IMG/VR virus record: IMGVR_UViG_3300043496_000031
Span: 1-43,196 of that record
Strand: one strand, 5' to 3'
Length of the DNA stretch: 43,196 bases
Source of the DNA: a virus
The position numbers were made by a program, and so were the translations under genes. Below the pieces are notes generated by a model. That model did not search any database. It saw nothing but the letters and a program-made list of their open reading frames with translations, and was not told where the DNA came from. Positions 1-43,196 of this stretch are shown one piece after another; within the stretch, counting starts at the first letter, position 1, and each line of letters opens with the position of its first letter.

Positions 1-725
1 TTCCCGTCTACCGAGGGATCGCTGTGGATGTTGGTGTCCGTGGGTGTGGTAGGGCTCCCGCGTGGCCCCTGGCCGTAGAAGGTGCAGGACTGAAGGTACA
101 CCGTCCCCCGGCAGTAGAAGCCCACGACTCCATTGATCCCTACCCAGGAGTTGGCCGGGAAGTACAAATCCTGGCAGTACCAGACGTGTCCGTTTCCGAA
201 TTCGGTACCGCCGCCAGGAGCCGGAGAGCCGTGGATAGCTGGCCCCAGATCCCACGGGGAGCCCTCTCCCTGGCCACCGTCACCACCGCGGCCGCCCGCC
301 ATCTCCCACCGTGGCGGAGAATCGATAGGATGGCCGCTCATGTAGTCTCCGGTGACTACCTGCCCTCCCCCTCCACCACCGGCCCCTAAGCCCGCTCCGC
401 CGCCTCCAGGAGCGCCCACGGCCCCGTTAGAGCCGCCTCCCCCTCCGCCACCACCACCGTCCCCGTAGATCGCGGTTCCGCCTAAGCCGCCCCAGGCTGG
501 CCCGAGTCCGGGGTTTTCGTTGTAGTACGCGCCCGCGGCTGCGCCCGCCTGAAGCTCAAATTCCCCCTGGCAGCGCACATCCGCCAGGTGATCGATATGC
601 AACGTCGCACCTGGGTAGATGCGAACGTGGCGGAAGTTGTACTCACGGGCTCCCAGGCGGGTGTAGCCCGTGACGATCAGATCCCCCTCTGCGCCGGAGC
701 TTTGCCGGATACCGATGATGGGCAT
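1..725 (-). CDS. Glycine-rich virion/fibre protein, 3' end cut by window edge
   Basis: An open frame of 241 codons with no stop runs off the left edge. The start ATG (725-723) overlaps the TAA of the preceding fibre gene as TAATG, an arrangement used repeatedly in this genome. The N-terminal ~75 residues look like a beta-structured fold. They are followed by very glycine-rich tracts (about residues 98-155 and on), including runs of eight or nine glycines. Such poly-glycine proteins are common as phage tail-fibre tips, where polyglycine-II helices form adhesive tips, and also as fibre assembly factors. Position at the end of the tail/adhesin cluster supports a virion role. The exact function is unknown and the C-terminus is not seen. 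Confidence 0.75.
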   Translation of the reverse strand, partial: MPIIGIRQSSGAEGDLIVTGYTRLGAREYNFRHVRIYPGATLHIDHLADVRCQGEFELQAGAAAGAYYNENPGLGPAWGGLGGTAIYGDGGGGGGGGGSNGAVGAPGGGGAGLGAGGGGGGQVVTGDYMSGHPIDSPPRWEMAGGRGGDGGQGEGSPWDLGPAIHGSPAPGGGTEFGNGHVWYCQDLYFPANSWVGINGVVGFYCRGTVYLQSCTFYGQGPRGSPTTPTDTNIHSDPSVDG

Positions 726-1417
726 TAGACGCCGTACTCCACAAAGACGCTCTGGCAGAATGCCGACTCGCCAGAGGTATCCCACCCGGCGGCGGATCCC
801 AACCGCTGAAGGTAGAGCTTGATTTCCGCTCCCGCGTAGGAAGACGGGATCCCACTCCAGTTATGCACCGACTCGGACAGCCCGTAGCCCGCTGGCCAAC
901 TCGTAGCGTTCACGTCCACCAGGGCTCCCCACCCGGTACGGGCGGAGCCTCCCAGGCCGTAGACGGCTCCCCCGATCCTCCAGGTGATCGGCTGGTTTGC
1001 AGACGGTGTGTAGTAGCGCACCCGGAAACGGATGGTGCCTCCCTGGAAATTCCAGGGGATGGCGAGCTTCGTGGTGGCGTGTCCGTCCTGGTTGGCGTAA
1101 TACTCCAACTCGTACTGCGGCCCGCCCGAGTCGATGAATGGCTGGCCCACAGCGTTGAGCGGGACGAAGCCCTGAGCCGGGAGGTACGTCCGGACAGCGG
1201 CGTTTCCGGCCATTCCGCCGGAGGTAAGGTTGAAGCCCCCGGCCACGGTGAGCCCGCCGCCGTAGCTGCCGGAGCCCGATACGTTCCAGTTGGAGTCCAT
1301 CGTGAACGGGCCATCGGTGCCCTTCACAGCCCGGAAGTTATTCCGGACGTAGGTGTTCCAGATGGACGCGGGGATCACGTCCCCGGTAACGACTAGCGGC
1401 GGCTCGTTATACGCCAC
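725..1417 (-). CDS. Tail fibre-like virion protein
   Basis: 230 residues. The frame opens further upstream, but the GTG at 1417-1415 is preferred. It has a GGGGGAG Shine-Dalgarno just upstream, and residues before it look like an out-of-frame shadow of the previous gene. The N-terminus contains IPASIWNTYVRNNF, near residues 16-29. This kind of I-x-A-x-x-W-N-x-Y-V-R-x-N-F motif recurs near the start of phage fibre and appendage proteins. The rest is beta-rich and lacks transmembrane segments. It overlaps the upstream zinc-ribbon gene by 11 bases and ends in a TAATG coupling with the glycine-rich gene. Role as a fibre or appendage subunit is inferred from position and motif. Confidence 0.7.
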   Translation of the reverse strand: MAYNEPPLVVTGDVIPASIWNTYVRNNFRAVKGTDGPFTMDSNWNVSGSGSYGGGLTVAGGFNLTSGGMAGNAAVRTYLPAQGFVPLNAVGQPFIDSGGPQYELEYYANQDGHATTKLAIPWNFQGGTIRFRVRYYTPSANQPITWRIGGAVYGLGGSARTGWGALVDVNATSWPAGYGLSESVHNWSGIPSSYAGAEIKLYLQRLGSAAGWDTSGESAFCQSVFVEYGV

Positions 1418-2135
1418 GGGGATTCTCCCCCAGGCCAGACTCCGGCGGGAGTGGCACGTCCGGGTAGAGGATCCCGTCCGATTGCGATGCGCCCTCCGGA
1501 ACCGCCACCACCAGAGGCACTTCATCCCATCCGGGCGGAAGGCTCATCCGCTGTACCACCTGAGCTTGCTTCTTCACGAAGCGCCGCCAGCGTGTCCCTG
1601 TCTTATCCGCCTGTGGCCGGTTGCGCTTGATCCGCGGCGGCTGATCGATAGTGAGCCCAGGCGGATCCCCGTTCTGGGCGTTCTGCGCCTTCAGATCGTC
1701 CGCATCCTCCCGGAAGGGATTCCAATTGCGGTTGAAGGGGATAGGACGCGCCAGGAGCGTCTCTTCCACGGCCGTAACCTCATCGTCCCCCGGCCAGACT
1801 ACGGGCCGCCATAGCCCCGCTACGGAGGCGTTGAAGCACGATCCGCAGAGGAACCACGGATCCTCCGGCCAGGCATACTCCGCTCCCCCACAGTCCGGGC
1901 ACTGGACTACCCACCGATTCATGTTCACCTGAACCGGCAGGGGATCGGTAGAGGCTGGCTGGCGCTCTGTGGGCGGCTTCGGAGTCACACCACGCCGGAA
2001 CGCCATGGGCGTATACACCAGGCGGAAGAGATCCTCCTGATTGCTGATGATGTACGGGCCAGCGGGTGACTCCACCGGATTGGATAGCCAGTGGTTCGCG
2101 CCGTCCCGCAGTAGGTGAAGTGGCTGTGGTGGCAT
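1407..2135 (-). CDS. Zinc-ribbon hypothetical protein in tail-fibre cluster
   Basis: 242 residues starting at an ATG with a good AAGGAG site six bases upstream, nine bases after the hub gene. A four-cysteine zinc ribbon is visible: CPDCGG near residue 79 and CGSC near residue 97. The C-terminal half is proline- and charge-rich. I do not recognise the full-length family. Small zinc-ribbon proteins beside fibre genes may be virion components or fibre assembly factors, but nothing here decides this. It overlaps the following fibre gene by 11 bases, so the two are probably translated together. Confidence 0.7.
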   Translation of the reverse strand: MPPQPLHLLRDGANHWLSNPVESPAGPYIISNQEDLFRLVYTPMAFRRGVTPKPPTERQPASTDPLPVQVNMNRWVVQCPDCGGAEYAWPEDPWFLCGSCFNASVAGLWRPVVWPGDDEVTAVEETLLARPIPFNRNWNPFREDADDLKAQNAQNGDPPGLTIDQPPRIKRNRPQADKTGTRWRRFVKKQAQVVQRMSLPPGWDEVPLVVAVPEGASQSDGILYPDVPLPPESGLGENPRGV

Positions 2136-2144
2136 AGCTTCTCC

Positions 2145-5100
2145 TTAGAACGCCCAGAGGGAAGTGTCCCAGATGGCGGAGCCCCAGATGGCGTAGCTCT
2201 CACTCGACGCTTGCTCACAGCCGAAGATGGCGTAGAGCGTGCCCTGTCGCCACTCCCACCGGATCTGTTCAATGTGCATCGGCATAGAGATGCCGGACTG
2301 CTGATCCTGAACCGCAATCCGATCACTGATCTGGCGATTGAGCGCCGCCAGCGTGGTGGTTTGAGTCACGCACGGAACGGTGATCGTCACCTGGGGACGC
2401 GGCTCCCGGTACCGCTGCACCACCACGTTACAGAAGTCGCGGGCCACTTCCGGGTTAAGCTCACGCCGCAGCGGCAGGGGATACGTGCGCCGTCCCCGTT
2501 TCGTCACGCTGGCGATGGTCTTTACGTCTGCGGCGTTCTCGCTCATTACCACTTTGTTGGTGATCGGGATGGACTGCGCCCGTAGCTGGAGGTTGCTCAC
2601 GGACGCGCCTCCGGATCCCGCCGTCAAGAAAATGGTGGTGGTTGCACCCGCTGTCCGGGTGAGCGAGACGCTCGCAATAGAGCCGGACACGATGGTGAAA
2701 TCCGTTCCAGCTACCGGCGTAATCGCGGCCTGGAAGGGATCCGTAGGCCGGACGGTGTACCCCTTCACTTCCGAGTTACCGAGCGAGACGCTCTGCCCAA
2801 GTTGCCAGACCACGCCGGAGGTTGCCGCGGCCCGCACGTTCACTTCTACAGAGCAGACGTTGACTACATCCTTCAGGCCGGGCTCATAGCCAAGCTCCGG
2901 AGAGCGCCACGGTTCCGGCCCGGTGTCCGTGAAGACGGCTTGCACCGTGGTACAGCGCGGTTGCAGGAGTCGGTACGTTCGTCCCTCAAACACGATCCGC
3001 CCGGAGCCGTCTTCGTAGACGGCGGCTCCCGGCCCTTCCATGGAGAGAAGCTCCACCATGGCCGTAAAGGCGTCCTGATCGTCCAGCCACCACCAATCCA
3101 GGACGGTGGAGCCCGTAGAGATGACACGATCACCAGCGGGCCAGCCAGCGGCATCCAGGAGGTACCCCAACGCCGTGTGTGTGGCGATGTTCTGGTAGAT
3201 CCCCGTAGTGATGCGGTTCCCACGAAGACGGCTCAGCGTACCCAGAGCGGGTATCCCCACCGTCTGACGGCCGAAGGCTGGCTGTTGCGGGATGTTGTCC
3301 AGGACTCCCGTGAAGAGGTTGTAGGTGGTGCCACCGTACTCCACACTCCAGCGGGTGGCCCGGCCAGGCTCTAGCAGCGTGGCCAGCGGGCTCTCTGCGT
3401 TTGCGGGAGAGTAGCGGCGATGGCGGTTGTCCAGCGTGGCGGAGTAGTTTCCGGCGGCTGGCGGAGCTAGCTGGCGGATCTGATCCCGGCCCCTGGACGC
3501 GGCTACGTCCTGCATGAAGAGCAGATCCCCGGTTACCTCTTCGTAGCTGTCCGCGAAGTCCCCATCGGCACTCCAGTCCACATAGAAACGGTGCTTCGGC
3601 GGAGCCAGGAGAGTGGTGAAGCTCAGGACAGGGGAGGTTGCAACGTTCCCCCGCAGATCGGTCGCGGTTACCTGAATGTAGTAGGTGGTATTCGGGATGA
3701 GCGGCGTATTGATCCCGACTCCACCGGGAAGCCCAAAGCGGAAGGTGTGGAACGTCCCCAGGTTGCTTCCCCAATTCCCTACATCATCGAAGGGGAATAC
3801 GCCGGTCTGGTTGTAACGGAGCGTGACGCTCGATACCGGCTCATCGGTGGAGAAGATCACCATTGCGCCGGTTGACGTGATACCGGCGATGGTGAGTCCG
3901 ATGATCTGGGGAGGCGTAACGTCCCGTAGCTGCGCCTGGAAGAGTGCCTGGGAGGATCCCCGCGCCTGGATGATGGCCCGGAGTGCTGAGGCGGAAGTCC
4001 CCCTGGCCGTGAAGCTCGTAGCCGCCGCACCAGCGAAAACGCCGGTAGCCCGCTTCCGGACACGGGTAACGAAGCTCGTAACACCAGCGCCGGTACCCCG
4101 CAAGAGTGCCGATCCGCCGAGTGCCACGCGGTAGCTGGCCGTAAAGACGGCTCCGGCCACCCCGGCAGCGGAGAAGGTGACGGAGGCGAAAGAGCTTCCC
4201 TGCCCGTAATCGCTCCCGCCGTACTCCTGGATCCCGTAACCGGAGTCTGCCTCCAGGACGGCCCGGATGCTGAAGTCATCCCAAACCGGGCGGCCGTTGG
4301 GATTGGTGTCCAGGACAGCGATCCCGGCCCGCGTCCCCGTCAGGTGGCTGGTAGCCGCCTGGACTACTAGCTCCCCATCGTGATACGCGGCCACTTCTCC
4401 ACCACGTACCGCCAGGGTGAGCGTGTGGGTACTGCCAGGAGCCAGGACGTTCCCGAGATTGACATAGCCGATCAGCGTAGAAACGCCGTTGTATTGCTCC
4501 CATACCTCCACTTCATTGGAGCCATCCTGGCGGAGATACCGGGCATAGATGTAGTTGCTCCCGGCGTACCGGGCCACGACTCCGGCGTACCAATCCGCCA
4601 CGGCATAGGCGGGTGTGGTGTTGGGGAGCGTGATGGCCGCGGAGACAGCGTGGTTGCTCCCGGCAGAGCCCGTAGAGCGGGTGGCCGTTCCGGTCTGCGC
4701 CGCGGCCGCTAGAGACGCGCCGCCCGCGTTGAGTACCCAGGAGCCTCCGGTGGTTTCCCAGGCGGAGCTATACGTGGTGAGCGCCGTCCCTGCGGTTCCC
4801 GTGAAGGAGTCGGACACCACCGGAGCGGCGGTAGCGATGGGTGCGGAGGGGAATGGCCCCAGAGCTTCAGGGAGGGTGATCGTCTCCGGCCACGCGCCCC
4901 ATTCGTCTACCGTGCTGCCGGTGTTGAGGTACACCGCGATCCCGGTGTTTGCGGCGTTCAGGACGGTGGCGACGTAGCCGGTTACATCCTGCTGATCGAT
5001 GTAGGCACGGACGCCAGCGCCGTCATCGTAGAGGGATAGGACGTGCGTGCTGGAGGCGTTCAGGTGGTACGCGCCGGTCTGCGTCAGAGGGGAGCCGTCT

Positions 5101-8100
5101 GCCCCGTTGTAGATCCCGCAGAGAGTCGTATCGGCGTAAAACTCCAGCCAGCTACTTCCATAGCGGAAGAGGATGGAGACGCCGTTATTGGCGGCTCCCG
5201 TCACCACCTTGACTTGGAAGAGCCCTACACGGGAGGGGAGGGAAATCACCCGGATCCCGTCCCACGCGGTAGAGACGCTCAGCCGGTTGGACGTGATCCC
5301 CGGCGTTCCCGTGAGGGTGTAGACGGCTCCGCCTTCCTCCGCCGTGGTGCCCAGAGTCCCACGGGTGAAGGTGTCCCCGAAGTGCGCCAGCCCGAATCGA
5401 GTGAGCGCCCCAGAAGGTACGTCCGCGGCGTCATGGAGGCTGACTCGATCTACCAGCGTGCCTCCGCCCAGGATCTCTTTAGCCGTGAGATGGACGTAGA
5501 CGTTGGCCGGATCGTCAGAGGCAACGGAGAGCCCTGCGATCCGAGCTTGCGGCCAGGTACCGAATTGGTTCCCGGACACCACCATGAGGTACCCGCCACC
5601 GGGACGGCGGAAGATCGCATGGAGATAGGTGTTGCTGTACGGGATGTACCGATCTGTGACGAACGCGCCCGCGTAGTAGCGCGGTGGAAATGCCGGGTAG
5701 CTCCGAGCAATCCCGTTGGGGATGGGATCCTGAGCCGCGGCCGTGTCTTCGATGGTGAGCCCCGGCCCATCACCAGGAGCGTTGGTGTGCCGGAAGACAC
5801 CCACCACGGCAGCGAGTCCGGTGAGCCCGTTCCGCGGGTGCGGGCCATGGACGAGTCTGGGATCCCCCCAGGTGTTAGAACCGCCCAGGATGCGGAGGTA
5901 CCCGTTGTCCGGCGCTAGCGCACTGGTGGTGTCCGTGACAGCCCAGGAGGAATCGGGAGCCCCTCCGAAGGTGTCTTCGAAGATCACGCCTACCGGCGGA
6001 TCGATCCCCATCTGGTAGCGATCCGCTACCCGCTGTGGGGAGAACGCCGTACGGTAGATGGCTACTTCGTCAACTTTGGTGAAGGCGTAGAAGTCCGCTG
6101 TCCGCCCAATCGTGAAGTCCACATCCGTCCGGGTGATGACTCCGGAGGCGGCCATCTGGGCGTTCTGCGTCCCACCGGAAGCCAGATTGCCCAGGACACC
6201 GTTGACGTAGCACTGAAGCAGCGCCCCGGTGTAGACCATGTGGATGTGCGTGCGGGCGGAGGGAGTGACGGCTACCTCTAGGGTGTGTTCCGTCCCGCTG
6301 CTGTTGGTGAAGCGGACTTCGAGCTTGTTTGTGGCCTGGAGATGGAGAACATACGCATCCCCGTTCCCGAATGCCCGGAAGCCAAAGTAGCCCCGGTGGC
6401 CACCGGGATTGTTCAGCGTGTTGACGATCCCCTCTAGCGTCCAGGCCGGAGTATTCGCCAGCCCTGAAGATGCGCCGGAGACGAAGGCGTAGCCGTTGGG
6501 GAAGACGCCTAGCCCATCGGAGAAGCTGACGGCTTTATCGGTGTTGTCCGTCAGGAGTCCGGTTTGCCCGAGAAGGGTGAGCCCGGCGTAGGTGCCATGG
6601 CGCTCATTGCCCGAAGAGTCGAAGCAAACCGCGCCGGTTGACTCGTTGAGCCGATAGTAGCCCCACGGCCCCGAGGACAACGTATCCAGGCCGTAAAGAT
6701 CGGTCACGGGGGCGGCCCCTCCCCCGCCCCCGGACGCTAAAGGGTCGTCGGATCCCGTGGGGAAGGGAGACGGCTTCGCATCGAAGACACGGACGTAATC
6801 CACTTCCAGGCGTGGCTCCGTGCCGAGCGGAGGATCCGTGGTGGTGGAGCGCAACGGGGAGCCCGGCGCTTCCCAGTTGGGATCCATCACCATATCTATC
6901 CGCACGCCCAGATCTGCTGTGGCAAACCATGTGGCGTTGGTGCCGGTAAGCTCCGCCTTCAGGATCCCGTCCCGGTAGTAGCGGACAGCCGTAGCCGTCC
7001 ATTCCACGCCGTAACGGTGCCAGCCGGTTACATCCTCATCGAAGGTACCGGCGTTCCCGGACACGCCCGGAGTCGGGTTGTTATGCCAGCCCGCGGCCCA
7101 CGGGCGGCCGGTGCTGTTCCCGAAGACTTCGAAGGCGTCTAGCTCAGCGCCCTCTTTCCCGTCAGAGCGCCCAGAGATGTTGTTAAACAGCCACAGCGCC
7201 GGGAACATCCCGCGCACCGGGTTGGGCATCCGGGCTCGCCATTCGAAGTAGCCGAAGCGCCAGCGGAGCGGCGTAGGAGCTAGCTGGTGGTTGGTGACAA
7301 GGTAGCCACCCATCCAGGTAGCGCCACCCACGTTGCTGACTCCAGCGGGTGTGCGCTGTGCCTTCACCGTCAGGACGGAGTCCGCTACGCTGAAGGGATT
7401 CTGGGCCGGGTGCTGGACAGGAGAGGTATTCCAGGAGAGCCCGGCGTAGTCCTGGTACCCGGTGGCCAGCGTGCCTCCGGACTCGTAGCCACGGGTGCGC
7501 CACGTCCCGCTGGTGGGAGCCGCGTCCGTAGCCAGGGAGAGGGAGTCAAATTCGTCACTCCAGAGCAGCCCCGGCGTACTCGTAGACGCCAGCGTGGTGA
7601 AGCTCCCCGTAATGGCCGTGGCGTTCCCGCCCGCGTCCCGACTCCACCCGCGTATCTGGTAGGTGGTATTCGGAGAAAGCCCGCTCAGGTTGACTACGTG
7701 GGATGTGGTGAGCGTGCCCACCCGCGCCGTAGAAGCCCCGTAGACAGCCGGTACCAGCGCATTGGAAGCGCCGTACTCTAGCCGGGTATCACTGGTGACG
7801 TTGGATGACCATGAGACGGTAGCGCCGTTGGCCGTGATGGACGTGATACCCAGGCTGAAGAGCGTAGGGGAGACGCCGCCAGTGTCATCCGCGTATCCCT
7901 GGCTAACGGCGTAGGTTTTGGCGTCCGCATACCGCTTATTGCTGGTCTGGTAGACGCCTTCCCCTTCCCCAAATCCGTTGCTCTGGCTATCGAAATACTG
8001 ATGGGTAACGTAGCGATGGCTACCCTCCAGGCCAGCGGGCTCCGTGATCCAGGCGGCGGAGTGGTTCCAGGAGAGAACATTCCAGCCCATCCCCGGTACG

Positions 8101-9572
8101 AGTACGAGCTTCGTATCTCGCTTCGTGGTGTCATCGGTACGAGTCCGCAGATCCGCCACAACCGCCTGAGTGATCGACTCCCACGCGCCCTCCGCCGTAG
8201 CAGAGCCGGAGGCGGCTCCCCGCTCAAACAGATCCAGATCTACGGTGATCGTCTGGCCGGACACCGCGTCATTGCTGTGGATCTGGATACAGAGGTTCTG
8301 AGCAGACGTGATGGGATTGCTGGCAAAGTCACACGTCACGTCTACCCAGGTGCCGGGTACCAGCGTGGTAACGGTGCCGTTCTGCCAGGCGTAGGAGGCA
8401 TTCTGCCACTCGAATCTGGCTTGCCAGGTGCCAGACGGCGTGCCGTTGAGTCGCACGCGCCCGCGGAGGATGTTCCCTGAGCCGCTCACAGAGCCACGCT
8501 CAGCCCGCTGGAGATGGAAGCCAGAGCTACCTACTACTTTGGCAATCCGTAGGGCTCCTGAGCCCTCATACGGCGTAGTGGTGGTATGCGTGACGGTGGC
8601 CCCAGAGAAGTCCGCGGCCCAACTCTGTACCGTCCCATCGTTCCAGTTATTGAGCGTGGTACCGCTGAAGCTCCCGGAGGCGGCCGGTACATCGTGCGGC
8701 TCATTCATAAGCTCGTACGCCACCACACCCAAATGAGTGCGGTAGACGTTGCTGAGCCTGCGCCACACGTCTACGAGGTACTCCGGCCCGATCTTCCCGC
8801 CATCCTCTGAGGTTGGCCCGGTGCTAGCCAGATCGATCCCGGCTTCCGCCCGCAGCACCAGGACTTTCTTTGTCCCCGAATCGCTGTACTCATAGCGGGC
8901 GTAGTTATGCAGATCCAGGATCAGCCCTACATTGTTGGCCAGGCACGCATCCGCCACGGCCGTGATCCGGCCCAGGTAGGTGGAGTCCAGGGCTCCCAGA
9001 AGCGTAGGCTGGAGACGCTCCCAGGAGATGGGGAGCCGCACCACGCCGATCCGCCGCGCCGCCATGGTGGCGATATCCCCGGCGGAGGGGAAGAAGTAAT
9101 CGACTCCGAAGGTGCCCAGGTGGGCGTTGTCGAATCCGGCTTGCTTGTGCCCAAACTCACCACCCGCCAGGTTGACGCCACGGCGGATGATCGTCCCGTC
9201 CGGACGGGGGAAGGATTCCACCACGTCAATCCCGCCGGGACTCATCATCTTATCGATGTTTGTTCCGGTGGCGGAGTAGGTGGAGTCGTTGGTGTGAATG
9301 CCGAGGTTGTAGTCCCCCCAATTCGGGCCGGACGCCCACGCCGTTACCCACAGCCCGGAGGAGTCGGCGGCCGTGTACCACTGGCGGAAGAGGGTTTGCC
9401 AGAGCGGCACATCCGTCACGTAGGCAGCCGGAGGCGAGCTATCCGCCCGTGCGTGGGGGATCCCCACTTCGGTGATCGCGCCTCCCTGGAATCCCGTCTT
9501 CCCCGTCACTCCGGAGAGGAAGGTGGTAAAGGTGCCCAGACGGGCCAGGGTTTTCTTTGCTAACGCATCCAT
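2145..9572 (-). CDS. Giant tail hub/depolymerase: GH5, FN3, GH16, lectin domains, hub-like C-terminus
   Basis: 2475 residues. Approximate domain order: N-terminal region 1-125; GH5-like barrel ~130-565 with MNEPHD (E291, the expected acid/base) and HQYFD (H524), interrupted at ~305-452 by a carbohydrate-binding-like beta-sandwich; FN3 ~571-660; GH16 laminarinase-like domain ~667-930 with ELDAFE (E810, D812, E815, the usual catalytic triad pattern); LamG-like lectin ~957-1187; three further concanavalin-like domains to ~1767, opening with D-x-F sequences; a short repeat linker ~1790-1880; FN3 ~1885-1987; and a C-terminal domain ~1992-2475 starting with VDWSADGDFAD, of a type I associate with tail hub proteins. 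Likely cleaves host surface beta-glycans at adsorption. Starts two bases after the spike gene with no clear ribosome site, suggesting coupling. The GH5 nucleophile strand is not evident. Confidence 0.9.
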   Translation of the reverse strand: MDALAKKTLARLGTFTTFLSGVTGKTGFQGGAITEVGIPHARADSSPPAAYVTDVPLWQTLFRQWYTAADSSGLWVTAWASGPNWGDYNLGIHTNDSTYSATGTNIDKMMSPGGIDVVESFPRPDGTIIRRGVNLAGGEFGHKQAGFDNAHLGTFGVDYFFPSAGDIATMAARRIGVVRLPISWERLQPTLLGALDSTYLGRITAVADACLANNVGLILDLHNYARYEYSDSGTKKVLVLRAEAGIDLASTGPTSEDGGKIGPEYLVDVWRRLSNVYRTHLGVVAYELMNEPHDVPAASGSFSGTTLNNWNDGTVQSWAADFSGATVTHTTTTPYEGSGALRIAKVVGSSGFHLQRAERGSVSGSGNILRGRVRLNGTPSGTWQARFEWQNASYAWQNGTVTTLVPGTWVDVTCDFASNPITSAQNLCIQIHSNDAVSGQTITVDLDLFERGAASGSATAEGAWESITQAVVADLRTRTDDTTKRDTKLVLVPGMGWNVLSWNHSAAWITEPAGLEGSHRYVTHQYFDSQSNGFGEGEGVYQTSNKRYADAKTYAVSQGYADDTGGVSPTLFSLGITSITANGATVSWSSNVTSDTRLEYGASNALVPAVYGASTARVGTLTTSHVVNLSGLSPNTTYQIRGWSRDAGGNATAITGSFTTLASTSTPGLLWSDEFDSLSLATDAAPTSGTWRTRGYESGGTLATGYQDYAGLSWNTSPVQHPAQNPFSVADSVLTVKAQRTPAGVSNVGGATWMGGYLVTNHQLAPTPLRWRFGYFEWRARMPNPVRGMFPALWLFNNISGRSDGKEGAELDAFEVFGNSTGRPWAAGWHNNPTPGVSGNAGTFDEDVTGWHRYGVEWTATAVRYYRDGILKAELTGTNATWFATADLGVRIDMVMDPNWEAPGSPLRSTTTDPPLGTEPRLEVDYVRVFDAKPSPFPTGSDDPLASGGGGGAAPVTDLYGLDTLSSGPWGYYRLNESTGAVCFDSSGNERHGTYAGLTLLGQTGLLTDNTDKAVSFSDGLGVFPNGYAFVSGASSGLANTPAWTLEGIVNTLNNPGGHRGYFGFRAFGNGDAYVLHLQATNKLEVRFTNSSGTEHTLEVAVTPSARTHIHMVYTGALLQCYVNGVLGNLASGGTQNAQMAASGVITRTDVDFTIGRTADFYAFTKVDEVAIYRTAFSPQRVADRYQMGIDPPVGVIFEDTFGGAPDSSWAVTDTTSALAPDNGYLRILGGSNTWGDPRLVHGPHPRNGLTGLAAVVGVFRHTNAPGDGPGLTIEDTAAAQDPIPNGIARSYPAFPPRYYAGAFVTDRYIPYSNTYLHAIFRRPGGGYLMVVSGNQFGTWPQARIAGLSVASDDPANVYVHLTAKEILGGGTLVDRVSLHDAADVPSGALTRFGLAHFGDTFTRGTLGTTAEEGGAVYTLTGTPGITSNRLSVSTAWDGIRVISLPSRVGLFQVKVVTGAANNGVSILFRYGSSWLEFYADTTLCGIYNGADGSPLTQTGAYHLNASSTHVLSLYDDGAGVRAYIDQQDVTGYVATVLNAANTGIAVYLNTGSTVDEWGAWPETITLPEALGPFPSAPIATAAPVVSDSFTGTAGTALTTYSSAWETTGGSWVLNAGGASLAAAAQTGTATRSTGSAGSNHAVSAAITLPNTTPAYAVADWYAGVVARYAGSNYIYARYLRQDGSNEVEVWEQYNGVSTLIGYVNLGNVLAPGSTHTLTLAVRGGEVAAYHDGELVVQAATSHLTGTRAGIAVLDTNPNGRPVWDDFSIRAVLEADSGYGIQEYGGSDYGQGSSFASVTFSAAGVAGAVFTASYRVALGGSALLRGTGAGVTSFVTRVRKRATGVFAGAAATSFTARGTSASALRAIIQARGSSQALFQAQLRDVTPPQIIGLTIAGITSTGAMVIFSTDEPVSSVTLRYNQTGVFPFDDVGNWGSNLGTFHTFRFGLPGGVGINTPLIPNTTYYIQVTATDLRGNVATSPVLSFTTLLAPPKHRFYVDWSADGDFADSYEEVTGDLLFMQDVAASRGRDQIRQLAPPAAGNYSATLDNRHRRYSPANAESPLATLLEPGRATRWSVEYGGTTYNLFTGVLDNIPQQPAFGRQTVGIPALGTLSRLRGNRITTGIYQNIATHTALGYLLDAAGWPAGDRVISTGSTVLDWWWLDDQDAFTAMVELLSMEGPGAAVYEDGSGRIVFEGRTYRLLQPRCTTVQAVFTDTGPEPWRSPELGYEPGLKDVVNVCSVEVNVRAAATSGVVWQLGQSVSLGNSEVKGYTVRPTDPFQAAITPVAGTDFTIVSGSIASVSLTRTAGATTTIFLTAGSGGASVSNLQLRAQSIPITNKVVMSENAADVKTIASVTKRGRRTYPLPLRRELNPEVARDFCNVVVQRYREPRPQVTITVPCVTQTTTLAALNRQISDRIAVQDQQSGISMPMHIEQIRWEWRQGTLYAIFGCEQASSESYAIWGSAIWDTSLWAF
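3935..4170 (-). repeat. Short Gly/Ala-Ser-Phe repeat linker in the hub gene
   Basis: Within the hub protein (about residues 1790-1880), units such as GAGVTSFVTRVRKR and GAAATSFTARG recur. The plus-strand reading GAAGCTCGTA, which encodes T-S-F on the minus strand, appears twice about 60 bases apart. The same unit type fills the large adhesin at 33-34.3 kb, so this is a short copy of that repeat family acting as a linker between the lectin domains and the hub domain. Confidence 0.65.
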
Positions 9573-9574
9573 GC

Positions 9575-11914
9575 TCAGACCACGTTGTTAGCCACGACGG
9601 TTCCGGTGCCGCTTGTCTCCGTGGCTCCCGTCCCGAGTGTGGCGTTAGTGCCAGAGTTGGTGTTGTGTTTGAAGGTGTTCCCCACCACGGCGTTATGGTG
9701 GGCTCCGGTGATTTCCCGGACGAAGCTCCGGCATTTGGCGTTATTGGCCGTGTTCTCATCCGTGGCGAACGTGCAGCCCGTGATAGTGGAGAAGGCTCCC
9801 GTAGCCAGCACTACGGCGCTATAGGTGTTGGTGGTGGTAGCTCCGGCGGAGATGCTGGTGAAGTCACAGCCCGTGATACTCACCCGCCCTCCCTGGATCC
9901 GCACCATATCCGCCTCCCCGGAGCCATCGAAGATGCAGCCCTGAAGGCGGGAGCCGTTCGCATCCTGGAGGGTGTAATGGCGTTGGTTCTGCCCTCCGCC
10001 CACGAAGCAGCACGAGTCAAAGAAGTTGAGCCCGCTCCAATCCTTCACGTCCCCCTTGTCTTCGGGGTTACCCGTCCCGCCGCCGTTGTTTTCGAAGTCG
10101 CAATCGGTGATGTAGTTTTCGTCTGAGCCTTCTAGCCGGAGCCCCTGTCCATTGCCACCAGACTGGCTCCCGCCATCGAATAAGCAGCCACGTACTTTGT
10201 TGTGGTGTCCAAACTCGCCAGAGGGGATCCCCCTCAAATGGAGCCCGATATGATACGGGCGGCTGAAATGGATGTTCTCGAATGTCCAATGAACCGCCCC
10301 AATCGCAGCGATGAGTCGTCCCGTCCCGGTGGTCATGGCGGCCTGATCCGCGGGCCGATGGTCGATCTTGAAGCCACCCATGTAGCCGCCGGAAATGATC
10401 CCGTTAGAGCCCGTACCGGCGCTCACATCGAAGAAGAAAATATCGTTATTGTGGTTCGTCCCGGCTTCGATGGTGGTGTTATCGAAGCCCGCGCCAATGA
10501 TCCGGATCCGCTTCCGGATCTGCCAGGGAGTCCCCTCCATGCGGAAGATCCCCGGCGGGAAGTACACCGTCCCGCCCACCGGACACGCATCAATCGCGGC
10601 CTGAACCGCGGCCCGCGTCCCGGTGGCGTCGTTCTGATCGTTCCGTGCGCCGTAGCGGGTTACATCGTGGACTTCGGAGTTGCCCACATAGCCCACGTTG
10701 TCCCGGTAGATGTTGTCTCCCTGGTAGGTGTTCACCAGGACTCCACCGGCTCCAGACAGCCCGCCCTCTTTCTTCAGGACGTTATGCGCGATCAGGTTGA
10801 AGTGGGTATTCCCCGCGCCGTCCAGAACATCGTTGATGAGGTACCGCGTTACGGCGTCCGTTCCGTGGGAAGAGAAACGGTTATTCGTGATGATGTTCCG
10901 GGAGGCTCCGAAGGCAAGCGCCACGCCGTCTGCCTGGCCCGCGTTCCCGTCCCCGATGTTGAAGCTCGCATTCCCGTCTAGGATGTTCTCGTTTCCGGTG
11001 ATGCGGAAGGTATGGCCGGGTACGCCATCGAAGATGTTCCCGATCCAGCGCCCGCGGGAGCCGTTGGACTTGATCCCGTTGGTGGAGGCAGCGGAGCGCC
11101 CACCCACGAAGCTGTTTCCGATGATGGCGTTATTCCCCACCACGTTCTCTACGATGTGGGACTCGCCGTTGAATTCGAAATTGCAGCCCGTGATGAGGTT
11201 CTCTTCCCCGTCCCCCAGATCCATCCCGAAGCCCGCGGTAGAGGCGATGACGGAGTTACGTCCGAGTACCACCGTCACGCCCATGATGACGTTGGCCCAT
11301 GGCCACGCACCCACGCCGTCCACTTCCATCCGGATCCCGGCGTTCCGCGGCTCCGTGATAAACAGATCGGAGAGGATGCAACGGTTCCCTCCAGCCATCC
11401 TCACCGCGCCGGACGTAGCCGCCTGAGCGCCGCCATTGCATTCAATGGTCATGTGCGCCAGGTAGATCCCCCTGGAGTGCGCTACGCCACCATCGCTCAC
11501 GAAATCGAAGGCGTAGACGTTGGCTCCGCCGGAGAGTCGCACCTTCGTCCCGAAGCCAGAGCCCACGATCATCTGATGCGAGTTAGGCGTGATAGATCCG
11601 GAGAGGTTGTACTGTCCCTCCGTCAGCACCACCGTCCCGCTCTTGAAGGTGTCAAAGGTGGGTAGATCGTTGAGCGCCGCGTTGATCGTGGCCTGATCCC
11701 CGGAGCCACTACACACCCGGTGCGCCTTCACCTTCACCGCAGCGGAGGCGTTGGACGCGGCCACCACGATCACATTGGGCCGCTTCAGCGCCGTTTCCAG
11801 CGCCACCACGGCGCTCTGAAGCTTGTTCGTGTGTTCCGCCAGGACGGGATTCCCCGGCCCGTTCGTCTTCGTGCTGAAGGTGTCCAGTGCGCCCGGATAG
11901 TCAGAGATACCCAT
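9575..11914 (-). CDS. Tail spike with two pectate-lyase-like beta-helix domains
   Basis: 779 residues, starting three bases after the tape-measure stop and ending two bases before the hub gene. After a ~60-residue head-binding-like N-terminus, two right-handed beta-helix regions are visible. The first (~65-430) has repeated N/G-rich coils with GN, GC and V/I ladders. The second (~435-779) opens with VTRYGARNDQNDATGTRAAV, the classic start of Pectate_lyase_3/tailspike domains (Y-G-A-x-x-D-x-x-D-x-T-x-A-x-x). Such spikes bind and often cleave host capsule or lipopolysaccharide. The catalytic residues cannot be assigned by eye. Placement between tape measure and hub suggests a baseplate-attached depolymerase. 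The two helices may be a duplicated module or one long helix. Confidence 0.85.
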   Translation of the reverse strand: MGISDYPGALDTFSTKTNGPGNPVLAEHTNKLQSAVVALETALKRPNVIVVAASNASAAVKVKAHRVCSGSGDQATINAALNDLPTFDTFKSGTVVLTEGQYNLSGSITPNSHQMIVGSGFGTKVRLSGGANVYAFDFVSDGGVAHSRGIYLAHMTIECNGGAQAATSGAVRMAGGNRCILSDLFITEPRNAGIRMEVDGVGAWPWANVIMGVTVVLGRNSVIASTAGFGMDLGDGEENLITGCNFEFNGESHIVENVVGNNAIIGNSFVGGRSAASTNGIKSNGSRGRWIGNIFDGVPGHTFRITGNENILDGNASFNIGDGNAGQADGVALAFGASRNIITNNRFSSHGTDAVTRYLINDVLDGAGNTHFNLIAHNVLKKEGGLSGAGGVLVNTYQGDNIYRDNVGYVGNSEVHDVTRYGARNDQNDATGTRAAVQAAIDACPVGGTVYFPPGIFRMEGTPWQIRKRIRIIGAGFDNTTIEAGTNHNNDIFFFDVSAGTGSNGIISGGYMGGFKIDHRPADQAAMTTGTGRLIAAIGAVHWTFENIHFSRPYHIGLHLRGIPSGEFGHHNKVRGCLFDGGSQSGGNGQGLRLEGSDENYITDCDFENNGGGTGNPEDKGDVKDWSGLNFFDSCCFVGGGQNQRHYTLQDANGSRLQGCIFDGSGEADMVRIQGGRVSITGCDFTSISAGATTTNTYSAVVLATGAFSTITGCTFATDENTANNAKCRSFVREITGAHHNAVVGNTFKHNTNSGTNATLGTGATETSGTGTVVANNVV

Positions 11915-11916
11915 GA

Positions 11917-14900
11917 TTACCTCACGGCGTAGGCTTCGGCGGTTTCAGGGGAGAGGCGTCCACGCCTAGCTCCGTCAGAGATGGCCCCCACCACGGCATC
12001 CGAGAAGCCAGAGCCGCTCATCCGGACGCTCATATTGGCCATGGCACTGGCCACAGCCGCGGCGATGTAGCCAGCCATCCGGCGCATGGAGTCGTCATCC
12101 ATCCCCATGGAGGATCCGCCCATCCCGCGCCGGGCCATGAGCCCCATGGCTTGCGCTTGATCCGGGCGGAGTACCACTTCCCCGCCATGCGCCAGGACAG
12201 GCACATTGGCTCCGAGTGGGCCGGGAATGACACCACCTGTGTGGAAGCCCACGAAGCTCCGCGGGTTGCGCGTAGCGCCGTTGTCCCGTACCTCAAAGTG
12301 GAGATGCGGGCCGGAGCTATTCCCCGTAGAGCCCTCACGCCCGATCACCTGGCCACTGATGACGCTCTGGCCAGGACGTACGGAAATGTCGCTCAGATGG
12401 CCGTACAGCGTGCGGAAGCCACCCGGATGGCGGATGGCTACAAGGTTCCCGTAGCCGCTGGTGTCCCACCCGGCAATGTCCACCACGCCCGTCCGAGCGG
12501 CCACCACAGCGGCTCCGTGCGCCGCGGCGATATCGATTCCGGTGTGGACTCCGCCTGGGTAGATAGAGCTATACGGCGTCTTCCCGAATTCCTGGGTAAT
12601 GACTCCACGGAGCGGCGTTACCCAGGAGCCGGAGTCTTCAATCGCGGGGATCGGAGCGTCTGAGCCCACCGGGCCACCACGTCCGGGGAGGGATGGCATG
12701 GAGATAGAAGGGAGCTTCGGCTTCCAGGAGTCGATCAGGCTATTCGCGCCGTTGATGGCGTTCTGCACCACGTCCCGGAGCGCATTCTTCAGCCCATCCG
12801 CTGCCTGGCCAATCGCCTCCTTGATCCCGTCGATGATCCGGGAGCCAATCTCCTTTGCCTTATTGAAGGCTTCCTCCGCCAGCCGCCCTAGCTCCTTAAG
12901 GATGTTCTCAATCGCTGTCCCGATTGCGCCCGTCATGTTGTCCCAGGCTTCGCGCATGGTGCGGACGATCAGCCCATCCGGGGAGCCCCAGATTTCATTG
13001 TGCTTCTTCCCGGCTTCGTCCCACTTCTCTCCGATGAAGGTTGCGAGCTTCGGCAGCACATCCCGTACCCGGTCGTCAATGATCTTCCAGGCGTTCTCTA
13101 CCGCCTTCTTCATCTCTTCCCACGCGCCGCCCCAATCCCCCTGAAGGATCTTCAGCGCGGTAAGGATGAATCCCTTGAGTAGCTCCCACAGCGTCCGGAT
13201 CACCGTGTCTATGGTGGTAAAGGCGGCCGTAGCTACCACCTGGATCGCGGGCCACGCCAGATCCCACACCTTCTTGAAGTCCGCAAACACGGGTGTGAAA
13301 TAGTCGATGAAGCCCTGCCAGACGGTTTGCGCGATGGCCGTGAGGTTCGTCCAGGCGGCGCTAGCCTCCGGAGCTACCTCCCGGCTGAAGGTGTTCAGCG
13401 CATCCGCCACCATCCCGAAGATGGGAGAGACGTAATCCCAGAAGGTTTGCACGATCCCCTGGATACCTAGGAAGTTGGTATTCCAGGCCAGCGCCAGCGC
13501 CGCCGCAGCCAGCACCACAGCCCCTAGCGCCAGCACCACCGGCCCGGCCAGGACGGCTCCTACCGCACCCGCGATCACGGAAACAGCCGCGAAGCCCGCC
13601 ACCAGCGTGGGGAGGATGGCCACCACCGTCAGCGCCACCGTGGCCAGGACACCGAGTCCGGCAGCCACCACGGCTCCGATGGCGATGAATTTCTGTACCT
13701 CAGGGGAGAGGTTCAGGAAGGCGTTGAGTACGTTCGTAAACGCCTTCACAATCTCGTTAGCGGCCGGGATGAGGATCTTCCCGATGGTGATCCCCACCGT
13801 TTCAATGGAGCCGCTCATGGCTTCCATGGAGCCGTTGAGGTTGTCGAGTCGCGCCTTCGCTACGTCTACCGCGGCCACTTCACCCATGGCGGCCGCCATA
13901 TCGTTGAAGCCCTCTGCGCCCTCTTTGGCCAGGATCGCTCCGGCCCGGATGGCGTCAGAGCCAAACAGGACTTCCAGGGAGGCGAGCTTTTGCTGTTCCG
14001 TCATCCCTTCCAGGGACTTTTGCAGCACGCCCGCCACTTCGCTCATGGACTTGACGCGGCCCTCAGAGGTAAAGAAGGCGTTGGACATAAGATCCAACTC
14101 CCCTTGTGCCTCATTCCACGCCTCCGCCTGTTGCTTCGTCATGGTGCCCAACCCGTTCCAGCCGGTTACCGCCATCTGGAGTTGGTGCATCTGATCGGTG
14201 AGCGAATCGGAGACAGGCTGGATCCCGTAGTTATTCAGGATTTCCAGGACTCTCGCCTGGTTGGTGGTGGTGAGTCCGAGCTTGGCGAATTCCTCCCGTG
14301 CCTTCGCGGTAGCTGGCTGGAGGGACATGAACATGGTTTTGAGCGAAGTACCGGCATCCGATCCCGCAATGCCGTTCTTGCCCATGAGCGCAATCCCGGC
14401 GGCCAGATCGTCAAAGCTGAAGCCCGTAACGGCCGCCACAGCCCCCGCGGCCTGGAGGCTGAATTTGAATTGGTTCACGTCAATGGCAGAGGCGTTGGCC
14501 GCGCCAGCGATCAGATCGCTAACGTGCGCCATGTCTGTGCCCTTGAGGTTGAATTGGGCGAGTGCGTTGGCGGCGATGGTCGCGGCATCCGGAAGGCTCA
14601 CACCACCGGCAGCGGCCAACGCCAACGTAGACTCGGCCGCGCCGTCTAGCACGTCCTGGGCGGTAAGCCCACCCTTGATTAGCTCTTCGATCCCGGCCGC
14701 GGCTTCTTTGGCGGAGAAGCTCGTATCTTTGCCCAGGCGGAGCGCCAGGTTTTCCAGGCTCCCGGAGAACGCCTGTACGTCTGAGGGAGACATGACGGCT
14801 AACGCGCCGTCCATGGTCTTCTCAAACTCAGCGGCCACGCCCACGGACGCACCCAGAGCCGCCGTGAGCCCGGCGGTTGCGCCAGCTACGCCCGGAAGAA

Positions 14901-15018
14901 GCGTCTTCGCGGCGGAGGCAGCGGAGCCCACGCCACCCATGGCCCGCTCAACATCTTTGAGCTTGTCTGAGGCGTAGTCTTCCGCAGCGATACGGATGGC
15001 TAGAGCTAAGTCAGCCAT
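11917..15018 (-). CDS. Tape-measure protein with C-terminal M23 endopeptidase
   Basis: 1033 residues. The N-terminal ~400 residues match the TP901-type tape-measure core: helical, Ala-rich, with an EFEKTMDGALAVMS segment and an AGSDAGTSLKTMF segment. Hydrophobic transmembrane-like stretches lie near 430-515, followed by long amphipathic helices to ~770. Residues ~805-930 form a peptidase M23 (LytM) domain with zinc ligands visible as GVHTGID (H825, D829) and PHLHFE (H905, H907). It sets tail length and probably cuts peptidoglycan peptide cross-links during DNA entry. The ATG is preceded by GGGGGAAG. It follows the tail-assembly chaperones, as expected, although a plus-strand ORF intervenes. 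Confidence 0.95.
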   Translation of the reverse strand: MADLALAIRIAAEDYASDKLKDVERAMGGVGSAASAAKTLLPGVAGATAGLTAALGASVGVAAEFEKTMDGALAVMSPSDVQAFSGSLENLALRLGKDTSFSAKEAAAGIEELIKGGLTAQDVLDGAAESTLALAAAGGVSLPDAATIAANALAQFNLKGTDMAHVSDLIAGAANASAIDVNQFKFSLQAAGAVAAVTGFSFDDLAAGIALMGKNGIAGSDAGTSLKTMFMSLQPATAKAREEFAKLGLTTTNQARVLEILNNYGIQPVSDSLTDQMHQLQMAVTGWNGLGTMTKQQAEAWNEAQGELDLMSNAFFTSEGRVKSMSEVAGVLQKSLEGMTEQQKLASLEVLFGSDAIRAGAILAKEGAEGFNDMAAAMGEVAAVDVAKARLDNLNGSMEAMSGSIETVGITIGKILIPAANEIVKAFTNVLNAFLNLSPEVQKFIAIGAVVAAGLGVLATVALTVVAILPTLVAGFAAVSVIAGAVGAVLAGPVVLALGAVVLAAAALALAWNTNFLGIQGIVQTFWDYVSPIFGMVADALNTFSREVAPEASAAWTNLTAIAQTVWQGFIDYFTPVFADFKKVWDLAWPAIQVVATAAFTTIDTVIRTLWELLKGFILTALKILQGDWGGAWEEMKKAVENAWKIIDDRVRDVLPKLATFIGEKWDEAGKKHNEIWGSPDGLIVRTMREAWDNMTGAIGTAIENILKELGRLAEEAFNKAKEIGSRIIDGIKEAIGQAADGLKNALRDVVQNAINGANSLIDSWKPKLPSISMPSLPGRGGPVGSDAPIPAIEDSGSWVTPLRGVITQEFGKTPYSSIYPGGVHTGIDIAAAHGAAVVAARTGVVDIAGWDTSGYGNLVAIRHPGGFRTLYGHLSDISVRPGQSVISGQVIGREGSTGNSSGPHLHFEVRDNGATRNPRSFVGFHTGGVIPGPLGANVPVLAHGGEVVLRPDQAQAMGLMARRGMGGSSMGMDDDSMRRMAGYIAAAVASAMANMSVRMSGSGFSDAVVGAISDGARRGRLSPETAEAYAVR

Positions 15019-15029
15019 ATACTTCCCCC

Positions 15030-15425
15030 ATGACGAAGCGGAGCATGGCCCAATGGCTGTACGCCGCAGCCACGATGCTTACAGCGGCCTGTGTGGAGCA
15101 TTCCAGGCCGCAGACTGAGCAGAGAGGGGAATGGCCCACACCCGTCCCAACGGGGACGCCTGCGCCCAATTACCGCGGGATGGTCACCCGGCTGCTTGTG
15201 CCACTCGGAGGGATGATCGTGGCCAGCCGCAATAGCTCCCCCACGGTGGCCAACTGGCTCGCCTTCCAGTCCGAGTCCGGGAAGATCCGGGCGGAGCTTG
15301 AAGGCAACTTTGCTCCCCAGGCCATCCAGATCCGAGCGTCCATCTCCAACGTGGAAGCTGCCTGGCCCACGCGGGACACGGCAGCCATGGAGCGGGAGCG
15401 GGAGCGGCTCCTGGACGTGCATTAG
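15030..15425 (+). CDS. Lone plus-strand ORF inside the tail module, unknown function
   Basis: 131 codons, the only convincing plus-strand coding region. It fills the ~400-base gap between the chaperone and tape-measure genes almost exactly: its TAG interlocks with the opposing TAA of the chaperone ORF at 15422, and its ATG lies 12 bases from the divergent tape-measure start. By hand count its third codon positions are the most GC-rich and second positions the poorest, the order expected of real genes; the antisense frame (15388-15170) reverses the first two. The product has an Ala-rich hydrophobic N-terminal stretch and a charged C-terminal helix (AMERERERLL). No clear Shine-Dalgarno precedes the ATG, and I recognise no family. 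It could be a moron, or a fortuitous open frame. Confidence 0.5.
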   Translation: MTKRSMAQWLYAAATMLTAACVEHSRPQTEQRGEWPTPVPTGTPAPNYRGMVTRLLVPLGGMIVASRNSSPTVANWLAFQSESGKIRAELEGNFAPQAIQIRASISNVEAAWPTRDTAAMERERERLLDVH

Positions 15426-15607
15426 TCCGGAGCTTCCTCCGACTCGATAGCGGCGAGCTTCAGCGCCAGCGCCACTTCCATCGCCGGAGCTTCGTCTACC
15501 GCCCACGGCGTGATGTGCCACTTCTCCGCCAGGAGGCTCCGCACGTAGCCCCACGGGAGCGCCCCACCGTAGCTCCGCCGACTCTGCGGCGTGAGCCGGA
15601 GGTACAT
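15422..15607 (-). CDS. Tail-assembly chaperone, T-like frame (probably made by -1 frameshift)
   Basis: 61 codons if started at its own ATG (15607). The frame is open upstream through the end of the G-like gene, in the -1 register relative to it. A slippery heptamer CCCTTTA (15640-15634) in the G frame would join residues 1-137 of G to 70 codons of this frame, giving a fusion of about 207 residues, as in lambda gpG/gpGT. The segment AEKWHITPWAVDEAP resembles the helix ending in W-x-x-x-P-W-x-x-x-x-x-P common in T-type chaperone extensions. It probably coats the tape measure during tail assembly. Independent initiation at the ATG remains possible. Confidence 0.75.
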   Translation of the reverse strand: MYLRLTPQSRRSYGGALPWGYVRSLLAEKWHITPWAVDEAPAMEVALALKLAAIESEEAPD

Positions 15608-15609
15608 CC

Positions 15610-16044
15610 TTAGCTGTTCCTCTGCGGCTGCGCTAAAGGGGCGGCGCTAATCTCCAGGTTGATGGCCCGGATGATTCGGATAGCCAGGTGGGTGGGGATG
15701 GCTTCCCAGAAGCCCTCTGACTGCGCCGGAGGGTAGGGATTGCCCTCTTCATCCTCCCACTCATTGTGTTCCAGGATGATCGTCCGGAGCGCCGCCTTAC
15801 TGCGCTCATCCTCCCCGGACTGGATATCCAGGAGCAACCGCTGAGGGAAGTTGATGTAGGCGTAAAACTGGAAGTCTTCGTAGTCCGGAACGTCTACCCA
15901 CTTGTAGAGCTTCCGGCTCTTCGGCCGCCGGGTGCGGGGAAGATCCCCCCGCTGTGCGGCTTCGGTGACTTCCTGCTGTCGCTTCGTGGCGGCTACCGCC
16001 TGATTGAAGAGAGCGAGCTTATCGGGCTCTACATCGGTGGCCAT
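15610..16044 (-). CDS. Tail-assembly chaperone, G-like
   Basis: 144 residues, acidic and helical, without membrane segments. The ATG has an excellent GGGAGGA site six to seven bases upstream. Position directly before the T-like frame and tape measure, small size and the in-phase slippery heptamer near its 3' end (codons 136-137) identify it as the G-type chaperone. Sequence alone is not diagnostic. The normal product ends in QPQRNS; about one ribosome in many would shift to make the GT fusion. It is preceded by a hairpin and a TGCTACACT promoter-like element, so it probably opens the late tail operon. Confidence 0.8.
   Translation of the reverse strand: MATDVEPDKLALFNQAVAATKRQQEVTEAAQRGDLPRTRRPKSRKLYKWVDVPDYEDFQFYAYINFPQRLLLDIQSGEDERSKAALRTIILEHNEWEDEEGNPYPPAQSEGFWEAIPTHLAIRIIRAINLEISAAPLAQPQRNS
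15634..15640 (-). promoter_or_regulatory. Slippery heptamer for -1 ribosomal frameshift
   Basis: Minus strand reads C CCT TTA, of the X XXY YYZ form and in the correct phase of the G-like gene (P136, L137). After a -1 slip the next codons (AGC GCA GCC) run without stop into the T-like frame. The zero-frame stop lies 24 bases downstream. Stimulatory structure was not modelled. Confidence 0.75.
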
Positions 16045-16066
16045 TCGTTCCTCCCGGAATCAGTGA

Positions 16067-16088
16067 TGCCCGGCATTGCTGCCGGGCA
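16067..16088 (-). terminator. GC-rich hairpin before the tail-chaperone gene
   Basis: Perfect 8-bp stem, TGCCCGGC with GCCGGGCA, and a 6-base loop. It lies between the accessory island and the G-like start codon (16044) and just downstream of a promoter-like element. There is no T tract, so it may be a weak terminator, an mRNA-stabilising leader hairpin, or an operator. Confidence 0.5.
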
Positions 16089-16114
16089 CCTGGCCACTGG
16101 AGGGAAGTGTAGCA
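16087..16114 (-). promoter_or_regulatory. TGCTACACT element, copy A (probable late promoter)
   Basis: The 28-base block carries an extended -10 (TGC-TACACT, 16114-16106) followed by TTCCCTCCAGTGGCCAGGTG. It matches 25 of 28 bases of the block at 36978-37005. No TTGACA-like -35 is visible at the right spacing, so an activator or phage sigma factor may be needed. It lies 43 bases ahead of the tail-chaperone ATG. Confidence 0.6.
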
Positions 16115-16118
16115 GAGG

Positions 16119-16364
16119 CTAGCTCAGATCCTCCCGGCGGCTCGCCTCTACCAGCGCATCCGTCCGAGCGAAGCGGCGTTCAATCTCGGAGTCGATATCG
16201 TCACGCTCGCTCTCATACCGGAGCTTGTCCGCCCGCGCCTGGTGGTAGTAGACGCCGCCGTAGGTGGTCAAATCCATGTCCTGCTGCGCCCGATCCGCGT
16301 TCTCCTGCGCCACGCGGGAGAGCATCATCACCGTTCCGAGGGGGAGCTTGCCGTAATCGTGCAT
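16119..16364 (-). CDS. Small charged helical accessory protein
   Basis: 81 residues from the ATG at 16364, chosen because AGGAGA stands six bases upstream and a promoter lies just before it. Upstream residues in the frame would fall inside the promoter. The product is strongly charged with a helical middle (ERDDIDSEIERRFAR). I recognise no family. It stands in a small-gene island between tail tube and tail chaperones, a common place for morons. The promoter (16387-16415) shares its operator-like spacer with three others, pointing to joint control with other small genes in the window. Confidence 0.7.
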   Translation of the reverse strand: MHDYGKLPLGTVMMLSRVAQENADRAQQDMDLTTYGGVYYHQARADKLRYESERDDIDSEIERRFARTDALVEASRREDLS

Positions 16365-16386
16365 CGCGTTTCTCCTGACAAGAATG

Positions 16387-16415
16387 AGTGTACCACAGTG
16401 GGAAAGTGGAGTCAA
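16387..16415 (-). promoter_or_regulatory. Operator-promoter P1 (TTGACT-17-TACACT)
   Basis: The -35 is TTGACT (16415-16410) and the -10 TACACT (16392-16387), with a 17-base spacer CCACTTTCCCACTGTGG. The spacer is bounded by the inverted half-sites CCAC and GTGG. A start near 16380 would give a very short leader containing the AGGAGA site of the next gene. It shares form with P2, P3 and P4. Confidence 0.85.
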
Positions 16416-16432
16416 GTGGGTGGGTGGGGAGC

Positions 16433-16675
16433 TTAGCTCCCCCGCACCTGGGCGGCCGACTCGTTGCCGCTGAGGATGGCTTCGGCCGCGTTGGTGGCGA
16501 GCCCCTCAGCCAGCCCACGAAGCCCGGACGCGGCCAGATCGCTGAGGTACCCGGCTGCCTCCATGTCCCGCACCAGAGTCCGCAGGACGTTGGCGGAGTG
16601 GTTGTAGCCGGACGCCTTCCCCTGTGCGTACATGGCATCCGCGATGTGGGTGGCCCGGTTCTTACGAATGGTCAT
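16433..16675 (-). CDS. Small helical accessory protein
   Basis: 80 residues from the ATG at 16675 (MTIRKNRATH). This start is chosen over an upstream one because GGAGGG lies about nine bases ahead and the promoter -10 is at 16701-16696, which would exclude the longer form. Basic N-terminus, then Ala/Leu-rich helices (DLAASGLRGLAEGL). No recognised domain. It is transcribed from P2, then followed by P1 and the next small gene, so each gene in this island has its own promoter. Possibly a host-takeover or DNA-binding protein; this is a guess from size and charge only. Confidence 0.7.
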   Translation of the reverse strand: MTIRKNRATHIADAMYAQGKASGYNHSANVLRTLVRDMEAAGYLSDLAASGLRGLAEGLATNAAEAILSGNESAAQVRGS

Positions 16676-16695
16676 TGTGGTGTCCCTCCACAACC

Positions 16696-16724
16696 AATGT
16701 ACCACACTAGGGAAGTGGAGTCAA
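16696..16724 (-). promoter_or_regulatory. Operator-promoter P2 (TTGACT-17-TACATT)
   Basis: -35 TTGACT (16724-16719), -10 TACATT (16701-16696), spacer CCACTTCCCTAGTGTGG of 17 bases with inverted CCAC and GTGG ends. It drives the 80-residue small gene starting at 16675, with only about 15 bases of leader. Confidence 0.85.
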
Positions 16725-16744
16725 GCCCCCAATCTGCCGGGAAT

Positions 16745-16787
16745 CAGAAAACCCGGCTCTCTCAGGGTTTCCCCTCTCAGAGCCGGG
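16745..16787 (-). terminator. Rho-independent terminator after the 99-residue gene
   Basis: On the minus strand a CCCGGCTCT/AGAGCCGGG stem (arms 16779-16787 and 16752-16760) encloses a GAGGGGAAACCC-type inner stem and is followed by TTTTCTG. It separates the tail-tube/Com transcripts from P2. Confidence 0.75.
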
Positions 16788-16840
16788 CTCTCCGTGGCGG
16801 CCTTGTCAGGAGGACGCGCCCTCAGTGTACTCCGGTGCGG

Positions 16841-17140
16841 CTATCCCGTCAACCGCTGGACGTTATCCGCCCGGATGAGGAGTCCACCAGCGGGATCGTC
16901 TGGCGCATGATCCGCCGCGTAGCCATCCCGGCTGAAGCTGAACGTCTCACGCCGTCCGTCTTCGTACTCCACCTTCAGCACGGCGTACGCCGGAGGATCC
17001 AGCGGTTGCGTGTAGTCCAGGAAATTCTTCAGCGTGTAGCCGCTCAACCGCAGATCGAAAGTCCGGATCTGGTTCTGTGGTAGACGGATCGGTTCCTGGC
17101 CCTTCGGGTAGATCACGATATCCGTTGTCTGCTCCGCCAT
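16841..17140 (-). CDS. Hypothetical protein downstream of tail tube
   Basis: 99 residues with a GGGGAGG site just before the ATG. The middle looks beta-structured (FDLRLSGYTLKNF, YAVLKVEYEDGRRETFSF). I recognise no domain. It overlaps the zinc-ribbon ORF in another frame by 194 bases and is followed by a clear terminator. It may be a small tail accessory or a moron; there is no evidence to choose. Confidence 0.7.
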   Translation of the reverse strand: MAEQTTDIVIYPKGQEPIRLPQNQIRTFDLRLSGYTLKNFLDYTQPLDPPAYAVLKVEYEDGRRETFSFSRDGYAADHAPDDPAGGLLIRADNVQRLTG

Positions 17141-17249
17141 GGCCCTCCCCTACGATGCGCTTGCACCGGGGACATTGTATCTGCCATGGGCGGCTGAGGA
17201 AGACAGCGAGCTTCTTCCGGCAGAACGGGCAGCGGGGATCGTAGTCCAT
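16947..17249 (-). CDS. Com-like zinc-ribbon protein overlapping the next gene
   Basis: 100 residues from an ATG with GGAG five bases upstream. The N-terminal ~36 residues carry CPFC at 7-10 and CPRCKRIV beginning near residue 26, spaced by aromatic and basic residues. This is the pattern of phage Mu Com, a zinc-binding translational activator of the Mom DNA-modification gene. After that the frame runs 194 bases inside the 99-residue gene in a different register and becomes low in recognisable structure. No mom homologue is seen nearby. Either the C-terminus is a genuine overlap, or the functional part is only the short N-terminal ribbon. Function as an RNA-binding regulator is inferred. Confidence 0.55.
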   Translation of the reverse strand: MDYDPRCPFCRKKLAVFLSRPWQIQCPRCKRIVGEGHGGADNGYRDLPEGPGTDPSTTEPDPDFRSAVERLHAEEFPGLHATAGSSGVRRAEGGVRRRTA

Positions 17250-17271
17250 GCTCACTCCGGAGACTTGACGT

Positions 17272-17303
17272 GCCAACGCCGTCCCCGAAGAGACGGCGTT
17301 GGC
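17272..17303 (-). terminator. 12-bp perfect hairpin after the tail-tube gene
   Basis: GCCAACGCCGTC and GACGGCGTTGGC form a perfect 12-bp stem around an 8-base loop, 44 bases beyond the tail-tube stop and before the Com-like start. No T tract follows, so it may attenuate or stabilise the abundant tail-tube mRNA instead of acting as a full terminator. Confidence 0.6.
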
Positions 17304-17346
17304 CAGGCAGACAGTAGCCCAGGATCGGGGGGCTTCCCCTGAGCCC

Positions 17347-18339
17347 CTATGCGGCTCCCCAGGCGGTAGCACGGGCGTTATTGGCCCGGAACACGATACC
17401 GGCCGCCAGCGCCGGATCATAGACGTACTGGAACGGGAAACTCCAGGCACGGATCCCGGCTTCGTCCTGGTTGGGATCCGGGGAAGTCCACGCGCCGGGA
17501 AGATCGATGGTGAGGTACCGGCGGGAGCTACCGCCAATCTCGTTTGCTGGCCCCAGAAACTCCAGGCGAACGAGTCGCTTTGTGTCCGAGTCCCAGTTGG
17601 CGATTTCGGTGGCCACCGCGGCGGCCGTGGCCATCATCCGGAAGCTAGCGGAAATCTCTAGCTCCCCGATGGAGACAGCGGAGGCGGCCAGCGTATTGTT
17701 GGCGGTATAGACGCGGCCCATCTGGTTATTAACGGTGATGTTCCACTCCACCAGACTCCCCGTCAGGATGGTGGTACCCGCCGTCCCGCCAAAGTTGTCG
17801 ATGTAAACGTTCGTCTGCCAGCCTTCGAAGAAGGTAGGGGAGCGATCCGTCAGCGCCGTGGTAAGGGTGATCCCCTCTTCGCGGTTCTGGGCGAAAAGCT
17901 CCATCGTGGCCAGGTTCTCACCACCCACGGAGCCCGCGATGGTGAGTTGGTTCACCTGAGCGCCCACGAGTCGCTGAGTCCGGGCTCCGTCGTTTCGTTC
18001 GATGGTGGCCGAGTCCAGCGTGAGCCCCGGCTTGAACACCCATAGCTGAGCGCCACCCGCCGCCGTTGGAGTGACTCCACCCTGAACGCCCATCAGGAGC
18101 CATTCGATAATCTCATCGGCGGAGACAGGCACCACCACGGAGCCGCCAGCCTCTACCGGCCCCTGCGTGTGCGCCCGCACGTTGTCTCGCGTGCCGGTGG
18201 CGAACCGCTGCGGGCGGCTAGCCCGTGAGCGCATGAAAGAGACGTTCCGGGTGTAGATCTTCCGGGTAGCCGGAACACCCGTCCCGGCCGTTGTCTCTTT
18301 CCCGATCTGGAGTACCTCACGCCAAAGCTCGCCCGGCAT
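17347..18339 (-). CDS. Major tail tube protein
   Basis: 330 residues, starting at an ATG that overlaps the previous stop as TAATG. Beta-rich sequence with an N-terminal GKETTAGTGVPATRKIY segment, typical of long siphovirus tail-tube subunits, which open with a G-x-E-x-x-x-G-T-x-x-x-x motif. Later strands include SLVEWNITVNNQMG and GELEISASFRM. It follows the head-completion genes and precedes the chaperones. This subunit polymerises around the tape measure to form the tail tube. The hairpin directly downstream would fit a highly expressed structural gene. Confidence 0.85.
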   Translation of the reverse strand: MPGELWREVLQIGKETTAGTGVPATRKIYTRNVSFMRSRASRPQRFATGTRDNVRAHTQGPVEAGGSVVVPVSADEIIEWLLMGVQGGVTPTAAGGAQLWVFKPGLTLDSATIERNDGARTQRLVGAQVNQLTIAGSVGGENLATMELFAQNREEGITLTTALTDRSPTFFEGWQTNVYIDNFGGTAGTTILTGSLVEWNITVNNQMGRVYTANNTLAASAVSIGELEISASFRMMATAAAVATEIANWDSDTKRLVRLEFLGPANEIGGSSRRYLTIDLPGAWTSPDPNQDEAGIRAWSFPFQYVYDPALAAGIVFRANNARATAWGAA

Positions 18340-18827
18340 TAGCCCTTACCTCCACGCCGCGACGGCGGCGGATTGTCACTGATCGCGGGATTGTCAGCGG
18401 CCAGCGCCCGCTCCGTGGCCATCTGCGCTTCGGCATCGGTAGGCGGCCCGGAGGGGATCGCACCCATCGGGCCAGCGCCAGCGGAGCCCGGAGGATCCAC
18501 CTGTGCCAGTTGCTCATCCGGCAAACCGGGTGAGCTACGGTTGCCATCGTCCGGCGTCTCTACGCCGTCCCCACGCTCCTTGACTGCGGAGCGGGCTTCG
18601 CTCTGGGTTACCTTCGCATAGAGCGGGGAGGTATCCAGGTAGCCCACCACGGAGCTATACGTGGGCTCCCCACCCATGCGCTCATCCAGCGCCGTCATCT
18701 GCGCCACGTCCGACTCGTACAGATCCCTAGCCGGGATACCGCCGTAGACGGGGTGAGTCAGGGACAGTGTGGGGAGTCCGTTCACGTCCCGGCCCCCGGT
18801 ATAGCGGTACTTCAGTAGATCGGCCAT
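18339..18827 (-). CDS. Hypothetical protein between tail terminator and tail tube
   Basis: 162 residues from the ATG at 18827, which has GAGAGGGAG immediately upstream; a longer frame to 18869 would overlap the previous gene without a ribosome site. The N-terminus contains YRYTGG and GGIPARDLYESDVAQM. Small proteins with a G-x-P-A-R-D-L-like motif are often found beside tail-tube genes in siphophages of actinobacteria and relatives. The C-terminal half is Pro/Gly/Ser-rich and disordered, ending in basic residues. Probably a virion or tail-assembly accessory protein. It ends in a TAATG coupling with the tail-tube gene. Confidence 0.75.
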   Translation of the reverse strand: MADLLKYRYTGGRDVNGLPTLSLTHPVYGGIPARDLYESDVAQMTALDERMGGEPTYSSVVGYLDTSPLYAKVTQSEARSAVKERGDGVETPDDGNRSSPGLPDEQLAQVDPPGSAGAGPMGAIPSGPPTDAEAQMATERALAADNPAISDNPPPSRRGGKG

Positions 18828-18837
18828 GGCTCCCTCT

Positions 18838-19284
18838 CTAGAGTGTGAACGTCCGAGACTGGACACCACTCAGGATAAACGGCACCACCCGAAACTCCTG
18901 AGTCGCAAACTGGGCGTAGGTAAGCTGTCGCGTCAGATCCTCTTCGATGGACGCACCGGAGATGACTCCGCCGAAGCTCCGATCTTCTTCGAAGGCTTCC
19001 AGGAACAAATCTACGAGTTGGCACATGGCCATCTCTACCGGCTTCGCGGCCGCGGGATTGTTGGGATCGATCCGGTAGCCGAAACCGATAAAGATCCGGA
19101 TCGTCCGATCCCTCAACCCAGAGCTTGCCGCCGGACGGCTCAGCGTAGGAAGTAGCCCCAGGTACACCACCACGCGCCCGGCCACGTTGGTAGGGGAGCC
19201 GTACGTCACCACCGTCCCCGGCCGGGCGGCAATGATGGTGTTCTCTACCGCCTGGAGTGCGGCGGCCGCGTTCCACTCAGCCAC
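18838..19284 (-). CDS. Tail terminator-like protein
   Basis: 148 residues. I prefer the GTG at 19284 because GGAGG lies five bases upstream; a TTG codon just before it is too close to that site. The alternating beta/alpha pattern (RTIRIFIGFGYRID, EFRVVPFIL) and a position between the gp10-like gene and the tail tube match tail terminator/completion proteins (lambda gpU or HK97 gp10-11 region). It would cap the tail and join it to the head. Overlaps the previous stop by eight bases. Assignment rests mainly on synteny. Confidence 0.65.
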   Translation of the reverse strand: MAEWNAAAALQAVENTIIAARPGTVVTYGSPTNVAGRVVVYLGLLPTLSRPAASSGLRDRTIRIFIGFGYRIDPNNPAAAKPVEMAMCQLVDLFLEAFEEDRSFGGVISGASIEEDLTRQLTYAQFATQEFRVVPFILSGVQSRTFTL

Positions 19285-19648
19285 CAATCCCTCCGAGCTT
19301 CACATAGAGGGAGCCACGAAGGTAGCCGGTACGGACGGGAGCCTCAGCCCGCGCATCGTCAAGGATCTGGTTCGTCCCCGTAAGCAGCGCCCGCGCTGTA
19401 GCCGTACCGCCCTTCGGTACCGCGTCTGCAAGCTCTTGCTCAAATCGCGGCGCATTCTTGGCGATGGCGTTGGAGAGGAACGGCCGTGCTGGCATCCGGG
19501 AGGTACCGCCGTGGACGTAGCCCGCATACGGCGCACTAGCTCCAATCGCGGCATCCAGGCGGCCGATCACCTGAGCCCCTTCACGGTGATCCTTCAACGC
19601 CTCCAGGATGGCTTCTTCCCCCAGGACGGAGAGGATCAGGCTAGGCAT
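19277..19648 (-). CDS. HK97 gp10-like tail completion protein
   Basis: 123 residues from the ATG at 19648, which overlaps the previous TAG by eight bases and has GGAG about ten bases upstream; a GTG at 19663 lacks a ribosome site. The sequence YAGYVHGGTSRMPARPFL followed by EAPVRTGYLRGSL is the hallmark arrangement of the HK97 gp10 family, though here the RTGYLRGS segment lies near the C-terminus. Members connect head and tail during morphogenesis. Genes on both sides fit a head-tail joining module. Confidence 0.8.
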   Translation of the reverse strand: MPSLILSVLGEEAILEALKDHREGAQVIGRLDAAIGASAPYAGYVHGGTSRMPARPFLSNAIAKNAPRFEQELADAVPKGGTATARALLTGTNQILDDARAEAPVRTGYLRGSLYVKLGGIGG

Positions 19649-19979
19649 CCGGGATGACTCCACCGGGGATCAAGCGTAGCTCACACGCACGCTCTACGGG
19701 TGTGTTGGATGGCCCGCGGATGGTGGCGAACGTCCCGGCTACGGCTTGCCACAGGGCTCCCCGGCAGACGAGTCGCACATCCTCCGGCATCTGGTAGCCA
19801 CGCTCCCACCGGAGTCGGCGTCCCTGAGCGAGCCCCTCACGATCCATGGCGTTCCGGGCCGCGCCTACGTCCAGGTGCATCAGATCACAGCGGAGCCCGG
19901 TTTTCAGGGGGATGGTGTACTCGCCCGTATCGGTGGATGGCCCGTAGACGTTGGCCTTATCCAGCATGGCGGCGCTCAC
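19641..19979 (-). CDS. Head closure / stopper-like protein
   Basis: 112 residues from a GTG (19979) that overlaps the previous TGA as GTGA; an ATG four codons later (19967) is an alternative. Neither has a strong ribosome site, so coupling is likely. Small size and place between the gp6-like adaptor and gp10-like protein match the head-closure (stopper, SPP1 gp16-like) slot. Beta-rich sequence (YTIPLKTGLRCDLMHLDV) agrees. The function is inferred from synteny. Confidence 0.6.
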   Translation of the reverse strand: MSAAMLDKANVYGPSTDTGEYTIPLKTGLRCDLMHLDVGAARNAMDREGLAQGRRLRWERGYQMPEDVRLVCRGALWQAVAGTFATIRGPSNTPVERACELRLIPGGVIPDA

Positions 19980-20536
19980 GCAAACGCCATCCTTCCGCCG
20001 CCGAGCGAGTCCACCATCTCCACAATGTCCGCGGGGATGGCTTTCTGATCGAAGCTGATCGAAAGATCCTGGCCCACGCGGTAGGTGACCGTACCGGGCG
20101 GAGCGTCCAGGAGGTTAGGCCGGAGCCACAGAAGAGTCAGCCGCCGCGCCGCCTCCCGAAGCAGGGGATTGACGCCGGAGGCGGGGACATACTCTACAAA
20201 GACTTCCATCCCGGCATAGCCGGGCACACTCAGGAGCCCTTCCGTGGAGTCGATCAACTCCCAGGCGTCTGAGATGTTGGTGTAGCTGTCCCCCGGCGCA
20301 CGGGTGCGTACCTCTACGCTCACCACGTTCTGAACCGGAACATTGGAGAGGTAGAGCGAGTCCTGCGTGGCCGTGATTCGCTCCGTTACGCTGGCGATAT
20401 CGAAGCTCCGCCCATTCCGCAGATCGATCCACGCTTCGGCCGCCTGGATCACTTGATCGGTGACGTGTTGCTCTAGGCCGGAGAAGTCCCGGCCCACCAA
20501 ATCAGCCACGTCCTGGACGGAGCAATACCGCGCCAT
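19976..20536 (-). CDS. Head-tail connector (gp6/adaptor-like)
   Basis: 186 residues. N-terminal helices (YCSVQDVADLVGRDFS, then IQAAEAWIDLRNGRSF) followed by a beta section and a C-terminal helix, the pattern of HK97 gp6/SPP1 gp15 adaptors that bind the portal. It follows the capsid and a presumed decoration protein and precedes the head-closure gene. A weak AGAGG site precedes the ATG. The order connector, closure, gp10-like, terminator, tube is the usual siphovirus one, which strengthens each call. Confidence 0.75.
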   Translation of the reverse strand: MARYCSVQDVADLVGRDFSGLEQHVTDQVIQAAEAWIDLRNGRSFDIASVTERITATQDSLYLSNVPVQNVVSVEVRTRAPGDSYTNISDAWELIDSTEGLLSVPGYAGMEVFVEYVPASGVNPLLREAARRLTLLWLRPNLLDAPPGTVTYRVGQDLSISFDQKAIPADIVEMVDSLGGGRMAFA

Positions 20537-20573
20537 AGCCTCTGTAGCCGCTCAGGATGCCCGTAGCGCGTTC

Positions 20574-21443
20574 TTAGCGGGCCGGACGCCCACGGCTGCT
20601 ATTCTTCGTCTCCGGAGCGGCCTGAGCCTTATCCTCCGCCGGAGCCGCAGACTTCGCACCCACCTTGCGATTCTCTTCCTCAGGATCAACGGCATCCTTC
20701 TCCGCCGCGTCCATGTCTCCGCCGGAACGGACGGAGCGGGGATCGGTACGGCCGGACGGCTCTGCGTCCACGCGGCTCCGGCCCGACTCGTCCATGGCCG
20801 GAGCCATGCTTGCCGGGACTCGGTGCTGCACGTCTGCGGCCAGGTGCTTCTCACGATCCACGGAGCGGGGGCTCTTCACGTCGCTGACGCCTTCGTTCCC
20901 CGCGGGCGTGTTGGGAGTCCCGTCATCGTAGAAGACTCCGGGATCGTCCGGGCCGGGGCCATGGACGGTGTACGTGGTCTTCGGAGCGCCGGGCTCCGTC
21001 TGCCGTGCGTCGTTTTCGCTCACGAGTCCTAGCTCCATGGCACGCTGAGCCGGAACCACGCCACCCTCATTCACCAGAAGGGAGACGGCTCCCGGATCTT
21101 TTGCCTCAACTACCTTTCCCTGGTTGTCCAGGTAGAGGCGTCTGTCTGCGGTGTAGTCTCCGCGGTTCATCTGTGGTCTTCCCGTCAGATCCATGGATCG
21201 CACCAGTGGCATTGCAGCCTCCCGCATCGGCTCTTCCGGCGGATTGAATCGAAGCTCCGGCCGGAGGGGAACGCTTCGGGGATCCAGAGGCGGATACAGC
21301 AACTCCGGCTGTGCCGGATTCTGGCACACGGCGTGCCGGAGCCCGCACACCGGGCAGAGTCCACGGTTATTCACCCGTACCAGGCCACGATAGCGCAGCG
21401 CCATCGGGCCACCCGTGACTCCACCCGGTGGGCGAGTCTGCAT
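20574..21443 (-). CDS. Hypothetical virion-region protein with CxxC motif and disordered C-terminus
   Basis: 289 residues, ATG coupled to the previous stop as TAATG. Near the N-terminus (about residues 30-40) CPVCGLRHAVC suggests a small metal site. The middle (YTADRRLYLDNQGKVVEA, then MELGLVSENDARQ) looks structured. The last ~130 residues are rich in Pro, Glu, Lys, Ser and Ala and probably disordered. I do not recognise the family. Position between decoration protein and connector suggests a head-associated or head-assembly protein. Confidence 0.65.
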   Translation of the reverse strand: MQTRPPGGVTGGPMALRYRGLVRVNNRGLCPVCGLRHAVCQNPAQPELLYPPLDPRSVPLRPELRFNPPEEPMREAAMPLVRSMDLTGRPQMNRGDYTADRRLYLDNQGKVVEAKDPGAVSLLVNEGGVVPAQRAMELGLVSENDARQTEPGAPKTTYTVHGPGPDDPGVFYDDGTPNTPAGNEGVSDVKSPRSVDREKHLAADVQHRVPASMAPAMDESGRSRVDAEPSGRTDPRSVRSGGDMDAAEKDAVDPEEENRKVGAKSAAPAEDKAQAAPETKNSSRGRPAR

Positions 21444-21955
21444 TACATGGGTGTCCAGGTGGGAGCCGTAGCCGTCCCGGCGTTGTAGTGGACGACTCCG
21501 GTGTCCAGCCGCACCAGGCGAGCCCCACGGGGAGCGCCCCTCCCCGTGGCCAGCACACCCGGCGTGGTGCGCGTCACCGTGGGCGTGGGCGTGGTGCCAC
21601 CCGTCAGATCGTTGGAGAAGACAGCCAGGTAAGTAGCGCCCAGGCTCTTCCGCCCACGCGGGCCAGTGAAGGTGAGCGTCACGCCGGTAGGCAGCGGGCC
21701 ACCACCCGGCGTGACATTCGCTCCCACAGCCCCAATGGCTTCCACGGCAGCCTCTACGGCAGCGGCGGCAGCGTTGTAGGCGATGGCCGCGGTAGGACGG
21801 CCGCCCACGCTGAGCCGGAAGGTGCCACCCGTGGGAGTCCCCGTGGTGGCCACCGTCCAGACTTCATCGTTCCCGGCGGCGGGAGCGCCGGGAGAGGTTA
21901 GCTCTCCCGCCACTTCCTCCCGTGCGTACCCCTGTGCAGCGTTCAGATAGGCCAT
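21443..21955 (-). CDS. Capsid decoration-like Ig-fold protein (probable)
   Basis: 170 residues directly after the major capsid gene. The central ~80 residues, GGTFRLSVGGRPTAAIAYNA followed by Ala-rich helix and GVTLTFTGPRG, repeat a pattern seen in Ig-like phage structural domains (G-G-T-F-x-L-x-x-x-G-x-x-T-x-x-I-x-Y-x-A). The last part (ARLVRLDTGVVHYNAGTATA) resembles short beta modules in decoration proteins. A capsid-decorating role is inferred from position. TAATG coupling to the next gene. Confidence 0.6.
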   Translation of the reverse strand: MAYLNAAQGYAREEVAGELTSPGAPAAGNDEVWTVATTGTPTGGTFRLSVGGRPTAAIAYNAAAAAVEAAVEAIGAVGANVTPGGGPLPTGVTLTFTGPRGRKSLGATYLAVFSNDLTGGTTPTPTVTRTTPGVLATGRGAPRGARLVRLDTGVVHYNAGTATAPTWTPM

Positions 21956-21992
21956 ATGGTCTAGCTCCTACGTTGAGCGTTGTTTGGATCGG

Positions 21993-23369
21993 CTACGGGG
22001 TGAGATCCACATCCACGATGGCGGCCGGGCGGAGGATACCCAGAGCGGCCCGAATCTCCGCCAGGATGGCCACCATGTTACGGATGAAGAAGTCAGCGTG
22101 GCTGTCCGTCACCTGGATGGACGCCTGCTCACGATCCCAGAGAACCACCTGGCGCAGATCACCCACCAGCGCCCGGCCCACCGGCATCCCTTCGTTCTCC
22201 ACCACCGGGAGCCCCCAGAGGCGGGGAGAGCCCAGGACGGTAGGGCCACCGTAGTAGTACCGGCCCTCATTGTCCTGGAGAAGATCCAGGGCTTCCCAGT
22301 CCAGGGGATTCATCAGGTAGGCAGTCGGGTTGGCGCGGCCCGTGATCCGCACCTTCGTACGCGCCTTCCGGGTGGTGGTAAGCACGTTGGTGTCATACGC
22401 CTGAGCCGTCAGGCCGGGCGTGTTGAGGATCCCCAGGAGGTTCTCCCCTGCGCCGTTCCCCGCGATGATCTGATCTTCCAACTCTTCCGCCAGCCCATAG
22501 CGGAGGAAGTTATCGATCATCGTCCGCACCTGGCCCGCGTCCGCAAGCGCACGCTTCGTGGCCGGGATCCAGTGGGCAATGGTCTTCACCGTGGTGGACG
22601 TGCGGCTCAGCGCGAAGCCCGACTCCGGCTTCGTACCGGAAGCGCCCGCGGTAGCGGTTGCCTCCGCCACGGCCGCAGCGTTATTGGTGAATCCGGTCAC
22701 CATCGGGTACTCCAGCGTGTCCGTGCTGGTCTGGCCCACGGTGATTACGTCCCGGATCCCCAACGGACGGAGCGGCAGATCCAACATGGGAAGCTGCTGG
22801 CTGAGGATCAGTGCGCCGCCGGAGGCGTTGTCCAGGCCAGTGACAAGAGTCTTCATCTCCTGCTCACGGGCCATGGCGGCTCCGGCTCCACCACGCGGGA
22901 CTCGCCCGTCGATGATGGATTTGAAGTACGCCTGGTACTCATCCTCCCCGAAGGTGACGGCCGGGGACTCTACCCGGAGCTTCTCATTCACCTGGCCGTG
23001 GGGGAAATTCTTCGTGAACCACTCATTCCAGAGCGCATTCTTGAGGAACGCGGTTCCGATGGTGCCCATCCGGATGTAGCGGGGAGCCTCCGCCTTCGCA
23101 CCGGACGCCTTGACGCCGGGCGTTCCGGTGGGGAGATGCTCGCCCGGAGCCCGGAGCTTCTCCAACTGCTGACGGGCGTTCTCGCGGCCGCCTTCCCACT
23201 TCTCCGCGGACTTGCGCTCGCCTTCGATCTGTTCCAGATGCTTATTCGCATCTTCGATGGCCTTGATCTGGTCATCGGAGGGGGACTCGCCCGCCTCATC
23301 GTACTTCTTGGAAATGTCTTCCAGGAGAGCCGTCTGCTCTTCCAGGACTTCCGCCAGTGCCCTAGGCAT
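21993..23369 (-). CDS. Major capsid protein, HK97 fold
   Basis: 458 residues. The first ~100 residues are a charged coiled-coil delta/scaffold domain (DISKKYDEAGESP, KHLEQIEGERKSAEKW), probably removed by the protease. The capsid body follows, with P-domain features typical of HK97-type capsids: PMVTGFTNNAAAVAEA, AHWIPATKRALADA, a long helix with YGLAEELEDQIIAGNG, and a C-terminal segment LWGLPVVENEGMPVGRALVGD. It starts with an eight-base overlap of the protease gene and has GGAG nine bases upstream. Confidence 0.95.
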   Translation of the reverse strand: MPRALAEVLEEQTALLEDISKKYDEAGESPSDDQIKAIEDANKHLEQIEGERKSAEKWEGGRENARQQLEKLRAPGEHLPTGTPGVKASGAKAEAPRYIRMGTIGTAFLKNALWNEWFTKNFPHGQVNEKLRVESPAVTFGEDEYQAYFKSIIDGRVPRGGAGAAMAREQEMKTLVTGLDNASGGALILSQQLPMLDLPLRPLGIRDVITVGQTSTDTLEYPMVTGFTNNAAAVAEATATAGASGTKPESGFALSRTSTTVKTIAHWIPATKRALADAGQVRTMIDNFLRYGLAEELEDQIIAGNGAGENLLGILNTPGLTAQAYDTNVLTTTRKARTKVRITGRANPTAYLMNPLDWEALDLLQDNEGRYYYGGPTVLGSPRLWGLPVVENEGMPVGRALVGDLRQVVLWDREQASIQVTDSHADFFIRNMVAILAEIRAALGILRPAAIVDVDLTP

Positions 23370-24540
23370 CGTGCTTTTCTCCAGTGTGACTCAGTGCTGC
23401 GGTACGGAAGCGTTCCGTCTGGAGGCGGAGCTTACGAAGCACGGCCGCCGCGTCTGCCTTCCCGGCGTCGTCACTATCGCTAGTGGGTTTCGCCTTCGGC
23501 TTCTTCGGTGCGGCTTCGTCTTCGTCCCCTTCGGGATCTTTGGGCGTAGCCTCTGCCACCAGATCACGGATGTGATTGGCGGCGGCCCTCAGGCTCTCTT
23601 CCAGGGTGTTCAACCGCTGGAGTCGTGCCGAAGAGATGGCCCGGCCCACCTTGCCTTCCGAATGCCTGAGGGACACAAGATCCTTGAGGCGGGAAGTAAA
23701 GCCCTCTGTGGTCACAAGCGCCACATCGGCTTCCTCTTCCATCGTCAGGCGTGCGCTCTTCTCATCGTCGTCCGTGTCTTCGGGAGGATCGTCATCCATC
23801 CCCTCACCCACGGCGTCCAGAAGCACAGAGAGCGCCTCATCGTCAATGTCTGAGCCGTCATCCATCATCTCCGCAGATTTGATGGCGACGGTATGAGTCT
23901 CGCGGTTGGCTCCCACCAGCACGGGGGAGACTTCGAACACGTCAGCGGACTTGATCCGGCGGATGTGTTCCCCGTCCACCGTGTCCATGGAGGCATCCGT
24001 CACCCGGAAGCCCCATGACCATTGCTGGAGGTTACCCATGGCCTTGACGGTTTCGTAGGCGTCACGGCCGGAGTTGGTGTTGAGGAAGAATGAGCCCTTG
24101 AAGATGGCCCGATCCTTCTCTACGCTGATCTTCCCCTTCCCTACGGGACGCTGCCAATCGTGCGCCCACACAAGGGGGATTTCCTGGCCGTTCTTGAACG
24201 CCGTGGGCTCCACAATGTCCCGATCCGAGTCGATCTTCCCGAAGAGGGAGAAGGCGGCTTCCACGTAGCCAGCACTCTCCTTATCAAGCTTGAAGCTCTC
24301 CTGATCGGGAGCGCCCGCCCAATTCTTCGCCTGGGCGAGTCCCAGAGGGAGCCCCTTCTTCGGGACGCGGCGAGCTACCGCGTTGGCTTGCCGGATGGCC
24401 CGGCCCTCACAGGCATCGGTAGTGCCGCCACCTGTGGTGCAGCGGGTGAGCGCACCATTCGCCACTCTGGCCCACACCCGCCGTTGCTGCGGAGTGAGGT
24501 TCCGTACGTGCCTGTCAGCATCACGAGCCGTCCACGGCAT
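23362..24540 (-). CDS. ChaB-like domain fused to HK97 prohead protease
   Basis: 392 residues. Residues ~1-55 (MPWTARDADRHVRNLTPQQR, then CEGRAIRQANA) look like the ChaB cation-transport-regulator-like fold found fused to phage head proteins. Residues ~85-215 are a peptidase S78 prohead protease: VWAHDW (H127), QQWSWGF (S175) and VFEVSPVLVGAN (E203) give a plausible His-Ser-Glu active site. The C-terminal ~180 residues are acidic and Lys-rich, possibly a scaffold-like extension. It would mature the capsid by cleaving the delta domain. The Shine-Dalgarno lies inside an upstream hairpin. Confidence 0.88.
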   Translation of the reverse strand: MPWTARDADRHVRNLTPQQRRVWARVANGALTRCTTGGGTTDACEGRAIRQANAVARRVPKKGLPLGLAQAKNWAGAPDQESFKLDKESAGYVEAAFSLFGKIDSDRDIVEPTAFKNGQEIPLVWAHDWQRPVGKGKISVEKDRAIFKGSFFLNTNSGRDAYETVKAMGNLQQWSWGFRVTDASMDTVDGEHIRRIKSADVFEVSPVLVGANRETHTVAIKSAEMMDDGSDIDDEALSVLLDAVGEGMDDDPPEDTDDDEKSARLTMEEEADVALVTTEGFTSRLKDLVSLRHSEGKVGRAISSARLQRLNTLEESLRAAANHIRDLVAEATPKDPEGDEDEAAPKKPKAKPTSDSDDAGKADAAAVLRKLRLQTERFRTAALSHTGEKHDA

Positions 24541-24542
24541 GA

Positions 24543-24587
24543 CAAAAGCCCCTCCCCCGGAACGGGCACGTTCTCCGGGAAAGGGGC
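24543..24587 (-). terminator. Terminator-like hairpin containing the protease ribosome site
   Basis: On the minus strand an imperfect stem pairs GCCCC-TTTCCCGG-AGAACG with CGTTC-CGGGGGA-GGGGC, then TTTTG. The 3' arm holds GGGGGAGGGG, which is also the only ribosome site for the protease ATG eight bases later. It may end ParB-like transcripts and hide the late-gene ribosome site. Confidence 0.65.
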
Positions 24588-24625
24588 CACTTGTGCTATT
24601 CGGTACGGCGTAAAGGCTACCGCAC

Positions 24626-24634
24626 AGTGTAGCA
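24626..24634 (-). promoter_or_regulatory. TGCTACACT element, copy C
   Basis: The nine-base extended -10 of the tail-chaperone and fibre promoters occurs here in the intergenic region, about 85 bases before the protease ATG. The flanking bases do not match copies A and B, and no -35 is seen, so this is the weakest copy. It would make the hairpin at 24543-24587 part of the leader RNA. Confidence 0.4.
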
Positions 24635-24650
24635 GGACGCCAACGAAGAG

Positions 24651-25472
24651 CTACCTACGGGATCGCTGCGGCCACTCAGGAAGTAAGTAGCGGGCGGATT
24701 CCTTCCCGTCAGCGTTGGAGACGTACAACTCCCGGACGTACTTCCCAATCCGCACATCCATACTGTTGGTGAGTTGTGATCCCACGGCGGCGAGAATCTG
24801 TCCAGGCGTAAACGCTTTGAGCCGATCTACTACTCGCTTCCGCTCCGCTACATCCTTGTATCGGGCGTAAAACTGCTCTAGGCCGGAGACAAACTCCCCG
24901 CGCAAGGGAGCTACGCGATGATCCGGCCACGCCTCCAGAAGCGTATCCAGAATCCATTCCATACCGGCTTCCCCGTGGAAGGTGTAGATCCTTCGAAGCG
25001 GAACCACGCACTTGATTGGGTGTCTCGCTCTGGCGTTCCCGAAGAGCGCCATCCCTCTGGCCTGGACGATCCTCCGCACATCTACGGCGGTTGGCTCTCC
25101 CGCCTCTAGATCCGCCTTGAACCGCTGCGCCTGGGTTACGGGACGGGATGAATTCAGGACGGAAAAGAGGCTCGCTTCCTGCTCATACGTCATCCCGGTG
25201 TAGAGGTAGCAGTCCCACGCTGCAATCTTCAGGATGACCAACGCATCCCGCCTCCGCTGTCCGTCTACCAGCCAGTAGATCCCGTCCCGGTGGCTCACAG
25301 AGAGCGCCTGGCACGCATGAGGATTGAAGTGGGTAGCGATGTACTCCGAGTCTTTTGCCCCCGGTGGCCGCTGATACGGCGCTAGCTGCAAGCTCGCAAC
25401 CTGCAACTTTGGCCGCATCATCCCATCCGAGTCTTCGGACAACTCCAGATCCACCGCCGGCATAGCAACCAT
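24651..25472 (-). CDS. ParB-like nuclease-fold protein
   Basis: 273 residues from the ATG at 25472, which has AAAGGAG eight bases upstream; a longer frame would enter the promoter -10. The N-terminal half contains LAPYQRPP (near 31-38) and IYWLVDGQRRRDAL (near 65-78), the ParB/Srx core with the G-Q-R-R-x-x-A signature that binds nucleotide. The rest is helical. Phage ParB-like proteins of this type often sit alone as accessory genes and may act as nucleases, CTP-binding regulators or DNA-binding proteins. It has its own sigma70-like promoter and lies between two terminator-like hairpins, so it is a self-contained unit inside the head module. Confidence 0.8.
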   Translation of the reverse strand: MVAMPAVDLELSEDSDGMMRPKLQVASLQLAPYQRPPGAKDSEYIATHFNPHACQALSVSHRDGIYWLVDGQRRRDALVILKIAAWDCYLYTGMTYEQEASLFSVLNSSRPVTQAQRFKADLEAGEPTAVDVRRIVQARGMALFGNARARHPIKCVVPLRRIYTFHGEAGMEWILDTLLEAWPDHRVAPLRGEFVSGLEQFYARYKDVAERKRVVDRLKAFTPGQILAAVGSQLTNSMDVRIGKYVRELYVSNADGKESARYLLPEWPQRSRR

Positions 25473-25498
25473 GCTCAGGGCTCCTTTACCTGAACAAG

Positions 25499-25527
25499 AT
25501 AGCACGGCGTAGAGCGGAGTTGGTCAA
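25499..25527 (-). promoter_or_regulatory. Promoter of the ParB-like gene (TTGACC-17-TGCTAT)
   Basis: -35 TTGACC (25527-25522) and -10 TGCTAT (25504-25499), spacer 17 bases. It lacks the CCAC/STGG spacer ends of P1-P4, so it is probably regulated differently. The -10 is 27 bases from the start codon, leaving a short leader with the AAAGGAG site. Confidence 0.7.
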
Positions 25528-25555
25528 GAAAATTGCCGTCCCAGAGTGCCACATA

Positions 25556-25580
25556 CAAAAGGCTCCCCCGAAGGGAGCCC
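25556..25580 (-). terminator. Rho-independent terminator after the 73-residue gene
   Basis: GGCTCCC-TTCGG-GGGAGCC then TTTTG on the minus strand: a 7-bp GC stem with a UUCG-type loop and T tract. It ends the accessory transcript immediately before the ParB-like promoter. Confidence 0.88.
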
Positions 25581-25605
25581 CTGTGGTGCAATCGGTAACG
25601 GTGGG

Positions 25606-25827
25606 CTAGCTGGAGAGCTTCGGGAAAAGCTCCTGGAGTGTTGCGCCGCGAACCATCACCTTTCCGATCCCGTCACCGGAGATGGCGTAGTAGCTCCCCA
25701 TCTCCGGCGTCTCACCCACCCACTCCTGAGCGAAGCGCCGGGCTCCCTCCAGTGTCTTGAAGCTGCGGTACTTCGAAGCGCCATCGATAGCCGTGTAGCT
25801 CACATGGATCCGCTGAAGCTCTGCCAT
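25606..25827 (-). CDS. Small hypothetical protein
   Basis: 73 residues from an ATG one base after the previous TAG, with GGAAGGAAA upstream. Longer readings of the frame overlap the previous gene and look like a shadow. Sequence features: HVSYTAIDGASKYRSFKTLE followed by a helix (ARRFAQEWVG) and short strands ending in TLQELFPKLSS. This alpha/beta mini-fold is unfamiliar. Last gene of an accessory transcript closed by a strong terminator. Confidence 0.7.
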   Translation of the reverse strand: MAELQRIHVSYTAIDGASKYRSFKTLEGARRFAQEWVGETPEMGSYYAISGDGIGKVMVRGATLQELFPKLSS

Positions 25828-25828
25828 C

Positions 25829-26266
25829 CTAGTTTCCTTCCCTGCAAGTGCATTGGTGTAGCGTGCAGCATGGGCAATCCCCGTTGTCTGCCAGGGGAAC
25901 GGTTCCGCAGATCCCGCACAGGGGACGATCATCAATCGGTACCCCGTAGTACGGGAGCTTCTCCGGAACGCTGGTGGTGAGTGCCTCAGGCTCAGACCAA
26001 TCCTCAGCGTAGATCCGGTGGATGCCATCCCGGCGGTAGTCAATCGCGGTGATGCGGAGCTTCTGGCCCAGAGTCGGGCGGCGCTTCAGCCCCTTGGAGT
26101 AGGTGAGCGTGAGGAAGGGGCCACGCTGGATTTCCGCCCCGTAGCTGTCAGGAACCGGCATCGCGCCCGTGTGGATGGTGAAATCCTTCTCCCCGATCCC
26201 GGACACCACGCCGCTGGTATCGAAGTAGAAGTAGTGGGCACCCGTCCGAGTCTTGTAGCTGGTCAC
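25829..26266 (-). CDS. Hypothetical protein with C-terminal zinc ribbon
   Basis: 145 residues. The first ~100 residues are beta-rich (HYFYFDTSGVVSGIG, FLTLTYSKGLK). The C-terminus is cysteine-rich: CGICG near 118-122, then CPCC and CTC before the end, enough for one or two zinc sites. No known full-length family recognised. It follows the 102-residue gene after a hairpin and overlaps nothing. Possibly a nucleic-acid-binding accessory protein. Confidence 0.7.
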   Translation of the reverse strand: MTSYKTRTGAHYFYFDTSGVVSGIGEKDFTIHTGAMPVPDSYGAEIQRGPFLTLTYSKGLKRRPTLGQKLRITAIDYRRDGIHRIYAEDWSEPEALTTSVPEKLPYYGVPIDDRPLCGICGTVPLADNGDCPCCTLHQCTCREGN

Positions 26267-26318
26267 TGGCTGGCTCCTGAGCGTTGGTGGGTAAAAGTTG
26301 AAAAGAGGCTTAGCGGCT

Positions 26319-26342
26319 CCCTCCGCCGCACCGGGCGGAGGG
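26319..26342 (-). terminator. Hairpin after the 102-residue gene
   Basis: CCCTCCGCC/GGCGGAGGG perfect 9-bp stem, 6-base loop, 14 bases after the upstream stop. A TCTTTTC stretch lies about ten bases beyond it, so it may be a weak terminator or attenuator. Confidence 0.65.
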
Positions 26343-26355
26343 TGTTCCTGGGGGC

Positions 26356-26664
26356 TTAGAAGGCGTTGGGCGGATCCCCACCGAAGACACGGGAAGCCCA
26401 GGCGTCATTGCTGCGCTCGATGGCGGCTTCGGTATCGTCATCCTCCCCCGTGTAGGTGTCCACGTAGCCCAGGCGGTAGGCACGATCCAGGGAGTAGAGC
26501 CGGGCGCTCTCCTTGATCTTCCAGACGTAGGCGGGCATCGGGTTAGCGGCGTCAATCTCCGCCCAGGAGACTTCCTGATCCAGCATCAGCGCATCGAACG
26601 CCGCACGAACCGCCACACCTTCCGCGTACTGCTTTGCCACCAGCGCCCGAGTAACCGCGTTCAT
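26356..26664 (-). CDS. Small acidic accessory protein
   Basis: 102 residues with an AAGGAG site seven to eight bases before the ATG. Mostly helical (ALVAKQYAEGVAVRAAFDAL), then tyrosine-rich (RLYSLDRAYRLGYVDTYTG) and acidic. No recognised domain. Directly driven by P3 and followed by a hairpin, so it is the first gene of an accessory unit between portal and ParB-like genes. Shared promoter architecture links it with the other small genes at 16.4, 16.7 and 37.6 kb. Confidence 0.72.
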   Translation of the reverse strand: MNAVTRALVAKQYAEGVAVRAAFDALMLDQEVSWAEIDAANPMPAYVWKIKESARLYSLDRAYRLGYVDTYTGEDDDTEAAIERSNDAWASRVFGGDPPNAF

Positions 26665-26700
26665 CTTCGTTCTCCTTCGTTCCGTCCGCCCTGCACCTAC

Positions 26701-26729
26701 AATATACCAGGGTGAGGAAGTGGAGTCAA
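26701..26729 (-). promoter_or_regulatory. Operator-promoter P3 (TTGACT-17-TATATT)
   Basis: -35 TTGACT (26729-26724), -10 TATATT (26706-26701), spacer CCACTTCCTCACCCTGG. It keeps CCAC and the 3' TGG but has C where P1, P2 and P4 have G in the 3' half-site, so its inverted repeat is imperfect. The -10 is the best of the four. Confidence 0.85.
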
Positions 26730-26765
26730 TAGGTTTCGGGGAGCAATCTGGAAATTGCCCAGAAT

Positions 26766-26802
26766 CCCTAGCCCCCAGAGGGATGGGCTCTGGGGGCTAG
26801 GG
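26766..26802 (-). terminator. 15-bp perfect hairpin between portal-side genes and P3
   Basis: CCCTAGCCCCCAGAG pairs perfectly with CTCTGGGGGCTAGGG around a 7-base loop, the strongest hairpin noticed in the window. It lies 38 bases after the 37-residue mini-gene. No long T tract follows on the minus strand (ATTCTGG). Likely a transcription barrier or RNA-stability element that insulates P3 from the terminase/portal transcript. Confidence 0.7.
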
Positions 26803-26839
26803 GGCAGGAAGGGGGACAGGATGCAGAGGGAGGGACTAT

Positions 26840-26953
26840 CTAGTAACCGTGCTGCCGCTCCTGGCGGCGCTCCCACTGGCGGAAGTCATTCTCCTGGCCA
26901 CGCCAATAGCGGAATCTGTGCCACCACGCGGCCAGGTACCTAATCGCTCTCAC
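26840..26953 (-). CDS. Candidate 37-residue mini-gene
   Basis: GTG start (26953-26951) overlapping the 3' end of the 91-residue gene, with GGAG ten bases upstream; stop TAG at 26842-26840. The predicted product is short and rich in Trp, Arg and Gln (AWWHRFRYWRGQ, then QWERRQERQHGY), possibly an amphipathic membrane or nucleic-acid-binding peptide. It occupies a gap that otherwise has no gene. Coding status is uncertain because of its length. Confidence 0.35.
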   Translation of the reverse strand: MRAIRYLAAWWHRFRYWRGQENDFRQWERRQERQHGY

Positions 26954-27215
26954 CTTCCAGCATCTCCGCTGCGGCGGCTGCGTCCACGGCTACGGTGATG
27001 GCGTGCCCCCCATTCATCAGGAGGTTACAGGCGGGTGGCTCTCCCTCCGGCGTCTCCATGGCCATGACAGCCACCACCATGGAGGGATTGACGAATGCCT
27101 CCCCGCGATCCGCCGTGACGAATGCCACGTAGTCCGGGTACAGCCTGAGGATCTGGCCAGGTGGGAAGAATTCCCGCTCCGGCTTCTCCGGCTTCTCCAC
27201 CTTACCGCTCGCCAT
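26940..27215 (-). CDS. Small hypothetical protein after portal
   Basis: 91 residues, overlapping the portal stop by 14 bases. Lys/Pro/Glu-rich start (KVEKPEKPEREF), then a beta region (RLYPDYVAFVTADRGEAFVN, MVVAVMAME) and a closing Ala-rich helix. Unknown family. Tight coupling to the portal-MuF gene suggests co-expression with head genes. Confidence 0.7.
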   Translation of the reverse strand: MASGKVEKPEKPEREFFPPGQILRLYPDYVAFVTADRGEAFVNPSMVVAVMAMETPEGEPPACNLLMNGGHAITVAVDAAAAAEMLEGESD

Positions 27216-29643
27216 CGCCTTCCTCCTTGACTACCGGGAAACGCTGCTGTGAGCAATTCGGGTGGAAGAGCATCGGCACATTCCGGGCCGCGGCCAGGGG
27301 AAGCACCTTCCTATTCCAGCCCTTGCACAACTCATCCGACTCTCTATCGAAGAATTCCACATGAGTCACCGTGCGGCTCCGTTCGAAGACGGTTTGGGCG
27401 GCTTGATTGGTCATCTCGCCTATCTCCGTCCGGGCGATGGTGAGCGCCCGTGCTTCGTTGAACGCGGCGAGCTTGCTTAGCTCCTGAGCCGTCCGGGCAC
27501 CATCCCATCCCTTCTCCCGGCTCAGCGCCATGACGCGGCGTACCGCCCGGCGGGTGCGCTCATTGATGCGGCGGATCCGCCAGCCCGCATCCCGGATGAA
27601 AGCCTTCTCCGCCTCCCGCTCTAGCTGCACCGTGCGCCGGAGGGTACGGGACGTGATCCCCGTCATGGATTGGAGCGTCTTCAGGTACAGCGGCTCCAAC
27701 ACCCGCCGGAGCGCCCGTATCTCAGTCGGGCCAATCAGCGCCGCATCCACAAAGGCTTTCTGGCTCCGTGCGGCACGGGTGGCTGTGCGCTTCATCTGCG
27801 CCGTCAGGAACGCCCGAAGCTCCCGAGTCGCCTCATCCTCCAGGCTCTTCCGCAAACGGCTTACCTCGGACGAATACGACGCTTTGAGCAGGACTTCCGG
27901 GCCAACGGGATCCCCCTGGAGGCTCTTGTAGACGGGCTCCCCATCCCATCCCGCCTGTGTGATGGCTTCCACCGTAGCTACCAGGCCATCCGTATCGTCT
28001 TCCTCATCGGCGGCCGCCTGATCCTCCGGCAGCGGGGGAGCGTTGGGATCGGGTGTGCCATCGGGAAGCAGGGCTCCGGGCTCAGGCTCCGGCGGGATCA
28101 GATCCGTGATCTGAGTCAGCACCACGGTGGAGGGGATGTAGAGCGCATCTCCGTCCGGCAGCGCCGGGTAGCCAGCCGCGTCCCGCGCTTCGTTGAGCGT
28201 CAGGATCGGGCCACCCGTCAACTCCCGGATGCGCGTCATCTTCTCGTTTTCGTTCTCCTGGAGGGACTTCACTTCGTTGGTGTTGAAGTCAAGCCGCACC
28301 TTCGCGGGATCCCGCTCAAAGTCCACCATGAGCGTCCGGGTAAGCTCTTCCGCCACCAGCCTCCACAGCGGAGTCATGGTCTGCTGATAGAAGGCTTCCC
28401 GCTGTTCCCGGTTATTGCTGTAGGTGTTGTGTTCCAGGCCAGCCAGGAGGTTAGCCACGGAGGGAGGCACATTCAGCACGGCACAGATCCGCGTCTCCGG
28501 GATCCGGTGCAACGCCTCAAAGCTCATCTGTTGCGGGGAGAAGCTCGCTACGGACACGTCCATCGGGAGCGCCATCACCATGGGCTCTCCGCGGTTGTCT
28601 CCGCTGAAGTTGGTTTTGAACGCCTCTTTCCAGCGCCGCGCATCCGCCGCCGTCACCCGGACTCCCGCCTGATCGGCCGCGGGCTTCGGGCTCAGCACCA
28701 CGCCAGGGACGCCGAAATTCTTGAGCATGGCGGCTGTGAACGCCGCGGCTTCCTCATCCGTGAAGATCTGCCGGAACACGGGGAAGAGGGCATTCAGCCC
28801 GAGTCGGTGGTTCTCCGGATCCACCATGCGCCGCAGATGCACCACTTCGGAAGCATCCAGGAAGATGGGCTCTCCCTGGCCAGGTGGCGTGTACTCGTAA
28901 CCGATCACGTAATTCTCCGTGGTGGCTTCCTCAGGCCACACGGGGACGATCTGCCACGGGGGGATAGGCCACAGGGCCATGGGCTTCTTGTTCCCGGCCC
29001 GCTGCTTCCAGAAGTAGGCGGAGCCATCCAGGTGGAGGCTCACCATCAGGTAGCTCGCCATGAGCGGCCAGGACATATGCGGGTTAGGGCGGCGGATCAG
29101 GAGCGCCGCGGGATGCTGCGGCTCTGGCTTCTCCCCATCATCGCTATCCGCCCGGTAGGCGATGGGTGGTGCCTCAGGGAAGGCGTTGGCCATGGCGTTG
29201 AGGCACGCCCACACGATGGAGTTAGAGCGCCCGTACTGCACACTCGCGGCGTAATCGAAGGTGTCTCCCGCTCGCCACTGTGGCGCATACCAGGGGCCAA
29301 AGCTCCCGTAGCTCAGGAGCCCACTTCCGGTGCGCCCCATGGGTAGCTGATTGCCCACGATGGCAAGCTGCTTCACCACGTCCGCTACCAGGCTCTTCAT
29401 CCAGGGAGCCCGGCGCTCTGAGCGAAGCTCCGCCGTGGTGAGGTACCGACTCCGGGAAGGCTGCGCCGGATCCGGGACAGGGATGATCGCGGCGCTCTTC
29501 TCCGGGCTAGCGGAGGGATTGCGAGTCCCTGCCTCCCACGGCGTAGAGGGCTTCTCCACTCGCTCCCGCCAGGCACGCGGGGGCCATGCCTCCGGCTCCG
29601 TGTTCAGCGGAAGCTCGCTCAGGCGCGGCAGTCCGTTTGTCAT
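27202..29643 (-). CDS. Portal protein fused to MuF-like head morphogenesis domain
   Basis: 813 residues from the ATG at 29643, whose A is shared with the stop of the 29-residue mini-gene (TAATG); a GTG four codons earlier sits on the purine-rich site itself. Residues ~100-480 are an HK97-type portal: SNSIVWACLNAMANAFPEAP, DGSAYFWK, HLRRMVDPENHRLG, then VPPSVANLLAGLEHNTYSNN. Residues ~570-813 match Mu gpF/SPP1 gp7: helices, then FNEARALTIARTEIGEMTNQ, FFDRESDELCKGWNRKV and LFHPNCSQQRFP with Cys/His positions typical of the family. It forms the DNA entry ring and probably ejects or anchors the MuF part. Confidence 0.9.
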   Translation of the reverse strand: MTNGLPRLSELPLNTEPEAWPPRAWRERVEKPSTPWEAGTRNPSASPEKSAAIIPVPDPAQPSRSRYLTTAELRSERRAPWMKSLVADVVKQLAIVGNQLPMGRTGSGLLSYGSFGPWYAPQWRAGDTFDYAASVQYGRSNSIVWACLNAMANAFPEAPPIAYRADSDDGEKPEPQHPAALLIRRPNPHMSWPLMASYLMVSLHLDGSAYFWKQRAGNKKPMALWPIPPWQIVPVWPEEATTENYVIGYEYTPPGQGEPIFLDASEVVHLRRMVDPENHRLGLNALFPVFRQIFTDEEAAAFTAAMLKNFGVPGVVLSPKPAADQAGVRVTAADARRWKEAFKTNFSGDNRGEPMVMALPMDVSVASFSPQQMSFEALHRIPETRICAVLNVPPSVANLLAGLEHNTYSNNREQREAFYQQTMTPLWRLVAEELTRTLMVDFERDPAKVRLDFNTNEVKSLQENENEKMTRIRELTGGPILTLNEARDAAGYPALPDGDALYIPSTVVLTQITDLIPPEPEPGALLPDGTPDPNAPPLPEDQAAADEEDDTDGLVATVEAITQAGWDGEPVYKSLQGDPVGPEVLLKASYSSEVSRLRKSLEDEATRELRAFLTAQMKRTATRAARSQKAFVDAALIGPTEIRALRRVLEPLYLKTLQSMTGITSRTLRRTVQLEREAEKAFIRDAGWRIRRINERTRRAVRRVMALSREKGWDGARTAQELSKLAAFNEARALTIARTEIGEMTNQAAQTVFERSRTVTHVEFFDRESDELCKGWNRKVLPLAAARNVPMLFHPNCSQQRFPVVKEEGDGER

Positions 29644-29732
29644 TAGACTAGACACCCTCTCTCATGCCAAAACCGTACAGCCAGGGTGTTTACCCCGCTG
29701 TAGGTGGATGGATTGAGGGTGCAGCAAGACAC
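29643..29732 (-). CDS. Candidate 29-residue mini-gene between terminase and portal
   Basis: GTG start (29732-29730) with GGGAG five bases upstream. Its TAA overlaps the portal ATG as TAATG, the same coupling seen at 725, 18339 and 21443. The predicted product begins SCCTLNPSTYSGVNTLAVRF and ends with a third cysteine near the C-terminus. It fills the only gap between TerL and portal. A leader peptide for translational coupling, or a real small Cys-containing protein, are both possible. Confidence 0.5.
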   Translation of the reverse strand: MSCCTLNPSTYSGVNTLAVRFWHERGCLV

Positions 29733-29758
29733 CCGCTCTCCCGTACCTGTCTGATCTG

Positions 29759-31159
29759 CTACCACGCATCGGCCGTGTACTCGCCACTCAGCGCCAGATC
29801 CGTGATGGCCCATACCAGCGCATCGACTCGGTTAGGGCTTCCACCACCTACCAGGCCATCAGGGGTGAAGCTGCATTGCTCATCCTCTAGCTCAGCGAAG
29901 CTCCCCACATGGTGGACTCTCCCCTGCTCGTAGAGCATGGCCACCGGCTCAGCCCGTACCCACTTCCCACGGGAGGCTGTCACCTTCCGCATAGGTACGG
30001 TCGCATCCACCGTCCCGATGGTGTGAGTCACCATGTCCCCACCGTGGTTGATTTCCACTACCAGCCGATCCGCCTCCCATCGGCGGTAGGCGTTCACCGC
30101 GGCCAGCGCCCACTCAGGGGGAAGCCCGTTGATCGTCCGATCATCCAGCACGTAGAGATGGCCATCCACGGCGCGGCCCACCACCACGATCCCGGTGGCG
30201 TGCTGTCCCTCCCCACCCATCTCCTGGATGGCGGATAGCTCCCGCTCGCTCTTCTTCCCCTGCGGATCCACGCCCACCACGATCCGCTGTAGCTCCGGCC
30301 ATCTGCGGACTCGGAGTGCGTCTAGCTGAACACGCTTCCACAGGGATCCAGGTGCGTCATCCAGTAGCTCCGCCTCTAGCTCCTGGCGGCCCAGGCGAGT
30401 CCCCTCATAGCGGCGGTAGATGCGCTCTACGAAGGCAGGGGCCAGGTTGCCTCTGTTCTCATCGGTAGAGCCTCTGGTGATGACGGTATCCGGATCCTTC
30501 ATCAGCATCCGGATCAGGGGAGTCGGCCGTGGCGTGGTGGTGATGCACACACGGGGATCGCTCCCCGTTCTCAGCACCATCTCCAGGTTGTCCCACGTCT
30601 CCTGTGCATAGCGGTACTTCGCCAACTCATCCACCCACGCCGTCCCACGGTTAGGGCCACGGAGGGTATCGGGCTCATCCCCGGAGAAGGTGCTAGCCAC
30701 AGCGCCATTTGGCCAGGTGAGGCGGCGCTTCGAAGGCTCGTATTTTGGCCGGAGAGCGGGGTTACCCACGTTGAGTAGGCCGCTCTCCCCTTCTACCTGG
30801 ATATCGCGCACATCGGCCGCTGTGGAGCCCACAATGGCTCCTGAGCCGTAGCGCCCGCTCATCATGCGCCGGGTGAACCACTCAGCGCCCGTGCGTGTCT
30901 TCCCGAAGCCGCGGCCAGCCAGCACCAGCCAGATCGTCCAGGTGCCAGGCGGTTCCTGTTGCTTGCCGCGTCCCCAGAAGCGCCAATCATGGCGGAGGGC
31001 GGATCGTTCCGCCGCCGTGTCATTCGGGCACAGGGAGCGCAGTAACCGTAATTGCTGCTTTTCGCTCATCTCCGGGAGCAAGTCTGCCCAGGACTTCTCG
31101 CCTGAGGGACTCCAGATCCGGGGGCGGCTCACTTCCGCTGTCCGCGTCAACGTTGACAT
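29759..31159 (-). CDS. terL: Terminase large subunit
   Basis: 466 residues. ATPase motifs: Walker A AGRGFGKT (81-88), Walker B GTAWVDE (172-178), and coupling motif CITTTPRPTPL near 205-215. The nuclease domain shows GVDPQ with a metal-binding Asp near 295, a VVEINHGGD segment and a C-terminal NRVDALVWA segment. It packages DNA into the prohead and cuts concatemers. The chosen ATG gives a 140-base overlap with TerS; an internal ATG (31069) would give 50 bases. Neither has a good ribosome site, so the start is uncertain. Confidence 0.95.
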   Translation of the reverse strand: MSTLTRTAEVSRPRIWSPSGEKSWADLLPEMSEKQQLRLLRSLCPNDTAAERSALRHDWRFWGRGKQQEPPGTWTIWLVLAGRGFGKTRTGAEWFTRRMMSGRYGSGAIVGSTAADVRDIQVEGESGLLNVGNPALRPKYEPSKRRLTWPNGAVASTFSGDEPDTLRGPNRGTAWVDELAKYRYAQETWDNLEMVLRTGSDPRVCITTTPRPTPLIRMLMKDPDTVITRGSTDENRGNLAPAFVERIYRRYEGTRLGRQELEAELLDDAPGSLWKRVQLDALRVRRWPELQRIVVGVDPQGKKSERELSAIQEMGGEGQHATGIVVVGRAVDGHLYVLDDRTINGLPPEWALAAVNAYRRWEADRLVVEINHGGDMVTHTIGTVDATVPMRKVTASRGKWVRAEPVAMLYEQGRVHHVGSFAELEDEQCSFTPDGLVGGGSPNRVDALVWAITDLALSGEYTADAW

Positions 31160-31688
31160 TGAGGTTCATCGTCCGATCTACGATCCCGCCCACTTCCTTA
31201 CTGATCTGCATGAGCAAGGCACGATGCTCCCGGATCAGCGCGGCGTCTACGCTCCACTTCCGCTGAGTCACTTCCTCCTGGATCCGCACACCACGAAAGC
31301 TCTTCGTCGTTTGCTTCACCACGGTTTCCTCTAGCGTCAGGAGCCCGGTACCAGCGCCAGGCACATCCGGGTACGCCTGGGCATAGTGCTTCCCGCGCTC
31401 CGTGACGATCCGATCCAGGAGCCCCACATGGTGAGACATGAGCCCTACGCGGCGTCCCTTGCGGCCCAAACCACGGGACACCACGGCATCCTCCGCCTCT
31501 ACCGCAGCGGACTTCACCCGCTCCATGAAGGCGGGAACGTCCCGCCAGCGGTACAGCGTAGCCAGGTGGACACCCACCCGCTCTGCAATCTGTACGCCTT
31601 CCAGATCACCTTCCCCCAGAAGCCTTGCCGCCTCCAGGCGTTGATCCGTCCAGGTAAACGCCTTCGCATTCGCAGTCATGCCGCCCAT
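31020..31688 (-). CDS. Terminase small subunit-like protein with HTH
   Basis: 222 residues from the ATG at 31688, which has GGAG seven bases upstream; another ATG nine bases later lacks one. The N-terminal helix-turn-helix (EGVQIAERVGVHLATLYRWR, residues ~30-49) resembles DNA-binding domains of small terminase subunits. Central helices and an acidic, Pro-rich tail follow. It lies immediately before TerL and overlaps it. DNA recognition for packaging is inferred from the HTH and synteny. Confidence 0.75.
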   Translation of the reverse strand: MGGMTANAKAFTWTDQRLEAARLLGEGDLEGVQIAERVGVHLATLYRWRDVPAFMERVKSAAVEAEDAVVSRGLGRKGRRVGLMSHHVGLLDRIVTERGKHYAQAYPDVPGAGTGLLTLEETVVKQTTKSFRGVRIQEEVTQRKWSVDAALIREHRALLMQISKEVGGIVDRTMNLNVNVDADSGSEPPPDLESLRREVLGRLAPGDERKAAITVTALPVPE

Positions 31689-32557
31689 CGGAAGGCTCCG
31701 TACTTCTCAGGAGGCAAGAGGCTCCCGCTCACCGTTGGTTGACTCTGGCCATCCCCGAAGTCCAGCACGCCTTCCAGGGGATTGATCGCGGTTCGCTTCG
31801 GGTTGAGCGGGACTTCCACCATAAATTGTGCGTCCCCATCCTCAGCCTCCAGGAGCCGCCGCATCAGGGGATACCGGATCCGGTAGAGCCGCATATCTGG
31901 CCAGGAGTTGATGCCGTAGAACGTCTCCGAGTTATCGTTGGCTCCGATCAGGCACGTTTGGTGGCCGCCGATCATGCGTGCCCGTGGCCCGATCTGAAGG
32001 TAGCGATCCTCCAGGGAGAACATGGAGTCGTACCAGTTGGTGCCGATGGTGACCGGGCCAGCTACCGCCCAATCCGTGGTGTCTGCCAGGAGCAACGCTC
32101 GTAGCTCATCCACCGTGGTGGCGTTCCACCATTCCGTAATCAGGCCAAGCTCCCGGAGGGATCGACACGCCGCACGTCCGCTGCTTCCCTCATAGAACGG
32201 TGGCACAAGCTCAGAGCCCGGCCATTCGTCTAGCTCTTGATTCCGCGCATAGAGCGCATAGTGGGCGTACGGAAGACTCGCCAGGGGACGCGGGTTAGGC
32301 CAGCCGCACAGCCGGTTGGTGGCCGCCTCTTCCGTGCAAGAGCTTCGGGATCCCTGCTCGCGCCAGCGCAATGGGGGAGCGGCGGGGAGGAAGATCCGGT
32401 GTTTGCGGAGCTTCAGTGGCCCGCCCGCCCGGATCGGCTGGACGGCGGAGGCGCGGTAGGCCAGATCCCGGCTGTCCGGTGCGTGGAGTCGTCCCATCGG
32501 GAACCGCTCCGGTACCCGAGTCTGCGGCGGCGGCGTGGGGAGGATGATCGGAGGCAT
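31676..32557 (-). CDS. Papain-like (C1A-type) cysteine peptidase
   Basis: 293 residues. Catalytic signatures of the papain fold are in order: WREQGSRSSCTEEA gives oxyanion Gln68 and nucleophile Cys74; GGHQTCLIGAND gives His199; YGINSWPD gives Asn217 followed by the conserved S-W. The first ~55 residues are Pro-rich, possibly a virion anchor or propeptide; no signal peptide is seen. Related peptidases occur among phage structural genes. It could process a virion protein or degrade host surface protein. It ends overlapping TerS by 13 bases and starts one base after the Ig-like gene. Confidence 0.82.
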   Translation of the reverse strand: MPPIILPTPPPQTRVPERFPMGRLHAPDSRDLAYRASAVQPIRAGGPLKLRKHRIFLPAAPPLRWREQGSRSSCTEEAATNRLCGWPNPRPLASLPYAHYALYARNQELDEWPGSELVPPFYEGSSGRAACRSLRELGLITEWWNATTVDELRALLLADTTDWAVAGPVTIGTNWYDSMFSLEDRYLQIGPRARMIGGHQTCLIGANDNSETFYGINSWPDMRLYRIRYPLMRRLLEAEDGDAQFMVEVPLNPKRTAINPLEGVLDFGDGQSQPTVSGSLLPPEKYGAFRWAA

Positions 32558-32558
32558 T

Positions 32559-32912
32559 TCAGCTATTCACCACCTGTGAGGGCTCTACCCAAAATCTGCC
32601 TTCGTCTGCTTGTTCCACGTTGCCCACACCAGCGAGTCGGTAGTGCCACAGGCCGGGCACCGTGACTCGGTGGTTGGCGTAGAAGCGTCCGGCCGCCTCT
32701 TGCGCCAGCGCCGGAGTGCCAGCGGGCCAGCTATACGTGGTGGGGTTGACTTCCGACTCCGGTGGGGGAACCACCGTCAGAGTCGCTGAGGTTGGATTGG
32801 TGGCCGTTCCCGCCACGTCCGTGAAGGCTCCCGCGCCTTCGATCCAGGTGGGATTGCCCAACGGCACCACGTCCATGATCTGGTACTTCGGTACGTCTGC
32901 GCTGATCGGCAT
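32559..32912 (-). CDS. Small Ig-like virion protein
   Basis: 117 residues, beta-rich, with VPGLWHYRLAGVG and EGRFWVEPS near the C-terminus. This V-P-G-x-W-x-Y-R-x-x-G pattern followed by E-G-x-F-x-V is common in short Ig-like phage structural proteins next to fibre genes. It lies between the repeat adhesin and the papain-like peptidase, touching both. A decoration or appendage role is inferred. Confidence 0.65.
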   Translation of the reverse strand: MPISADVPKYQIMDVVPLGNPTWIEGAGAFTDVAGTATNPTSATLTVVPPPESEVNPTTYSWPAGTPALAQEAAGRFYANHRVTVPGLWHYRLAGVGNVEQADEGRFWVEPSQVVNS

Positions 32913-39786: not shown

Positions 39787-40057
39787 GTTCAGCCTCCAGG
39801 CGGCCGTAGAGCGCCGCGATTTCTTCTCTAGCCTTCGTCATGAAGGGGTACGTCCGGATCAAGGGAGAGTGCGCCTTCCGTACGCTGTTCACCGGAAGCC
39901 CGGATAGCTCCGCGGCCGCGATCACGCTGAGCCCCAGGAGCTTCCGGCGGAGGCTGAGCCATACCGCCGGGTGGACTCCGTTCTGGCGTACCGTCAGTAC
40001 CTCTCCCTCGATCCACCGATCCGCTTGCGCGAAGCTCGCTGCCGGGTGATCGCTCAT
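39764..40057 (-). CDS. Small hypothetical protein (possible HTH)
   Basis: 97 residues, ATGA overlap with the preceding gene. The central helices (VWLSLRRKLLGLSVIAAAEL followed by SGLPVNSVRKAHSPL) could form a helix-turn-helix, but the motif is not strong. Unknown family. Its gene overlaps the methyltransferase by 23 bases, so the two are probably made together. Confidence 0.65.
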   Translation of the reverse strand: MSDHPAASFAQADRWIEGEVLTVRQNGVHPAVWLSLRRKLLGLSVIAAAELSGLPVNSVRKAHSPLIRTYPFMTKAREEIAALYGRLEAERGYRPAR

Positions 40058-40611
40058 AGCTCAAAGTCCCGGAGGCTCTGGCTCTGCGGCTGCTCATCCG
40101 CCTTCTGGCGGAGGGACACCAGGGAGCAACGGGCGCTCCAACACTGGCGACTCCACCGCTCCCAATCCCGATGCTCCCGGCGGTAATCTGCCATCCCCTC
40201 CGCCGTGGGGTTTTCCAGGGGCTTAGGCTCAGGGCCGGGATACCACGGCGGCTCACGGACGGCGGAAACGCCCACGATGCGCTGTAGCTGATCCCAACTC
40301 ATCAGGTAAGGCTCTGGTACCTCAAAGCGCATCTCCGGCGCGTACGTGCGCTTCGGAGGCTCTGTGCGCTTCTGTGGCTTGCAGACGGAACACACGAAGA
40401 TCTGATCCCGGAGCTTGACTTCCCCCTTCATCTGCACCCGCCGCCCGTAGATCACCATCGGGTGCGTGGAGTCGGTGCAGAGCGGGCCATTCTCCAGCTT
40501 CTCCCCGTGCTTCACCATCACGCGGCACCACCAGATAGCCTTCCCTTCGTAGCGGCGCTCCCCTGGAGTGGAGTCGATGCACTCCAGGGGAGCCGCTTCC
40601 TTCATGGGCAT
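40054..40611 (-). CDS. Hypothetical replication-operon protein
   Basis: 185 residues; start coupled as TGATG to the previous stop. A CSVCK pair near residue 76 and further Cys (CRV, near 29; CTD near 45) might bind a metal. The rest is Pro- and Trp-rich with no family I recognise. Part of the densely overlapped operon from 43 to 38 kb. Confidence 0.65.
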   Translation of the reverse strand: MPMKEAAPLECIDSTPGERRYEGKAIWWCRVMVKHGEKLENGPLCTDSTHPMVIYGRRVQMKGEVKLRDQIFVCSVCKPQKRTEPPKRTYAPEMRFEVPEPYLMSWDQLQRIVGVSAVREPPWYPGPEPKPLENPTAEGMADYRREHRDWERWSRQCWSARCSLVSLRQKADEQPQSQSLRDFEL

Positions 40612-41204
40612 CAGGGAAGCTCAAACGCGGGCGCTTCGTCCGTCCCGCGCATACTGGCTGCCATCGCTGCCTTCCCCCGTGCTTCGATCTGCTTGGACAG
40701 CGCCGGATCGGCGTTCCGCACCTTCTCCGCTTCCGCCAGGAGGTACTCCGCCCACCACACGGGCTCTCCCCCCATCCCCTTGAACATCCGCAGATCTACA
40801 GGCACCACGCCGCTGTACTGGAAGGCGCGGCCGTAGAAGGGGATGTGGGAATTGTTGAGGTTGAATTCCGGCTGGCTCCCGCGATCCGCCCGCTCATTCA
40901 TCTCCCACCGGAAACGCTCCATGATCTGCCGGGCACCGATCCCCTTATGCGCCCGATAGAGGCGTTTGGCCAGCGCCGCGGCCATGGTGAAGATCTGCGG
41001 ATTGAGTCGGTGGTACTCCAGCCATTGGACGTACTTTCCCTCCCCCGTCTTGACGTACCGGCGCTTCCCGGTGGTTCCCAGATCCCACGCCTGTCCCCCA
41101 CCGGGGAGGAAAACCGACTTCTCCAGCCGCTCCGGATCCTCCAGCCAGTCCATCATGTGGGGAGTCTTCATCCCGCCGTCCCCGCCGTCTTTCCGATCAG
41201 CCAT
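40611..41204 (-). CDS. Hypothetical phage protein with FNLNNSHIP motif
   Basis: 197 residues. MAAALAKRLYRAHKGIGARQ followed by EFNLNNSHIPFYGRAFQY resembles a small phage family carrying an F-x-L-N-N-x-x-x-P-x-Y-x-R motif, whose function I do not know. C-terminus acidic/helical. Overlaps the upstream gene by eight bases and couples to the downstream one through TGATG. DNA metabolism is a reasonable guess from its operon. Confidence 0.65.
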   Translation of the reverse strand: MADRKDGGDGGMKTPHMMDWLEDPERLEKSVFLPGGGQAWDLGTTGKRRYVKTGEGKYVQWLEYHRLNPQIFTMAAALAKRLYRAHKGIGARQIMERFRWEMNERADRGSQPEFNLNNSHIPFYGRAFQYSGVVPVDLRMFKGMGGEPVWWAEYLLAEAEKVRNADPALSKQIEARGKAAMAASMRGTDEAPAFELP

Positions 41205-41703
41205 CCTGCTTGTCCCTCCGTGCGTAGCTCTTCATCCTGCGGAGTAGTGGAGTCAGCCGCTCCCGAAACGGCATCAGCCACGAGTCCCGATCCTCTGCGT
41301 ATCGCTCCTTTCCCCCGGTGTAGTCCGGGCCGGGGGCTATGCGCCACTCCAGGGGCTCCCCTGGCTTCCAGCCCTTTGGCGCGTAAGGCTCTAGCTCTGC
41401 GCCGTTCGTCCGGACGCAAAAGAGCGCCCAGTAGAGTCCGGCGGCGGGCTCTTCGTCATTCTCGATATCCGCCACGGCCGCTTCCGTCAGGAGCCGTTGC
41501 CAGAGCTTCCGATCCGTTTCCTCCGCCTTCGGATTCTTCGGATCGCTGATCGTCAGGGGATCGAAGATCACCACATCCGGCCCACCGTCCTGGGGATTCC
41601 AGGAAGCCATCCCGCGAGCAATCGCCCGATTGAATTGCGCCTTCCGGCGGAGCGTCTCCGCTTGCTCTTCCGGCGTCTCCGTGGTGGCTTCCTGATCGCT
41701 CAT
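41197..41703 (-). CDS. Hypothetical acidic protein
   Basis: 168 residues. Acidic helical N-terminus (ETPEEQAETLRRKAQFNRAI), a central region (GLYWALFCVRTNGAEL, then GPDYTGGKERYAEDRDSW) and a basic C-terminus (RLTPLLRRMKSYARRDKQDG). No motif recognised. Starts four bases after the preceding stop; weak ribosome site. Confidence 0.65.
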   Translation of the reverse strand: MSDQEATTETPEEQAETLRRKAQFNRAIARGMASWNPQDGGPDVVIFDPLTISDPKNPKAEETDRKLWQRLLTEAAVADIENDEEPAAGLYWALFCVRTNGAELEPYAPKGWKPGEPLEWRIAPGPDYTGGKERYAEDRDSWLMPFRERLTPLLRRMKSYARRDKQDG

Positions 41704-41707
41704 CGTC

Positions 41708-42454
41708 CTACGCCTCTTCCGCTGTGGCTGCGGCTAGCTCCGCCCGCAGAGAGCGGAGTCGCTGCTCTACGTCATCCTTTGCGTTCCAGCGTTCCGCCTT
41801 CTCCACCGACTCCGGGATCGGGTGGCCACCGTCCCCCAGGAACACCGGCATCACCGGACGATCCCGGCGCATGATTTCCTCATGGAGCCGTACCGCCACC
41901 GTGAGGCGGAGAACGTCCCCCGTGAGCCCCTCACGCTCGCACTGGTGGAAGACGCTATCCCGGACTCCACCCTTCCCCATCAGGGCTTCCCCGTGGGTAG
42001 AGCATTTCTTCTGGAAATCGCGCAGCGAAACCATGTTCTGTGTACGGATCTTACCAGACGCCTGGGTAATTGTTCCAGTGGCCGGAAGCGCCTTGCGCTC
42101 TTCGAAATCCTTCGGCTTCCTCAGGAGTAGCAGAGTCTCTAGCTCCGCGGGCTTCGGCATCTTGGAACACTGACGGAGGATCTGAATGCAAAGCTCACCC
42201 CAGATCCCATTCGTCACCCACTCCAGCCGCGGAGACGGCTCCGAGTGAGACTCCGGATTACCGTGCAGGATCGTCCAGTAGGCGGCCGCGTTCCCGTCTG
42301 CGGCGTTGGCGTCAGCGGCGTAGATCAACGGATTAAGGATCTTCAGTCCCTCAATGTAGGCAGCGTGAGACAACCGGGCTCCGGGATCCAGCGGCGCATC
42401 CGGAACGGGCCGGGCCGGGCTAGGGGCTTCCATCGGGCCATCAAACAAGCTCAT
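41708..42454 (-). CDS. Hypothetical replication-operon protein
   Basis: 248 residues from the ATG at 42454, overlapping the DnaD-like stop as ATGA and preceded by AGGAG six bases upstream; the longer frame inside the previous gene is a shadow. Features: AAYIEGLKILNPLIYAADAN, then CIQILRQCSKMPKPAELETL, and a C-terminal helical region. No Walker motif, so it is not an obvious helicase loader ATPase. Second gene of the operon after a DnaD-like protein; a loader or single-strand-binding role is speculative. Confidence 0.7.
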   Translation of the reverse strand: MSLFDGPMEAPSPARPVPDAPLDPGARLSHAAYIEGLKILNPLIYAADANAADGNAAAYWTILHGNPESHSEPSPRLEWVTNGIWGELCIQILRQCSKMPKPAELETLLLLRKPKDFEERKALPATGTITQASGKIRTQNMVSLRDFQKKCSTHGEALMGKGGVRDSVFHQCEREGLTGDVLRLTVAVRLHEEIMRRDRPVMPVFLGDGGHPIPESVEKAERWNAKDDVEQRLRSLRAELAAATAEEA

Positions 42455-43188
42455 CCCTGACTCCTGAGTTGTGCTGCGGTTGCGGTACTGATCGGCCGGG
42501 TAGCTCCCTGCCGCATCCCCGGACTCCACCTGTCCGGCATCCCTGACGCCTTCCACGCGCCCACCTGGCCCAGAATGGCTTCCGGCGTGGGCGTAGCTCG
42601 CCGCTCCCGCCAGTAGTCCGTGGTCTGGACAAACTGCGCCAGCTTCCGCATATCGTCCCGGCAATACTGGCCATTCGCGGCCATGCCCTGGAACGCTTTG
42701 GCCCACCGGCCGTAGGTGGAGCCTAGCTCCCTGGCGTCCATCTGGAGCCCCTCACAGAGCCCCTCAATCAATTCCTGGAGCTTGTGTAGCTTGCGCTCAG
42801 CATCCGGATCCTTCTCCACCTTCGCTATGGCCGCCTTCCGCTTTGCCAGCGCAGACGGCGCTACCGGCGGCTCCGGCGTAGGCGACTCGCCTTCCTGCCA
42901 TTGGGCGTAATCGTGCATCCGCCAGTTGCCCTCACCGTCCACGTCAATGAGCTTCTGGCCTACCAGCGCCACAATCGCTGCCTCTACCTCTGCCTCCGTG
43001 CTGTGCAGGACGTAGGCGATGGAGTCGGGATCCGGGAGTCGTCCCTCCCCGTCCCCGTCATACTCCGTCGCCACCATCAGGAGATTTACCCACCACCGAA
43101 ATTGCGAGTCGTCCAGCCGGGTGATCTTCCGAGTCCGGAGTACGTCTCCCCAGACGCGGCACCAGGGCTTTCCACGTTTTCGGGCCAT
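42451..43188 (-). CDS. DnaD/replisome-organiser-like replication protein
   Basis: 245 residues. The N-terminal winged-helix region matches phage replisome organisers: WGDVLRTRKITRLDDSQFRW, then a LLMVATEYDGDGEGRLPD segment and HSTEAEVEAAIVALVGQKLI. The central part is a charged helix and the C-terminal region (SSTYGRWAKAFQG-like helices ending in YWRERRATP) resembles the DnaD C-terminal YxxxIxxxW-type domain, though weakly. It would open DNA at the phage origin and recruit the host helicase. First complete gene of the window in transcription order; ATG close to the right edge, with GGTGAG upstream. Confidence 0.72.
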   Translation of the reverse strand: MARKRGKPWCRVWGDVLRTRKITRLDDSQFRWWVNLLMVATEYDGDGEGRLPDPDSIAYVLHSTEAEVEAAIVALVGQKLIDVDGEGNWRMHDYAQWQEGESPTPEPPVAPSALAKRKAAIAKVEKDPDAERKLHKLQELIEGLCEGLQMDARELGSTYGRWAKAFQGMAANGQYCRDDMRKLAQFVQTTDYWRERRATPTPEAILGQVGAWKASGMPDRWSPGMRQGATRPISTATAAQLRSQG

Positions 43189-43196
43189 CTCACCAG

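Follow-up and report, generated by a model that had tools for sequence, protein, structure and literature searches.

The closest solved relatives of the GH5 domain described here, by both sequence and fold, are RBcel1, XacCel5A and Pseudomonas stutzeri Cel5A. RBcel1 comes from a cellulose-synthesis locus. These enzymes present the same catalytic residues as the phage domain but, unlike it, they have the normal strand order and no insert after beta4. GH5 domains are also known from phages. In Xanthomonas phage LucasX, the protein LUCX_247 is a GH5 whose NEPH is followed by an inserted domain, at the position of the insert in our locus, although its strand order is normal; this protein (L002:4022-6151) is annotated as hypothetical. 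Erwinia phage S6, whose host is Erwinia amylovora, encodes gp095, a protein with a GH5 domain whose cellulase activity was verified on a model substrate, and cellulose is the first receptor of this phage (PMC9544554). We liken gp095 to our locus by its description as a phage GH5 tied to cellulose: its predicted catalytic residues are E570 and E689, and the parts of the article consulted do not mention a permutation (PMC9544554). Natural permutations of a catalytic barrel are rare, the relation of the GH70 glucansucrases to GH13 (PMC11046441) being the sole clear case met in the portions of the literature searched. The permuted chain of GH70 starts at alpha3, whereas the GH5 domain presented here belongs to a different family and starts at alpha6. 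No natural permutation of GH5 was found in the titles, abstract openings and passages that were searched, and a term search for "permut" in Aspeborg 2012 returned zero uses (PMC3526467). Permuted barrels (GH70/GH13) and phage GH5 enzymes were both already known, but within these literature searches a permuted GH5 in a giant hub-fused tail protein appears to be new.

The window, i.e. the whole stretch of 43,196 bases that was analyzed, is the record of a tailed phage. Its genes for terminase, portal, head protease, major capsid and tape measure all lie on the minus strand, and actinophages are among the nearest relatives of the capsid and tape measure proteins. The features discussed below are the following (aa, amino acids of the 2475-aa protein unless another protein is named).

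11917..15018, minus: tape measure protein with an M23 peptidase domain (its aa 824-919, E 8e-33)
9575..11914, minus: adjacent beta-helix protein (PF13229, E 1.7e-5, just under its cut-off)
2145..9572, minus: whole ORF of 2475 aa in one open frame, a likely tail protein with N-terminal enzymes and a C-terminal hub-like part
7878..9572, minus: circularly permuted GH5 domain, aa 1-565 (end at about 565), as read from half-domain HMMs, an AlphaFold2 model and permuted relatives
9282..9572, minus: alpha6-beta7-alpha7-beta8 of the GH5 barrel, aa 1-97, with the nucleophile E35 and W79 (beta7-8 HMM; conservation of E35)
8685..9188, minus: beta1-beta4 of the GH5 barrel, aa 129-296, with R179, H222, N223 and the acid/base E291 (PF00150; beta1-4 HMM, E 1e-40)
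8205..8672, minus: predicted jelly roll resembling a carbohydrate-binding module (CBM), aa 301-456, in the beta4-alpha4 loop (PF21253; VIA-align)
7893..8204, minus: alpha4-beta5-beta6 and end of the permuted domain, aa 457-560, with H524 and Y526 (AlphaFold2 elements; conserved columns)
7593..7856, minus: fn3-like domain, aa 573-660, next after GH5 (PF16656, E 2e-9; fn3, E 2.5e-5)
6771..7574, minus: GH16 domain, aa ~667-934, with E810 and E815 in ELDAFE (PF00722, E 9e-10; laminarinase chains)
6024..6470, minus: LamG or concanavalin-like lectin, aa 1035-1183 (PF13385, Laminin_G_3, E 6e-11, scanned in pieces)
4239..5993, minus: about three modules without a family, aa 1194-1778 (limits set by eye)
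3921..4238, minus: repeat-bearing spacer, aa 1779-1884, similar to the repeats of an 877-aa protein at 32912-35545 (best stretch E 3.5e-5)
3612..3911, minus: another fn3-like domain, aa 1888-1987 (PF16656 scores below its cut-off, E 4.6e-6)
2148..3581, minus: hub-like tail domain, aa 1998-2475 (relative in contig L141; phrog_5313)

The initial annotation described a single tail protein of 2475 residues without giving its strand. We confirmed that the ORF runs from 9572 to 2145 on the minus strand with zero internal stops. It is the second gene past the tape measure, in the order tape measure, beta-helix protein, 2475-aa ORF, and the beta-helix gene, which the initial annotation had also pointed out, ends 2 bases before the ORF starts. 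An assembly frameshift joining separate genes had been named as one of the outcomes that would undo this description. The third-position GC-content along the ORF is even (0.72-0.81 in 12/12 segments of 200 codons each), which argues against such a joining. Past the giant gene, two further minus-strand ORFs (1407-2135 and 725-1525) overlap by 119 bases and present no family match.

The two glycoside hydrolase families reported for this protein are both found above their curated cut-offs. The profile PF00150 (Cellulase/GH5) scores 69.6 bits against a cut-off of 23.5 (E 4e-19), which assigns the domain to GH5 by sequence, but this match covers only aa 155-312 and profile positions 17-148 of 272. 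The motif LMNEP lies at aa 288-292, within an LMNEPH that carries the acid/base E291. Past LMNEPH come an insert of ~155 aa, then alpha4, beta5 and beta6 (HQYFD), and the chain passes directly into the fn3 domain, so that beta7 with the nucleophile and beta8 are absent between beta6 and fn3. The partial Pfam match and the missing nucleophile are what would be expected if aa 130-565 were a truncated, dead remnant kept for sugar binding and if aa 1-97 were an unrelated N-terminal tail domain. We consider this very unlikely, because the missing strands are found at the N-terminus, as ...GAITEVGIP... (with E35) and ...TAWASGPNWGDYNLGI... Indeed, aa 3-97 are recognized by an HMM of beta7-8 that was derived from nine relatives of normal order (E 9e-11 with Z=1), and aa 129-296 are recognized by the HMM of beta1-4. 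The beta7-8 HMM gives 35.7 bits to aa 1-130 and at most 11.7 bits to the best of 2000 shuffles, and no second segment of the giant protein appears in its top six. Against the PDB, aa 1-131 alone match GH5 endoglucanases only, at their residues 270-294 (a weak match, E 0.13), and aa 132-239 match residues 6-107 of the same chains. Pairwise evidence varies with the partner chosen, which is why we turned to the HMM test: none of 500 shuffles was as good as the real alignment of aa 1-125 with the GH5 of L003, whereas no signal was obtained with the GH5 of LucasX (88/500 shuffles reached the score).

The permuted order and E35 also recur in relatives, E35 being kept in all 10 permuted rows that cover the position (10/10) and E291 in 47/48 alignment rows. 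The catalytic set was located by alignment as E291, E35, R179, H222, H524 and Y526, which we take to play their usual roles in GH5. The strands of the domain therefore run in the order 7-8-1-2-3-4-5-6 and not in the usual order from beta1 to beta8. Strand order is not the basis on which proteins are assigned to a sequence-based family. On the alignments and the predicted model together, aa 1-565 is a complete GH5 barrel in permuted order with both catalytic glutamates conserved, and we infer that it would be an active retaining beta-glucanase. The limits of about 130-565 first given for this domain were wrong: as the Pfam match is partial and the nucleophile is N-terminal, a construct of aa 130-565 would lack beta7, beta8 and the nucleophile, and the limits for expressing the GH5 domain should be corrected to aa 1 to ~565.

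The predicted structure bears out the GH5 fold proposed by the initial annotation. We ran AlphaFold2 on an alignment of 48 rows (A4), composed of 11 permuted sequences and 37 normal-order sequences cut to beta1-beta6. The model (pLDDT 82.2; pTM 0.78) presents a (beta/alpha)8 barrel whose eight strands follow the order 7-8-1-2-3-4-(insert)-5-6. Its first part consists of H3-22, E31-37, H49-71, E75-81 and H112-120 (alpha6, beta7, alpha7, beta8 and alpha8), which places alpha6-beta7-alpha7-beta8 at aa 1-97, contrary to what a remnant would predict. It is followed by E131-135, E177-182, E216-221 and E283-287 (beta1-beta4), by the insert strands at 302-454, and by H460-477, E489-493 and E519-526 (alpha4, beta5 and beta6). 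Permuted relatives were part of the input alignment, so the model does not provide a fully independent check on the permuted reading. When compared with VIA-align, aa 127-558 of the predicted model match XacCel5A with Z 21.4 (218 aligned residues; rmsd 3.6). A previous alignment (A3) also contained rows for the beta7-8 half. Its conserved column (E139, in the GEFG of beta1) and its low identities pointed to a MAFFT misalignment of the beta7 GEFG with the beta1 GEFG, and it was replaced by A4, which lacks those rows.

The insert in the beta4-alpha4 loop matches PF21253, the galactose-binding-like domain of mannanases, just under the cut-off (E 1.3e-5). In the model, aa 304-452 superpose on the carbohydrate-binding part of mannanase 1wky with Z 19.2 (rmsd 1.8 over 141 aligned residues). 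The insert also matches CBM22 modules, and 4xuo and 2c26 give Z values of 15.2-15.9. Thus, aa 301-456 form a CBM-like jelly roll in the predicted structure and may bind a carbohydrate. We found no solved permuted GH5 among 60 of the 101 distinct PDB sequences that match the permuted profile: the best stretch in these 60 sequences never begins before profile position 109, and the two PDB alignments that we examined present the GH5 halves in normal order.

We then looked at how often the permuted order occurs. Two profile scans of viral sequences, each with alignments, yielded 35 distinct GH5 loci, and beta7-8 precede beta1 in six of them (L087, L104, L105, L106, L107 and L116). Two of these are clearly phages, L104 with terminase and portal genes and L087 with a portal gene. 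The permuted GH5 of phage L105 contains one in-frame TAG around position 8202, which may reflect a sequencing error, a broken gene or read-through. Among the 80 loci retained from 357 confirmed bacterial loci, four are permuted, and these are all labelled as Actinobacteria, Actinomycetota, Demequina or Rubrobacteraceae. Of 396 genomes drawn from the phylum of Demequina, 12 match at 1e-20, and 10 of these 12 matches extend across the permuted junction (query start 2-7, end 349-358). Four of the ten genomes (G001-G004) had supplied four of the query's six rows and the other six are new. A second draw from this phylum, largely overlapping the first sample, gave 11/396 matching genomes. In contrast, the permuted order was not seen in the matching genomes sampled from two other phyla, Pseudomonadota and Planctomycetota: no match starts before query position 44 in the phylum of Methylobacterium (17/299 genomes match) and none before position 96 in the phylum of a Planctomycetales genome (15/294 genomes match).

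The stand-alone permuted enzymes end within two residues of one point, at GY in L006, L008, L068 and L116, at IY in L087 and at YGD in L007; L107 extends slightly past this common end. At the same point, the normal-order sequences L086 and L011 read GYAS and continue into alpha6. The half-barrels of our protein could in principle have been joined by a chance fusion or by an assembly artefact of this contig. The protein is known from a single metagenomic virus record, and whole-protein searches returned no close relative among viral contigs and none at high coverage among phage records; with the GH5 piece alone or the hub piece alone as single queries there were no matches, and relatives were found only through alignments. 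We nonetheless regard such a joining as extremely improbable, because other viral contigs and distinct actinobacterial genomes share this order with nearly the same breakpoint and because the third-position GC-content is even along the frame.

Several ORFs were observed to contain two GH5 domains (L088, L094 and L101, as well as G461 and G553 in the Methylobacterium phylum set). A tandem pair of domains is usually supposed to precede a circular permutation.

To follow the history of the permutation we built two trees, both without L105 because of its TAG-broken frame, and with L104 and L107 added by hand. In the 79-row tree, for which the halves were placed in canonical order, nine of the ten permuted rows fall in a set of 13 rows (SH-aLRT 99) together with four non-permuted rows. 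The normal-order L111 pairs with L106, and L116 lies outside the permuted set. Non-permuted sequences (L086, L011, L111 and L112) are thus found within or adjoining the permuted clade, which indicates that the history of this clade is not simple. In the 31-row tree, the AU test does not reject a grouping of the ten permuted rows (p 0.128), but a branch separating the permuted rows from all others occurred in 0% of the 200 bootstrap trees. A single origin of the permutation is therefore compatible with the AU test but not demonstrated by these sequences. An insert at the same place is found in L086 and L011, the nearest normal-order rows, in the giant protein itself and in L104, and is absent from the four bacterial permuted copies that were read. 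The insert may have been either lost or gained.

The surroundings of the permuted copies in bacteria were also recorded. As raw counts, a Wzz gene lies at most 5 kb from the permuted copy in 3/10 genomes (G208, G250 and G004, the copy of G004 being broken), and MurJ-type or PMT-type membrane proteins flank the permuted copies of L006, L008 and L128. Such neighbors would point to a polysaccharide as the target of the bacterial enzymes. The broken copy (G004:C70:17317-17893, in a Rubrobacteraceae genome) is a degraded permuted GH5 with stops and a missing middle, about 5 kb from the Wzz gene. A secreted enzyme of actinobacteria is the probable source of the permuted phage enzyme, and some copies of that secreted enzyme have polysaccharide genes of the Wzz type as neighbors. 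Profile annotation would take members of a permuted GH5 clade for truncated enzymes whose nucleophile is lost on paper, as was the case in the initial annotation and in the partial Pfam match.

Beyond the GH5 domain, PF00722 (Glyco_hydro_16) matches aa 771-880 with 38.7 bits against a cut-off of 22, which places this region in GH16. The motif E-x-D-x-x-E marks the GH16 family and is present as ELDAFE at aa 810-815. The same region scores below the cut-off of the EglC model. The initial annotation had further counted at least four concanavalin-like domains. One of them, the LamG domain, was recovered; the other three (aa ~1194-1778) had neither a Pfam match at E<=0.05 nor a relative in the DNA sets compared. 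Nothing was found in support of the processive attack that had been suggested from this architecture. The combination of GH5 and GH16 in one protein, as had been proposed, does seem unusual, since Glyco_hydro_16 was found in 0/37 viral GH5 ORFs. Multi-enzyme tail proteins, however, are not unique to this phage: one other viral ORF carries a GH8, several carry two GH5 domains, and a 1729-aa viral ORF (L106:5751-10937) combines a polysaccharide lyase (PF14099, E 8e-14) with a permuted GH5 and many similar short repeats.

The hub-like C-terminus noticed at the outset is upheld by relatives in other contigs. Residues 1998-2439 are 33% identical over 442 aa to a 488-aa protein of viral contig L141, which is encoded directly after the tape measure gene of that contig. 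A second relative of the hub part (31%, aa 2010-2201) occurs as a separate ORF in the L104 record, which also contains a permuted GH5. The C-terminal part matches phrog_5313, the family of phiSASD1 gp38, weakly (E 5e-5); the function of phrog_5313 itself is not known, and the hub-like part is N-terminal in gp38 but C-terminal in the giant protein. An AlphaFold2 model of the hub part reached a pLDDT of 45.8 and was not used. Since the relatives in L141 and L104 are separate proteins, the giant protein looks, from these comparisons, as if enzyme and lectin modules had been fused N-terminally to a hub-like tail protein.

A role in the virion is favored by the location of the gene past the tape measure and by the homology of the hub-like part. 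We consider it likely that the 2475-aa protein is a virion tail component, whose complete permuted GH5 with its CBM insert would cut a beta-glucan-like polysaccharide at the tail tip. Under this proposal, the GH5 would cut a host-surface polysaccharide or exopolysaccharide as the tail tip meets it, the GH16 would provide a second cutting activity, the CBM and LamG modules would act as binders, and the hub-like part would tie the enzymes to the tail tip. The GH5 cellulase of phage S6, with cellulose as first receptor, is a phage precedent for this proposal. Alternatively, and rather than adsorption, the purpose of the enzymes could be to release or penetrate the host's own glucan sheath at a late stage of infection, or to degrade plant or fungal glucan in soil. 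The nearest characterized relatives are cellulases for the GH5 and laminarinases for the GH16, and such enzymes also act on plant or algal glucan. With the fusion to a hub-like part and the position after the tape measure favoring a virion role at entry, we judge this alternative rather unlikely.

Returning to the tail-tip proposal, the beta-alpha loops of a barrel lie on its catalytic face. A cut in the beta6-alpha6 loop, combined with this geometry, would take the two termini of the domain off the bottom of the barrel and place them on the catalytic face. One side of the barrel would then carry the cleft together with the CBM insert and the chain that leads to the other modules. We see roughly even chances for a broader scenario, in which a permuted GH5 clade of Actinomycetota and phages had its tether moved to the catalytic face and was taken by phages from host polysaccharide-biosynthesis loci, the CBM over the cleft and the fusion to GH16, lectins and hub making a multi-enzyme glycan-cutting tail tip. 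The permuted GH5 could thereby constitute a test case for why barrels are re-cut, as the linker of this virion-borne enzyme would lie on the catalytic face.

Finally, three other minus-strand genes of the window can be mentioned. The 877-aa protein (32912-35545), whose repeats resemble the spacer of the giant protein, presents no family match at E<=0.01. A peptidase-like protein (31676-32557; phrog_16701, E 3e-13) is encoded near the terminase gene, and a ParB-like protein (24651-25505; phrog_1033, E 1.6e-11) lies between the head and portal genes.
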